Below are positions 1 to 64,000 of a stretch of DNA of 64,000 bases, piece by piece (the first letter of the stretch is position 1; every line of letters begins with the position of its first letter). The notes below the pieces were generated by a model. The model saw nothing but the letters and a program-made list of their open reading frames with translations, did no database searches and had not been told where the DNA came from. Position numbers and translations under genes: made by a program. Source of the stretch: Schizochytrium sp. TIO01 (taxonomy: Eukaryota; Sar; Bigyra; Thraustochytrida; Thraustochytriidae); the NCBI GenBank assembly GCA_004764695.1, contig SMSO01000014.1, forward strand, positions 2,431,148 to 2,495,147, in the 5' to 3' direction.

Positions 1-611
1 TTCATTTGTAGCGATTGAATAAAGCTCTATCTATGTTGATTTAGGATACTCTGTTGTGTGCTATAAATAATTTTGATGCTCAAGTTTGTGCATGCCGCGA
101 AGCCGAAGCATCATGATTGGAATTTAGCTATGAGGCAAGTGAAAGGTAACTAAAGATCTCTCCACTAGGAGTATAGCTTGCTCAGCTTTTTGAGGTTCTA
201 ATACGGTTCAAGCTAGAAAAACCCGACTCTGAGTTTTGGACTGTCGCGACATACTTTCATCTTGCGGAGATCGAGCTACAAAATTTTCCTAGTTTCTAGG
301 CGACATAAATGAAATAACTTCGAACTGAAGACACAATAATATGGAGGAGATTCTAACAGAAACATCAGATTTTGCATATCTGCGAAACTTCGATATCGGT
401 CTTCCTATCGCTAGGAACTTTACATTTTTCACTCACCTATGTATATTATAGACACTTTATGTCTTCCAAGACACTCGTCAATTGTTCCGTTATAATTTTT
501 GCATGTATGGTGTGCAACCGAGTACAAACTCCGTACACCGAGGGGTGCGGAAGAATATCTGGTTCTTCATTGAGTACGTATTTTACTCGAGAGGAACAAA
601 CATAGAAAGAA
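1..611. other. AT-rich intergenic DNA, no gene seen
   Basis: Only short random-looking frames without ATG starts or family resemblance are present. The last part is the upstream region of the SH3 gene that starts at 612. No repeat or RNA gene was recognised. Confidence 0.6.
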
Positions 612-1352
612 ATGCCGTATGCAAAAGCTCTTTATACCTTCCATGCACAGGACTCTGGCCAACTATTTTTGGAACCTGGCGACGAGCTTCTTGTTGACCA
701 TACTACAAAGCAAGGTTGGGTATTTGGAGAGCATCGAAAAGAGCACGTCTACGGTTCAAGAAAGGGGTATTTCCCGAGGGCTTATGTGGAACTTATTGAA
801 GATGTGTTGATTAGATCAAAAGGCGTTGAGAATGAAACATTGCGTGGGGATCTAGATAGCCTTAGCCAGCAACATATATCCCCTCCTACCTCATCGAACA
901 TTAAGCAAGATATTTGTCAAAACAGTCAATTAACTTCGGGCTATCTGCGTGTACTTGAAGACTTTATTGGGACGCATGGGCAAAATAGCTTGACCGTCCG
1001 GAAAGGTGATGCTGTAAAACCATGCCAGGCCGATTGGGAAAATGAAGTATGGGTTTTCTGTACAAATAAGCAAGGCGATACAGGGTACATACCACGCACG
1101 CACATAAGCAGTATATCATACATTTTTTCTGAACTTGAGCGAGCAAGCACGTGTACCAAAAAGCGTTGCGAATCACTGGAATGTTTCGGGATAGCTCGTC
1201 AGGGTTCAAATATTTGTCAAGGGTGTCAAAACTGGAACATGCTTCAGCGTAAAACTCTTCAGAGAGAGGGGGATTCCCCTTCTTCTGGAGATCCAAGCGC
1301 AAAACAAAGTATGTTGCAGCTCTTGACAGCAAAAATCATTATTTTCAACTAA
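612..1352 (+). CDS. Two-SH3-domain adaptor-like protein with a possible A20-like zinc finger
   Basis: The 246-residue protein begins directly with an SH3 fold (residues about 2-62): ALYTF opening, a Glu/Asp-rich loop after it, the W of GWVFGE and a closing GYFPRAYVELI. A second, more divergent SH3 (about 110-170) shows VLEDFIG, LTVRKGD, VWVFC and TGYIPRTHI. SH3 domains bind proline-rich partners, so an adaptor role in signalling or actin/endocytosis is likely. Near the C-terminus Cys186, Cys191, Cys202 and Cys205 form C-x4-C-x10-C-x2-C with FG after the second Cys, close to an A20 finger (usually x11), which in other proteins binds ubiquitin; that assignment is tentative. No catalytic domain, signal peptide or membrane segment is seen. 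The start is the first ATG before SH3-1 and leaves almost no leader. Confidence 0.8.
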   Translation: MPYAKALYTFHAQDSGQLFLEPGDELLVDHTTKQGWVFGEHRKEHVYGSRKGYFPRAYVELIEDVLIRSKGVENETLRGDLDSLSQQHISPPTSSNIKQDICQNSQLTSGYLRVLEDFIGTHGQNSLTVRKGDAVKPCQADWENEVWVFCTNKQGDTGYIPRTHISSISYIFSELERASTCTKKRCESLECFGIARQGSNICQGCQNWNMLQRKTLQREGDSPSSGDPSAKQSMLQLLTAKIIIFN

Positions 1353-2803
1353 GAATCAAAAGAATCATCTTTGAGAGTGAGCTATTCGTATTTTATAGTG
1401 ATTAAAGTGCACGGCGATTGCAGTTTGATAAATAACATTGTGAAGTTGAAATAAACGGAACCCGTGTGCTTCAACAACCAAAGACATCTAAGGCAGATTG
1501 AAAACAGCTTTTGCTTTATAAGATACTTTTGACAAAACTCAAGTTCAAATACATTGGATTTAATAGGCACGCGTAGTAACGAAGTAAGAATGCATTCAAT
1601 GCTTTAAAATAGTCTCAAGAAAGGTTCCAAGCAAGTTGAAGTAAAGCTACTGCGAGAGGAAGTAGCTACTTTAGCTTTAAATAGTCTTTATTTAGTTCTA
1701 GAGTCTATTTTAATTAGAATGAAACTGAGCTACCTAACCTTGTGTACGTTCTACTCTTTTTGAATATGTCATACTCTGCATAGTTAGCTCGCTATGTGTC
1801 TGAGTGGGGAATTTGGGTAAATGCTCTCAGTTCTGCAGGTTTGAGTATGTATTGCAAATAAACTAAAAGCCATCGACGACTCTTAGTAGTAAGTGTGTAA
1901 AATGGGGCTAGTCCTCCGGTTAAATTGTATTTCAGGTCTTTCACATTATTTTCATGTTTGAACTTACCTAGATTTCTATTCTACATTTTAACATTAACTT
2001 ACCTAGTTGAAAACTCTGGCGTGTTGTGGAGTTTCCTTGAAGTAATTCAAGCACTTAAAACTGCGTTGGGTTGGGTTGTCATGGTAGATGTACTATTGTC
2101 TTACCTAAGCATCGTTATCTACCATACAATGCCGCCTCAGGAGTGCTTTATTATTATCAACATAAGTAAATAAGATAATAATGGTAATAATAACAATGAT
2201 TTATGATAACTTTATTCGGAATGATTACAAATCAACCAAAAAACTTATGTTTTCATCCACTGCAGGGGAAACAATCACGTGTCTTCAACTTGATAGTGGG
2301 GGTGGGAAAACCCAAGATTCCAGCCCTGGCTAGTTGGATTAGTACCTTATTGATGCCAAGTTCTTTAGTATTGCAGGGTGGTCTTATAGGGGAGTTTTTA
2401 ATGTGTTTCTGAATGCAGTTTTCAAGCATTTTCCCCGAACAGCCTCTGTGTGGTAGGTAGTATCTTCATTGTATCTTCACCCGGTTTCCTTCATGCAATT
2501 TTTAATTTTGTTTAATTGAAATTAAATTTTAAATAAAATTACAAAAATAAAAATACTAGCAGCTAGTTAAGGAATACCATGGTAGTATGACTATAGTATG
2601 TCTATTTTAGACTCCCATAGGGATTAAATGCATGACGATGTTCTAGAGAATCCTTTAGCTAAGGTGTATAGTTAGCTGCCCAATTATAGCTTGCAGCAGC
2701 ACACTTCAAGCGATAAAGAGCAGAGCAAAAGAGCTACAGAGCAAACTTCAACCAAGATTGGAGAGAGTTTGAGCAGCAGGTTGCTGAGCCTGTTTTCTTC
2801 ACG
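1353..2803. other. Intergenic, AT-rich, no gene recognised
   Basis: About 1.45 kb with several copies of the TACCTA/TAGGTA motif (for example near 1728, 1967, 2001 and 2102) and A/T-rich tracts around 2500-2560. Short frames near 1925 and 2203 use non-ATG starts and show no domain. The last 100 bases are the leader of panC. Confidence 0.55.
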
Positions 2804-3917
2804 ATGATGCGCATTGCGACAAGCCGTAGTTCGGGTACTTTTACTCGTACAACTGCGCGCTTCAATGCCTTTCGCAGCCTTTCTAACTCAGCTTCGAATG
2901 AGGCTCCCTTGTACCTTGATCAAGAAGCTCGAAGCAAAATTTGCAAAGAACTTGGCGTCGCAGAAGATCGTGTAGCGTTAACGATTGCGGAGATGAGGCA
3001 GTGGCGAAGCAGTAAGGCTCAATTTCGCACAACAGAGACAGAGGGAGAACTTATCAATCCTTCAGTTGGCTTTGTACCTACAATGGGAGCTTTGCATGAC
3101 GGGCCACATGAGTTTACTTGCTACATCGACGAAAAGCTGCGATTTTACTGCGGCTAGTATTTTCGTTAACCCAGCCCAGTTTGCTCCTCATGAAGACTTT
3201 GGTAAATACCCTCGCCAGCCTGCTAAGGACCTTGCTGCTCTTTTTGAGAATGGTGCTGATGTCGTATTTGTCCCCAGCCAGCAGGAAATGTACCCTGGCT
3301 CAAAGCACGGACAAACTAGCACCCAGGTGACGAAAACCCATGTAGTTCCGGACGGTGCAGATTTCGTTTCTGAAGGCGCAGCACGCCCAGGCTTCTTTCG
3401 TGGCGTTGCTACTGTTGTCACAAAGCTTCTCAACATTGTGCAGCCGACATATCTCTTTCTTGGCCAAAAGGATGGTCTACAACAGATCATTGTGCGCCGA
3501 ATGGTGCGTGATTTGAACATTCCTTGCGATGTCATTCCGTGTGATACTATGCGAGAGTCAGATGGTCTCGCCATGAGTAGCCGCAATGTGTATCTATCAG
3601 AGGAGCAACGTCTTGCCGCCCCTGTTTTGTACAAGGCACTTTGTGCTATGCGGGAGGCTTATAATGGTGGAGAGCGCAACTTTACTCTGCTCAAGCAGAA
3701 GGGTCTTGATATTCTTGACGACGAGGACCTATTTATGGTGGAGTACCTCAGTCTGTGCGACAACCTTGAAGGTACAGAGTTCTCATCGAGTGACCCTCTT
3801 CCGGAAGGGAACATTATGGCGTCATGTGCTGTGACGTTCGGAAATTGTCGCATCCTTGACAATATCCTTCTCGGTGAACAGCCTCATGTCAAGAAGGCCC
3901 CTAACTCTACTCTCTAG
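2804..3917 (+). CDS. panC: Pantothenate synthetase with one extra base breaking the frame at about 3101
   Basis: This enzyme joins pantoate and beta-alanine with ATP to make pantothenate (vitamin B5, the coenzyme A precursor). Frame one (2804-3100) holds a Ser/Arg-rich presequence-like start and ends in the nucleotidyl-transferase signature FVPTMGALHDG. The rest of the family signature (HMSLL, SIFVNPAQF, LFLGQKDGLQQ, SSRNVYLS) continues in frame +1 from 3102 to 3917. Skipping a single G in the GGG at 3101-3103 gives a protein of about 370 residues. Without the skip, translation stops at 3157, producing 117 residues that lack most of the active site. The downstream half is fully conserved and stop-free, so a sequencing or assembly indel, a very recent mutation or a +1 recoding site are all possible. 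The N-terminal extension suggests mitochondrial import (inference). Confidence 0.85.
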
Positions 3918-5631
3918 ATAAAATACTAATACAGCATATTTTATAGCCCGAATTTGGCCGACTCTGCTTGCGCAGATAGTATTTCTAATAGGATATGCAA
4001 TTAGAAAGTATGTTGATTTGTTTCCTTGCTCCTATATTTCTATGCCTAGATAATGATAAGTTGAATCAGTTCCATCAGATTTTGAACATTTGTGTCGCAA
4101 GATTGCTTAACTTAAAAGTAGCGTGTCGACGCACGCTACAACTCTAAGAAAAATTAGAAGGTAAAAATTGTTATTCTGAATTGGAAGAGCGTTTTTACTA
4201 GGATCATGATTCATACTTGCTACTTCTTCTGTGCAAATCAAATAGGATGATTGATCTTCCTTGGACTACAAACTAGAACTCAACTTCAAACATTGCATCT
4301 AAGGTTTGCGGTTAAATCGTACTGACTGTTGCTGGGGAATTCTGACCATCAGCTAGATAAAATTCCAACTATAGAGTGCATGATCATTTAGAACTTAATT
4401 TGACTATGGTAAATATCAGTCTTAAGAACTGTAGTTATTATTTCGAATAGCTTTTTGGATTGTCAATCTTGCACACATCCTCTTTTTATTTCTATTCTTA
4501 TTTTTCCTATAATCAGATTACTCATGGAGCGTTAAGTATACACTAATTAAGAAGTATGAATAATCGATTCAAACAGAAAAAAAAAAGACAAAGAGTCTGA
4601 ACTATCAAGGCACAAGCGTTACTTATTTTGGCACTTTTGAGGTTTCCAATTCTCAGTAAAAATATATCAGCTTGCTTTGCTCACCGGAGTTGGATGTTTT
4701 GATTAATTAAAAGGCACTTTTGGTGAGGCCGGCTGGGTCCTCAAAGTAATTAGAAAGCAGGCTATATGATATAATAGAAAATAAGATCCTTCGTTTTATC
4801 TTGTTTGTCCTCCGTCCTGGGATTTTTAAAGTCCAAAATGCTATTTATTCCTTCCTTTCTACCCAGGTACGAAAGTGATACCAAGAATTTTCAAGCTGGC
4901 TAGGTCCTACTCAGGCAGAGGTTGTACTGGTACTAGTGTTGTCTATAACACTGGTAGAGTACCCATGTATACTCCACGATACCGGAACTCGAATTATAAG
5001 TCGTTGTTTATTAAGAACAACGACGATCCAAAATCAAACGAGTGCCAGACTTATATTAGAAGGATGAAGTATTATCTTTGGTTCTTGTATATCTACCTAC
5101 CTAGATGTTGTCTGTAATATGAACTAGGTATAGATGAAAAACCTGAACTCGATACAGGGTACTCGGTAATTCCTAGGTATTACATTTTATGTTTTGTACA
5201 GTCTTTAGTAATCTTAGCTCTCAGGCTAGTAGGTATTACTATTATTGGGTAGCAATATGGGTAGCAGAGAGGCTTAGTACAAGATGTTCTCCCGCTTATA
5301 TTAAAACTTAAAGCTCAGCTATTAGGTACTTAGCGATAAATAAAATAGAGTGATCCTACAAGGTTTACCATCAAAACGCTCGCAAGCCGGTCAACTCCTC
5401 CTTCACTCGAAGTCATATGCGTACGCCCTCCCTGATACCAATACTCACTACAGTAGACTCGTGCACGTAAGCTTGCACTTAGAACGGGGGCGAAGATTCA
5501 AAGGAGTAGACCCCAGGAAGGAGAAAAAAGGAGCAGTAGCAGGCAAATAAGATCTCCGGTTGTGTCCTTTGCCAAAGGCGTTTGTCAGAACCAGAGTTTG
5601 ATAAGAAGTAATATCATACTTCGCTATCTCT
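3918..5631. other. Intergenic, no gene recognised
   Basis: About 1.7 kb of AT-rich DNA. It has a short inverted repeat near 4120-4140 (GTAGCGTGTCGACGCACGCTAC type), an A-tract near 4578 and TACCTA/TAGGTA copies at about 5093, 5172, 5230 and 5325. The short frames at 4875 and 5350 lack an ATG start and look random. Confidence 0.5.
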
Positions 5632-7917
5632 ATGGGGCAATCCAAATCGAGGTCGAGGAAACGGCGGGATATTGGCTCTACAACTGGGAAGCACTGGCCT
5701 AGCTCTCAAAGTACCAAAGCAGAAGCAAAAAATGAACTGGAGGCATCTAACCTTTCAGCATCAGGGCGCAAACTTCTCGTACAAGCTCTAAATAAAGATG
5801 AATGCACACCAATTGGAGATGAAAACAGTTCGATCAGCGGAAAAGGCAACGTTGATGAATCTAGTGATATCAATCTCTCGCTGAGTACATCTGATAGAAG
5901 GTCTCGAGGCCCTAGCCAAGGTCTGGTTCCGATTGTGCATTCTTCAGCGAATGACGGCTCAGACGGCTCAGACGGCTCCTCTTCTAGACTAGGCTCAGAA
6001 TCACTGCGAACAAAATTGTCTAATGACTCTCCGAGCTCGGTTTATGCCCTAAAGGCAAAACTATTGAGGCTACAATCAAGCCCAGGAAATGAGATTTGTG
6101 CAGATTGCCCTGCACCCTCATCCACTTGGGCCAGTACAACTTTTGGGGTGTTTGTATGTGCTAATTGTGCAGGAGCTCATCGGTCGCTGGGCGCGCATGT
6201 TTCATTCATGCAGTCCATAACTCTAGACCTTGACAATTGGAAACCAGAATGGACTGAACGCCTTGAGATGATTGGGAACGCGCGGTCAAACGCAAAGCTG
6301 GAGTTTTATGTGCCGCCAAGCTGGCCAAAGCCGGGAAATGAAACACCAGGTTCTTACTTAAGGGAGTATATCAAAGCCAAATATGATGATCAGCTGTTTT
6401 CTCGTGATCATAATGCAGACAAAGCTGCGGGACTTGACCCTGTACCTTGGGCTGAGCGAACCACACGCCTCACAAGGGCGAGTAATTCAATGGGTGTTGG
6501 CCGGATCGAATATGTCGGTATCGTTTCTGTTCGCGTATTAAAAGCTGAACATTTGACTCCAATGCCTGGAGCGATTCCACTGGCCCCGGCTCCTGCATTT
6601 TACACTAATCCCTACTGTGTTGTTCGTCTTGGACCTCATGAAGCCCGAACAAAAACGATTAACCGCACGTTAAATCCTGACTGGAATGAGGGTCCACCGG
6701 AAAATGTTCGCTTTAGTATGTCCTGGAATGGGGTAGCCTTGTTGGAAGTCTCGGTTTGGAATCATGAAAAAATTGGCAAAGATAAAATCATTGGATCTGC
6801 GCTTGTTGATATTAATCAATTGAAAGTTGATGCATCTGCTATTGATTCACTAATAAATCAATCAACGCAGCCAACGGGTATGCGAAGTGTCTGCGTCAAG
6901 CTTTTTGAATATCGCCCTCAAGCTGCTCAGGAGAGCTCGTTCAATGATTTATTAGACGAGGACGGAGCATCTTCGTCTTCAAATCTAGATTCATATTCTC
7001 AACTGTACAGTGACCAACGCTCTAAAGAATACCTTTCAGCTCACTTGGTTAATTCGCAGCCACTATCTAGGCACAGTAGCAGTAATAGTAGCAGTAATAG
7101 TAGCAGCAGCAGCAGCAGCAGCAGTAGTAGCAGTAGTAGCAGCAGCAACAGCAAGCATAGGGATTTAATTTGTACTAATGATGACCAGAATTGTGGCGAC
7201 GCATCACGACAACGTATTGAAGATAGAAGTGATAGCAGATTTCCAACAGTAGAGTTGTTGCACCACCAATGCCAGTTTTCAGGATCCAATCTGAGAAAAT
7301 CTATTGATGAACATGGTTTGAAATCTTTACTACCGCGTGATAGCTCGACAGAGGCCATTCTCCGGGCATCAACTACTGATCAGGAGCACGATGAGTTTGC
7401 GGATGGAGATACCTCAAGTGAAAATGAAGATGGTGACGAATTCAACACTGCGCCTTCACAATACGGCAATGACGATTTATTTCCTAAAGAACGAACAGAA
7501 GAAGGCACAGGTCACTTTTCAAATGTAGAGACGAGTGGAGCTAGAGTCAGAGCTAAACAATTCTCCAGCACAACTACTACCACTACCACTAGCACTAATA
7601 ACATCAACACAAGCAGAAGCTCCCAGGTATCCTCCGTTGTGAATAGTAGTAATGATACGGCCGTTCAAAGTCATCTAAATCGTGGGATGAAAAAATCGAG
7701 GCATGCCCGAAAGCGTAGTCTAACGAAGCTTCACCTTCGAGAGAAAATGAAGGATGCAGTTGAAAATCTCGTAAACGTTCTTTCTCAAACTGGAAATATT
7801 GATAGTGAATACTACATGGAAGAGGACAACGATGATCTCGGTAAAGCTCGGCGCGAACGAGGATACTTCTTTGTCGGTAAACTTCACCTCGAGCTCTCCT
7901 TTATGGATTTAAGGTAA
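5632..7917 (+). CDS. ArfGAP-C2 protein, probably N-myristoylated
   Basis: The 761-residue protein has an ArfGAP zinc finger at about residues 140-255. Cys156/159 and Cys176/179 are the ligands, and Arg184 in CAGAHRSLG is the expected arginine finger that stimulates GTP hydrolysis on Arf. A C2 domain follows (about 296-400; IVSVRVLKAEHL, NPYCVVRL, TLNPDWNEG), giving the order of plant ZAC/AGD12-type proteins that act in membrane traffic at phosphoinositide membranes. The N-terminus MGQSKS matches the myristoylation consensus (Gly2, Ser6) and is followed by a basic stretch, so a dual membrane anchor is plausible. Residues about 480-507 are a poly-Ser run encoded by an AGC/AGT repeat. The C-terminal third is low-complexity and charged. 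The start is the first ATG, supported by the myristoylation signal. Confidence 0.88.
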   Translation: MGQSKSRSRKRRDIGSTTGKHWPSSQSTKAEAKNELEASNLSASGRKLLVQALNKDECTPIGDENSSISGKGNVDESSDINLSLSTSDRRSRGPSQGLVPIVHSSANDGSDGSDGSSSRLGSESLRTKLSNDSPSSVYALKAKLLRLQSSPGNEICADCPAPSSTWASTTFGVFVCANCAGAHRSLGAHVSFMQSITLDLDNWKPEWTERLEMIGNARSNAKLEFYVPPSWPKPGNETPGSYLREYIKAKYDDQLFSRDHNADKAAGLDPVPWAERTTRLTRASNSMGVGRIEYVGIVSVRVLKAEHLTPMPGAIPLAPAPAFYTNPYCVVRLGPHEARTKTINRTLNPDWNEGPPENVRFSMSWNGVALLEVSVWNHEKIGKDKIIGSALVDINQLKVDASAIDSLINQSTQPTGMRSVCVKLFEYRPQAAQESSFNDLLDEDGASSSSNLDSYSQLYSDQRSKEYLSAHLVNSQPLSRHSSSNSSSNSSSSSSSSSSSSSSSSNSKHRDLICTNDDQNCGDASRQRIEDRSDSRFPTVELLHHQCQFSGSNLRKSIDEHGLKSLLPRDSSTEAILRASTTDQEHDEFADGDTSSENEDGDEFNTAPSQYGNDDLFPKERTEEGTGHFSNVETSGARVRAKQFSSTTTTTTTSTNNINTSRSSQVSSVVNSSNDTAVQSHLNRGMKKSRHARKRSLTKLHLREKMKDAVENLVNVLSQTGNIDSEYYMEEDNDDLGKARRERGYFFVGKLHLELSFMDLR
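7066..7152 (+). repeat. AGC/AGT trinucleotide repeat inside a coding region
   Basis: An imperfect run of AGC and AGT units in frame with the ArfGAP-C2 gene, encoding the poly-Ser tract. Interruptions by AAT and AAC give a few Asn. Its length may vary between strains. Confidence 0.85.
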
Positions 7918-8009
7918 TCAAGCCGCAATTTGCCATATTCAACATTAAAATATACTTTGTAAAATCTTGAGAACATTTCGAATCCCTAAGCCTAATAATT
8001 TGATATTGT

Positions 8010-8693
8010 CTATGATAATGCTTCCAAGTCTGCCTTTGTGGAACGTATTACCATTAGGAGCTCATTCTTGACTCGGCGCTGAGTAATTATTTTTGCAGTA
8101 GCCATACCAGATGCCAGAAGTTTATCGCAAATATCATTAGGTTTGTTTTCCACGATGGCAATCAAATAAAATATCCCTTTCGAAGAGAGCAGACTGGATA
8201 CCCTTGGAAGCAGACGATCAAGAACCTCCCGCCCATCGATACCTCCAGCCCAAGACCTCGCAATCAAGGATTCTGAAATTTCCTCTGTTGGTGTCACCAC
8301 ATATGGTGGGTTAAACAAAAGGACATCAATTTTCCCTTCCATTGCAAAAGCCTGATCGAGATCGCATATCACAGCGTCTGCTGTGAAAACTTGATTATAT
8401 TCAGCTGTTCGCACGGCTGTTGCAGCAGCTACAGGGTTGATGTCAACCATGATCATTCCTGGGGGTGGGGAGAGTAAAGTGGAAAGAGCGGTTGAAACAC
8501 AGCCAGAACCCACGCCAAGCTCAACAGCAAGAGCTGGTCTCAAGGAGTCAAGTAGTGCCTTTTCGCTGTGAAGCGTGTCCACCAACAAGTATGTGTCATC
8601 CGATGGCTCGTACACAAACTCGTAGTCAGCCATTCGTAGATGCTTGAGGTCTGGGAGAGAGCATGCCTCTGGATCAACGAACCCTGCCATCAT
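8010..8693 (-). CDS. HemK2/MTQ2-type glutamine methyltransferase (eRF1 modifying)
   Basis: The 227-residue protein is a compact class I SAM-dependent methyltransferase. It opens with the family-typical VYEPSDDTYLLVD (from residue 27). The SAM loop is ELGVGSGCVS (58-67), the acidic end of strand 2 is VDINP, and the catalytic NPPY is at 128-131 (LLFNPPYVV). This pattern is that of N6AMT1/Mtq2, which with the Trm112 partner methylates the Gln of the GGQ motif of release factor eRF1. Length and architecture match the family, with no N-terminal extra domain as in bacterial PrmC. It converges on the ArfGAP gene with only about 90 bases between stops. Either of the two adjacent ATGs could be the start. 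Confidence 0.88.
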   Translation of the reverse strand: MMAGFVDPEACSLPDLKHLRMADYEFVYEPSDDTYLLVDTLHSEKALLDSLRPALAVELGVGSGCVSTALSTLLSPPPGMIMVDINPVAAATAVRTAEYNQVFTADAVICDLDQAFAMEGKIDVLLFNPPYVVTPTEEISESLIARSWAGGIDGREVLDRLLPRVSSLLSSKGIFYLIAIVENKPNDICDKLLASGMATAKIITQRRVKNELLMVIRSTKADLEALS

Positions 8694-10218
8694 GAACAGA
8701 GTTGTGCACGGTATGCTTCTCTTTACGAACTAATTTGATCCTGCAGACCAGAAAAACCATACAACCCATTCATCTCTTTGTAGAGAATGGTCAGTAACAT
8801 CAGACTCCTATTACTCCTACCATATGTAGTCAGTACCTACCTCTAGGTGCAGAGAGATATGAGTTTTTAGCTAAGAGAGTGAGAGTGCCTCCACATCTGT
8901 TCTGGTACCATTGCGTCGATTGCTTTTGCATGTGCGTCGGTCTATTGAGTGATCTTGGTGTCTGCACTTCATTTAATAGAACATGTTCAAAAGGAAGGCT
9001 CAAAGGGCGACCTTCCACTATTTTACGAAATAAAAATAAAACGTCAACGAATACACCTACTACCTAACGAGTAGTTCTTTTGGTGATGAATTGTGGCATT
9101 CTTTAAAACTGAGTTTATTCATTCATATGATCAATCTATGAAGTTGATGTTCAATGAGCATTTCAGTTCCTGGTTCGTGAGTCGCGCGTATATAATCCCT
9201 AGCCATGGACTGGCATCTGGAGATGCCTTCACAAAGCTATTTGTAGTAATTGTGATGGTGTGAAGACAAACTACCTGGTCTAGCATAGTAGGTTACAATA
9301 CAATTCAAGGCCTAGCTGACATAAAAAAGGTTCCCGGTAATCCAAACCATAGTGTGGTGCACTCCATGTAAAAGTAGCAAGCACATAGATCTCAGGATTT
9401 GGTGCGTCGTTGTCCCAGAAAAAAATAAAAACAAAAACAGGAAACAAAAACATTAAGTCCTGTGCATTATACTTATACTTATACTTATACTTTTACTGAA
9501 ACTAAAATAATGATATGGATTATTCCAACTTATCAACAGTATCGAGATGTACTGCTCACCGAAGGTAAAGTTAACATTAAGGAGAATGCTGCATTATGAC
9601 GAAAGAGATCTTCAAATCACCAATCGTCATGAGCAATTTTTGCTTGAACGAAACTCAATCGCTTCACCACTGGTAATGCAAGTACCTAGGTACAAAGTAG
9701 CTAGTGCGTTTGATAAGGGTCTTTAAAACATACTGCTACCTGAAGATTCTATCTAATTAGTTAGTATTAGTCAGTGTCTCTCTTCACTTTTGAAAATTCG
9801 TAGAAAGATTTCTGAATTTTTTAAAATGGCGGTATTAACCAAGGACCCCGAGTGATAATTCTGACTTGAGTTTTCACCCAGGGCCAAGGAAAAAGTTTTA
9901 AACTAATCAGCCTATTGAGAATGGGTTTTAAGGGTTTAACTCTCAGCTACCTATCTCCTACTACGTATGGTAAGTGTACACCCACAACTAGAAATTTTAA
10001 ATAGATAAAAAAGAAAAGAATACAGAAAGAAAATTATGTAGTACTACAATATAGGTGTGCTTTTCCTTCTGCTCACTCCAAACATCGTACGTGGACTCTT
10101 CTTGTCCAGTTGCTCACCAAATCCCTGACGCTTGCCCTGTGAAGGCAACAGGGCGTCCGGAACGAAGGTGGTAAGCTTACCTAAGCTTAGTTTCTGGGCT
10201 ACGTTGTGAAACCTTAAG
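8694..10218. other. Intergenic, no gene recognised
   Basis: Divergent spacer between the methyltransferase and the zinc transporter. It holds TACCTA-type motifs (about 8836, 9055, 9685 and 9948) and a short (TATACT)n run near 9468-9490. Frames around 8830-9067 on both strands are short and featureless. Confidence 0.5.
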
Positions 10219-11826
10219 ATGAGCCTTGCTCCCACCGTGGTCGTCGGAGACGCACCAAATGCCGCACCGACCTCTCGTCGAAGGCTCTCCTTCGATATAG
10301 AGGCGACAAGCTTAACGATACTCTCTCAAGTTCCGAATCAAGTCTCTAGAGGAGTTCTTCTCCTAGCATTTGTGTTTGTTTTCACGCTTTTCTTCAGTAT
10401 TGCAGAACTTTTTGCGGGCCTTGCCTCGCAGTCTTTACTCTTGGTTGAGGAATCCGTACATATGTTTGCTGACTCAGTGAGCTTTGGCATTTCTCTTTGG
10501 GCTGAGTTTAAGTCCGAGACAGAGCACTCCGAACGTGCCAATCTAATTGGAGCAGGCATTAGTTTGCTCACTTTGACGATAACAATGTTTGCAATTGGTA
10601 TTGAAAGTGTGAGGCGGATTTTCCATCTCCATGACCACGCCGTAGAGGTCAACTCAGGGACAATGCTTGGGTTTGGGCTGGTCCTTTCGTGTTTTCATCT
10701 TTTTTGCTTAGCTCTTTACTTCTGCGGTGGTATTTCAGTTCACTCGCATGAGCAGCACGTAAACCACGATTGTGCATCGCACAACCTTGTCTTAGCGAAC
10801 GACAAATGTGACTCTTCCGATGAGATTGTTCACAGCGATGAATGCTATGACGATCACCATGAACTTGTTTGCACCCATCACCATCATCACTTTCATCATG
10901 AAGACAACTGTGCGTCTGCCTCTGAAGGACTTCGAATTTCGCATATCAAAGCTGAGAAGGCCCTTGGCCACGGTAGAAAACAAAATGGAGAGCACTCATT
11001 CACGAAGGTTCCTCTCACTTCAGTTCATTTAACTTCTAACATTTATGATAAAGATACTCATGAAGTCGACAAAGAACATGTGCATCCGGTTCACCCAGAG
11101 GCCTGTTCTAGCCATCAAGGGTGCGCTCATGGCCACTCGCATGGAGATGGCAACATAGAGCCAGTTTCCTCTTCAAGTCAGAGCTCGGATGATGATCTCC
11201 ACGGCCACAGTCATGGCCATAATCACAACCACGGCCACAGCCACGGCCACAGCCACGGCCATGGTGGTAGTCATAGTGACAGCTATAGCGTCAGCCATGG
11301 CCAGGGCCATGGCCAAAACGGGTCAAACGGAAACTCATGCTATGATCACAATCATGAAGACCAACATCAGGATAAACACGGTTCCCATGGACATTCCCAT
11401 GGACATTCTCATGATCATGAGCATGGTTGCGATGCCCACCATCACGAAGAATGTTCGCATGGACACAGTCACTCGTGTTGTGGGATTGATCACACTTCTC
11501 TAAACATGGCATCGGCGGTGTTTCATATATTTATTGACTTTATGCATTCCTTTTTCGTAGTGGTTACTGCACTTTTTATTCGGGCAATCGGACCCACAAG
11601 TCCATTCGCTGGGATCGTTGATGCTGTTTCTTCTCTAATTGTAGCCGGAATCATTGGAGGAGGTGTTTTTATCCTAGCGCGCGAGTTTTTTGCAAGATGC
11701 AAGGAATCGTCTTACTTTCAGGCGCAACTCTCAAGTGACAAGGTTGAAAACAGTGCTTCATTAAAAAGCAGTCAAGAACACCCTACTATGGATTCTTGCC
11801 GTCTACAGCCAATGACCATAGCTTGA
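10219..11826 (+). CDS. ZnT-like cation diffusion facilitator with a very long His-rich loop
   Basis: The 535-residue membrane protein matches the cation-efflux family. After a cytosolic N-terminus come TM1 (about 44-66) and TM2 with HMFAD (His81-Asp85), two further helices (about 110-130 and 148-170), then a cytosolic loop of some 260 residues packed with HGHSHGHNHNHGHSHG-like repeats. The last pair of helices contains HIFID (His436-Asp440). The two HxxxD pairs form the tetrahedral zinc site of ZnT/CDF antiporters, which load zinc into secretory compartments in exchange for protons. The His loop is far longer than in most relatives and probably senses or buffers zinc. The usual C-terminal cytosolic ferredoxin-like domain is short or missing: only about 55 residues follow TM6. 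Pfam cation_efflux membership is inferred from these motifs. Confidence 0.85.
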   Translation: MSLAPTVVVGDAPNAAPTSRRRLSFDIEATSLTILSQVPNQVSRGVLLLAFVFVFTLFFSIAELFAGLASQSLLLVEESVHMFADSVSFGISLWAEFKSETEHSERANLIGAGISLLTLTITMFAIGIESVRRIFHLHDHAVEVNSGTMLGFGLVLSCFHLFCLALYFCGGISVHSHEQHVNHDCASHNLVLANDKCDSSDEIVHSDECYDDHHELVCTHHHHHFHHEDNCASASEGLRISHIKAEKALGHGRKQNGEHSFTKVPLTSVHLTSNIYDKDTHEVDKEHVHPVHPEACSSHQGCAHGHSHGDGNIEPVSSSSQSSDDDLHGHSHGHNHNHGHSHGHSHGHGGSHSDSYSVSHGQGHGQNGSNGNSCYDHNHEDQHQDKHGSHGHSHGHSHDHEHGCDAHHHEECSHGHSHSCCGIDHTSLNMASAVFHIFIDFMHSFFVVVTALFIRAIGPTSPFAGIVDAVSSLIVAGIIGGGVFILAREFFARCKESSYFQAQLSSDKVENSASLKSSQEHPTMDSCRLQPMTIA

Positions 11827-13295
11827 GTTAAGATGACAAAGTGTGCCGGTACTGCAAGTTCAGATTAGTTTTGAGCGCGATGGCATGCATTAATTGGTGC
11901 AAGCGATGGTTTTCCTTTCCTTGGTTTCTTCAAGAATGAGGAGAAACTGGGGTATACATGACTAGGCATGGGGTACATTTCAGTTTGGATATGTGTTGGG
12001 CATGATATACTTTAATTTAGATTATTTATCTAAAAAGTGGTTAAAAGTTGACAACGATGCATGGGCTTCTCTATAATGAAATCTACATTTTTTCTGTTTT
12101 GGAGGAGGGGATATATATTTTTTTGGTACTCTTGTTATTTTGAAAATGTTCATCTTGCATTGGTTTTTTATCGGAAGGGATGCAAGAGTACTAAAGAATT
12201 AATAGCGCCATTCATAGGATATGAATTTAGAGCCACCTTGAGTTCCAAATAGATACTACGGCACCTTTTCAAACGGTGAAACAGATACAAGTTGGGAGAA
12301 AACATCCTACAGCATCTTCAGAGCTGATTTTTATTTAATTTTATTCACAAGTCAGTCAGTCTAGTTCGAATTTGAATTTAGCAGTTTCTTGGCTTTATAG
12401 ATTTGTTTACTATTTATTTATTTTAAAAATTAATAATAAACACTCTGAGAAGCAGTGCAAGCATGTTTACTTTGCTATCCTCTGGGTTTCCGCAAGTTTC
12501 AAAGAGCCCTCCCCACCAAAAAAAAACTCGAATTGGAATAAACTGTTTCTCAGCATGCGATTTAACCCTATATGAATCTGACAATCTTTTTTTGTTCTTC
12601 TTTATTATCCTAATAAATGAATTTTAAAAAAGAAGAGGAAACATGTATAAGTGATCATAGGAGAACTTTCTGATAGAAAATATTCGTGGCGTTCTGAAGA
12701 ATGAGTTGCATTCGAAATATAGCGTATGCCTTTTAATTCAACCATACTGGGTTGATCCATCCTTGATACTCTTTCCTCAATGCTGAATTCATAGACATGA
12801 TTAGCTTTGGTACTCCTATTCTGCCTTGATAGGGGCGCACACCCTGGAAATGTCCGTTCAAGGTTCCAAAAGTGCAAATGGCGCGGAAGATTGTGTTCTT
12901 CTACAGACTGAGATATATCTGTGGAGCACTCTCGGAGGGGACAGCTTTAATAAGGCCCTATCCGCGCCGCACGGGCCAGCCAAGCAAGAACTAGCACTTT
13001 TTGTGGAAGGCATGAAAAAGAGCTTTGTCAGCACGTGAATGTAGCAGAGCCGAGCGAAGTCGGTGTCGAAGCACGACAGGCGCAGCTAAGTAAATTCGGT
13101 GGCACGAGGCCCGAGGCACGAGCACAAACACCTGTCGGACGTGGACCATAGAGACTTGCAAAGGAGGAAGCTTTTACTAAGGCCTAGCAGCAGATAGCAC
13201 GCCTGTGCAAGTTTGCGGCGCGTAAGTATATACCTCGCTTCAAGTGGCGCTGTGCGCGCCTTGGCGTGCACAGCAACCGAGGAATTATCTGAGTC
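11827..13295. other. Intergenic, no gene firmly supported
   Basis: AT-rich spacer. A 70-codon plus-strand frame ending at 13038 has an ordinary amino-acid mix but no recognisable family and lies just upstream of the kinase gene; it is more likely leader sequence or a uORF than a gene. The last 250 bases are richer in G+C than the rest, as often seen near promoters. Confidence 0.45.
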
Positions 13296-14990
13296 ATGCA
13301 TCGCTATAAGCTGCTAGCCAAGAAGGGCGAGGGCACCTTTTCTGAAGTAATTCGAGCAAAATGCCTCACCAACAACCGCGAAGTGGCTATAAAGGTCATG
13401 CGGAATAAATTTGAGTCTCTAGAGCAGGTCAATTCGCTGAGAGAAATTCAAGCCCTACGACGACTCTCACCTGACGCAGGCATCATTAAGTTATACGAAG
13501 TTCTTTTCGATGAAGCAAGTGGGCGCCTTGCTTTAGTTTTTGAGCTGATGCAGATGAATCTGTATGAGCTTATCCGTGGTCGCAAAAACTTTCTACCTGA
13601 AGCACAAATCAAAAGTATTCTATATCAAGTTCTTCGAGCTGTCGATCGAATGCATCGTAATTCGATTTTCCACAGGGATCTCAAACCAGAAAATATATTG
13701 GTAACGCCACAGACTCTAGGTGGTCCGAGTCCAGCGGACCCAGTCGCAGCAGGAAATAACTTATTGGTCAAGGTTGCTGACTTTGGATCATGCAGGGGCA
13801 TCTATTCCAAACAACCATATACAGAGTATATTGCAACGCGCTGGTATCGTGCTCCCGAGTGCTTGCTTACATCAGGTTATTACTCCTTCCGAATGGACCT
13901 TTGGGCGATAGGATGTATTGCATTTGAGATAATCGCTTTATTTCCTTTGTTCCCGGGATCTAATGAACTTGACCAAATTGAGCGTATACATAACATCATG
14001 GGAACTCCTGACGACGAGATCCTTGGCAAGTTTAAACGCTTTGCGACACACATAGATTTCAACTTTGCAAAGAAGAAAGGTGCAGGTATTGCACCCATGA
14101 TCCCACATGTCGACCAGCATTGTATTGACCTCATTCAAAAATTGTTAGCTTATGACCCAGAGGAACGTATGTCAGCTAGGCAAGCACTTCGACATCCGTA
14201 CTTCCGCGAACTCCGTCATGCTGACAAGAAAAGAGAGAAAGCCCATAAACTATCCAAGTCGGGGGGTGATGCATCTTCAGATGTTGGAGATGGGCCACGT
14301 GATCTCCAGGCAAAATTTCGAAAGAACAAAGCGGGGGTGCGTGGAGGAGCGAGAGGAGGAATGAACCGTAAAAATCTTCCTCATATACCCGGCAAGTTTG
14401 GCACTGGAGGGGAGTCAGAAAAGCTACACGGACCAAACCTGACAGATCCTCGCAATCCTGTCGCTTTGCCAAATCTTCCTCATCAGAACAAGTATCGAAA
14501 GGAGGCCGGAAGCCTTGCGCAGCAGCCACACGCGCATATTCGCCAGGCACCTTACTTGAATAAGATTCCAGATGGCCCAGCACATAGCAGCAACAATCAC
14601 ACGGATAGCAGTGGAAGTCATGCTGGAATCCATGCGAAAAATAAATATCTTACACATGCTCCAAACGACACCAGTACAATAGCCGGGGTTGCAGATCATG
14701 GAAATAGTACTGAGACAATACATTCAAAGTCTAAACATCGACGCAGTCAAAACTCTTACGGCCCGATTGTACAGGGTGATGGGGCAACAGGTCCTTTATC
14801 TGGGGCAAACCAAGTTGTACCTGGCAAATCTAAGCGGGGAGGAGGACAAGCCGGAGTATCCAAGAAGTACGGACACTCCAAAGCAGTTGCAACAGTACAT
14901 AAAGCTCAATATGCTACATACAAAAGTACCTACCAGAGTCCTTATTCCCAGAAGTATCTTGCAAGAAGTAGAGTTCCGGGTATTTTGTAA
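13296..14990 (+). CDS. MOK: MOK-like (RCK family) Ser/Thr protein kinase
   Basis: The 564-residue protein starts at once with a kinase domain (about 4-292): GEGTFSEV glycine loop, VAIKVM lysine, FESLEQVNSLREIQALRRL helix C, FELMQMNLYELIRGR hinge, HRDLKPEN catalytic loop, ADFGSCRG metal loop, and an activation loop SKQPYTEYIATRWYRAPE with the TEY dual-phosphorylation motif. The FGSCR(G/S)xYSKQPYTEYI(A/S)TRWYRAPE pattern is specific for MOK (RAGE-1) rather than MAK/ICK or ERK. MOK/MAK-type kinases regulate cilium length and intraflagellar transport, which implies a flagellated stage in the life cycle (inference). The 270-residue tail is basic, Gly-, His- and Asn-rich and not conserved. The kinase begins at residue 4, so this ATG is well supported. 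Confidence 0.92.
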   Translation: MHRYKLLAKKGEGTFSEVIRAKCLTNNREVAIKVMRNKFESLEQVNSLREIQALRRLSPDAGIIKLYEVLFDEASGRLALVFELMQMNLYELIRGRKNFLPEAQIKSILYQVLRAVDRMHRNSIFHRDLKPENILVTPQTLGGPSPADPVAAGNNLLVKVADFGSCRGIYSKQPYTEYIATRWYRAPECLLTSGYYSFRMDLWAIGCIAFEIIALFPLFPGSNELDQIERIHNIMGTPDDEILGKFKRFATHIDFNFAKKKGAGIAPMIPHVDQHCIDLIQKLLAYDPEERMSARQALRHPYFRELRHADKKREKAHKLSKSGGDASSDVGDGPRDLQAKFRKNKAGVRGGARGGMNRKNLPHIPGKFGTGGESEKLHGPNLTDPRNPVALPNLPHQNKYRKEAGSLAQQPHAHIRQAPYLNKIPDGPAHSSNNHTDSSGSHAGIHAKNKYLTHAPNDTSTIAGVADHGNSTETIHSKSKHRRSQNSYGPIVQGDGATGPLSGANQVVPGKSKRGGGQAGVSKKYGHSKAVATVHKAQYATYKSTYQSPYSQKYLARSRVPGIL

Positions 14991-15747
14991 TTAAATTTCT
15001 ACTTCTGACTGCTTGTACGTTATTGATTTCCAAGACTGTTTTAACCTGATCAGAAATTGTATCGCTATTATATTGATCCTTCGGAGGTTCTCCAAATGAC
15101 GTGTACACTCAGCTGGCCTCATCTCGAAACAGAGCATGTTTTCTTGCCACAGTCCACATAGATGAGGTTAGGACTCTGGAAGAAAAATGAAAAGAAAAAA
15201 AAATGAAAACAACAATGTTAATTTACTTTGGCTTTGCTGATTTTCATACCTTGTAGGTATGTACAGAGATATCTACGAAGAAAAATAGAGTGATTTGTCA
15301 ACGCATGAAAGTAGGGGAGAAGGAAATATGAAAGTTGGTTTTGGCAATGGGTGGCATATGCATGGGAAATTTCTCTCCTTACCTGAACTCGTTACTCATT
15401 TCTTTGATCGCGTGTGTCCTTTAGCTGAGAGCATTCCAGAGCAGCTTTTATGGCAAGGAAAAACTGCAAGGTTTTGTTTCTTATTTTCACAGCAGATTAA
15501 GCTCTCGCATCTAAAGTGTAAAATGTTCAACTTTACTTGAAAACCCATAATTTCTCGCAAATTTGTTTGTGCGATTGAGAACATGTGAATAGTGAGATAC
15601 GATTATGGCAATCTGAGAAACAGTGAAGAAGTGGAAGGTCAAAAACAAATGTGCGAGATAGGAACTAAGGACAAAAGAGAGATTCGCAAGACCAGCCTAG
15701 AACAGGGAAAATTGTCATTATCGCAAGAAAATCCCGCACCAGCTAAC
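14991..15747. other. Convergent intergenic spacer, no gene recognised
   Basis: Spacer between the stops of the MOK-like kinase gene and the BolA gene. It contains an A-rich stretch near 15180-15215 and short frames with no family resemblance. Confidence 0.5.
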
Positions 15748-16014
15748 CTAAGCATCCTTCTTTTTCTCCCATTGTGCAGGGGTATAGGTCTTCAATTCAA
15801 CGGCATGGATATGGTTCATAGCCTCATCGATAGCCTCCTGAACCATCCGGTGTCTCTCAAGGAGCTTGACTCCTTCGAATGCGTCAGTGACGACAGTGAT
15901 ACGGAACTTGTCGCCGCAGCCGTCAGAAAGGTCTATAATTTCGAGATGAGACACGTTCGCAACAGATTCACGGATCATCCGCTCCAGTGACTCGGGCGTC
16001 TCTGAAACAGCCAT
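15748..16014 (-). CDS. BOLA2: BolA2-like iron-sulfur trafficking protein
   Basis: An 88-residue single-domain BolA protein. It shows an N-terminal helix, the strand LEIIDLSDGCGDKFRITVV with the conserved loop Cys of BolA2, FEGVKLLERHRMVQEAI carrying the RHR-V signature whose His is a cluster ligand, and HIHAVELKTYTPAQWEK at the end. The length equals human BOLA2. Eukaryotic BolA2/Fra2 binds a monothiol glutaredoxin (Grx3/4) through a [2Fe-2S] cluster and helps deliver or sense iron in the cytosol. There is no presequence, consistent with a cytosolic rather than mitochondrial (BolA1/3) form. Confidence 0.93.
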   Translation of the reverse strand: MAVSETPESLERMIRESVANVSHLEIIDLSDGCGDKFRITVVTDAFEGVKLLERHRMVQEAIDEAMNHIHAVELKTYTPAQWEKKKDA

Positions 16015-18506
16015 AGTTCAACCCAATTTGGATATCAGCACTTTTAATCTACTATCTCACGCAACTTCACGTGGGCTGCGGCAGTGTCGAACTTTTCCGT
16101 GTAAGCTCTGATGATTATTTGTCTTCCCTGCGATGATCGCTGATTGGCTTGAGCCAACTCTAGGCTGGGGCTTGTTAACAATTTTTTAGTTATCTTTGTA
16201 GGTAAGTACACATAATAGTATATTGTAGATGCTATGATTAATTAATTAGATTGTACATAGTACTTACCTACTTGGTATCTAACTTGACCTCTTTTTATTT
16301 TCATTTTCATTTTATTAACAATTAAGAATTAAATTAAATTAAAATGGAAGTAAGACCTTCATATCAAATGAGTAATCTACATGGGAAAAACGCAGATGTG
16401 TTGCTCATCGTCACGCTTCACCACAACATGAGTTTCATGTAATCAGAACTTCGAAGTGTTGCACTTATGACACTGCATACGGCACCATACAAGGAAAGGT
16501 AAGGCCAGCATGAGTGCTGATTTGTAGTTAGTAGCACTTAAACTAGAGGGACTTGCAGAAGAAAGCTCGCAAATTTCATGCTCTCGGTACCACTCATCTG
16601 AAATGCTACCATGATTTACACACTGTACAGTTGAACTTATCTTGGGACATTTAAAATAAGATTATAAAACTTGAGATTTGACCACAAGAACTACTACGAG
16701 TATGGTATGCATATTGCCAAATTAAGTGTGAAATTCTCAAAGAAAGTTTAAAAAAAGCTCATGCATAATCTCAAACAAGAATTAATCAGGGTATTCACTA
16801 TGATACTACTTTAAAGCGTTTCTGCTCTTTGTCTTTATTCCTGATCGTTTCCGGAAGATGTAAGTAGCAACAGCAAGTTTATTTCAGTCCAACACTTAAA
16901 CTTTTGACACTAAGGCGTCTTTACTTGTTTCCGAGCAAAAGCTCCAGGATATACTGATCGCCATTCACGAAAGAAATAAAAGCTGGTGCGAAGATAATCC
17001 TTTCAAATGCACGCATCTCATATTCCTCACTTTTACACCGGGTCGGATATCGCTTTAATTGCACTTTTCCTGCATCCTGTAAGTCTCAGTCATCGCAACA
17101 CTGTTTCGGTGTCAATTTGATCAGTTTGTTGGTATTGAACTATTACACAAAAATCATAGCTTTGTTCTACCTACCTGCGTCTACCTAGAGTGCCCATGGC
17201 TTGAGTTTTAAACCCCTAAAAAGGACTGATTAGAGTGTTGCAAGGCACATTTCAGGTATTGTAGCCTGATCAGGTACTAGTAAGGATTGAGTTCAAGGGC
17301 GTGTATTATCATGTAGATGGCTATACCAAGCTCTGCATTTTCTTTGTCACCATGCACATAGGTACAACTGGGTAGATAGATGCTTCTCTTACTCAAAGTC
17401 CTCACTCTCAGAGCCAGAGGCATGTTACAGAAAGGCAAAAGTAATAGATAATTATTTTGGCTTGAGTTTTGTCCAGCCCAAGCTAAAAGATATTAACTCA
17501 TTACCTCTGAGAGTGCTTTCTTATTTTTGTATAGTAGTTAGTTACCTCCTACCCTAGGAGTTTACTCTCAATCAGAGTAAACATTGAAAAGCCAAAACGA
17601 TGGTGAGAGGCATCGATAAATATGTGATAAAGTTCTCTAATTCGCTAGATCTACAATTCCCTCTAATGCCACTGAGTCCTACATCACCATTTCCCGTAAC
17701 GTCACATTAGTCCTTGCAGCTTCTCCCACCAGTTGATGAGTGATTGTTTTGGTTCTAGCTCGTTAGAGACAACTTTAGATGCGGTGAGCAGGATTGGTCA
17801 GTAGTTAGTAGTGTCTGGTAAAAGTTCTTAAAGATCCTTTGCGTTCGTTTGGGTCTTTCAAGTCACTCAAAGGTAATGAGTTAAATTAAAAAAAAGCATG
17901 GCTAAAACCCCAAATTTAAAATATCACTCATTAAGCATTCAAGTCAATACCCTTACCCAGTATGATTATCATTGTGGTTGAAAGAAAGTGAAAAAAACAC
18001 TCAAGCCGTCAGTTAAGAATAAAACAAAAGGAATAACTTGGCCTGGATCCCTTTGTCTACCGTCTTCGTAGGTAGACTAAGATGCTAACCTAAATAGATA
18101 GTTAGGATATTAAAAAATAATTTGTGTCATGAAATGTTTTGGTTTAGCGATTTTCATCTTTCCAGAGGATTTATTATAGACAGACTGTCAGCATTGAGAA
18201 AAGACTTTGAAGCTCTTCATGTATTACTACTGTTGTCGTATATTTCATGGGTATGAAAACCTCATAAGTTTAGTATAACCGCCGCCCTCCTGGAAAATAC
18301 ACACCTACAGAGAGGTAGATACTAAGAAAGGAAAGGTTCACTACTAATCCATCGTAGCACCTACCTAAGTACCTACTTACCTGCCTACATCTGCAACTCC
18401 TAGTACGTAGTCCCCTGTCATACCCTCATTAGTAGTGAAGCAGTCATAAAACCTCCTAGCTTAAGCGAAACAAGCCTATACACTACTAGTAGGCACTAAT
18501 ACCTAT

Positions 18507-18576
18507 TGTATGTATGTATGTATGTATGTATGTATGTATGTATGTATGTATGTATGTATGTATGTATGTATGTATG
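18507..18576. repeat. (TATG)n microsatellite
   Basis: About 17 uninterrupted copies of a 4-base unit in noncoding DNA. Confidence 0.97.
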
Positions 18577-18588
18577 CATCGAAATGAA

Positions 18589-18622
18589 GCAAGTAATAGT
18601 TATCGGCAAGTAATAGTTATCG
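18589..18622. repeat. Perfect 17-bp tandem duplication
   Basis: The unit GCAAGTAATAGTTATCG occurs twice head to tail with no mismatch, just after the TATG array. Confidence 0.95.
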
Positions 18623-19490
18623 ACTAGGTAATAATATTATACAGGAGGTACCTACAGACTTACTACTGAGTAGAAACAAAGCATTCACTCTGCTCTGCTT
18701 GAATCTACGATTCCGACTCTTCTTCTTATTGATAGTACTACTACCTCTACTTCTATCTCTAGTTGTCTCCTAGTAACGGGACACTAGGTAGGCATTTACT
18801 AACAGTCTGCAAGGGTGTGGAACTACTGGAACTTCTGCTGGCAGTGCTCCTATTGTTACAAGTAGTAGCTAGATAGGTCACTCCTGTCATGTTGTATCTA
18901 GGACGCAGGCTGACTCTGCTTTGCTTCTGCTGCTCATAACAATGCCTAGTGCTACCTATGCCCCAGCTGCCTCTAGGGTTTTCAATATGTGAGACCTTGC
19001 ACTAGAAGTTGCTTACTTATGCCTATACTTTGCGCCCTCCTTAGGACTTCTCTCTAGCACTCTACTGCATTGACTGCACTCTCGATTGCTGGCTCCACTC
19101 CTATAGTATCCGCTAGCATCCTGTGAACTCCTAGCGATTCAGATATCTAGGCCCTATTCCTCTCTCCACTGCAGTCACTGCATCACTGCATTGCTCAGCA
19201 TTGCTCTCTGTGTCCGTATTTTCTTCTTCTCTCACCCCCTCTCAGCACACAGACTCTCACAATAATCCGACTATCATCCCGTCTTGCATACCATGGCTAG
19301 TATATATAGTATGGTATGAGAAGGCCCTCAGAAGAGGGGGGCATTGAGCGTATGTGCGTGCAAGAAGACAGGGTCATGGTGGGATAAAATGTCTGCGAAA
19401 GAGAAGAAAGAGAGAGCAATGGCAGCACTGCTGACGAAGTAATGTCTAAGCGGAGGTAGGTGGGGATAGCGATGAGATCATGGATAGGCG

Positions 19491-19616
19491 CTTACTTACT
19501 TACTTGCTTACTCACTTACTTACTCACTTACTCACTTACTTACTTACTTACTTACTTTCTTATTTACTTACTTATTTACTAACTTACTAGCTAACTAGCT
19601 AACTAACTTGCTAACT
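19491..19616. repeat. (CTTA)n imperfect array
   Basis: A run of CTTA units with variants CTCA, TTTA and CTAA, decaying into CTAACTAG units at the right end. It lies about 210 bases upstream of the small mitochondrial protein gene. Confidence 0.92.
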
Positions 19617-19691
19617 TCAATAGACATGCGGATAGAGAGTGATAAGTAAGTGAATAGATAAGGAGATAGGAGAAGGAAAGGAGGAGAGAAA

Positions 19692-19738
19692 GACAGAGAG
19701 ACACAGAGAGACACAGAGAGACACAGAGGGAGAGAGAG
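19692..19738. repeat. AGACACAGAG decamer repeat in the leader of the 19828 gene
   Basis: Three to four copies of a purine-rich 10-base unit followed by GA dinucleotides, 90-135 bases before the ATG. It could act as a promoter element or lie in the 5' leader; function is not shown. Confidence 0.8.
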
Positions 19739-19827
19739 ATCATCTTCATTCATATCGCTTCCTCATCTTTCGCACGCACAGAATCGATCGGAGTCGCGTG
19801 TAGACAGACAAAGCGAACACTATCATC

Positions 19828-20223
19828 ATGCTTGGTGCCCTTGGAGGAGCTGCTGCTCGCAGCGTGAGCCGCGTTCGCGTGGCCACTGGCCCTGCCGCAT
19901 CCCGCGCTGGTGCCCGCCGTGGTATGGCTGGCGGCCATGCCAACGTGCAGTACGAAGGCGCTGAGGCCGTTGTGCGCAAGTACCTCCCTGAGGACCATCA
20001 CATCGTGCTCGCCAACATGGCCTCCTGGGTTGTGCTCTACGGCTTGTACAAGTTGGTTGCCGGTGGCTCCAAGGAGGAGGCCAAGGTCGAGGCACCCGCT
20101 GCTGTTGGCGGCTCCGAGACCGAGGTCCCTTCTCTCCTTGACGAGAGCTTCGAGGAGTGGTCCAAGGTTCCGGGCAACCTCGAGAAGTGGGAGAAGTCCG
20201 TGGAGGACTGGGCCAAGCAGTAA
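19828..20223 (+). CDS. Small mitochondrial single-pass membrane protein, unknown; strongly codon-biased
   Basis: The 131-residue protein starts with a presequence rich in Ala, Arg and Ser (LGALGGAAARSVSRVRVATG) with a likely cleavage zone around RRGMAGGH (about residues 30-38). The mature part has YEGAEAVVRKYLPEDHH, a hydrophobic helix (IVLANMASWVVLYGLYKLV, about 63-81), then an acidic tail ending in LEKWEKSVEDWAKQ. I do not recognise the family. Size, layout and the near-exclusive use of C/G-ending codons, unlike all its neighbours, suggest an abundant inner-membrane component such as an accessory subunit of ATP synthase or a respiratory complex; that is inference. The start is the first ATG and begins the presequence. 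Confidence 0.8.
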   Translation: MLGALGGAAARSVSRVRVATGPAASRAGARRGMAGGHANVQYEGAEAVVRKYLPEDHHIVLANMASWVVLYGLYKLVAGGSKEEAKVEAPAAVGGSETEVPSLLDESFEEWSKVPGNLEKWEKSVEDWAKQ

Positions 20224-20979
20224 CTTGAATCGCCAAAAATATACATCCAACAAAACCCACATCTTTTTTTCTCATTGATTTGATTGATATAATCTCTCTT
20301 CTTCTACACATTCGCCATCTATCGTAATCACCATTCTTTCATCCTTCTAAGTCCTTCGCCAAAAGCGTCGTTCTCGTATCGTTTTTTTGTTCCTGTTTCA
20401 TGTATGTGGGGCATGCATAGACGCATGGATTCACATGACTCCGTTTGGCACGCTTTTCCTTCCTTTGCCCCGAGACACCCAATGGGATAATAAACACACA
20501 TGCTAGATTTGTAATCGATAGAAGTGAAGGTGCAGAAGAGGATACACGAAAAGTTGTGTGCTTATAGAAACGCAAATCCCCCTTGAACTTTCTTGAATAT
20601 ACTTGTTTTCAATGGTATCTAACACAATGGCGCTACTACTGGCAGGGTTTAGAATGTTCATTCGAGCATACCAGTATTTAGTGGAGCGTGATCCTCCTGA
20701 ATGGCGTACTGTGTTAGATTGCCAAACTTGATTAAAGGCATGAATGCATTTTTGAAAAGCAAAATAAAATAAAAAGTTGCAATTATAGTGACAACCTTTC
20801 CTACATCCATGTGCATACGCTTCATGGATACATAGGTACATATGTTTTACACGATTGGAAGAAGGAACTTTGTAGTTGCTATTAAACTAGTCTTTACAAC
20901 CGTATTGTCTTTTGAATTCAAGAACTACAGCTCTTATCTTTGCTATCTATTAAGAGTCAGTCGATAGGTGGGTGCCTCA
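20224..20979. other. Intergenic, no gene recognised
   Basis: Convergent spacer between the mitochondrial protein gene and the F-box gene. A pyrimidine-rich stretch directly after the first stop is probably its 3' UTR. Minus-strand frames at 20339-20841 are random-looking. Confidence 0.5.
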
Positions 20980-21999
20980 TCAAAATATATCTTTGGAATG
21001 AGATGAAGATGTGGCGGCCTTGCCCTTTAGGACGACAAGTCTTGAGCTATCGCCATGGGTCGCGTGGTAATAGGCAATCAAATCACGAAGTTGAAGATTA
21101 GCTTCGAGAACTACATCCATGAAATCCTTGTGGGAAGCTGACTCCACAGCGCCCTTCGAGGGTGGTATAAGTTGATCCTTAGACATAATTTGCTTGTTTG
21201 CGTCCAATGGTACACGGAAGCAGAATCCAACGTTGTCGCGAAGTCGTAGGTCTCCCTCGAGGCTTGCATACAATGAAAGAAACCTATTCATTATCTCTGC
21301 AACACATGCTGGGTTCTTGCGAATGCTCAATAAGTAAACTACCCCCAGTATGTGGTGGGGACAAATTTCTGCACGGGGTACAATTACAGCACTACCAAAA
21401 CCTCCTGCGCGGTGTGATTTCAAGCGTCTACAATCAGACAATAAACTTCGCCACGAATGTGATGGAATACATGGGACTCGGGTGTTTCGCCGGAAGAAAC
21501 TCCTCATATACGCACGTTGCAGCATTAAGAGAACCTCGTCTCGAGTTGCCTCTAAAGTCACACGCGGAATGAATTGAGCGCCGATCATTCTTAGGGCACG
21601 GTTTTTCCAGAGCAAATCTTGGCAGGCAGCCTCACGGCACTCCCGTGATGTTATTGCAAGAGCGTTGAGGTCTCTAGTCTCCAAATAGAACAAAACATTA
21701 CTGTACAGATCTATAGATCCTAATACGCGTTCCAATGCTGCTCGGGTCTTGATTTTCTTACGCACAAGCGCTTCGAGCTCATGACGCTCGATTACGTCGC
21801 GTCCAGCATCGCCTAATATTGCAGAGAGTTCCCGCGTTGCTAGCGACTCGACTTGGATCTTGCTTTGCTCTTGTTGCGCTAAAACAGTGCTGTCTCTAAG
21901 AAGGGCAGTTGCTCGTACGCTGTGTTTTCGTCGCCAGCGAGACCAACGATCTCGTGCAATTGACTCACCGGCATTGCCGGTCCCACGCAGAGCTTGCAT
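20980..21999 (-). CDS. F-box-like protein
   Basis: A 339-residue protein. Residues about 97-137 fit an F-box helical pattern: DLYSNVLFYLETRDLNALA, TSRECREAACQDLLWKNRAL, with the typical LWK(N/R) ending. F-box proteins bridge SKP1-cullin-1 ubiquitin ligases to substrates. The part before it is basic and helical. The C-terminal 200 residues have no recognised repeat (no LRR, WD40 or Kelch), so no substrate class can be named. No presequence or membrane segment is evident. The ATG lies just upstream of a basic stretch and is the only one in frame before it. Confidence 0.65.
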   Translation of the reverse strand: MQALRGTGNAGESIARDRWSRWRRKHSVRATALLRDSTVLAQQEQSKIQVESLATRELSAILGDAGRDVIERHELEALVRKKIKTRAALERVLGSIDLYSNVLFYLETRDLNALAITSRECREAACQDLLWKNRALRMIGAQFIPRVTLEATRDEVLLMLQRAYMRSFFRRNTRVPCIPSHSWRSLLSDCRRLKSHRAGGFGSAVIVPRAEICPHHILGVVYLLSIRKNPACVAEIMNRFLSLYASLEGDLRLRDNVGFCFRVPLDANKQIMSKDQLIPPSKGAVESASHKDFMDVVLEANLQLRDLIAYYHATHGDSSRLVVLKGKAATSSSHSKDIF

Positions 22000-23689
22000 C
22001 GAACACTCTCAGGTTCTTGTCTCCCTTACGTTGGCAAATGCTCAGCCAGGCCCTTCAAATCCCAATGCGCTAATAGTCCTACTGTATAGCATATATACTT
22101 TACACTATGAGTCGAACTTCAGAGCCTCGCAGAAGAGCATACAAAGTAAAGTCCCTCTTGTTAATAATTCAATAAACAAGTCAATTGCAGACAAACACAG
22201 ATGCTGCAATTCGATGGGTTTTAAACCTGAGCTGATAGAAGAGAGTGAAGGAAATGTGATATTTCATCTAAGTAAAATATCTTTCATTGGAGAAAAGGAA
22301 CTCAGGTTTGACAAAATAAGGTAAATACTCATCATTGTATCGTGGTATTATTTCCTAGGTAGGTACAGTATGGTAATATTCTGCAAAAATCTCGTATGGT
22401 GCCATTATTGTTAAGAATTTCGTAGTTGTGAAGCTATGAGTTCGCCTCTACAATTGGCCAAGTCTGATGAAATTTCAGAGGAGCGAAATCAATTTACGCT
22501 TGAGGTTTCATCTTTTTCTTTTTTCTTTTTTACACATTTCTAAAGCCTTCTTCTAAGGGGTTTAGAATGATTTATTCTCTTTGGAATGCTTCTTTAGCTC
22601 ACATCTATTCTTTTTTTAAACACACTCAGTACTAATGTAATTAATACTCTATATGAATGTTTCATTCTGATGAACATCAGCTTCTTCCAGTCAAAGTGTA
22701 TTCTAACATTCTGATAATCTTTTTGCTATTTACAACAAATGTTCGGTCTTTATAGTTAAGTGAAGTGAACTTGAGGTACGTGTGGTACAATATCTAACTA
22801 AAAAATTAAGCACAAATCTCTAGCAAGATTGCAGAATATGACTCCAACGCTTGATTCTTGAGAATTTGAAGTTCTATCATTTTAATGTATAAGAGTAAAT
22901 ATAAAGACAGAAATGCTTGAGCTGTACGATAACATAAACCACATATTCCTTCTACAAGACTAGATTTAGCAGTAGATCGAATAGTTCTGATGTTGACAAT
23001 GTCTGTGACCTGATGATCAGCATGACGACATGCATTTGAGGTAACAGCTAGGAAATAAATAAATAAATATATATATATATATATTTGTATACGTGTATAT
23101 ATATATATAGAAGAGACTTCAAAAATTAAATATAAAAACAAAGAAAGCAAAGGTTTTCTCATCGCAAATTTATTGATCAGCTGAGGTCCTCAATGAAAAT
23201 GGGCTTTCATTCACCCTGGCACTCTTTATTCGGTCTTGCTTTTGTATTCTTTTTTTCTGTTTCGAAAGTCAATTTAAAAGTTAGAGTCTCTAAAGCTTAC
23301 TACGGTTTCTTTTTCTTTTTTCCCGTTTTTATTCATTCAAAGAACTCAAGAAAAGGAGAACTAAAGAGAAGGAAGCAGAGAAAGAAAGCTTTATGGAGTT
23401 TATAGTAGTAACAGGTACCTAGGGTAGGTAGTAGTACCTGATTTGTAAAGTGAGAGAAATACATTCTTTTCTGCACGCTGGGAGAGGTGTCCGGCAAAGA
23501 ATAGGCCTGGCCGACTCAACAGCAAAGAGGATAGCCCTTCAGGGCTGAGCGGAAGTATATGGACTTGGCTGTGTGCATGCGCAATTCTTATCGCTTCAAT
23601 TGTCCTGTCAACTAACCGAGCACTCACTTTAAAACTACGAGACTCGGAAGGACCGGCAGGTGGAGTGTGCAAGGTCAATCTGTGGAAAG
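22000..23689. other. Divergent intergenic spacer, no gene recognised
   Basis: AT-rich spacer between the F-box gene and the 5-phosphatase gene. It contains an AT dinucleotide run, pyrimidine-rich tracts (22500-22535, 23240-23330) and TAGGTA motifs at about 22361 and 23415-23440. The in-frame GTG at 23660 is not taken as a start, because an ATG with A at -3 follows at 23690. Confidence 0.5.
23067..23110. repeat. (AT)n microsatellite
   Basis: An AT dinucleotide run interrupted once by a GTATACGTG segment. Confidence 0.9.
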
Positions 23690-26600
23690 ATGGACCCAGA
23701 AAGCAAAAGTAATCTCAACCAAATAATACGCAAGGGTGCAGACACGTCAAATGTTCAGGATATTCCTACTCGCAGTGTTCGTAGCACCACCCCATATGCA
23801 AAGGGCAGTTCTTTCTCTAATTCCAAGCTTAATCTTGAGACCTTCGAAGTCTATTTAATTAACCGCTATAGAGCTAGGAAGAAGCGGTACCTTGTTGTTG
23901 ATGTTGTCGCTCGAACCCTCAGTAGAAGCAATAGGGATGAAATCACAGAACCTTTGTCAGCTGGGTCATCTGGAAGTACTGCTTCTAATGTAGGAAATCT
24001 ACGCAAGACTGTCCCGATTACCCCGATGCTTCTCCTCCTGCCAAGCGAGACTGATAAACGTAAATTGAAACTCTTTGTTGAACCTCAATCCAGAGGTCTA
24101 GATATAATCTTTTCCAGTGCCTCCGAGCGAGAGCGGTTTAGTGCTTTACTTCGGCATGTAAGGGCTCACTCCATTCAATATGAATATGATTCGTTTGACT
24201 CAACTAGCTCTCTAGGAAGAGACATGTATTCTGGTGCTGCCCCACCAAGATTAAATGTACTTTGTACTACATTTAACTGTTCGAAAAACCCAGCACCCCA
24301 CATCTGTAGAGGCAACGACGCGTTAGATTCTGGGAGTGTGTGTTCCTCATTTCATGAAGTTTCGGATTCAGATTACGAAGACTTAAATGAGCAAAGCGGC
24401 AAGTTTGCTCTGAGTGAACACGCCTCTTTATCAGCAAAAGAAGCGCTTGTCCACCAAGGACCAGAGGTGCCAGATATTACAGAGGACACTCTTAAGCGTT
24501 GGATATGTTCAGGAGAAGGGGATCTGTACTTTATTGCATTGCAAGAGTGTAAGTCAAAATTTCTCTCCGACTGGATCCAGTTGTTTATGAACGAACTTGG
24601 CCCAGATCAGTTTACAATACTTGGAGTTGCGAGTATGTGGAGTATACATGGAATACTCATTACTCGAGTATCTCTCCGGCAATATTTTTCTCATCTTCGT
24701 ACTGATACACGTGCATGTGGATTGGGTGGGATGATTGGAAACAAAGGGGCAGTTGGAATTAGCGTTCGTTATGGAGATGGAGTCAGTACTTCAAGTACTT
24801 CATTTGCTTTTGTGAACTCCCATCTTGCAGCTCGTGCTGAGCGTGTATCCCAGCGTGCAAGTGACTATCAAGAGATTTGTCATTCTTTATTGACCACGCG
24901 TAAAGGCCAAGGTTCAGGTGTACAGCTGCTTCATGCATATGATCATATCTTTTGGGCTGGCGATTTAAATTATCGGCTAGACATGGGAGATCATGGGAGC
25001 GATGTGGAGTTCGATCACGTTGTTTCAAAGATATCTAGTGCAGATGATGAGATATTTGCGAAGCTTCGTGATCATGACCAGCTTGATCACGAACGGGCTA
25101 AACACAATGTGTTTGTAGGGTTTCGTGAGGGTGAACTCACCTTTCCACCAACCTACCGTCTAGAAATGGGTCAGCGAGGGGTATACAGCAATAAGAGGAA
25201 TCAAAATCCGTCGTGGACGGATCGCGTTTTGTGGAGGTCAAGGCCTGGAGTTACGTTTAAAGTTGAACTCATTGACTACACGTGCATGTCTGATGTCCTC
25301 ATGTCCGATCATCGACCTGTCCTAGCCTGCTTCTCAGTTTTGACCGAAGCAGCACTCTTCGGCTCTCCACAAGGCATTGAGCCAGGGGTGGAATCTGAAA
25401 GAATAGGTTCTGCTTCTCCTTCGGCTATATCTGACAACACTCCAACTGCTCAAACATCACAATCAGCTCCGTCGTGGTCATCCAGACCATCAGCAATTGG
25501 CAGAAACGCTCCTTTACAATTATCATCGCTGCATCAGTCCGAACCTAGTTCGGAGAAATCCCAAGTTCAAATTTACATTGGAGATGTTGAATTTTTTTGC
25601 AAGCATGTTGATGCCCAACAAGAAGCAGCGATGAGAGTTCTAAATGATCCAGCTTTTTTAGAGAAGACCAGATCAGCAGCCCTTTCTAATTTAGAAGAAG
25701 TTAGTGACGCAGAAGATGACGATATAGATTCTGACATGGGCCAGGACCAATCTCATCACACGTCAAAGCAGCGCGAGCCTTGGGGGTGCTCGAAGGTATC
25801 AGAGTCTCACAAGACGGAAGCGAAGTCTGATGTGTCTTCTATTTCATCAACTGGATCCACATCATCTTCTTCATCAAGAAAAAGTATTGATAGTTGTATG
25901 GTGAGTAGCAGGCGTCAACGTCCTAAACGTTCACGCCAAAATAGTTACTACCGGCCCTTGCATAACTCAATGGGTACGAAGAACTCACTTTTTACTGGTT
26001 ATGGGTTTGCTGGAGGTTCAGGTAAGATTGACTCAGAAGGAGCTTCACATTGCGATAAATCATCATCGGAATTCTCGAGGTATGTAACCAGATCAAACTT
26101 AGGAGTTCACTCCGGATATACACGCGTATCAATGCGGTTCCACTCTTCTATACTAGAAGCGGCCTCCCAATCTGTTGCAGTGCTTGGGCACTGTGAGCAA
26201 GGTTATGTACGCTTTCACTGGCCTGACGCCAATGTATCTTCATTGGAACCCTTTCTTACAGATCCTGTTCACCTTATAGATCAGCAGATCATAGTGACTT
26301 TGTACCGAACAAGCAACTTCAGGCAAGATTTAATTGGACAAGCCCAGATCCCGCTACGATCAGTGGTTCAAAACAAAAACTCGTGGTTTGCAGTCCCAGT
26401 TCTACTAAATGGTCTTCCTGCTGGAATTCTTCGAGGAAATCTTTTCAACCCACGCTCTGAAGAGATGGTAGAACAACTAGAAGACAGACGTAGTCTAAGC
26501 TGCCTTGACTCGCGCCCAACATTGCCAATGCTACCAAATCTTGCCTCAATCGGATCTCTAAACTATGACAGTCCTGCTGAAGATTCCATTATTATGGATG

Positions 26601-27472
26601 CCACGAGTGCTACCTTTTTCGAATTCGATGGTGTCGATCATGCAAGAGAAAATTTGAATGATCTAAGCGAGAGTGTCAAAGAAGAAGAAGAAGAAGAAGA
26701 AGAAGAAGAAGAAGAAGAAGATGATGGTAAAGACAAGGATGAAGATTGTACTGGGCAAATAGAAAGCACCCACCGTGATGATTGCACTGTACTAGCTAAG
26801 GATGCTAGTACCAAGTGCAAAACTCCCAATACACATGATATTACGACACGCAAGAGCAGTCGCATGAAGCATCGCAGTACAACTGCATTACATGATGCTG
26901 ACGGTGCCGGCAAAAGTATATGTAGGGGCTTGTCTGATCAGACATGTGGTGAGGAGATCGACTATATAGATACCGCTGAGCTCAAAGATAAGGAGGTTGA
27001 GGAAACTGAGGCAAACTCAGAGACTATAACACGTAAAAGGGGATCACTTGCCAAGTCCTTACGAGAACAAAGAGCGTCACAACACTCTTCAGGCTCTAGG
27101 ACTACGGCGAGATCATCATTATCGCGACAAGACGTGGCAAAACATTCTAAAAAGTCCCCAACAAAAGAAACCAACGATTCTTCTCCACAACAACGTACCT
27201 CTTGGTTGTCACGAACATTTCAACGTTCAAAGCGAGAACAGCCAAACGACATGCCTAAAAATCTTGCACATTGCGTTGCAGATGAAAATGAACCAATATC
27301 TTATGCGAATTTGCTTTCGCACCGCTTTGAACTTGGCCTTGACCAGGCAAAGCTAGAAACATATCTCAGTGATGAGGAGTTTCATCAGGTTTTCCAAATG
27401 ACACGTGAAAAATTCAATGCATTACCGCATTGGATGCAAATACGTCACAAAAAACAAGTCAACTTGTTTTAG
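23690..27472 (+). CDS. Inositol polyphosphate 5-phosphatase with PH-like, C2-like and villin headpiece domains
   Basis: The 1260-residue protein has four parts. A PH-like region (about 45-165) contains FEVYLINRYRARKKRYLVVD. A 5-phosphatase domain (about 186-548) shows LQE (Glu286), GNKGAV (350-355), NSHLAAR (376-382), GDLNYR (424-429), PSWTDRVLW (507-515) and SDHRP (539-543), all catalytic or metal-site motifs intact. It removes the 5-phosphate from phosphoinositides such as PI(4,5)P2 or PI(3,4,5)P3. A C2-like region lies at about 800-930. The last 59 residues are a villin headpiece, recognisable from YLSDEEFHQVFQMTREKF, ALPHW and the terminal KKQVNLF, an F-actin binding module. A poly-Glu tract precedes it. 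The architecture points to a phosphatase tethered to cortical actin. Start: ATG at 23690 with A at -3. Confidence 0.92.
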   Translation: MDPESKSNLNQIIRKGADTSNVQDIPTRSVRSTTPYAKGSSFSNSKLNLETFEVYLINRYRARKKRYLVVDVVARTLSRSNRDEITEPLSAGSSGSTASNVGNLRKTVPITPMLLLLPSETDKRKLKLFVEPQSRGLDIIFSSASERERFSALLRHVRAHSIQYEYDSFDSTSSLGRDMYSGAAPPRLNVLCTTFNCSKNPAPHICRGNDALDSGSVCSSFHEVSDSDYEDLNEQSGKFALSEHASLSAKEALVHQGPEVPDITEDTLKRWICSGEGDLYFIALQECKSKFLSDWIQLFMNELGPDQFTILGVASMWSIHGILITRVSLRQYFSHLRTDTRACGLGGMIGNKGAVGISVRYGDGVSTSSTSFAFVNSHLAARAERVSQRASDYQEICHSLLTTRKGQGSGVQLLHAYDHIFWAGDLNYRLDMGDHGSDVEFDHVVSKISSADDEIFAKLRDHDQLDHERAKHNVFVGFREGELTFPPTYRLEMGQRGVYSNKRNQNPSWTDRVLWRSRPGVTFKVELIDYTCMSDVLMSDHRPVLACFSVLTEAALFGSPQGIEPGVESERIGSASPSAISDNTPTAQTSQSAPSWSSRPSAIGRNAPLQLSSLHQSEPSSEKSQVQIYIGDVEFFCKHVDAQQEAAMRVLNDPAFLEKTRSAALSNLEEVSDAEDDDIDSDMGQDQSHHTSKQREPWGCSKVSESHKTEAKSDVSSISSTGSTSSSSSRKSIDSCMVSSRRQRPKRSRQNSYYRPLHNSMGTKNSLFTGYGFAGGSGKIDSEGASHCDKSSSEFSRYVTRSNLGVHSGYTRVSMRFHSSILEAASQSVAVLGHCEQGYVRFHWPDANVSSLEPFLTDPVHLIDQQIIVTLYRTSNFRQDLIGQAQIPLRSVVQNKNSWFAVPVLLNGLPAGILRGNLFNPRSEEMVEQLEDRRSLSCLDSRPTLPMLPNLASIGSLNYDSPAEDSIIMDATSATFFEFDGVDHARENLNDLSESVKEEEEEEEEEEEEEDDGKDKDEDCTGQIESTHRDDCTVLAKDASTKCKTPNTHDITTRKSSRMKHRSTTALHDADGAGKSICRGLSDQTCGEEIDYIDTAELKDKEVEETEANSETITRKRGSLAKSLREQRASQHSSGSRTTARSSLSRQDVAKHSKKSPTKETNDSSPQQRTSWLSRTFQRSKREQPNDMPKNLAHCVADENEPISYANLLSHRFELGLDQAKLETYLSDEEFHQVFQMTREKFNALPHWMQIRHKKQVNLF
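26679..26720 (+). repeat. (GAA)n repeat inside coding region
   Basis: About 14 GAA units encoding a poly-Glu tract in the linker before the villin headpiece of the 5-phosphatase. Confidence 0.95.
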
Positions 27473-27627
27473 TTGATGGTTATCCTTCGGTGGGATAAAG
27501 GAATTAAAAAGGTGTAACCTGTAAGACGCTGTCGAAAACTTTTTTAATTAATTTGAGCTCTAGTATGGCTTTATTTTGCCAACATTCTATCGTCAGCAAG
27601 TTTTTTTGGATGCCTCATGATTCCTAC

Positions 27628-28860
27628 CTAGTCCTTTTGGCTGTTTCTGCGGCCTTTGTCTGCTTCGTCAATATATTTCTTCACGATGGATACAGTTGAA
27701 GTTTTGTCTTCCCATTTGCGAGGATGCTTTGCCCCGCTGGCAGCTAAAAGACCAGCAATGACTGGCACACGACCGCAATTATCCCCGCCGGCAAGGATAT
27801 TACGTCTGATTGCATAAGTGAATTTATTGAAGTCCTTGTCTCCAGAAGTTGCAACAACTTCCACATCTAGGCAGAATTTAAGTCCAACCACAAATGATTG
27901 GGGGAAGCCGCAAGTTTTGGGCTTGAAGCTCCGATATGCTGGGTTGTCCCCATCTTGCGCAAGTTCATCTGCATACTCAAGTAAAAAATTAGCAACTTGA
28001 TCCATGGAAGCTTCTTCTTTACTCGCAATAGCCGAGCTTAGAGCTTTGTCGATCGCTTGTTGAGAAAGCTCACCTACTGCACCGTTGCTGATTGCTGTCT
28101 TGACATCAACGCCATTAACAATGACATCGTTTAACATCTTGGCAAGTGAGAGGCCGTACTCCACAGCTTCATCGTGATTCTGATGTGTTCGGATAGCTTC
28201 CTCTACCTTCTCTTGATACTCTTTGGCACCAACGTAACGTGTCATTGTTACGATCGTTTTCCAGAAAGCATTTGCTTGTGCATCATCTGCTCCACAATCA
28301 GGGTACCAGGACGTTTGACCTTCCTTCTTGAGCTGTTGAACATTCTCTTCAAAGAGCTTGGTGGCATGGTTTTTGCGCCCAGAATACGCTTCTGCCCATT
28401 CAAAAAGTGACCTGGCGAATCCTTCTCCACTTTCGAAGTTTCCATGACATTTGTTGATGTACTCAATCAACGCTAACGCTTCCTCAGCATAAGGAGAGGG
28501 CATGCCGTTCATGTAATGTCCAGGGAATTCCTCAGTTGAATAAAAAGGGCAACTGGGAGGTTCATGGAACTCTGGGCTTTCCTCGCTGCCACTTAGCACT
28601 TCTTTCAGCTTCTCGCTATCGTAGATCCAATGAGTGCCCATGCTAGCTGCATCAGCAACCAAACATGCTACCAGAGTATTGGCCATTTTCTGCTGCGCTC
28701 CGTTTTCCGTGGATCCAACAGATCCCATAGTGATGGCTTGGATGTGCGTTACGTTGCTGCGCAGACTGACGAACCTCACCTCCTGATTCCTGCAAATTGA
28801 AACTTTGCGACTCAATGCCGAATCTCTGCGAATACACCTGGGAATCACTCTTGAGAGCAT
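27628..28860 (-). CDS. ADP-ribosylglycohydrolase-family protein, J1-crystallin/SelJ-like
   Basis: The 410-residue protein has a presequence-like N-terminus (about 60 residues rich in Arg, Ser and Val with few acidic residues) and then an all-helical ADP-ribosylglycohydrolase fold: ACLVADAASMGTHWIYDSE at its start, CGADDAQAN in the middle and ILAGGDNCGRVPVIAGLLAA near the end. The THWIYD start and GGDN(C)GR end fit the crystallin-J1/selenoprotein-J branch better than ARH1/ARH3. Acidic motifs of this fold normally bind magnesium, but how many are kept cannot be decided here. Enzymatic substrate unknown: ADP-ribosyl removal is the family role, and J1-crystallins have structural roles. It converges on the 5-phosphatase gene with about 150 bases between. 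The Cys at the usual Sec-neighbour position is not a Sec codon. Confidence 0.8.
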   Translation of the reverse strand: MLSRVIPRCIRRDSALSRKVSICRNQEVRFVSLRSNVTHIQAITMGSVGSTENGAQQKMANTLVACLVADAASMGTHWIYDSEKLKEVLSGSEESPEFHEPPSCPFYSTEEFPGHYMNGMPSPYAEEALALIEYINKCHGNFESGEGFARSLFEWAEAYSGRKNHATKLFEENVQQLKKEGQTSWYPDCGADDAQANAFWKTIVTMTRYVGAKEYQEKVEEAIRTHQNHDEAVEYGLSLAKMLNDVIVNGVDVKTAISNGAVGELSQQAIDKALSSAIASKEEASMDQVANFLLEYADELAQDGDNPAYRSFKPKTCGFPQSFVVGLKFCLDVEVVATSGDKDFNKFTYAIRRNILAGGDNCGRVPVIAGLLAASGAKHPRKWEDKTSTVSIVKKYIDEADKGRRNSQKD

Positions 28861-31455
28861 TCACTTCTGTCGTTCGCCAAGATATCTCAATTCGAGTCTG
28901 GAATTCAACCTTCAGAAGTAGAGCATTTCTTTCCACGTAAACACAAAATACCTTCCTATGCACTACTATCTATCTATTGCTTACTTTCCTGTACTTATGA
29001 ACCTAATAATATGAAAATTCCTGGCACGCCAAACTTGACGAATCACTATTGGGATATCGTAATTGTTCATTCAACAGTTGCGGAGAATCTTCGTGAAGCC
29101 CCGACTTCCCGAGATGTTAGGATTCCTTGAAGCAGGAAGCATGTTGTCTACCTAACTATTGATACTGCCTACTACCAATTCCATAAAAGCAAGGCCGGGT
29201 ATAGATGGAGCGATGGTATTTAGCCGAGGAATAGAGAAGGTACCTCATGCGTTCACAGATTAAGTCATCTCTGGAACAAGTTTATCTATGGTAGGAGCCT
29301 TTTGAAAAGGCGTCCGCCCCTACTATGAGATGCACACTTTAGGCCTATCTGCTTAAAAAAATATTTAAACAGTTACTAATCAATTGTTTATGCTGGCAGT
29401 CTTAGCGAGCAAGAATTTTGAAATCAGGCCGAACATCCCCAAAGACGAGCGCTTATCTCAGGGGTAACACACACCTCGTTTATTTTCTCTCAAACAGTGT
29501 ACCATTAATTTAAAATGCTGTCTTTAAGGTTCATTTTGTAGTTTATTGTTTATTGTTTCCTACTGCTCGCTGACTTTGTCGAGGTCCACTGAGGTACTTT
29601 GGCTCATTTCAATGCGTTGGCTTACTGCTATAATCTGCATCGGTAGCCAGTTAACACTATTTTGGATGTCGGTTCTCATCTCTTAAAGTCCCCATCTTAA
29701 CGTCCAGGATTAGAAACTTTAGCTTTTGTTCTTGATCAGATATTTTCTCCCTTCACATATTTCGCTATATTTTTTTCGGGCTAGTCTTCTGACCCTCCGA
29801 ATATCACTCTAGCAAAGTTTCTCTGTCTTTATCTTCTCTCTTTGCATAGTTTTCTTTACCTTCCACGGAGCAGCATTGCCTGGGCCACCGCCATGTACAC
29901 TGTTTTTTTGTTTTTATATTGAGCGTTGCAAAATCATTGATTTATGTGCACAGTTCCAGCATTTCTTTTAGTACCTTAACCAAATTTATTTCGTACAGTG
30001 AGACAAATACTCTCAAGTGACGTCAGCTCCTTTTGCTTGTTTTGAAGAATCACATCGTCATTTGATCTCGCTAAATTTTGGAAAGCCGTTGACTGCCCAT
30101 GGGTTCTTTTTGCACAAATTGGTGCTCTGTGGATGCCGAACATGAGTAATATGCTACTGGCTGTATTTCTTCTCATATGTTTAAGGGTTGATTTTCCCAA
30201 GGCACTGCTTTTGACAGGCAACGCAATTAGAGATATGCTATTAATCGCTGCGTTTCTCATTTGAGCGAGAGCGTAGTTACTGTGATCTGATTGGTTACGA
30301 TCCTCCAAACCTGTGGTAAAGAACTCTTTAAATTGCCATGTTTGCTACGCCTCCTAGTCTAAGAAATTTAAAATATCCTGTTGCGTTCAATTCTGCAGCA
30401 TCTTGACATCCTCTGTGTCCTCTTTTTAATGACTATTTCGCAACAAGTCACCATGGGTCTATCCTAGCAGAATGAGATAGCGTTTTGAGGTGGAATTAGA
30501 TCGGCAGCACTATATCGGGGTTGCATTCCACGCCATGTGAATTCACTAATGCGGTGGAATTTACGTGTCAATCTGCTCAGGATAAGTCTCAGGGTGAGAT
30601 ACAGTTCCGCAGCAGCAATCTTAGTGCTATGGCTCATATTCGAGGTTGTTTCATTACGCTAACAAGCACGGGAAACCAGCCCGTGGTTGCATTGTTGTTC
30701 GAGGTAATTACGGCAAGCCAGAGTAGTCGAGTTTTGACATTTCAATATCACTATTATTATATTCTTTCAACCTATCCCTGAAACAGCTTCTTGTAGTCTT
30801 GAGTTAATATCTAATACTCACCATAAATTACATTCTTGTTGTTCATGTAACGGGCTGGGTTTTCAGTTTTTTTGGTTATACATTCAACATTGAAAAGAGT
30901 GGCATAACAGTGTAATTCTTTGTTTAAATCCTCAGTACTCAAACTTAGATATCTTAAGCGGACAATATGTTGAATTGTTTGAAGAGTTGCCGTCTGATAA
31001 GAGTAGAATCAAGAACACAACCTGCTCATGACCCCCCCACCCCACAGTCTCACTCATCAGAGTCTATTTCCCTAACTTAACTCGAACCGTATTCTCATTA
31101 AACTCTGAATTGTGATTGAGCCTTTTGGCTTGGATTTCTACATTTCTTCTCAAGTCAAAAGGCTGTGTGACCATCCTCTGGCTAGTAAGAGTGGAAACTC
31201 CCATTAAATGAATTGGTGCCATTTTGGAAACTAGAATAATTTATTAGAGCAAATCGAAATAAGTCACACCCAGTAGTCAGAGTCAGAAGCGGCTTCTAGC
31301 AACCTTTTTATACGTAAAAACTTAAGTTAAAGCATTCATGCCATCCTGTAAAGCTACTCTCATGAGTTAAAGATAACTCCTATCTTGAGAAGAAACTCGA
31401 GGCAAAATAATTACTCGTTACCTCCCGATAAGATCCTATTGAATTACTCTCGAAT
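28861..31455. other. 2.6 kb intergenic region, no gene recognised
   Basis: AT-rich DNA with short frames on both strands (29976-30308 minus, 30521-30781 plus) that have no recognisable domain. Pyrimidine-rich tracts occur at 29520-29920. A C-run lies near 31031. The right edge abuts the inverted-repeat element. Confidence 0.5.
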
Positions 31456-31900
31456 TACAATCTGCAAAACTTGCATTTCCTATGGTGACAGAGTGCGGGG
31501 CTAAGCCCCAATCTCGAGTTTAAAAAAAAACTAACCCATGACTCAAAAACAATTCTCAAACCACGTCTTTAAATCGGTAGAACGAAAGGGCGCCTCTGGC
31601 GGCATGGACATCACGATCGACTACAGGTTTGCATTTTTGGGGGGGCATTTGAAAACCTTGGATGTTCTGAGCTTGTCGTGGATTGTACATATCCTCTGCA
31701 TGGTTTCGAAGTATCCCCAAATGCAACCACGTAGGCGGTCGTGATATCCACGCCGGCAGAGGCATCCTTTTCCGCTGTCGATTCAAAGACGCAATTTTAG
31801 AATTGTTTTTGAGTCGCGGGTTAGTTTTTTTAAAAACTCAAATTGGGCCTTAGCCCCTCACTCTGTCACCATATGGAAAATGCAAGTTTAGCAAATTGTA
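31456..31900. mobile_element. Fanzor-element derivative: inverted duplication of the 3' end
   Basis: About 445 bases in which two arms of roughly 200 bases face each other around an 80-base spacer. Each arm begins with TGCAAAACTTGCATTT or a close variant, carries GGTGACAGAGTG, the hairpin GGGGCTAAGCCCC or a variant, and ACTCAAAAACAATTCT, and runs inward to a piece of coding sequence. Read outward on the minus strand the left arm gives DRDVHAARGAL, the RuvC-III end of a Fanzor/TnpB protein. The right arm encodes the matching piece on the plus strand. The arms differ by about 15-20% (visual estimate), so this is an old inverted duplication, not an assembly artefact. A transcript would fold into a long hairpin. 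It is related to the elements at 39.6 and 59.1 kb. Confidence 0.85.
31556..31700 (-). pseudogene. Fanzor C-terminal zinc finger/RuvC-III remnant (left arm)
   Basis: On the minus strand the fragment reads IHDKLGTSKVFK-type residues in one frame and DRDVHAARGAL in the next. The two are separated by a 5-base insertion in a C/A-rich run that is also present in the copy at 39.8 kb. Only the last 50 or so codons of the nuclease are present, with no start, RuvC-I or RuvC-II. Confidence 0.75.
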
Positions 31901-32223
31901 TTGGTTAAATTCTAAATGACAACTTCTGTCAAAAAGATAGAATATAAAGAGTATGACGAAGCAGTAGGTACTACTACTTATTAAGCACGCTTTATATTGT
32001 TATGGAGGTACTCTAGCTAGATATAGAATATTAAGTAGATATCTATCTAGAGTACTGACTACGTCGCTTTCATTACTTTCATTCAAAGTTGAAAGAGAAA
32101 CGTGAGTAAATGATTGTCTTAATTCACCGCGCAAAGAAAACCTCAAGTTGACAGACTTCCCAAGGTGACGGGCCTTAATACCAGTTCAAAAAGGCGTATC
32201 GAAGTGCCAAGGAAAGTATCAGC
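31901..32223. other. Short spacer upstream of a membrane protein gene
   Basis: AT-rich, with TAGATATCTATCTAGAG-type imperfect palindromes near 32010-32055. No gene. Confidence 0.5.
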
Positions 32224-32787
32224 ATGGACGCGAAAGGAGAGTCCTTCAAAGTGAAAGTAGAGCGTCTTCTTTTGCCCTTCGTTTCGAGATGGTGGTTTCC
32301 TTGGGCAGTTGGTTGCCTCAGTGCTCTCAATAGTTTTGTTGTTATCTTAAGTGCACCTTTAGTGGTACTGTACATCTCTGCTGTACTGGCCCGCCCTGAG
32401 AGAAGATTAATTGCAGCTTTCGCCAACGCTGCAGGCGTAACTATTGGAGCAGCTGTGCTGGTCTTTGCTGGTGCTTCATCCGAGGCATTCCCTACATTTG
32501 ATTCAGACCAATTCGAGCGTACCCGAACCCTTGTACAAGATTATGGAGTTGTGGGATGCGCACTCTATTCATGCTTGCCGATAATCTTACATCCTATAAT
32601 CTTCTTTGGGCTTGTCTTTCAGCTGGATCCGTTGCTTTTGCTCTTGGCAATTTTCGTCGGCCGCGCCGTCAAATATATTATTATGGGTCAGCTTGCTCTG
32701 TCAGGAAGTAGCTACTTGCAATTATTTGGCACTACAGCAGTAAGCGCGGCTAAGCAACAAGATGATAAATTCAAAAAGATGGAGTAA
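32224..32787 (+). CDS. Small multi-pass membrane protein with a C-terminal KKxx signal
   Basis: The 187-residue protein has about four to five hydrophobic segments (24-57, 62-84, 107-133, 136-160). The pattern GVVGCALYSCLPIILHPIIFFGLV followed by LLLLLAIFVGRAVKYIIMG resembles the proline-containing re-entrant loop and G-R-x-x-(K/R)-Y of DedA/VTT (SNARE-associated) membrane proteins, but the match is weak and I do not assign the family firmly. The protein ends KKME, a classical dilysine ER-retrieval signal, so residence in the ER or early Golgi is likely. The start is the first ATG, 30 bases into the frame. Confidence 0.75.
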   Translation: MDAKGESFKVKVERLLLPFVSRWWFPWAVGCLSALNSFVVILSAPLVVLYISAVLARPERRLIAAFANAAGVTIGAAVLVFAGASSEAFPTFDSDQFERTRTLVQDYGVVGCALYSCLPIILHPIIFFGLVFQLDPLLLLLAIFVGRAVKYIIMGQLALSGSSYLQLFGTTAVSAAKQQDDKFKKME

Positions 32788-32982
32788 GACTAAAATTAAA
32801 CGAGCTACACGGAAACAAAATAGAACCACGGTTTTGCTGAAAATGAGCAACATGATTGCTATAGCCCATTTTTATCTAAAGTTCTAAAACATTAACTTAT
32901 TCAGCCTCTCATTTAGTTTTTTCATAGCCATAGCTTTAGACCTATCAATGGCTGCGCATGGAATGACAAGTGGATGCAACGG

Positions 32983-34596
32983 CTACATAGGCAATCTGAG
33001 AAGATCAAGGAGAAATGATACAGAAGCCTTTGTATCAAGCTGATCTCCTAAACGTGGTACATTGTCACCTCCAAAAATCTCGGAGTAAAGCCTCACAGCT
33101 TTACCAGCATATTCCTGTGCATCTTGAGAGTAATCAAAGTAGCTGTAAAGTTTTGCCAACATTGCATAATGTATAGCAAGAGCAGGGGAAAGCGAAGGTA
33201 GACGCACTTCTAGCTCCTTTGTGATCAAAGCCCCACAAGCAAGTGCATGTTCGAACTTACCATTTTCTATGTCCATTTGCATCCGCCTTTGAGCCAGAAT
33301 TATGAAAGCTGAGGTTGCACCATAACCTGCTGCAGTGAATAGTGCAAGAGTGCTTGGTCTCGCGTCGGGATCTCGGAAAAGTGCAATGAGCTCTTCGAAT
33401 CCATTCTTTGCATCAATATGGTTTTCTTCTTCAAAATGGAATTTATAGCTCTCACAGAGCGTAGAGTTCATTTCTTCTTTTCCTCGAGAGGCAGCTGCTT
33501 GGGCACCTTCGCACAAACGTTTTCGAAGTAAATCTTGGCTATTGGTTTCATTGGACGGAGACATCACAGCTACGTATACCTTCTCCCTATATGTTGCGAA
33601 CTGCATAGTTTCTAAGCCACTTGACTTGCATCGGGAGCCATCTGAGATACTTAAGAAATTGAGGGATGCATCTTTTGCATTTGAGTTTAGGTTGAAGCTT
33701 GAACCTTCCAAATCACTGGTGGCGATGTTGTAGTGCCATTTTAGTTGAATTTCTTTCTGAAGCTCACTTCCAAGTTGGTCAACATATGATATTGTAATCT
33801 CATCACCTACAGCAATCTCTTTTGTCGCTACAAGGATGATACGGGGTCTGCCTTGCTTGCATAGCTTGAATATTTGCACTGTATTAGGCAAATCTGCATG
33901 GTTCACAAGACGCCCCCGATAGCCAAACAAGGCAATTCCAATAGGTTGCTGATCCCCATTGACAATATTATGTGCATTAGCGCGAAGTTTGGCTAGGTGA
34001 CGCGCGAGTTGCATAATCTTCGCTGAATCTACCGAGTCCCCCCAAGGATCTTCTCCAGCTGCTAATTTTGCACAAGCAAGATACGAGTGTGCGCCTCTGG
34101 CCATAAGTATCAGTTCTTGTTTCTCATCATCACTTAAGCACTCTAAATGATCTGGCATCTTATCAAAGATCTTCCTCAGAGAAGGGTCTTTGGCGACCCG
34201 CCATTCCAGACGACAGCACAACCTAACAAGAGTCGGGGGTAGTTTGGGACCCATTCGTGCACACCAATGCTGAAGAGCAATTGCCTCTTCCCTGAAACCC
34301 AGCTTCCAGTCTTGTGCTTGCTCTTGGCGTCCTAAATATCGTGCGAGTTTTGACTTGGAGCATCGCAGAAGCTTCTCACCACACAAAAGCGTGAGATGAC
34401 ATCTTTTAGACAGTTGATTTGGTAAGGGAATTGATACCAGAGCTTCTTCCTCGAGCACAATTTGCCCTCTCTTAAAACCTCGACTTGCGACAAGCCCAAG
34501 GCCTTTGGCGCCTCCGAAGTTGCAAACCTCCAGGTCAGAATCGTTGCCTTGATTAGACACTGGCGTTGGCTTTCTGTTGACGCATAAATCAGTCAT
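32983..34596 (-). CDS. SMYD-like SET-domain protein with a degenerate MYND finger
   Basis: The 537-residue protein follows the SMYD layout. The SET N-part (about 28-60; GLGLVASRGFKRGQIVLEEE) is split by a MYND-like insert (66-108), then comes the SET core with GRLVNHADLPNTVQIF (NHSCxPN equivalent) and AVGDEITISYVD, and finally a helical TPR-like tail (MQMDIENGKFEHALACGALI, DAQEYAGKAVRLY). SMYD enzymes methylate lysines of histones and other proteins using SAM. The MYND insert keeps LLRCSKSKLARYLGRQEQ and DW, but ligands expected to be Cys are Ser82, Leu88 and Glu92, so it cannot hold two zinc ions in the normal way. The catalytic NH and the Tyr of SYVD are kept, so methyltransferase activity is still plausible. 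Confidence 0.82.
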   Translation of the reverse strand: MTDLCVNRKPTPVSNQGNDSDLEVCNFGGAKGLGLVASRGFKRGQIVLEEEALVSIPLPNQLSKRCHLTLLCGEKLLRCSKSKLARYLGRQEQAQDWKLGFREEAIALQHWCARMGPKLPPTLVRLCCRLEWRVAKDPSLRKIFDKMPDHLECLSDDEKQELILMARGAHSYLACAKLAAGEDPWGDSVDSAKIMQLARHLAKLRANAHNIVNGDQQPIGIALFGYRGRLVNHADLPNTVQIFKLCKQGRPRIILVATKEIAVGDEITISYVDQLGSELQKEIQLKWHYNIATSDLEGSSFNLNSNAKDASLNFLSISDGSRCKSSGLETMQFATYREKVYVAVMSPSNETNSQDLLRKRLCEGAQAAASRGKEEMNSTLCESYKFHFEEENHIDAKNGFEELIALFRDPDARPSTLALFTAAGYGATSAFIILAQRRMQMDIENGKFEHALACGALITKELEVRLPSLSPALAIHYAMLAKLYSYFDYSQDAQEYAGKAVRLYSEIFGGDNVPRLGDQLDTKASVSFLLDLLRLPM

Positions 34597-34993
34597 CTGT
34601 GGCGGGGTAGGCGCAGATGTTTAAACCTCAAATCTATCTTCCTCGCTAGTCTCTGTCTCTCTCTCTTCTTGACCAGCTACTAACTTGATTCAACGTTACG
34701 GAATGACTACATCAACTGCAGCTAGCCTTGCTCGCTCTAACTGTGGTAATCTAAAAGTCAATCCTCAATGTATTGTGAGGCCCAAGCGCTTGAGGTTTGC
34801 TTGACTATTCAAAACACGTAAAGAGATAGAGCCTTGAGAGTGCCAATACTTCTGCGACACTAGGTGCCTATGAGTTACTACTAGGTAGTGAATATTAGGT
34901 TAGACTGAAGGCCGTTCGACGAATCCAAGTCTTTAAAGCACGGAACGCGTAGACAGCAAGGGTGACTAAGAGGTGAATCACAGAATCCTTGCG
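34597..34993. other. Divergent spacer between SET and REV1-like genes
   Basis: About 400 bases with a CT-rich stretch near 34650-34670 and a TAGGTAGT motif at 34885. It probably contains both promoters. No gene. Confidence 0.5.
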
Positions 34994-37468
34994 ATGACAG
35001 AGAATGATAAAATTTCTGCCCTTGCAGCCCTCCGCTCTGGAGCACCAGAAGACAACCAGACTCCCTCTCTTGGTAAACATCATGAGGGTAGTTTTCGAGT
35101 TTACATGAGACACAAGCGGGCCAAGCTTGGGAACCAATATGCACAGCTTCGTGACGAAAGGGTACCCCAAATATTTGCAGGAGAGGTATTTTGGATCAAT
35201 GGTGTTACTGCGCTTGAGCCCTGCGGTAAATCTCAGAAGGACATGAGAGATACTATACTTCGGCATGGAGGCCTTTACGTTGATGTTGATACTCCAGATG
35301 TAACGATTGTTATATGTCGTAACCTAAATCACGAAAAAGCTCGTAAGGAAAAGACAATCAAGCGTGTTCACCGGAAACGATTCCTACTCCCATCCTGGGT
35401 AACAGACTGTGTGAATGCTGGGCAGAAACTCCCAGAACACAATTATGTAATTGAAGAGTTGCGACCTGAAGGCAACCATCGTATGTTTGCACGCCTTGGC
35501 AAATCGCATTCTTCTTCTGCCGTATCTGTGGTTGTTCGCGCTCGGTACTGTAATATCTTGCAATTGGCTGCGGATGCATCAAATGATGAAGCTGTTGCTA
35601 TCAAAGGGATCGTTCAATGGGTTGGTGAGAAGGCACCAAAACCAATTTACGTTGGAATGCCTGTTTTTCAGGCGTCTGGATGGAATTGTATAGTTCGGCA
35701 CCTTGACTCTTCCGTTCTGCTTCGATTCGCGGATAAGTGGCTCACCAGCCTACGTGCAATGGCTGTGCGTAAGCAAGTCCGCTCTCTTAACCTTGAAGAG
35801 GCTCTGTGTGTTGTTCCTACTTCACTCGAGATGCAAGCCCTGGCCGCAATCATTGAGCAAAAACTTGCACCTGGTAGTCAAGTAGCTGTAGACTGTATTG
35901 AAGGTACCCTTCCATATGGAAAACATAGCAGTGAGCAGCTGCAGTCAATGCAAAAGCCAGACGTATTGTTTTCTGTACCTTCCTCTTCATTCACGATACC
36001 TCAAGAAGGAAATGGAAAGTCCTCATCAAATGAGGTTCAGAGTATCTCAAACCAGCCATCTAATATGTGCGCAACGCGAACCTTCGGATGTCAGTTTGCG
36101 TCAGCTAAAGATATGGTTTTTGCAGTGGAGTCATTGCTTCACAAACTTGCAGGTGATATACAGTTTGTGACTTTGAAAGACAAGTTTTTTTCATGTACCC
36201 TTTGGTATCGTATTCCAGCAAGTGGTGCGTCTAGCATCAGAGGTGATACCTTTGAAACTAATTTTGAAAGAGAGAGCATTCAAATTATCGCAAATGCACT
36301 CGTGTCTGGGCTCCCCTATGCTTCTATTCTTAGTTTGACTCTTAAGTGCAGTGATGTAGATCGCCTTGCTGTTCCAAGAAATATCCCTGTCAATCTGACA
36401 ACACTTAACCAGACCATACCCATTGAAATCCATGATGAAGAATCATCATTGAATTCGCAAAAGCAAACTGAATTTCGGGTGTCCTCTGAATTGAACAAAA
36501 GAACCGCAATTGGACAAATTGATCCGGTAATACTTGCCTCATTGCCAATGGATTTGCAGAATGAAGTTTTGCAAGCTCCTGAAGGGTACATGTCTCCAAA
36601 AACACATTCAAAACAAACAGAAGGCTCTTCTAGTATAGTAGATTTATTAACCCCAGAAAAGCGTCATGGCGTTTCGGCGAATCGCTGTGCTTCACAACAA
36701 TCCAGCGGAGGTAGTCAATCTATTGATATGAGCGTCTGGAACTGCTTGCCAGCGGATGTGCAGGATGATCTTCGTCGCGAAGCAAATGCACATGCGGTTC
36801 AAAGTGCTTTTAATACTGCAAATCGCACCCAGGACGCTATAAGAACAAAAAATGGTATAAAGCGAGAACGTCGCCACCAGAAATCCATGCTGGACTTTGC
36901 TCAAGTTGTGAGTAAGAAGCGTAGGAAAGATGTGCACGCTAAGGCTGTTCGTCATGCAAGTCGCCAATTCAAAGCTAGTATGCGTCTTTTTACAGATTCA
37001 ACTACTGATCAAGATAACAAAGCAAAGTCACAACAGCCCCCGGCGCTAAGTCCTGTAAGTGGGAGGGGCGATAGAAACATAGTCGAAGGTGAAGATTTAT
37101 ATGATGGTTATCTTGAAAAGGATAGTGAATCCGTAGTTGGCTTATATGAGAGCTGGTCTGACATTCGCCCGGTAATTCTTGATTTTGTTGACAATATTTG
37201 TAGCGAGTTAATCAAGTACAAAGAAGAAAAGGAATGGCCCCCATATGCACAGGAGCTTCTTGCGTCGGCATCAAACTCTTTGTCATCATATCTTTGTGGA
37301 CTCACAAAGGCTGAACAACTGTTCAAGGTACAACAGGTACTCCGTTTAGTGCAATTTCAGCTTCAAAAATGTTTTCCAAAGCTTTTGGATAGCTTATGGC
37401 CTTCTATTTTGGAGAATACGCAACAGGCTTGCATCGTGACATATGGTACACAAATGAGATTAGTTTAA
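34994..37468 (+). CDS. REV1-like translesion scaffold with a BRCT domain, apparently without polymerase catalytic residues
   Basis: The 823-residue protein keeps the REV1 order. It opens with YMRHKRAKLGNQYAQLR and a BRCT domain (about 57-153; VFWINGVTALEPCG, LRHGGLYVDV, FLLPSWVTDCVNAGQKLP). A little-finger-like part follows (about 345-455; TRTFGCQF). Two ubiquitin-binding UBM-like motifs come next (IDPVILASLPMDLQNEVL and VWNCLPADVQDDLRREA), then a C-terminal REV1 four-helix domain (last 130 residues). Between BRCT and little finger, where a Y-family palm belongs, only faint similarity remains (VGMPVFQA, then LNLEEAL at about 265-271 in place of S(I/C)DEA). No DxD of palm motif I is seen. REV1 normally inserts dCMP opposite lesions and recruits other translesion polymerases; this form probably acts only as a ubiquitin/PCNA-linked scaffold (inference). 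The upstream in-frame GTG at 34973 is rejected in favour of the ATG. Confidence 0.8.
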   Translation: MTENDKISALAALRSGAPEDNQTPSLGKHHEGSFRVYMRHKRAKLGNQYAQLRDERVPQIFAGEVFWINGVTALEPCGKSQKDMRDTILRHGGLYVDVDTPDVTIVICRNLNHEKARKEKTIKRVHRKRFLLPSWVTDCVNAGQKLPEHNYVIEELRPEGNHRMFARLGKSHSSSAVSVVVRARYCNILQLAADASNDEAVAIKGIVQWVGEKAPKPIYVGMPVFQASGWNCIVRHLDSSVLLRFADKWLTSLRAMAVRKQVRSLNLEEALCVVPTSLEMQALAAIIEQKLAPGSQVAVDCIEGTLPYGKHSSEQLQSMQKPDVLFSVPSSSFTIPQEGNGKSSSNEVQSISNQPSNMCATRTFGCQFASAKDMVFAVESLLHKLAGDIQFVTLKDKFFSCTLWYRIPASGASSIRGDTFETNFERESIQIIANALVSGLPYASILSLTLKCSDVDRLAVPRNIPVNLTTLNQTIPIEIHDEESSLNSQKQTEFRVSSELNKRTAIGQIDPVILASLPMDLQNEVLQAPEGYMSPKTHSKQTEGSSSIVDLLTPEKRHGVSANRCASQQSSGGSQSIDMSVWNCLPADVQDDLRREANAHAVQSAFNTANRTQDAIRTKNGIKRERRHQKSMLDFAQVVSKKRRKDVHAKAVRHASRQFKASMRLFTDSTTDQDNKAKSQQPPALSPVSGRGDRNIVEGEDLYDGYLEKDSESVVGLYESWSDIRPVILDFVDNICSELIKYKEEKEWPPYAQELLASASNSLSSYLCGLTKAEQLFKVQQVLRLVQFQLQKCFPKLLDSLWPSILENTQQACIVTYGTQMRLV

Positions 37469-37774
37469 AAAAGAGTCAAATCTCAATACGCAAGTTGCGA
37501 TCCAACATGATAAGAAGAGCTTGAATTCAAGTTGTCAAAATGAACATTTTAAAATGTTCGAATTCTAAATTCGCTGTTGCATTGAATGAAATGGACGTAG
37601 AAATTTATAATATTAATCAAATAGCTGAAAACTATACATGCATGCAATCACAGCACTTATTTACCGAGAATAAAATGGAAAGCTTACCTTATGCATAGTA
37701 ATAGAAGAACAAAAAAATAAGAATTTGTTTACTGGTTTCGACGGGCATGCCTTTTCCAAGAAAACTTCGAGATA
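37469..37774. other. Convergent spacer
   Basis: About 300 bases of AT-rich DNA between the stops of the REV1-like and WD40 genes, with an imperfect palindrome AACATTTTAAAATGTT near 37540. Nothing else was seen. Confidence 0.5.
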
Positions 37775-39358
37775 TCAACCTCTTCCGGAGCTAATAGCGA
37801 GTTGTTCTCGAAAATCATCATCATTACTGCGTGAAATAAGGTCTAGTACCCGCCAGTATTGTAGAGTCCCACCACCTTGAGGTGATTCCATGAGGCTGTC
37901 ATCCGAACATGACAAAAAACCCCATGGGTCATGTAAACTCCAATCAAAATCTGAAGCAGGAGCTTGGTGCCCAGCATGTTTAAAAAATGGCATGGGCTCA
38001 TTCTCTGAGAGATCTTCGTTCAACCCAAGGTCCCAAATTAGAAAATCTTTCTGCTCATCTGTGCTCGCAAAGTAATGACGGTGGTGTGGCGACCATCGAA
38101 CATTGAGAACTGCAGACTCGTGGCCTTGAAAGCGCCGGACGACTCCAGGTGTCTTTCCAGGATCTCCAGTGTTAACTGTTGAAGAAGAGCTAAATTTCCT
38201 GGTGTCAAGCAAACATATATGCTTGTCGGAACTTCCAGTCAGAATATAGTATTCGTCATGAGCATTCCATGCGCAACAGTTGACATCACTCGTATGGATG
38301 CGTAGCAGATGAGTTGGGTTAGTGCCTTTACGGGCATCCCAAAATGCAGCCAATTTGTCGTCTCCCACAGAAATAAAGTTGTTACCTTCACTATGCGGAT
38401 TGAAAGCACACCCTTCAATCGGCCCGCTATGACCCACATAAATACTTCGAGCATCTGTTTTGCCATGGTGCATAAGGGCCGACTCTGCATCTCTGAGGTT
38501 CCATAAGCATAAGTCGCCATCAGATCCGCCACTTAAAATATGGTCTGATGTTGCCGAAAAATCAAGAGCATATTCTGCTTTTTTAGAATGGCCAGCAAGG
38601 GTGAGGTCAGGGATACTGGCATGTTGCGGAGTAAGCTTTTGAGACTTTGACGCAGCCACTACAGCATCTGAAACTTGGTGATCGTCACCAGATTCCTTTG
38701 CTGCTTCCGCAGCAGCAGCGGCCGAGGCTGCAATTGCACTTCCCCCATTCTTACCAGATCGATCTGGTTGGTTTTCAACATCCCAAATGAATACATAAGG
38801 CGAATCACTGTGTGTAGCAATAATGCCAGGTCGCAGAACTGACGGGCGCACACGATTTACTTCGCCAGGGTGGATAATACGTTTCTCAATAGTAATACGA
38901 GACGATTGGTTTGTTTCAGCGAATCGAGCAAGGTATTTGCGACGAGATGTGTTATTGAGGTTGATATCAACATTTCCGACCAATAGCAAGCTTGGCTGAC
39001 CCGAACTCCACAAATTAGTGCCAGGTGAATACTTTGCATCGGTTCGGCTTGAAAAATAGATCTGAGTATGTGCCCACGGATTCTCTTCATCACGTACACC
39101 AGGCCGAACATCAAAGGCGCACGTGAGGCTTGCCCAGTTTAGACTGTGGTGAAGGATGGTGTCGTAGAGTAGTGGAATATTCCGTTTCCATGCAACAAAG
39201 TAGTCTCTGGGGGAGGTAACATCCGGGCGAGTAAGGCCATAGTCTTTCAAAACAGGATCAATTGATCCGGTTCGTGGACGACGCGTCTCCTTCGTACTAT
39301 TTCCAGCCCTCTCCGTTGCTTGGCGGCTGCGTTTGCCCCCAGAGCCATCACCTCCCAT
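37775..39358 (-). CDS. MSI4/FVE-type RBBP4/7 WD40 histone-binding protein
   Basis: The 527-residue protein opens with a basic Ser/Thr/Arg-rich stretch, then the CAF1C/RBBP N-terminal helix (YFVAWKRNIPLLYDTILHHSLNWASLTCAF). Six to seven WD40 blades follow: IHPGEVNRVRPSV, IIATHSDSPYVFIWDVENQP, LAGHSKKAEYALDFSA, VGHSGPIEGCAFNP, HTSDVNCCAWNAHDEYYILTG, GHESAVLNVRWSPHHRHYFAST, and a closing GGGTLQYWRVLDLI. HPGEVNR, THSDSP and GGGTLQ(I/Y)WR are hallmarks of the plant MSI4/FVE branch rather than RBBP4. These proteins chaperone H3-H4 and serve in histone deacetylase and Polycomb-type complexes. A low-complexity Ala/Ser insert (about residues 200-230) interrupts one blade. Confidence 0.92.
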   Translation of the reverse strand: MGGDGSGGKRSRQATERAGNSTKETRRPRTGSIDPVLKDYGLTRPDVTSPRDYFVAWKRNIPLLYDTILHHSLNWASLTCAFDVRPGVRDEENPWAHTQIYFSSRTDAKYSPGTNLWSSGQPSLLLVGNVDINLNNTSRRKYLARFAETNQSSRITIEKRIIHPGEVNRVRPSVLRPGIIATHSDSPYVFIWDVENQPDRSGKNGGSAIAASAAAAAEAAKESGDDHQVSDAVVAASKSQKLTPQHASIPDLTLAGHSKKAEYALDFSATSDHILSGGSDGDLCLWNLRDAESALMHHGKTDARSIYVGHSGPIEGCAFNPHSEGNNFISVGDDKLAAFWDARKGTNPTHLLRIHTSDVNCCAWNAHDEYYILTGSSDKHICLLDTRKFSSSSTVNTGDPGKTPGVVRRFQGHESAVLNVRWSPHHRHYFASTDEQKDFLIWDLGLNEDLSENEPMPFFKHAGHQAPASDFDWSLHDPWGFLSCSDDSLMESPQGGGTLQYWRVLDLISRSNDDDFREQLAISSGRG

Positions 39359-39595
39359 CCTTTACCAAAAGCTTTTAAAAGCCGTGCAGCACACGTGTTG
39401 GTGTCTTTGACAGGTTAATTATATCATGCAAAGTCAATCAGGAACAACAAACGTTTCGCCCCTGTCATTGCCTGATCCTTGGCGTTCAAGTTATTTCATG
39501 ATCTTCGCAAGAAGATTATTATTTTATTCTGCTGCTTTTGCCCGGTAGCACCTAGCAATCCATAATAAATGGTGGGGCTATTTACTTAGAGATTC
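39359..39595. other. Upstream region of the WD40 gene
   Basis: Short spacer between the WD40 gene start and the mobile element edge. No feature was recognised. Confidence 0.4.
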
Positions 39596-40527
39596 ACCTA
39601 TAAAATTTGCAAAACATGCATTCCCTATGCTGACAATGGGGAGCTAAAGCCCAATCGTGGGTTAAAAACAAACCCGCAACTCAACGAAAATTCTTAAATC
39701 ATGTCTTTGGATAGATAGGAAGCACAGAAGGATGCCTCCAGCGGCGTGAATATTACGATCGGCTACGCATTTGTATTTTTGGGGGGTCATTTGCAAACCC
39801 TGGATGTTCCCAGCTTGTCGTGGATGATACCACATTCATTGCGTGGTTTGGAAGTGGCAAATAACCAGTTTACACCACTGGCAGGGAGAAGCTCGGCTTT
39901 GTAAATGAGCGTTTGTCGGAAGCGAACAAACGGCACATCATTCGAGCTGTCTTGATTTTGATCCGTCTTGTAAACCTATTGAGGTTTCGGATTTAGGCAA
40001 AACATCGTAGTTTTCACAGAGCCAAGCGCAAGCTTGCGGTGAATCTCGGTAGTTCAGCAGGGCGCGCAAGCCCAGCCTTTAATGATATTGTAGACGGCGG
40101 AGGCGTCTGGATGGGCACGCTGGAGGCCACCCATATGGTGCTTCAAGTTCGCTTTTTATTTGACGGAGGACACTCCTGGTGTAGATAATGCTCGCGCGGC
40201 TGCCGGAACAAACCGCTGTTATAGGTGTGCTCAGCGTCGTCACTTGAATATATGCGTTTGTCTCCGGGGAAGTACCCAAAGGGCTCTTGCTAAAATGCCA
40301 AACTTCTGGTTGGAGTACTTTGTTGGCTTGTATTTTAGCTTTGCTTCGCTTGTAGCGTTCGGAGCTTGGTGGTTCCTTGGCCATTCCATTTTCTTACCTA
40401 ATCTCCGCTTTAAAAACAAAACAAAACAAAACACTAAAATAAAGACCTTACTAATATAATCTATCATTCATTATATGGAATAGTTCCTGCCATTTGGAGG
40501 TTATATAAGTTTTAACGTTTCGTAGGT
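39596..40527 (-). mobile_element. Internally deleted Fanzor element
   Basis: About 930 bases. The left end (ACCTATAAAATTTGCAAAAC, then TGCATTCCCTATGCTGACA) matches the left end of the 59.1 kb element. The right end (TATGGAATAGTTCC, GGAGGTTATATAAGTTTTAACG, CGTAGG) matches that element's right end. At about 40051-40060 the sequence jumps from the RuvC-II-proximal region (GAATCTCGGTAGT) straight to the N-terminal coding region (CAGGGCGCGCAAGCCC), removing about 1.6 kb relative to the larger copy. Short GCGCGC-containing sequences lie at both deletion ends. This is a nonautonomous derivative: both ends kept, nuclease core lost. Orientation is that of the nuclease remnant (minus strand). Confidence 0.85.
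39700..40190 (-). pseudogene. Fanzor nuclease remnant (deleted copy)
   Basis: On the minus strand the remnant starts near 40190 with the same leader and N-terminal residues as the larger copy (LQRAHPDAS; the ATG has become GTG and an early stop is present). It then joins directly to TEIHRKLA, and to remnants of the KSETS (FETS equivalent) block, ECGIIHDKLGTS and, after a frameshift, CVADRNIHAAGGIL. The RuvC-I block is absent because of the deletion. It cannot encode an active nuclease. Confidence 0.78.
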
Positions 40528-41625
40528 GGTTTCGATTTAAGCCAAAGATTACCTTCGTGCAAGCTCAGGGGTGAACCAGATCCAGTGAAAAAGTGCAGAA
40601 AGCAGAACAACTTGCCCGAAAGAGGTCTCAAGTGGTCATTAATCGCGATGGAAAGAGAAAGAAACAACAAGGAATCTAAATGCTAAATAATGGTGTTCAA
40701 ATGAAATTAAAAAAGCAATGAAGGTTTAAAATCTCCTAATTTAACGAACAATGATTTATACTTGATCATGTGAGCGCGATTTCGTGACAAGTTTAACGAA
40801 TATTTCAATCGGTCTTGATACTCGGTGAGAAGCTGGTATGTATGTGTTGCGTTAGGCTTCGTTTCGTAATTATATCACCTTGCAAGAAATCGTACGTTTT
40901 TAGTGTGGTGCTAGTTCTGTTCTCTTCATGAGTTAATCATAGCTATCATGTTTCGGATGGCTATGATTTATGAGTTCGCTTTATACGCAAAGTACTTTGT
41001 TCGAAGCTAGCAGCAAAAGTGATTAAACATATAAACAATATCTGCTCTGAAGGCAACTTTTGCCTTCCTCTTGACAATCAAGGATTGCATTTTCACAAAT
41101 ATCTCTGCAATTGCAATTAACAGCCAATGGAGTCTAATATTAAGGACTGGATGGTTTATTTGTGAGATTTTGATTGCATAGCCTGAGTATTCGGTGACCC
41201 CACGTAGTACTACAACTGATAGAACTCACAGCATGATTAGCGATAGTAACAATATCGGGTACTCGGATTGGGGTAAATAATGGATATAAGTATTATTACT
41301 AGCAATGTTTTTAGAATGAAGAAAAAATACTCTTCTCTAAGTAAAATATTTGTCTGTTCCGAATTCTTAATTCTTACTTGTACTACCTGCCTACCTACTA
41401 CCTGCCTACCTAAAATGACCTAGTAATATTTCATGCTTATATTCGGGTGTTGGGGACTAGTTATGTAGAACAGAACAGAGTAAGAAAGAACAATAAAATA
41501 GAATGAAAGACTCAGAAGCCCTATTTAGGAAAGAAGACGGGCATGGCAGATAACGTACGGAGACAGACTATATAGCGACAAAGGAGAGGCAGATAAGCAA
41601 CAGGCCCAGAGACGCAGGCCTTGGA
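40528..41625. other. Intergenic, no gene recognised
   Basis: AT-rich spacer. Near 41383-41412 a 15-base unit (ACTACCTGCCTACCT) is duplicated in tandem, a dense cluster of the TACCTA-type motif. The last 100 bases are the leader of the PP2A gene. Confidence 0.5.
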
Positions 41626-43870
41626 ATGACATCTACTGCACTGTCTGGGGAAAACAAGGGGGCGGGTCTGGGAAGTCTGGGAGGGACTAGTGTTGCAAGC
41701 CACATGCATCAAACTCAGACCCGAAGGCGATCTGATTCTGGAGGCAATGCAGAGGAGATAGCAGCCATGGCGGCTGCAAGCTCGGCGAGGAAATTGTCGC
41801 CGTCAACACCAAGCAAAGATTTAAGAAGCAGACTTGGGCTTACTCCAATTTCGACAGGACCTGGGACCGGACCTGAAGCAGTGGAGCTTGTCGCATTATC
41901 GTCATCATCAACAGTAATTGCGTCTTCCTCTTCTTCAGGAGTTATGTCCACAGCAACAGGAGGCGCTCAACTCAAGGTTGATGAGCTCATGTTCAAATTT
42001 CTTTCCCAGGAGAATAATCATGCAATGCTCACTCGCCTCGTGGAGGACTTTGAGGCTGGGCTAGATCTGCAGCCCTCAACAAACATTCGGCCACTTTCTT
42101 CACCTGTGCTCTCTCCGCGAACCAAAGGTCAACGGCAAGCCTTTTCGCCACCGCGGAGCCCTCGGTCACCAGCATCGCCACGTTCCTCGCCTCTTTCATC
42201 GCCTCGAGCATCACCTCGAGCTAGGTCTCCTCGTGCTGGTCTTTCGGCTCACGTTTCTCCACGCAAGAATTTAGTGGGGAAGCTCATCACTGCAGATAGC
42301 CTCACTTTAGACGGTAGAGGTCCTTTGCAAACAGAGCCGGGGTCTGAATTTGACCATAAAACTCTTAGCGATGGCACAGCCTCTCCACACGACGAATCGC
42401 GCTCCAGTAGCCAAGCAACACAGCAATCCCAAGTCCTTATTCCACCTTTGCGTATTGCCCGGGAGCGATCGCCAGTCCGTGTAGCAGATCTTTCCATAGA
42501 GATTTCTCGTGAAATCGATCGCTACTTTGACTGCGCAAATTCAAATGGAATATGCAAAAACGACTTCGTTTCTGTATGCAAGGGACTTTGCAACTTCCCC
42601 ACGTTTCTTAACGAAAGTCTCTGTAAGCGAATCCTAGAGATTGCCCCTGGTGATTTGGGAAATTCAACAGAAATCCTGGACGGCTCTCGCCGAGCCGAAG
42701 GGAAATCTAGCGACCCTCCTGAGTTTTCTTCACGGCACGAATCAAAAACTGATCGCGGATCTGCTCCCGAAGCTAATGGGGACGGGGAAACCTACATCTC
42801 TAAAAAGCAATTCTTGAAATTTTGGGTTGAAGAAATGGAACCATACGATGATCAAGATCGTTTCTTCCGGTTGCTCAAACCAATGCATCGCGACTATATG
42901 CTGAGCGAAGATTTCATGCCACATTTAGAAGAGCTCTTAGCTTATCATCCAGGACTTGAGTTTCTCGAAAGTACTCCGGAATTCCAAGAAAAGTATGCAC
43001 GAACTGTAGCAGCACGCATAATGTTTCGGAATTAACACATCACGGAGTGGGCACATTACACGTCGGGAATTTCGGAAATCTGATCTTCTAGAGGTTTGTC
43101 ATCAAGTTGATGAAGAAGAAGACATCAATCTTGTTTTCAAATATTTCAACTACGAGGGTTTCTATGTTTGCTATGTCAAGTTTTGGGAACTTGATACTGA
43201 TCATGACTTTCTTCTTTCCAAAGAAGATCTTATGCGGCATGGTGGGCATGCCTTGATTCCTAAAATTGTTGATCGGATCTTTGAGCAACCTGTCTACCCC
43301 TTCATGAGTGGGGATGAGCAGGGGCGTATGGGTTATGAAGACTTTGTGTATTTCTTCCTTGCTGAGGAGGACAAGAGTAATGAAGCAAGTATTCGGTATT
43401 GGTTCGATTGTGTAGACTTGGATGGAGATGGTGTGATTACGCCTTGGGAAATGAAAATCTTCTATGATGGCCAGCTTTCCCGCCTTCAATCTTATGGTCA
43501 TGAAGCTATCTCATTTGCCGATGTACTATGCCAGGCTCATGATTTTGTCCATCCGCGCACAGAGGGAAGATTTGTTCTTGCCGACTTCTGCAAGCCTGAG
43601 GTAATCAAGATTAGTGGCATGATGTTCAACATACTGTTCAACCTTAACAAATTCATTGCTTTTGAACAAAGGGATCCTCATTGGATCCGTGCCCAGCATG
43701 AAAACCCTGACCTTACTGACTGGGATCGTTTTGTTGCGATTGAATACGCGCGCCTTGCCTCGGCAGAAGAAGAACGTGAGCTGGAGGAGGAGGATATGGC
43801 TAATTGGTCCGCCGACGGTAATCAGTTTGATCAGCAATCCTGGCAATTTAGTAGCGAGTCTCCTTTCTAA
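41626..43870 (+). CDS. PP2A B''-type regulatory subunit (EF-hand) with one extra base at about 43030
   Basis: PP2A B'' (PPP2R3/PR72-type) subunits bind the PP2A scaffold/catalytic core and direct it to substrates in a calcium-dependent manner. Frame one (41626-43029, 468 codons) has a long disordered Ser/Pro/Arg N-terminus (SPRSPRSPASPRSSP), then VRVADLSIEISREIDRYF, FLKFWVEEME and QEKYARTVAARIMFR. It then meets TAA at 43033. The family sequence continues without loss one base later (INTSRSGHITRREFRKSDLL, KFWELDTDHDFLLSKEDL, and FDCVDLDGDGVITPWEM, a full EF-hand loop) to 43870. The frame from 43031 to 43870 is open, giving about 747 residues if one A is skipped. Without it the EF-hands are lost. 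A one-base insertion (sequencing, assembly or recent mutation) is the simplest reading; recoding cannot be excluded. Confidence 0.88.
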
Positions 43871-44394
43871 TGGGTCATATATTCCTACTAAATTCGCGGC
43901 TGCTGTGTACACGATGCTGTTTCCTCTACGCAATCCTTCAAATAGGTTGTATTCTTTTTTTATTGTGAGATGAAGATAACAAGTGAGTATTTTAAAGTAA
44001 ATAGTTGATCCAATGAAGTCACATACCATGGTGGGTACGGTAAAACTGAAAATCAGAGGGGGAGAGCGGATTGAGGTTTAATGAAGTCCACAATCACTTG
44101 TTTTACTAGCGGGAGAGTCGCACCAACAACGAACACTGGAAACTGGAAATACAAAATTGGAGGATTTTGTATATTTTCATCGCTAAAACAGAGAGGTGCA
44201 CTTGGCACCGACCGCTCTGGTGTAGGGGATCGGTCTATTCATTGAGGATTTTGTTCTGCCAGACAGCAGCAAAATCTTCGAATAGAGGAATTAAAAAAAA
44301 AAAGCAAATAGACTATTTATTTATTTTCCTTCTGTGGAGTTGTTCCGGAAAAGAGGTAGATGCGAACGTATAGAGCCCTCATTTGCGTTTCAAA
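43871..44394. other. Convergent spacer, no gene recognised
   Basis: About 520 bases with an A-run near 44292-44303. The short frames seen here are not protein-like. Confidence 0.5.
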
Positions 44395-45177
44395 TTATTG
44401 TCCCCATCGGTCAGCAGTTTTCAGGTACTCTTCCTCTTCCGGAGTACTCTGGCGACCGAGAACAGCATTTCGATGGGGATAGCGGCCAAACTTCTCGATG
44501 ACCTCTGCATGCGATTTTGCAAAGCTAAGACCGTTCTGCGCATAGGCCTTCTGCCATCCATCAGGAAGGCAACCTTCTTGAGTTTCATAAAATTCAATAA
44601 CTTTTTTGTGGTCCTCGATATCTTCTGAGTGCATCAATGGCATATACCAAAATGTTCGGACAGTAAAAGGAAGGTCAATGTCCATTCCATTATCAAGAGC
44701 TTTTTTGACAATGCCTCGAACTTTTCCATCCTGTGCAAACGCCTCAGATTTTCCGCGATAGATGTTACGTGACATTTGGTCTCCAAGAATGCATGAAGCA
44801 GTTACACCTTTGGCAGTCTCAGGCCACTCATCATATTTGCCTTCTTTGAACTTCTGCAGATCTTCTCCAAACTTATTGCGAATATCTTCGTCAATGGCGT
44901 GCTTTTCCTCAGCTGATAAAGGTTTTCCATCTTCTACGCCAAACCATAGGCGGCCCGCTTTTTTCAAGCCATCTTGGCCGAACCCTGTTTCCTCCAGAGC
45001 CTTAAACCAATACTCATACACAGCTTTCTGCCGTTCGAGGCTCTCGCCTTTGGCGCCACGGCTTTCGGTTTGACCCATCGCAGCAGAATATCCACGAGTG
45101 CCTTTAATGAGTTGCAAACCTACAGAACGAGAGGTGGTTCGGAACAGCTTCAAGTTATTCTGCGCACACGAAAGCAT
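44395..45177 (-). CDS. DUF924-family protein, probably mitochondrial
   Basis: The 260-residue protein has a presequence-like N-terminus (LSCAQNNLKLFRTTSRSVGLQLIKG) followed by a complete DUF924 domain: VYEYWFKALEETGFG, LWFGVED, GVTASCILGDQMSRNIYRG, DLPFTVRTFWYMPLMHSED, and FGRYPHRNAVLGRQSTPEEEEYL at the end. The family is widespread in bacteria and scattered in eukaryotes, all-helical and TPR-like, with unknown biochemical function. The PHRN and LGR(Q/E)ST(P/A)EE signature is intact. A bacterial or organellar origin is possible. The start choice rests on the presequence. Confidence 0.88.
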   Translation of the reverse strand: MLSCAQNNLKLFRTTSRSVGLQLIKGTRGYSAAMGQTESRGAKGESLERQKAVYEYWFKALEETGFGQDGLKKAGRLWFGVEDGKPLSAEEKHAIDEDIRNKFGEDLQKFKEGKYDEWPETAKGVTASCILGDQMSRNIYRGKSEAFAQDGKVRGIVKKALDNGMDIDLPFTVRTFWYMPLMHSEDIEDHKKVIEFYETQEGCLPDGWQKAYAQNGLSFAKSHAEVIEKFGRYPHRNAVLGRQSTPEEEEYLKTADRWGQ

Positions 45178-46694
45178 CCAGGCGATTGGGGTATGGAGCA
45201 GGGTTCAGGTTGCTTGATGCAGATCCAGACTTTCGAGTTCCGTAATTTCCCCTAGATTAATTTTTACGATTCTGTCTGTGCTTCAGGTAAATGAGCGTTT
45301 ACAACCCTGAAGTTGTTTCACTGAGGCTCTTAGAGCTCTGCTAGTGCATTTATACAACTTCATAGTAGTAAATATGGTATAGCAGGTAGCTAGAAGATGC
45401 TACCTACCTCCTTTTCAAAAGGAGGGTTCTCTTGTTCTTTCTAAGGCAATATCAACTCGTTCCTTGTTCTTCAGGTGCAGATAATAATACTAGGTAGTTT
45501 CTAGTTCGAGTGAACGATATTGAACATTAGTGAACAATGTCAGAATGAAAAGAAGTCACTTTGTGGAGAAATCCATGTAAAAACATCTTTCTGATTGATG
45601 CACAAAATGAAGCCATCCTCAGTGTTCCTCAGAGAAAAGCCACAGCTAAAACAAGCTAAATCAAACATTTTCTTTCTTGCACATTGATTGGATATCTAAA
45701 GCTTATTAGAAGACCAGCCAAATTATTATGTGCTTGTGAGCAAAAACCACATCCAAAACACTCGTTCAGGAAATCCCATTGATGATAAAGGTCAGGGAGT
45801 TCAACTGATTTATTTTTACAGGTCTAAAGTATGAATCTCAAAAGATATAAAACTACAATTGTTTTTGGATTCCTCAAATTTTCTACAATCTTATCTTTAC
45901 GATGCTATTAGATAAACTCCTGACAAAGTATTGCACTTCAATTCGTTACGGTCGATTGAGCTCTGCAAGATTTCTTGCCAAACGCCGATGATAAGCAAGG
46001 ATTGAGCGGTGGCTCGCTCAAGTAGATCTTACTGAGCTCCACGTTGAAAGAACAAATTGGTAATTTACCTCAGAAGCTTTCCAGCGAATCCACCATTGCT
46101 CTCATCTCTCTGGGTAAAGTAACATTTGTTGTGTTTTTATGTTCTCAAAGCAGCATGCACTGCATAGTAGAATGCAGGAACTGAAATGAAATCTCCATCT
46201 GAGCACCTAATACCTCGATTGATTCTTTGACTTCGTTTCGAGAGATTTCAAGTTGTATTGGAATTCTCACTCAATATATAACCACTACATTTATCTGAGT
46301 TTTGATCTGATGAACAAACAGATTGTCTAAACTCTATCGACCATATTTGAGAGATCCCAATCTCAGCAAAATAAAATATGAATACAACACTAAATAGTTT
46401 CGCCATTAAGTCTTACTTATCTGTCCCACACTAAAATCACCTTTATGTTCGCAAACTGAAGTTTCTTTACTACTGCCTCCCATGAACTCCGGTCTTCGTA
46501 AGCGAGAGGTAGTATCTGGTTCCTCTCTTGCCTCGCTCTGCGTCTTTGTCGCATGCGCTGGGATGGCTCAAGGCTTAATCTGGATACTGGCGAGCTCTTT
46601 CATGAATAGACAGGCATATTTCTGGTCATCCTGGCACACATACAACTCGCAAATGTGTAGTAGTAGCCTCGAATGTATCGCATCATAATCATGG

Positions 46695-46748
46695 TCGACT
46701 CAGCCGAAGATGTGATCATCATCGACTCGGCCGAAGATACATTCTATT
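46695..46748. repeat. 27-bp tandem duplication
   Basis: TCGACTCAGCCGAAGATGTG and the bases after it recur 27 bases later as TCGACTCGGCCGAAGATAC. The period is a multiple of three and lies within a 48-codon plus-strand frame (46691-46837) that would repeat DSAED. No family is recognised. Confidence 0.85.
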
Positions 46749-47116
46749 GTAGTCTGCGCCGGTCCTGTGCAAGGCGTCCGATGGTCCGAGCACCGTCCCT
46801 CATGACCCTCCAGGAGTATCTCTGTCGTCCCTGGTGATCGTACCTAGGAGGTACTACGTAGAGTAAGTAGAGAGAGGAGAAGAGGCCACACACAGGCTTT
46901 AAAGAAAAAAAGAAAAATCTTTTCTGGGCTTCCTACGTACCGGCCTACCTAACACTTGACGCGATCGAAAAGCGGAGAGAACTTGAGGAAATGTGATTTC
47001 CATAGCCCACAAGTTTATAATTCGAGACGACAACTTGCGAACTGATTCTTTATCAAGTTTGATTCACTTTGCTTCGCGTAAAAGGTCTCAAAAAAATTGA
47101 GTCGAGTTGGGGAACA

Positions 47117-47160
47117 GGATTGTTTGTGATTGTTTGTGATTGTTTGTGATTGTTTGTTTG
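47117..47160. repeat. GATTGTTTGT decamer tandem repeat
   Basis: Four consecutive near-perfect copies of a 10-base unit in noncoding DNA. Confidence 0.95.
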
Positions 47161-47496
47161 TCTATATTTATGATTAAATTCCAAAGACAAGAGACCGAAA
47201 TGAAGTTGACGTTGGGACTGATTTGTAAAGATCGTCGCAGATACCGAAGGGCCCATAGCCAGCCTCGCTGGTTGGTGCTGCGATGGAGGTTCTAAGTCAT
47301 CACCATTCGGTTTGTTTTCGCTCTTTTCAGGCTGACGCCTAGCTCAACTTGAGACACAGGCTGTCCCAGAGTCCTGCCAACTAACTCTCTAGAGAGGTAC
47401 TTGTGGCCGGAGAGATCAATTTCATTTCATGGTGGCTTCGATGTTTCGAGTTGCAGAGGCTGCTTGGTCGACTCGGAGGCCGCCTTTCTTTGGCCT

Positions 47497-47526
47497 CCAG
47501 CTAGCTAGCTAGAGCTAGCTAGCTGG
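47497..47526. repeat. CTAG-rich near-perfect palindrome
   Basis: The 30 bases CCAG(CTAG)n...CTGG read almost identically on both strands and could form a cruciform or hairpin. A second inverted pair, GGAGGCC and GGCCTCC, lies just left at 47475-47498. Confidence 0.85.
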
Positions 47527-47997
47527 GTCCACGCATCAGCCAAACTCCCGAGTCCTTCGCACACGTACTCACACGAAGATGAGCATTGAGTCGGTGTTCC
47601 ACCGGCCTTCCGAGTATGCGAAATCTTCGCCCCAGGCTGGCTGGCCTCTGGTTCGCAGTGGAGGTCGACGCAGATGGAGTAAGCCGGCCCTGCGCTAGGC
47701 GTCGACTCTCAGCGTCTCCTCTTGCTGACAACCTCAACTCGGACGGCTGAGAACAGCAGCAGCACGAAGAACTGAAAGACTCGGTTAGAATGTGGACGAT
47801 TGTCGGGAATACGCAGAAACATTCCCAGCGCGAAGTCAATGATTCGAGAGCTTGTTGAAAGGCGAACTCCATTCCTCTTTTCTGTATCGAACACCCACTC
47901 CCACTCTAGGCAGAGGCCGCAGAGAATGAGGTGAAATCTTATCGCTTGAGTAAAATTCAAGCCAAAGAGGGCCACTCGATGACAGTTCAACTAGCGA

Positions 47998-48048
47998 TAC
48001 CTACCTACCTACCTACCTACCTACCTACCTACCTACCTACCTACCTAC
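47998..48048. repeat. (TACC)n microsatellite
   Basis: About 12 perfect copies of TACC, the same core as the dispersed TACCTA motif. Confidence 0.97.
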
Positions 48049-48438
48049 TCATCCAGCATCGTTTCCATCCATAGGCTGCGGTTCAAAAAGAATGAGGCAC
48101 TATTAGACGTCTTCTTGTTTCGAAAAAAATAATAATAGATTGGAATACTATGGTAAGTGATAGGCAAGCCTTAGTATTGCAGGAAGGTGAGCTTCGCGAT
48201 CCACTTCGACTCCGGTAGATAGGTCTTGATTTACTCGTGTTACTCAGCATAGTACCTAAACAGTACTAGTTTTTTTTCTTTGTAAATTAAAAAGGAGAGG
48301 TTTTTTCAAAGATGATGTACCACAAACAGACTAGGTCAGATCTTCAGCAGAACCGTAACTTGATTGATGAGGAAAGAACAAAGTCCAAGTTAGACAATCT
48401 TGCAACAGGTCGCTACAAATTAAGAGTGGGAAAATACA

Positions 48439-49398
48439 ATGTTTGGCCGTGCCAGTACCCACTTAGCCATGCCGAAGTCCTTGACTCGGCCTAATTTCTT
48501 TTGCTCTCGTGACGTGCTTCTGCGCATCAGAGGAACTGCCAATTCCATTCGTGAAGCGCATGGCGCATCCACAACAGAATGCTATAACGCCAAGAGGGTT
48601 GTTGAGGGTGGTAATGTGCATGATCTTCCAGAGACAGGAAGTCTCGCTCGTGGAGTCGTCATGAGCGCAGAAATGATTTCACCTACGACTAGAGCCTTGA
48701 AATTTCTCATTCAGACAGAACCGCAGCATCTCAAAGCGCAACAGTTCGGGAGTGACTCAGAAAGAACTCCTCAGCCTGCGGATGCAGGCGGGTTTGCATT
48801 CCGCCCTGGACAATGGGCTGATTGCCTGATCCCTCACTGTGAAGAAATCGGGGGATTCTCTATGACCAGTTCCCCACTCGAACTGCCGCATCTGTCATTT
48901 GCAGTAAAAGATAGCGACCATGCTGCTGCCAAAGCTGCTGTGCATAGTGCTCAAGTTGGCGATGAGTGGCTTTTCCGGGTGGGGGGTCATTTATGTTTGC
49001 CAAGTGAGATTGACCCGGATTCAACTCTCGTTTTCATTGCAGGGGGGATCGGCATCACCCCGCTATACTCGATGGCGCACCATTTAGCTCTGAATCGCAC
49101 GCTACCTCGCAAGACAATTTTCATCCATACTTCGAAGTCTGCAGATGAACTTTTGTTTAAGAAAGAACTCACGAAAATCGCAGGTCAATACCCCAAGAAA
49201 TTCTCGTACCTACCGTGGGTTTCTGATGATCAAGGGCTTCTTCAAGATGAAAATATTGCAGAGGTTCTTAGTGGGGTTGATGTAGAGAATGCATTTTGCT
49301 ATCTATGCGGTCCAACACACTTTGCACCCGACTTAAAGAGCATCATCTCTTCATTGGGCGTGCCAAAGGCTCACATATATGGTGAGAAGTGGTGGTAA
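48439..49398 (+). CDS. OXNAD1-like NAD/FAD-binding oxidoreductase, probably mitochondrial
   Basis: The protein has up to 319 residues. After a presequence-like stretch (FCSRDVLLRIRGTANSIREAH) the ferredoxin-reductase fold is clear. The flavin-binding part is FRPGQWADCLIP and GGFSMTSSP, where a normal reductase has RxY(S/T). The NAD-binding part is VFIAGGIGITPLYSMAHHL, FIHTSKSADELLFKKEL and CYLCGPTHFAPDLKSII, ending EKWW. The order and the aromatic C-terminus match OXNAD1 proteins. The RxYS flavin motif is replaced by GGFSMTS, as in that family, so flavin binding may be weak. Substrate unknown. A second in-frame ATG at 48469 could also be the start; both give an N-terminal extension compatible with mitochondrial import. 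Confidence 0.85.
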   Translation: MFGRASTHLAMPKSLTRPNFFCSRDVLLRIRGTANSIREAHGASTTECYNAKRVVEGGNVHDLPETGSLARGVVMSAEMISPTTRALKFLIQTEPQHLKAQQFGSDSERTPQPADAGGFAFRPGQWADCLIPHCEEIGGFSMTSSPLELPHLSFAVKDSDHAAAKAAVHSAQVGDEWLFRVGGHLCLPSEIDPDSTLVFIAGGIGITPLYSMAHHLALNRTLPRKTIFIHTSKSADELLFKKELTKIAGQYPKKFSYLPWVSDDQGLLQDENIAEVLSGVDVENAFCYLCGPTHFAPDLKSIISSLGVPKAHIYGEKWW

Positions 49399-50050
49399 AT
49401 CATGCTTCGAGCCCTTGCTGCTGCCACTCTCGAAGCCTCGCCAAGCAATCGTTCCTTGGGGGTGTATATTGGATTCCCCGAAAAGTTCGTTTTCTCATTT
49501 TTTCTCTGTTGTATATAGTTCAAAGTCAAAAGCATCAGTAGAGTATGCGTCCTCCTTCTCTGTCTTCTTTTGTTGAGAACTAACTTGAAACAACAATATT
49601 GATAATATAAGAATCTCAAATTTTTGCGCTCGAAGTCTTCATGCGAAATAGTTTAAATGTATCATGCAGCCGAGTGCAGCGTACCTCAGAAGTTATTTTA
49701 TCTGAGTAGCTCAATATTGAAGTAACCTGCTTCACGAAAAGTTTGAACATGCAGAGGCAACTTGCTGCTTTTTGCAAATGTATCATTGAGTCTCATTGGC
49801 TATCTTCTTCGTTCTATTATACCGCCTACCTGTTTTCGTAGGTACCTGCTAAGTAGCATTTTAAAATGTAAAAAAAAAAACATAGAAAGGAAGGATGCTA
49901 CTAAGCTAAGATAACCATTCTTAACCGAAGTTATCTTGTACGTAAACATAATACTCTCCGTCAAATCTGGAGTTGACAACCAAAAGACAAAACCCATAAA
50001 GTCTTCACGCACCGTACCTACGTGGAAGGCAAACTAGCATTATTGCAAGG
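49399..50050. other. Intergenic, no gene recognised
   Basis: AT-rich spacer with an A-run at 49870-49880 and paired motifs CCTACCTG and GTAGGTACC near 49825-49845. The short frames are not supported. Confidence 0.5.
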
Positions 50051-50719
50051 ATGTGCTCTGTACTTGCGAGAGAGATCTTAAAACATCAACTCGCTTGGCA
50101 AAAGAGGAGCGTCAAGACCTCCTCCTGGACGCTCTTAGCTCCTATGACACGGCAAGGATTGACAAATAATGTGCGCGGCTTTGCAACAAAGGACCGTGGA
50201 GATGCCGTAAGCAAGTCAAACACCTGGGGCCGCGTCACATTAACATTACACCAGAACGACATGAGCTCCACCGAGGAAAACTATCTTCGCGAACGTGCCT
50301 CATCAGTCGACCCTGCTGAGTCGGTTCTGAGTCTTCAACAGGAGGTTCAAGAGGAGATCGCTGCAGCATTAGGTCGAACTGGTTCTAAATTGACTACCGC
50401 CATGAAGGAAATGCATATTGCGCGAGAATTATTTGAGGCCCAGGAAGACTCCTTCCTGGCGGCACGGAGTAAAGGACAAACAATTTCCTTTGATGCAAAA
50501 CGGGACTTGCTTATAGCCGCGCGCAAATTCAATGATAAGCTTCAGATTGCTGAGGATGCTCGAACAGCTCTTATAGTTCACCGACAAGCAGTTGGTTTTG
50601 TATACCAAAATCATAAGATTGTCAAACGTGCATATCCCTTGCCTGACTTGATCACAAGATATCAATTTAGAAATCGATACTTTGATACAAATGAAATTGA
50701 TGATGAAAGCAAGCAGTGA
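50051..50719 (+). CDS. Unknown protein with mitochondrial presequence and helical core
   Basis: The 222-residue protein begins with a basic, Ser/Thr-rich presequence (LAREILKHQLAWQKRSVKTSSWTL through NNVRGFATKD, a typical matrix-processing zone). The mature part is mostly helical and charged: SLQQEVQEEIAAALGRTGSKLTTAMKEMHIARELFEAQEDSFLAAR, likely coiled coil. It ends with HRQAVGFVYQNHKIVKRAYPLPDLITRYQ. I do not recognise the family. A structural subunit of a mitochondrial complex such as the mitoribosome is possible but unsupported. The ATG lies directly ahead of the presequence. Confidence 0.72.
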   Translation: MCSVLAREILKHQLAWQKRSVKTSSWTLLAPMTRQGLTNNVRGFATKDRGDAVSKSNTWGRVTLTLHQNDMSSTEENYLRERASSVDPAESVLSLQQEVQEEIAAALGRTGSKLTTAMKEMHIARELFEAQEDSFLAARSKGQTISFDAKRDLLIAARKFNDKLQIAEDARTALIVHRQAVGFVYQNHKIVKRAYPLPDLITRYQFRNRYFDTNEIDDESKQ

Positions 50720-51283
50720 ACAATTCTGTCTGCGCTGGCCCATTAAAAATTTGAATTCTCTTCAAATTAGGTATAAGTTTATTGACGCAGAACTAAGATA
50801 TAATGTTTTTACTTCATCGAGCAGCCATGGTAAATGAGGTGGAGGATTGCCTCAAGATAGAATCCTAAGCTAAAAGAAAGAGTTTGTGTAAATGGACATC
50901 CATCTGCTGGATGATTTTTGTCCGCTCAATAATTTGTTTTGTACACGCTAAGCTCGATAGGAATAAATAGTCCAGGGTTCAAAATGCACATCTTGAAATA
51001 TATCAAGTTGTGACCACTCAGAATTTTTGAACGCCAAAAAAAGTAAAGAATGAATTGTTTGATTGTTTTTTTGTTTTTTTGTTTTATTTTTAACACAAGA
51101 AGAAGAGAAACAAACTCATCCTGAGCAGCAGGAGTACTTTTAAAATAAAAATGCAACTCCAACTCTTACAAACCAAAGTGGCATGAGTGTCGTCCCATGA
51201 TATACGTATTCGAATACAATCTGAGATAGCTGCAAAAACGCTGAGAAAATGGAGTGTTCTGAGGCTAATGATGAAGGAAGTAA
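50720..51283. other. Convergent spacer, no gene recognised
   Basis: AT-rich, with a TTTTTTGTTTTTTTGTTTT run near 51063-51085 (A-rich on the minus strand, so plausibly in the 3' UTR of the phosphatase gene). No gene. Confidence 0.5.
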
Positions 51284-53110
51284 TTACTTGAAATAGGCAA
51301 CGATGATGGTTGTGTCATCAATGACAGGCTCTTCTCTTTGCCATCGTTTGTTTGACTCACGAATGAGCTCTGAGATGGCCGTCCTCGGGTCAGCGTCAAC
51401 AACATAGCGTGCTACAATATCACACACATCTTGCGTGCTCATGAACTCCCACAATCCATCCGTCGCCAGAACAATAAACTTGTCTCGTCCCGGGACAAGC
51501 TCGTGCTCATAAAGCTCCGCATTAGATACCACACCTGCTTCCTTACCAATGGTATCGCATAGAGATCTTGACATGGCCAAGCCAGGCATATCAGCATAAG
51601 ACAGCCATACACGAGCTGGGCCATCAATACCATCATCGTACTTCATTGCAAAAACTCGTCCACCCATGCTTACAATCCGTTTCTGCTCACGTTCCAAGTC
51701 CGGCTTATGGTCTTCGGACAAATCAATGCCGGAGATGCGAGCACGACCAGCTTCAGGGAACACACCATTTTTATCTGCCTTCACAACGCCTTTGGCAATT
51801 CTGGAGTCTCCAACATTGGCAACAAAAAGAGTCGAACCTCTGAGGATTGAAACGACCGCAGTGGTCCCTGAGAGCGTTGTATCAATTTTACGATCTTGAA
51901 TGAGTTCATTTTCGATCGTAATCAGTGCGTCTGCTAGGACGCTGCCAGTGTATTCATCTTGCGCGAACTTGGGAGATGACGAAAGGATCGTGGAGAGACG
52001 TGCAGCAAAGTGACGTGACACGTGGTGCCCGTTCTCGCCATGGCCATCAAACACACAGAGAAGCAGCTCACCGTTGCAGTAACTATTGTATGGGAGTTGT
52101 TGCATTACGATAGAGTCCTGGTTCTGCTTATCTGGATTGTATGGCGCAAGACCTTTTCGAGAAACGCCAGAATATGCGACAACCTCTACCTTTTCACTAC
52201 TCGTTTCAGACGATAGATTCCATGTACCAACCTCCCCGGCCCGGAGAGTTTTAGGAGAGCTTGGGCGGGGCGAGTTTTTATCAAGGTGTGCCCCTGCTTG
52301 GTGCCCATCTAGGTGCGGGTGACTTCCTGCAACTGTAAGTCTTCGACGCATGACACGAGTTGAGCTATCTGAGGAATCTTCAATCTTATCTGAACGCTTC
52401 TTCTTGCTATTGTCACCAAATTCGTCTAGCATGCTAGTGCGTCTATCTAGGAAAGCTTCGACAAACTCTGAAGCGATTGTCACAGTAGTGAATTGAAGGC
52501 ACAGCACATCCTTCGTGGTTTGATCAAGCTGTCTAGCTGCCCGGAAAACCCAGCTTTGTTGAGACACAATACTGGGGGTGTCCATCTTTGTGTGTAGGTC
52601 TACAAGATGACTTATACATTTGCGGCTGTGATCTTGATCAACAAGGCGAATTCCAACCTTGCGAGCAGCTGTGTGCCAGCAAAACGCTGCCATTCCGGAA
52701 CCAAGTTCAATCCATTGTTGATTGCTTTTATTGAAAATGAAAGCACGCGCCTCAACCTCAAACCAGTGATCACCCATGCTACCGGGACTTCCATCACCAG
52801 ACTTATGTTCCTCGTCCTCGATGGTCATGTCGTTCATAGACAACTTTTCTGTATGCTTTTGCAAGGCCTCTGTCTCAGTCATAAGCATGCTGGGACGTAC
52901 AAACAGTCCATGGCCCTCTTTGCATTTAAAGTACTTAATCCCATCGACTGCGCCGTCATTCTTGCCTGTTGCTCGTTCGAGCTCGAGACCGACCCAGTTT
53001 CCAGGTTTAAACGAGGTGGTGCCAAAAAACTTGACGACTGCCTTGGTTGGGTTCTCCTTGGTTTGTTGTACAAACACGATGTCTCCTACACGAGGAATGA
53101 ACGACGCCAT
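51284..53110 (-). CDS. CAP-Gly + WH1-like + PP2C fusion phosphatase
   Basis: The 608-residue protein has three modules. CAP-Gly (about 8-76; VGDIVFV, GNWVGLELERATGKNDGAVDG with the GKNDG core, HGLFVRPS) binds EB/tubulin tails at microtubule ends. A WH1/EVH1-like domain (about 115-222; ARAFIFNKSNQQWIELGSG, VGIRLVDQD, QSWVFRAARQ, LCLQFTTVTIASEFVEAF) binds proline-rich actin regulators. PP2C (about 308-608; DKQNQDS, VFDGHGENGHHVSRHFAARL at 353-372, ANVGDSRIA, LSEDHKPD, ATDGLWEFMS) carries the Asp residues of the dimetal site and is likely an active Mg/Mn-dependent Ser/Thr phosphatase. The linker (230-300) is Ser-rich and basic. The fusion would place a PP2C at cytoskeletal sites (inference). The start is firm: CAP-Gly begins at residue 8. 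Confidence 0.93.
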   Translation of the reverse strand: MASFIPRVGDIVFVQQTKENPTKAVVKFFGTTSFKPGNWVGLELERATGKNDGAVDGIKYFKCKEGHGLFVRPSMLMTETEALQKHTEKLSMNDMTIEDEEHKSGDGSPGSMGDHWFEVEARAFIFNKSNQQWIELGSGMAAFCWHTAARKVGIRLVDQDHSRKCISHLVDLHTKMDTPSIVSQQSWVFRAARQLDQTTKDVLCLQFTTVTIASEFVEAFLDRRTSMLDEFGDNSKKKRSDKIEDSSDSSTRVMRRRLTVAGSHPHLDGHQAGAHLDKNSPRPSSPKTLRAGEVGTWNLSSETSSEKVEVVAYSGVSRKGLAPYNPDKQNQDSIVMQQLPYNSYCNGELLLCVFDGHGENGHHVSRHFAARLSTILSSSPKFAQDEYTGSVLADALITIENELIQDRKIDTTLSGTTAVVSILRGSTLFVANVGDSRIAKGVVKADKNGVFPEAGRARISGIDLSEDHKPDLEREQKRIVSMGGRVFAMKYDDGIDGPARVWLSYADMPGLAMSRSLCDTIGKEAGVVSNAELYEHELVPGRDKFIVLATDGLWEFMSTQDVCDIVARYVVDADPRTAISELIRESNKRWQREEPVIDDTTIIVAYFK

Positions 53111-55602
53111 GGCGACGTTTCTTTTAGAGTTTGCAGGAACTAGCTCCTCAAGAATGCTTTTTACTCCACCGCGCCTTGCTCGACTATCAGTTGTCTTTGC
53201 TCTGCTTAGCTTGCAGAGCGTCTGTCACCAAGCCAGGCTTTTCAACTAGAGCAAACAGGACTGCTCTGCTTCTAGTCAAATTAACGCTATGGAGGAGGCA
53301 GGTCTTTCGGTGTCTCAACGAGTCCTGTTCCCTTCGTACACACTATCTCTCAAAATAAAAACTGCACCTAACAAAGAAATAAACAATCAAACAAAGAAAC
53401 AATCAAACAAGAATTCTCCACCAAAACTCAACAAAAAGAACACAGCAAGCAGAGAACTATCAAAGAGGAAGCAGCTGCTGAAGAAAATATATGCAAAGAA
53501 AAGAAAAGGAAAACAGAGAAGGGAAGAACGAACTGTGCTTCAATCAGCACTTCTTCGCGCGTCAACGAGCAGGAACCTACTCAAAAGCAACCTTTTCATT
53601 CACAGCAACAACGGAAGGCCTAGAGACTTGCTGAGGACTTAAACCTGAAGGAGCTTTGCTATTATTGCTACCTTTACGCAGAAATCTGCCTGCGGACAGG
53701 ATAAGCTAGCCGGCTATCTTGCTAGCTGGTTATCAGTTAATTTGTTTGCCTGTTTGCTATTCTTTGTATCGTACTTTGACTGCCCGCCTCCTGCCTGTCT
53801 TTCAGTTTCTTTCCTTTTTCTTCCTTTTTCACTGTTTCCTTTTACAACTAAACAAGCTTAATAAATCCTTGGGTACCAGCTATTCTCTGTGTGTTTTTGT
53901 ATTATTGTTATTGTTGATGTTGCTCTTGTTAATACTTTTATGATTGTACCTTTCGTAAACTTTAAAAGTACGGTCCGCGTTAGTGGAGATAATAGCTAGC
54001 TACCTACTACCCCCATTGTCTTTCTTTTCATGTACCGTGTCCTCTTGAGTAGAAAAGAAAACAGGATCGAGCGTGAAAAATATTGTATGTCAAATACCGC
54101 ATACAGTAGCATAGAGAATGGAAAAGCACCAGACGATGATAGTTTGCGAACGAAATGATAGTCTGCAGCGGTGAAGGATTGCAGTGCAGTGCTCTTTATC
54201 TCCTTGTTTTCCTGGAAAGGCACGTACGCATTTGTGTACTGTTCTGCTTTCCCCATTTTTTAATTATCCACCCTTCACACTTAAACTTTTATTATTATAT
54301 CTGCTAGCTAGCTTTCAAAACTCTTTCTATTTCCTAAATATCGGACCGGGCACATAAAAAACCACATCATAAGGCGCACCTGTGCTCTGAAAAGATTTAG
54401 ATTATCTTCCCTCTGCTTGCTTGCCCATTTCCTTGCATGGTTGAGCGAGTGTAGTATTTAGTGTATAAACAGCTAAGAATGTCTGATGGCCTTTTGTTTG
54501 CCGAGTCCGAGTGCGCTGTAGTCCACCCTTATCAACATATTTGTTCATTATTGATATTTTGTCAAACATTTTATTTCTTCTATAAATTTTGTTGTTGAAG
54601 TCCCTTTAAAAATCAAACAAAGAAACGTTTCAAGCACTATGATGTAGGTAGATTTAAGTTCTATGTCATGGTGCTGTCTCCAAACTTACGAAACAATAGA
54701 AAAAGATTTACTTTCAATTGCATCAGTTACATTTAAAAACAAATAATAATAATAATCAAATATGGAGCGCAACGCATGTGGTGTGAAGATTCATGCTTGC
54801 TCTAGCAAACAGATGGGTGCTTCGCTTACTCGTGGTATTGAAACTTGGAGTGCCACCAAGTGCTCTCTCTTGTCGAGCGCCCTGTCATTACAAACCTTAT
54901 GGTTCTCCACATAACTTTCACGGTCCCTGGTCATTTCTCATGTCAATCAATCATGAGATAGGTTGGAAATACAGTTTGGGTGACCAAAACGAAATTATGA
55001 GCAATCTTACCAATACTAATCGAAGATGCAAAGTAGTGAGCCACGACAGTTTGACAGCTCGATCGTTCTTAAATATGGGGGGGATACATAAAAGTTTCTA
55101 TGATTTACATTTGTAAATCAAGTGCGAGGGATAATTGTTTTATATTTAGTATAACTGTCACGTGTCAGAGACTATTCTAAGCAATCAACATCATAACTGA
55201 TTTTAAGAAAACTCAAACCGAGAGTTGAATCCAGGAGAGAATGAATATTTGCCCCTCAAGCATGGAAGAGTAGAAGCACGGAAACCAGTCGCTGTGATTG
55301 GTTACACCCCCCCTATTCCTGTTCACCCATCTCAGTTTTATTCGCGTCGAGTTATTTTGCAAAAGTGCTTAAAATCCAATCCACGCACAGGACTATCTTT
55401 CCCATATGCTTTATGTAGTTTGTCTTAAGGTCTGCAGAAGGTTTACTGCACCTACAATAATTGTGCAGCCTTGAGCTGATGGGAAGCAAGTCGAGTCACC
55501 ATGCAGTTTATCAGGCTTAGCAATTAGCAAAATGCAGGTCTCTTCCACTGATCTAGAATTTGAAGCGTTATTTCTTATTTGCTTTAGTATATGACTTTTT
55601 AC

Positions 55603-55723
<121 letters not shown>

Positions 55724-56107
55724 ATTTTTTATGGTAATAATTAAATTAAAACAAGTGACCAATTCAAGGGTATTGCAGTTTGTGAACGGAAGAGCTAGCA
55801 TCGTCCAGCCCTAGGGCTTCTCAAGGGAAAGGGCTGGTCACTATGGAGGAGTCACGACTTCTCTGTCAAGAAAATTTACCATTGTGCCTTTCCCGATTTC
55901 TAAAGATGTTTTGCACATAGCTTTGAATTCGAAAGTGTGCACAAACCACACATCCATTCCTAGACGTTCTGTTGACTTATAAACCTATCCAAATGCCTCT
56001 TGAACCAAGTGGAATTCTTGACACCGTGTGACATCGAATGATGCTTGTTTGGGTCAGATTGGTTGGTATCTTCACCATCCATTCAAGTCTGTCAGGAACC
56101 CATTTAG

Positions 56108-56112
56108 CGTTG

Positions 56113-56142
<30 letters not shown>
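56108..56142. repeat. GTT/GTG trinucleotide repeat
   Basis: About seven GTT units followed by four to five GTG units. Confidence 0.93.
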
Positions 56143-56145
<3 letters not shown>

Positions 56146-58267
56146 TTTTTGTGATGATCATGATGATGACAAACAAGGATAAATTTCTAATGGTGATGAT
56201 ATGTTTGATCGATGCTCAAGGCCGCCTGGCAAATTCCTCGGCAAGCAGGAACAGGCCGGCTGCAGAACGTTTCCCTTTCCTACTAGAGATGCAATTTTGT
56301 GTGTGTTTGGTTAAATATATTTACTCTACCGTACCATTCTCATCGCCTTTTAAAAGTGAACTTAGTAGAAAAATAATATGCAACTATTTTTTGTTTTTGT
56401 AAAAAAGTTTAAAAAGGTTCTTATAGAGATGAATCATAATAGCAATAGAAATAATTGCTATTCTATTTTAAAAAGAAAAGAAGTTAAATTAGAATGCACA
56501 GTCCAGTTTTAAGGAAGCCATAGAGAGAGGGATAATTGTCGCATGTAGCGCTAAAGTGATAGTTGCCAGAGTCGACAGTGCGTCCAAGCTGTTGCCGAGA
56601 TGAAAATAGTAGTGCTAGAAATCCTAGGAACCGATCAATCCATCTAATCAAATACTTGAAAACATTCATTTTGACAAAGGGAGCCTTTTTGCTGCGCCTG
56701 CGAAATCATTTGGAGGTTTAGACTTTAAAAAAAAAAAACCGAAAAAAAATGTAACGCATACATCACATTAACGAGGGTCAATATGGATTGTGTACTAACC
56801 CCCGATAGGAAAGGTTGTTAATTAATATCAAGATGAAGCGAGATCTACAATAGGGCATAATAAACTTTATGTATTCGTTTGGATTGTACAGGTATAGGCT
56901 CTCTATAAGTCTTATGCATCGTGAAAGTGCTTCTTAGACATGCAATAATAACATTAGTACTTGGATTTCCCGTGATACAAAGCATCGCGATATCAATTCA
57001 TTGTAGATGGTGACATGCAATACTTTTCGCGATCAGATCAGATAGCTTCTTTCCAAACAAGGATATAGTCTCGCACTATATTTTCTTAAAATTATTCTTT
57101 CTTTTTCTTGTCCTTTCTATTTGACGTTTCCTTCGTTATTCCTGGATAATTTTAGTCGCGCCATCAAAAGCTGTGCGTGCATAAGTATATTTCTTCAAAA
57201 AGTACTATCGAAAGTCTTTTCTTTCAAGTTTGCAGAAATAATATGTCATCCCTCTTCAATCATCATACACCCACTAAGGCTGCGGACTAGAAGCAGGAGA
57301 TAGAAACAAAAAATTCGTAGTGGTTCATGCGAAGGTCCACTTGAGTCTTCAACAGAAACTAGAGGTGATGACTACCAAGATTAACAGCTTCGCTCTCTTG
57401 TTAAGAATAACTGACCGCATTGTTAACATGACTTTGTTTCTGAAGTATCATTCTTGTTTCGGATGTATTGTTGAAAATAATACACTTGGGGTATTAGAAG
57501 TTGTCAAGTTTAAAGTATATTTCTAATCTAAAAATCTGATCAACGAAAAAGTCTGATCGTTTACAACAATTCAAGGGCTTTAAAAAGTTCTCATTCATTC
57601 ATTGTAATATTTACAATCTAGAAGTGCGTTTTTGCTGGATCCGGTGTGGAGGAGGCGTTGAATATTATATTGAAGGCACCCAACAATGGAGTATTAGGGT
57701 CCTGGCGAGTTAAAGGTAAAAGAGCTTACAACAAATGCGCCTCGCTCTGTCAACTTCGCAACATGAACGAAAGAACTGTTCATTGAATGTACGCTTATGA
57801 TCTATGCGCTGTACCTATCGTCCTGTCAAGAAAAGCACGAGACACCTTTTCAAAATATAATCAAACGTAAATTCCTAACAAGACACGGGGGGTTGTGTTG
57901 AACAGATACAAACTAGACACACGAAGTTTAGTGCACTTCATCCAAATTGGAATTGCCTCAACAAATTATAGCATAATCAATAATTATTTCCACAGTGGAG
58001 TTAACATTTGTAGGCTCTGACTCTATCTAGCACTTACACATATTTGTGCGTAAGTATGTTTTTTTTTTTTTAAACTTGAATCGCTACAACTTCATAATAT
58101 TTCCCAATGAAGAGTTTATCTTGTTGAGGTTACGTCAGTGATGATAAATCATTGTAAGCTCAGACCATCAAGCGAAAGGGCAGAAACATAGAATTCCAAT
58201 TACCCCCTCAAAGAGTCCAGGTTGTGACTGTGAGACGTTGTCTGGCTGATAATTAAAATCTGTTCTG

Positions 58268-58936
58268 TCATTTAGAAACCCATGATTCAGGGACCATTCT
58301 AAGTTGCTTGTGAGGTCCTAATTTTGACAGATTTTGCCATGTAGGCTCTAGCCATTCCCCAGTTTTTTCGCAATAACCAGCTCGCACCCTACGCTCACCA
58401 ACTGGAGGTTTAGCATCGAACCTCTCGGGATTATCAGAAAATAATGTGGACATGCCGACGTAAAGGATTGCCCAAATTGGCAGGAGCCCAACGATCGCCC
58501 AGCGCAAATTTTTACTGAGATATACCTCAGCTGCATTGAAAAATCGCCCTCCGAAATACCGATGGTCGCTACGAAAGGGTTTCCGTGCTTCGTGTGTGCC
58601 CTTTAATCCAGTTGCATGTCGATAGTTAAATCTAGCATCAAACGCACTGCGTTTCGCAGGATTAGACAGTACCTCATAAGCAGTACGCACTCGTTTAAAC
58701 GTGTCAGAGGCATGGGGGCTCTGATTAACATCAGGATGGCACTCTTTGCATCGCATTCGGTATGCCTGCTTGATTTTCTGTACATCTGAATCTGGTTCCA
58801 CCCCAAGGACTCTGTACCAGTCTACTTCGTCATCTTCTTCCATCCCAAACCATCTTGACGATGTTGCAAAACTGCGACGGTTGATTTGTTCTTGTCTTCC
58901 CTTTGTGGCCAGCTGTGTGACCCCCAAACGCAACAT
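58268..58936 (-). CDS. Mitochondrial J-domain protein with one membrane segment
   Basis: The 222-residue protein has a presequence-like N-terminus (LRLGVTQLATKGRQEQINRRSFATSSRWF). A J domain follows (38-105; DWYRVLGVEPDSDVQKIKQAYRMRCKECHPDVN with HPD at 67-69, then FKRVRTAYEVLSNPAKRSAFDARF). The J domain stimulates Hsp70 ATPase activity. A hydrophobic helix WAIVGLLPIWAILYVGMSTLF (about 145-165) should anchor it in a membrane, with a short basic tail that contains AGYCEKTGEWLEP and ends in SWVSK. The layout resembles inner-membrane DNAJC-type proteins of mitochondria. No Gly/Phe or zinc-finger region is present, so it is not a DnaJA/B type. Confidence 0.88.
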   Translation of the reverse strand: MLRLGVTQLATKGRQEQINRRSFATSSRWFGMEEDDEVDWYRVLGVEPDSDVQKIKQAYRMRCKECHPDVNQSPHASDTFKRVRTAYEVLSNPAKRSAFDARFNYRHATGLKGTHEARKPFRSDHRYFGGRFFNAAEVYLSKNLRWAIVGLLPIWAILYVGMSTLFSDNPERFDAKPPVGERRVRAGYCEKTGEWLEPTWQNLSKLGPHKQLRMVPESWVSK

Positions 58937-59083
58937 GGCTGGCGCTACTAGTAAGACTGGGCAAGGCTGCTACTTGCGTGGCGGATAGCTTCTTTGCATC
59001 GCTCTCGTCACTTTCTAGGTAGGTCTTGATTTTATTTTGGCCCAATAACATCTAAATAGGGTAACTAGCACTTACAGTAATTA

Positions 59084-59175
59084 ACCTATAAAGTTTGCAA
59101 AACTTGCAATTCCTACGGTGCTAAGGCCCATTCGCAGGTAAAAAATCAAAGAGACAATACAACTTTTAAATCATG
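59084..59175 (-). ncRNA. Candidate Fanzor guide RNA (fRNA/omegaRNA-like) region, 3' end of element
   Basis: Directly after the nuclease's C-terminal codons all three elements share a noncoding tail ending in TGCAAGTTTTGCA-type sequence, which folds as TGCAA...TTGCA. Two of them have a GC hairpin (GGGGCTTAGCCCC in the 31.5 kb copy, a shorter AGCTAAAGC-like form at 39.6 kb). In TnpB and Fanzor loci the guide RNA overlaps the end of the ORF and the element's right end. Transcription is not shown, so this is a positional prediction. Confidence 0.45.
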
Positions 59176-61252
59176 TTCTTCGACAGGGAACGCAAAAGAA
59201 TGTCTCTGGTGACGCGGATATCACAATCGGTTACATGTTGGCAATTGGAGCATTTGAAAACCTTGGATGTTTCGAGCTTGTTATGAATGGTACCACATTC
59301 ATGTCTTTGAAGTTAATCCTCTCGGCAAATAACAAATTTACACCAAGAAAAAATCTTGTCTCTGTGAATGAACGCTGGACGGAAGCCAAAGGGACCTTAA
59401 CGACATGACATTCGAACTGTCTTACTTTTGATCCATCCTTTTTAATTTGTTGACCATCTGAGGTTTCAAAAGTAGGCAAAAGGATGACACGGTAGTTTTC
59501 ACAGAGTCAGAATGCAAGTTTGCGGTGAATCTCGGTAGTCTTGCTCTTGCTCTTGCGGAGCGCGCGTAGGTATGCTCGTCTTAAGGCAGTTTTGCTTTTT
59601 TTGTTTGAACCAATTTGCTCTGGATTTTGTCGGCGCGGTGACAAAGAAAGGATATTGTTGTTTTGTCTTCTTCTGTTGCTGAAAGACGATTCTGGCCAGA
59701 TTGAGGTTGACTGTAAAGATGGAGGCAACGGGCTTGACGAAGGCTTAAGAATGTTGATTTAATAGTTAACGAACTGCTGTCCTGGAGAATGAATTCCAGG
59801 ACAGATGGATTCATGTAATAATTAAGGAGGTTAAGGCATTTTTGAAAGGGGTTAGAGATAATCGATGGGGTTAGGTTAATTCAACTTCTTCAACCATCGA
59901 TTCATGTTACACCATACTTGGTTGTAGGTAATGTGTAGTCACACTTTGAACTTTTGGCTCTGGTAGCCACAAGGATCTGGCCGCCTATCTTGCTCTATTG
60001 TAATTTGCTATGCCAGTGAGGGCGTCACAAAGAGACACCAAGAACTCGAGCAATGCCTTGTCCACTAGTTCCTTCGATTGGAGAACTCAGCATTTGTGTC
60101 GCGCTTAATTGCTTGACCATCAGCGCCCTATATAATCTGGAGTGAACATACTCCTGGGTCCAAGGCAATTGTGCTATGGTGCGCACTAGTTGCATGATGC
60201 TTTTGAGTGTACGTTTTCTTTATGAAAAAAATAGAAGTAAGCATGACCATGACGGTTCAATTTCAAACGTACGGCATTGGTTACTTGGCAGGCGAACGTT
60301 TCTTTGTGGGTACGAAATGTCTTGAGAAAGAGTGTCGTTTCACACTTCATTTTGCTCCAGTCGCAACATCCAACCTCGAAAATCTGGGTTTGATCAAGAT
60401 TTGTAAGAAGAGCGAACGCCAAATTCCTTCTTGGAGACTCACTCCTCGATTTTGGCCAAACCAATATTGAGGACTTTGAAGGCATCGACGATTCATAAAT
60501 CGCACACAACTTTCGTTACTTCGAAGATCCATTCAAGCGCACCCACACTTTCTCTAAGGCTCACTGCTCTTTTTTTTCTATAGCTATCGCCGAACATTTA
60601 AGGATTGCCTTCTTTTTCTTTCTGAGGACTTGCTTCCTTTTAGGATCCTTCCTGGCGCATCCATCTGAATCAGGACCACAGCTTCGTCTTTACGTTTGGG
60701 AAAATTATATTGAAAGTCAACACCTATGTTGCAAGCTCTTCTGGTAAACCATTTCTTAACTTGAATGCGTTGATCTTTCAATGGATTGATACGAATTCTC
60801 CTAACACGAACTAAATCATACCCCTTCTTGGTCATCTTGTGTGCCTTCACGCGCGATCTCGCCCTCCTCACTGTGTCGTCGCGGTTTATTTTTGCGCTGC
60901 TCGTTTTCCGTGATGCGACGCCACGAAGACGGCGATGGTGTCAAGTTGATCTTTTGTGAAGGTGTCAGAGTCTCCACCATGCGCATCTTGGCTTTCCACT
61001 GCGACTTTGGCAGCTTTCCTTTCGAGAAGGTGCTCAAAGAGGTCCACAGAGATTCCACAGAGATTCACGCAAGTCGGCCGCGGTGCGTTATCACAACCTG
61101 GCCGCTGCCTCAGGCGTCCAGTAGGGCGCGCAAGCCCTATCTTTTGAAGTTACCCCGCTATCGATGTCTTTATTGACGTTGGAGGCGTCTGGATAGGCAC
61201 GTTGGAGATCACCAAGTTGGCATTTGAAGTTTTCGTTTTGCTTGGCGGATGA
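59130..61252 (-). pseudogene. Fanzor (TnpB-like) nuclease, frame-broken
   Basis: Read on the minus strand, the blocks are: N-terminal MSSAKQNENFKCQLGDLQRA (from 61252); KVRKIRIYP-type signature VRRIRINPLKDQRIQVKKWF (about 60758-60815); the pre-RuvC strand VRLKLNRHGHAYFYF (about 60220-60270); RuvC-I TIALDPGVCS with its Asp (60150-60170); ALRRAYLRALRKSKSKTTEIHRKLAF and LCENYRVILLP (about 59470-59600); RuvC-II PTFETS with its Glu (59459-59470); zinc finger ECGTIHNKLETSKVFKCSNC (59241-59300); and a RuvC-III DRD-like block DCDIRVTRDIL (about 59197-59226) with spacing C-x2-C-x4-D-x-D. Blocks are split over several frames with stops, so the gene is dead, yet all three catalytic acidic positions are still visible. 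A TnpB relative is firm. The eukaryotic Fanzor label follows from the host, and the zinc-finger style (IHxKLxxSKVFKC) resembles eukaryotic and giant-virus TnpB-like proteins. Confidence 0.85.
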
Positions 61253-61566
61253 CATTCTGGTGTAGATAATGAAACAGTCAGTGCTGAGTTGCGAGCAGCC
61301 GCGGAGCCACAGCCATAGATATGGGTTCCACCTCGTCACTCATGTATGCGCGATTGCCTTCGGGGAAGCATCCGAAAGGTACTTGCTAAGACACCAAACT
61401 TCTGGTTGAAGTACTTTGCTGGCTTGTATTGTATGTTTGATTCACTTGGTGGTTCCTTGGACCATGCCATTTTCTTACCTAGCCTCCAGTTCTTGAATAA
61501 TGATATCATTAGTATGGAATAGACACTTCCATATGGAGATTATTCAAGTTCTAGTGTTTGCATAGG

Positions 61567-62462
61567 CGCAGTCACAGTTCTCTAGCTAGGCACCTTGCAC
61601 TGATAGAGCTGTGCTCGGCGGCGACTCCATCTCCATCAAAGAGTGCTTTTCTGTTGCAACCAGTGTATGCTGTTTTTTTTGTTTGTTTTGTTTTTGCAAA
61701 TCATCTGTGTCAAGAGACGTTTGGAGTAGATCATAAACACTGGATAGATAGATACCTACCTCGCTATGTAGTCGAATTCCACTCTTTCATAAGCCGTGAT
61801 TAGTTCTTTGTAACAACCATTTCACTTTTTGCAATTTCAAGTTGAAGCAAATCACCCAGGTGCTCTCAGTAGAGAAAGTTCTTACTGGAGCTCAGCTTAG
61901 CAAACAATAGTTCCTAGCTTGAGAGAAGTCGACGGTGCATGATGAACCAACAGACTATCTTTTTTTTATTTTTAATACTAGCTAGCTACGTAGATGCAAA
62001 AACAGAACAAGCAGATCATGAGACCCCAATGTTTCATGGAGTGATACAGAATGAGACAAAATAAATTTGCTGAACCTGCTCTCCTGATGGAGACTATCTA
62101 GTAGACGGTTTCCCCAAGACTTCAATGTTATGTAAAAGCAAAAATAGAATAGAGTAATCCTGCCAAATCACAGTATCTACGGTCCTGTTCGCCATGGCCT
62201 TTAGAAGGCAGAAAGTGTATATCGTAGTTAGGAGCTTTGCTTGATAGCAAAACTAATAATAACTACGTTCAAATCCTAGCGGAAAAGAAAATGTTGACCA
62301 GTCCGACGGATACGGCAGCAGGACTGCAAATCTTCTGCCACACCCAAAACTGATTCAAGCACTCCTTTCTTAAGCACGTGACTTTCAACAAATTTCGTAC
62401 TGCTTCCAGTGGAAAACACACGACGCGACACGAAGGCTGTCGAAAGAAGAGTTGCAGGCACG
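61567..62462. other. Intergenic, no gene recognised
   Basis: About 900 bases between the Fanzor element and the epoxide hydrolase gene. It has T-rich runs near 61670-61690 and 61960, and one TACCTACCTCG motif at 61752. The last bases are the leader of the hydrolase. Confidence 0.5.
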
Positions 62463-63650
62463 ATGAAGGTGCAGAAGATGCAGCTTCGCATTGATGAAGA
62501 GGAACTAACAGACCTGCGCAGACGTTTAGAGACCTTTCGAGAGCCTGACCCCGGCCCTGGAGCGGATAGTTGGGATTATGGCCTTCCAATTGGGTTCGCC
62601 CACAAAATGCATCATTATTGGTTACATGAATTTGATTGGCGAGCAGCTGAGAAGAAGATTAACTCTTTTCGGCATTACCGTGTGAACCTTGGTGACAACT
62701 ACAATAAAATAGGCATTCACTTCGTTTTTGCTGCACCTGAAAAGGGTGCAAATAAATTACCTATTCTGCTACTACATGGGTGGCCCGGAAGCTTTTGGGA
62801 ATTTCACAAGGTTATCCCTCAACTGGTCGAAGCCGGATTTGCAGTTGTTGTGCCATCTTTACCTGGCTATGGCTTTAGCGACGCTCCACAAGAGCAAGGA
62901 TGGTCGATATTGAGGGTGGCAGATGCCCTTGACTCTTTAATGAGGGGTCTCGGGTATCCTCATTATTATGCTCAAGGTGGTGATTGGGGTGCAGTAATCT
63001 GCAGAGTGCTTGGTTCTTTTCCAGACAAATACGGCTGCAAAGCCCTTCATTTCAACTTTTTTCCATGTCCAAAGCCACTTCAAGTTGATCTAAGCTCTCT
63101 TTCAGAAGATGACAAAGCCAAAATAGATCGTGCTCGAGGATTCTCGCATGCCGAAACCGGGTACCAGGCTATACAACGTACGCGTCCTCAGACGTTGGCC
63201 TATGGATTGACGGATAGTCCAATGGGGCTCGCTTGTTGGATTAGTGAAAAGTTTAGCGCGTGGTCTGATACACAGGGAAGTCATGATCCGACAGTTGCTA
63301 TCAGTATGGATGATATGCTCACGAATATTTGCATTTATTGGTTTACTCGTTCGATTGCTTCGTCTGTTCGATTGTACTATGAAACAATGGGCCTAGGGAA
63401 ATTCGCTCCTGTTCGGATTGCGAACGTCATTGTTCCATGCGCAATTGCAGAATTCCCCAAAGAAATAAGCACTATGCCAATGGCTTGGGTAAAGGAGTGG
63501 TATAATGTAAAGCAATATAGTCAATTTCAACAAGGAGGCCATTTCGCTGCGCTGGAAATGCCCAATGAGCTGAGCAATGATATTACTTCATTTTTCAATC
63601 AACGCGAGGCTGAAAGCTCAAATGAGTATGAAGTCCATTCCAAAATGTAA
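62463..63650 (+). CDS. Microsomal-type epoxide hydrolase (alpha/beta hydrolase with EHN domain)
   Basis: The 395-residue enzyme opens with the epoxide hydrolase N-terminal region (EHN, about 5-95): DEEELTDLRRRLETFREPDP, HYWLHEFDWRAAEKKINSFRHY and GIHFVFA. The hydrolase fold follows: LLLHGWPGSFWEF (oxyanion hole, HGWPGS at 105-110), VPSLPGYGFSD, and the nucleophile elbow QGGDWGAVIC with Asp174. The general base is His360 in GGHFAALEMP. It lacks an obvious N-terminal membrane anchor, unlike human EPHX1, and so resembles soluble fungal and bacterial members. It opens epoxides of xenobiotics or lipids to diols through a covalent ester on Asp174. The in-frame GTG 54 bases upstream is rejected; the ATG at 62463 starts just before the EHN region. 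Confidence 0.93.
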   Translation: MKVQKMQLRIDEEELTDLRRRLETFREPDPGPGADSWDYGLPIGFAHKMHHYWLHEFDWRAAEKKINSFRHYRVNLGDNYNKIGIHFVFAAPEKGANKLPILLLHGWPGSFWEFHKVIPQLVEAGFAVVVPSLPGYGFSDAPQEQGWSILRVADALDSLMRGLGYPHYYAQGGDWGAVICRVLGSFPDKYGCKALHFNFFPCPKPLQVDLSSLSEDDKAKIDRARGFSHAETGYQAIQRTRPQTLAYGLTDSPMGLACWISEKFSAWSDTQGSHDPTVAISMDDMLTNICIYWFTRSIASSVRLYYETMGLGKFAPVRIANVIVPCAIAEFPKEISTMPMAWVKEWYNVKQYSQFQQGGHFAALEMPNELSNDITSFFNQREAESSNEYEVHSKM

Positions 63651-64000
63651 TTTACTCTGCATCTAGAATATATCTTAACCTACGCATGGCATGGCCATGG
63701 CCAATTTCTATACAAATTAAGACAAAACAACATGTGAACTCTTGTCAACTAACTATTCCAACAATTATTTTGCTACCATGTTTGTTATTGTTAATGGTCC
63801 AAGGGGAGACTTGATTTGGTCAGAATAATTGATCTTTCCTCAACAAGGCGCTATATTCTTTAGACTAAGCGAATACAAAATTCAGCTTTGTTCGAAATGA
63901 TCTTCTTGCTGAATTGTTCGATATCCTCACCCGTAAAATGAGAGGAGCGGAAGCAGATTTGACTTTATATGTTTGAAGTATCGATAGGCAGGTACTTGAG
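63651..64000. other. Downstream flank of the epoxide hydrolase gene
   Basis: 350 bases to the window end, with a CATGGCATGGCCATGGCC palindromic patch near 63686 and a CAGGTACTTG motif at the edge. No gene seen. Confidence 0.5.

Follow-up and report, generated by a model that had tools for sequence, protein, structure and literature searches.

A dead Fanzor2 transposon of predicted IS607 type in a thraustochytrid genome, its young open relatives, and a nuclease frame that overlaps the recombinase gene

Introduction

What kind of transposon left the broken nuclease frame on the minus strand of a 64 000-nucleotide stretch of the Schizochytrium sp. TIO01 genome (contig SMSO01000014.1, here termed the window), and does the same genome carry members of that family that are still open? 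A first-pass annotation, made from the letters of the window, had read the frame as a degenerate Fanzor transposon and had suggested that intact relatives may exist elsewhere. In the main text of PMC3627910, Fanzor2 proteins are described from IS607-type elements of eukaryotes and giant viruses, namely ACa-1/-2, ISvMimi, ISvAR158 and ISvNY2A. PMC10711439 places the pro-Fanzor TnpBs in cyanobacteria, and its abstract takes the spread of Fanzor to imply that this one IS607 TnpB lineage was particularly suited to eukaryotes.

Results

The element at 59069-61566 is an old, dead copy

The peptide blocks quoted in the first-pass annotation were confirmed on the minus strand in the order described, and the LDPGV motif of RuvC-I is present. 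When an intact element of the same genome was compared with the window by blastn, the strongest block returned E = 3e-104 (761 columns, 70% identity) and the second 2e-49 (422 columns, 71%), with two further blocks of 98 and 47 columns lying in order; the reading as a degenerate Fanzor transposon in a protist was thereby borne out. Alignment with the intact copy L009 took in the whole element, from a left end at ~61564 to a right end at ~59070, and the identities given in Table 1 refer to 640 aligned bases of tnpA and 1,222 aligned bases of the Fanzor gene. The splitting by frameshifts and stops was likewise seen, as the coding sequence differs from that of L009 by 22 indels, 18 of them frame-shifting, and the Fanzor frame contains six stop codons in aligned codons. 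Approximately one-quarter of the interval originally reported is the relic of an IS607 TnpA recombinase, which the earlier annotation had not included. The Fanzor relic is interrupted by a repeat which, taken as 59690-60094, was found at 82-85% identity in at least 40 further places (40 scored of 246 candidates). At the right end the TGCAAGTTTTGCA hairpin is retained and the first large hairpin is mostly gone.

A profile search without a TnpB-family match in 59130-61252 had been named as evidence against the annotation and, taken literally, Pfam was negative: four short pieces of the Fanzor relic matched no Pfam family, and none of the 34 PF07282 matches across the genome lay inside the window. 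The TnpA pieces remained below cut-off, with PF00239 at 0.013 and NF033518 at 0.0094 and 0.071. Pfam was rejected as arbiter, since the relic consists of pieces too short for it, and the DNA homology to the intact element overrules the negative result. On these alignments an old copy, now dead, of an IS607-type Fanzor2 transposon occupies the minus strand at 59069-61566. It belongs to a known kind of element and has open siblings.

Table 1. Features of the Fanzor2 family in the window (coordinates of the whole window)
Feature	Position	Strand	Evidence
Left end and 5' non-coding part of relic	61471..61566	-	L009 element positions 1-114, 66% over 95 columns; outer end approximate
Relic tnpA, IS607-type serine recombinase (predicted)	60816..61470	-	77% DNA identity to L009 tnpA; weak NF033518/PF00239
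Relic Fanzor2 (predicted), part outside the tnpA overlap	59166..60815	-	64% to L009 Fanzor; frameshifts and stops
High-copy repeat of ~400 bases inside the Fanzor relic	59675..60095	-	Missing in L009 and L027
Right end with decayed guide-RNA-like hairpin region	59069..59165	-	Aligned with 40 other right ends; outer end approximate
Second relic, same family, internally deleted (left-end part and right end)	39584..40410	-	blastn E 1e-40, 1.6e-31, 1.6e-12
Third relic, right end, arm 1 of head-to-head pair	31459..31712	-	blastn with intact element
Third relic, right end, arm 2 of head-to-head pair	31715..31918	+	blastn with intact element

The relic is flanked by genes for a DnaJ protein and an epoxide hydrolase. 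For the hydrolase, Hondaea fermentalgiana supplied the nearest named relative (73%, over 75% of the query), and an MMETSP transcript product matches it at 99%; the host is thus probably a thraustochytrid. Young copies adjoin old ones in L016, L022 and L029, and the old copy L027 is abutted by an inverted right end.

A young two-gene family in the same genome

The suggestion that intact relatives exist held when the genome (64.06 Mb, 37 contigs) was searched with PF07282, which was found in 34 places, 31 over cut-off and 15 in frames of 615-682 aa. NF033518 gave 44 matches (19 over cut-off), a right-end probe gave 39, and a left-end/tnpA probe gave 51, of which 22 were long and at least 86% identical; the family counts drawn from these searches are lower bounds. 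The genome carries ~20 young copies of ~2.2 kb each, and two ORFs take up most of the intact element. Both genes are open in eight copies (L009, L010, L014, L016, L018, L020, L022 and L023). The 16 most complete copies aligned at 89-99.8% identity. Together with the constraint and mosaicism described below, the young copies speak for recent movement of the family. An extra block of 295 bases is found in L013, L015, L017 and L025; an intron was considered for this block and rejected, as it has no GT...AG ends.

The Fanzor frame is shaped by purifying selection, with a pN/pS of 0.34 (14 copies, 91 pairs), the two remaining frames standing at 0.97 and 0.90. By successive 300-base bins the ratio was 0.52, 0.40, 0.27 and 0.09, and the last 99 bases are nearly invariant (pN 0.012, pS 0.012), possibly reflecting an overlap with the guide RNA. 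The tnpA frame gave 0.37. One tnpA stop is common to five of the 14 copies, and L025, in which the end of the Fanzor gene has been lost, also has a tnpA stop. Taken together, these six copies still show constraint on the Fanzor frame (0.38). Between their tnpA halves there are just 0-5 changes, too small a number to reveal relaxed selection on the stopped tnpA. The copies with a stopped tnpA and an open Fanzor frame fit a system in which TnpA acts in trans and Fanzor is kept per copy.

The copies are also mosaic. Conflict between neighbouring sites was 0.268, as against 0.379 in permuted data, none of 500 permutations being as low (137 informative sites, 14 copies), and the block that codes for the part before RuvC is up to 16% apart in copies that are elsewhere mostly 0-1% apart.

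Identity of the two proteins

The TnpA of L009 matched NF033518 at 1.9e-42 with 144.9 bits (cut-off 110), with a resolvase match at 5.1e-20, and in the structure database ISC1926 TnpA was matched at 1.1e-18. ORF1 is, by these profile matches, an IS607-family serine recombinase TnpA. The Fanzor protein exceeded the cut-offs of PF12323 (HTH_OrfB_IS605, 2.2e-9) and PF07282 (2.9e-13), fell just under that of NF040570 guided_TnpB (8.3e-27, 94.4 bits, cut-off 100) and remained below that of PF01385 (19.7 bits vs 30.5). Its best PDB sequence match was 9b0l, the TnpB-like protein L79 (2.5e-18), in which the core starts after ~114 residues. LDPGVR occurs in all 15 aligned copies, which had first been recognised by motifs including DPGV, and E608 (QESYTSKTC), a candidate alternative position of the RuvC-II glutamate, is invariant in 20 aligned proteins. 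This pattern of domains identifies ORF2 as a nuclease of the TnpB family, carrying HTH_OrfB_IS605, RuvC and a C4 zinc ribbon. Basic, NLS-like residues were seen by eye just ahead of the core in the eukaryotic Fanzor.

Among 113 homologues the nearest was an MMETSP transcript product (P0001, 91%), and other proteins reached up to 49% over most of the query, a Durusdinium trenchii protein being at 47%. Two scans of viral contigs, run with a giant-virus source in mind, gave no confirmed relative. The bacterial relatives in the genome collection occur in cyanobacteria, which would suit an origin of the intact copies by contamination with bacterial DNA or by transfer from a bacterium very recently. 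Such an origin is extremely improbable, as the Moorena proteins are only 28-31% identical to the Fanzor, against 91% for the MMETSP product and up to 49% for other proteins, and as the copies are set in contigs of 1.1-9.8 Mb together with old relics of the family at ~70% identity, some of them adjoining young copies.

Ends and target site

No inverted repeat of 12 nt or more was reported in the L009 element. L014 is inserted in a repeat for which two empty paralogues were found, and in this one insertion, on which the test for target duplication is based, there was no loss and no duplication beyond a possible 2-base core. The right ends carry CTAAGAG, or CTAGGAG in the case of L018, followed in all 17 by A or T. 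Just outside the constant bases of the left end, CAG was found by script in 12 of 17 copies, or 13 when L021 is counted by eye, leaving four without; the expectation is 0.136 CAG per 11-base window of flank. From these bases we infer that AG forms the core dinucleotide and that the TAM resembles CAG.

The ends and the partner gene also bear on whether the relic is instead a Fanzor1 that belongs to a eukaryotic DNA transposon of a different kind, such as Mariner, Helitron or Sola. The stramenopiles Pythium and Phytophthora have mostly Fanzor1 in the species table of PMC3627910, where the columns are read as Fanzor1 and Fanzor2. A Fanzor1 origin is nonetheless highly improbable here, in view of the IS607 TnpA partner with its NF033518 match, the LDPGVR signature together with HTH_OrfB_IS605, and the lack of both inverted repeats of this length and a target duplication at the one empty site.

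A predicted structured RNA at the right end

The last 150 bases of L009 folded with z = -3.19, and no shuffle was as good. There were 41 alignable right ends, for which RNAalifold returned only seven pairs, one with a double-sided change. Covariation was then assessed on 20 hand-chosen rows (19 distinct; 14 young and six old) against the structure taken from the L009 fold. In these rows, three hairpins and a CUUA/UAAG pseudoknot were paired in 92.9% of cells, as against 33-45% when the structure was slid, a control that favours the structure because it was drawn from one of the tested sequences. Shuffled columns paired almost as often (mean 92.1%, with two of 500 as high as the real value) because few columns vary, and the weight consequently falls on double-sided changes. 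These were found in eight cells, few in number, as against 3.7 by shuffle, and in four pairs, a count which 69 of 500 shuffles reach. The pairs of the pseudoknot are kept in 93.4%, without any double-sided change. A search of the right end against Rfam gave no match at the gathering threshold and three chance-level ones below it.

In the main text of PMC10711439 a pseudoknot is required in an IS607 TnpB and predicted in Fanzor2s. Taken with that pseudoknot, the structure suggests that the three-hairpin RNA of the right end is probably a guide RNA.

The nuclease frame extends over the recombinase gene

The Fanzor frame of L009 is already open ahead of the tnpA start and stays so across the entire tnpA gene, and in Moorena the nuclease frame is open from just after the tnpA start codon onward. 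This overlap is the part of the analysis that would surprise a specialist. It was surveyed in loci where a motif search found both genes. In all 24 Fanzor-related paired loci (23 cyanobacterial and the one described here) the nuclease frame is +1 relative to tnpA; 13 came from a first survey and 11 from a second, which drew on 292 cyanobacterial genomes, 19 of them with such a protein at E 1e-40. Ahead of the tnpA stop the +1 frame runs open over 155-234 codons, which is 89% or more of tnpA; it has no stop over tnpA in 15 loci and one in nine. The tnpA start codon, where ATGA makes a +1 stop in several loci, was excluded from this count. Synonymous shuffling predicted 2.0-7.3 stops, with P <= 0.05 in 22 of the 24 (the exceptions being L089 and L099). 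The tnpA proteins are 30-59% identical outside close groups, a distance at which saturation of synonymous sites is to be expected. As several loci from Moorena are closely similar copies, the number of independent cases is below 24.

The tnpB frame stays open over just -3 to 60 codons of tnpA in 11 other IS607 elements, which come from bacteria and archaea. Three of these (L073, L076 and L077) have fewer stops than expected, yet the frame is not open. Nine such elements, L084 included, gave -2 to 61 codons when read by their annotation. Counting back from the tnpA end, neither frame was open for more than 40 codons in six further ordinary IS607 loci (L105 being L064 again). The overlap is missing from L081, which nevertheless has an IDPG motif, and the clade cannot therefore be recognised by the motif alone. 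The first survey dropped L056, L065, L066, L068, L069 and L070 (short loci in which no downstream nuclease frame was found) and gave no result line for L051, L063, L071, L072, L082 and L084, of which L072 and L084 were inspected separately; seven of 20 loci were dropped from the second (L086, L087, L088, L091, L092, L097 and L103). L061, L062, L085 and L104 are duplicate records of L055 and L054 and were left out of the count.

At the protein level, 19 hand-picked, mostly long homologues of the 113 align over the extension. A pattern count on all 113 was too crude, recognising the core start in 55 and at least 120 residues ahead of it in 34. A frame of 578 open codons is present in Trichormus variabilis plasmid NZ_CP047243, where tnpB has been annotated as starting only near the tnpA end; given a whole-gene overlap, annotations may cut off the N terminus of the nuclease. 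The word 'overlap' does not occur in the main texts of PMC3627910 and PMC10711439. A literature search gave no paper on the overlap, and none on Fanzor in Aurantiochytrium, among the titles and abstract openings of the matches listed.

Tests of selection on the overprinted extension

Pairs of tnpA genes were compared with simulations in which selection acts on tnpA alone; some pairs are of shared lineage and the mutation model is simple. The +1-frame pN/pS lay at or below the lowest 1% of simulations in five of six pro-Fanzor pairs, and at 15% in the sixth (L093/L094). The third frame was never low in these pairs, nor were the three informative ordinary-IS607 control pairs (84%, 18% and 91%), a fourth having no value in that frame. 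A separate run of the simulation test placed six overlapping pairs at 0-2%. On the main test the overprinted peptide gives evidence of selection in five of the six cyanobacterial pairs. Within the thraustochytrid family the ratio of the +1 frame over tnpA was 0.93, a value reached by 6-23% of simulations, so that selection on it is not significant, and the overlap in the Fanzor frame is nearly neutral there (0.90-0.93).

That near neutrality would agree with an open nuclease frame over tnpA that has no function and reflects chance, shared ancestry or the composition of serine recombinases. So would the pair L093/L094, the low stop counts of the three ordinary loci named above, the close Moorena copies and the shared lineages and simple model of the simulations. 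Such an explanation appears unlikely given the open +1 frame of 155-234 codons in every paired locus, the shuffling result in 22 of 24, and the low +1 ratios in five of six pairs with neither the third frame nor the controls low.

Translation start

Between the tnpA AUG of L009 (3370) and the next AUG in the Fanzor frame (3494), from which a protein of 618 aa would be made, all three frames are free of AUG. In all eight two-gene copies the first AUG after that of tnpA is in the Fanzor frame, so that a ribosome which skips the tnpA AUG would start Fanzor. Fanzor would then be initiated by leaky scanning, from an AUG that lies within tnpA in the +1 frame and is met once that of tnpA has been passed over. 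The tnpA AUG of L009 is in good context and two upstream AUGs of short frames are present in the element, so leaky scanning is not favoured.

Alternatively, Fanzor could arise as part of a fusion with TnpA, through programmed +1 frameshifting or through splicing, without an AUG of its own, which would be in keeping with a nuclease frame that is +1 along the entire overlap. A slip, however, needs the +1 frame to be open only downstream of it, and the frame is open from within ~22 codons of the tnpA start or earlier; the copies with a stopped tnpA, moreover, keep the Fanzor frame open and constrained. A fusion is therefore quite improbable, and an internal AUG is the start that we prefer.

Discussion

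The best explanation of these data, in which we have high confidence, joins a dead relic, a young two-gene family with a structured right end and a proposed TnpA/Fanzor cycle. The cycle is drawn from the biology of IS607 and Fanzor. TnpA would excise the element as a circle and insert it at short AG-type sites. A guide RNA consisting of the right end and ~15 flanking bases would direct Fanzor, which would cut the re-sealed empty site beside the left-end CAG, serving as TAM. Repair from the sister or homologous chromosome would then restore the element, which would thus be kept and multiplied. A young, open and apparently transcribed Fanzor2, together with dead ancestors and empty sites, offers a natural test system for the role of Fanzor in transposition.

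In ordinary IS607 elements, where tnpB starts at or near the tnpA end, the start would presumably be rarely reached by scanning. The overlap may put the Fanzor AUG within scanning reach and may help to explain how the nuclease functions in eukaryotes. We suggest only tentatively, as a possibility that we consider rather doubtful, that from pro-Fanzor to Fanzor2 the nuclease was overprinted on tnpA with both products selected, and that an AUG brought near the 5' end of the mRNA, and so reachable by leaky scanning, was a pre-adaptation of this TnpB lineage alone. The overprinted stretch would, in that event, be an N-terminal nuclease extension of ~150-200 residues in the +1 frame.

L79, the closest match of solved structure, we take to be a mimivirus protein. 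Its gene and that of the mimivirus recombinase R80 presumably lie in opposite orientations, and the overlap may therefore be absent in mimivirus.

The family shares with ACa-1/-2, ISvMimi, ISvAR158 and ISvNY2A, as these are described in the main text of PMC3627910, a TnpA and a Fanzor2, ends without a detected TIR, an HTH and a C4 zinc ribbon; the lack of a TSD, here at the one site examined, is likewise as in those elements. It differs from them in its new host lineage and in its many young open copies with evidence of selection, an empty site, a predicted right-end RNA and mosaicism, and the whole-gene frame overlap is not among the features given for them in that text. With SpuFz1 and the other tested Fanzors it has in common conserved bases in the left flank, a short right-end RNA (here predicted), a zinc ribbon and the RuvC residues. 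The text of PMC10432273 reports for SpuFz1 a CA beside the left end, a short right-end RNA, inverted repeats and proven activity, and in that text an IS607 TnpA is not mentioned; for the Fanzor described here activity is a prediction. The cyanobacterial pro-Fanzors have the same LDPG-type RuvC-I, IS607 TnpA partner and +1 overlap (24 of 24 loci), whereas the thraustochytrid family is distinguished by NLS-like basic residues before the core, by its nuclear contigs and by an identity of 28-31% to Moorena. The whole-gene overlap common to both is a concrete, testable candidate for the eukaryote-suited property that the abstract of PMC10711439 invokes.

Family relics and adjoining copies in the host genome

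The decayed Fanzor transposon of the window is interrupted by a repeat for which 246 candidate places were found; among the matches listed, at least 40 besides the repeat itself were at 82-85%. Further relics of the transposon family in the window, and family copies lying beside one another elsewhere, are located in the table. The three young copies (L016, L022 and L029) and the old copy (L027) lie ~0-330 bases from the older family copies or fragments, mostly in opposite orientation. For a family that numbers in the tens across a 64 Mb genome, such adjoining looks commoner than chance would produce.

Locations of family relics, adjoining copies and a plasmid locus
Feature	Position	Strand
High-copy repeat, ~400 bases, inserted in the Fanzor relic	window 59675-60095	
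Second relic of the same family, middle deleted	window 39584-40410	-
Pair of family right ends, head to head, facing outward, little sequence between	window 31459-31918	
Young copies beside older family copies or fragments	L016:2398-3101, L022:7032-8421, L029:245-3462	
Old copy beside another, older family copy or fragment	L027:3137-3210	
Trichormus variabilis plasmid tnpA/nuclease locus	L072:2550-4283	

Variation among copies

Four copies (L013, L015, L017 and L025) share a 295-base block within tnpA, which includes (TAACC)n repeats and lacks GT-AG ends. The Fanzor frame is still open in all four, that of L025 being cut short at its end. Within the Fanzor gene, some otherwise near-identical copies diverge by up to 16% across a mosaic block (~901-1350 of the intact element L009), as if cassettes had been swapped.

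tnpA frames in other IS607 elements

In the T. variabilis plasmid locus tnpA appears as a shortened open frame of 151 codons from position 2681, and the nuclease frame runs for 578 codons without a stop; the annotated tnpB spans only the last ~402 of these. Across tnpA of three ordinary IS607 elements, the frame in which the downstream tnpB is read also has a stop count below expectation (L073 and L076, +2 frame; L077, +1 frame), though it is not open there, and such depletion may be a wider effect.
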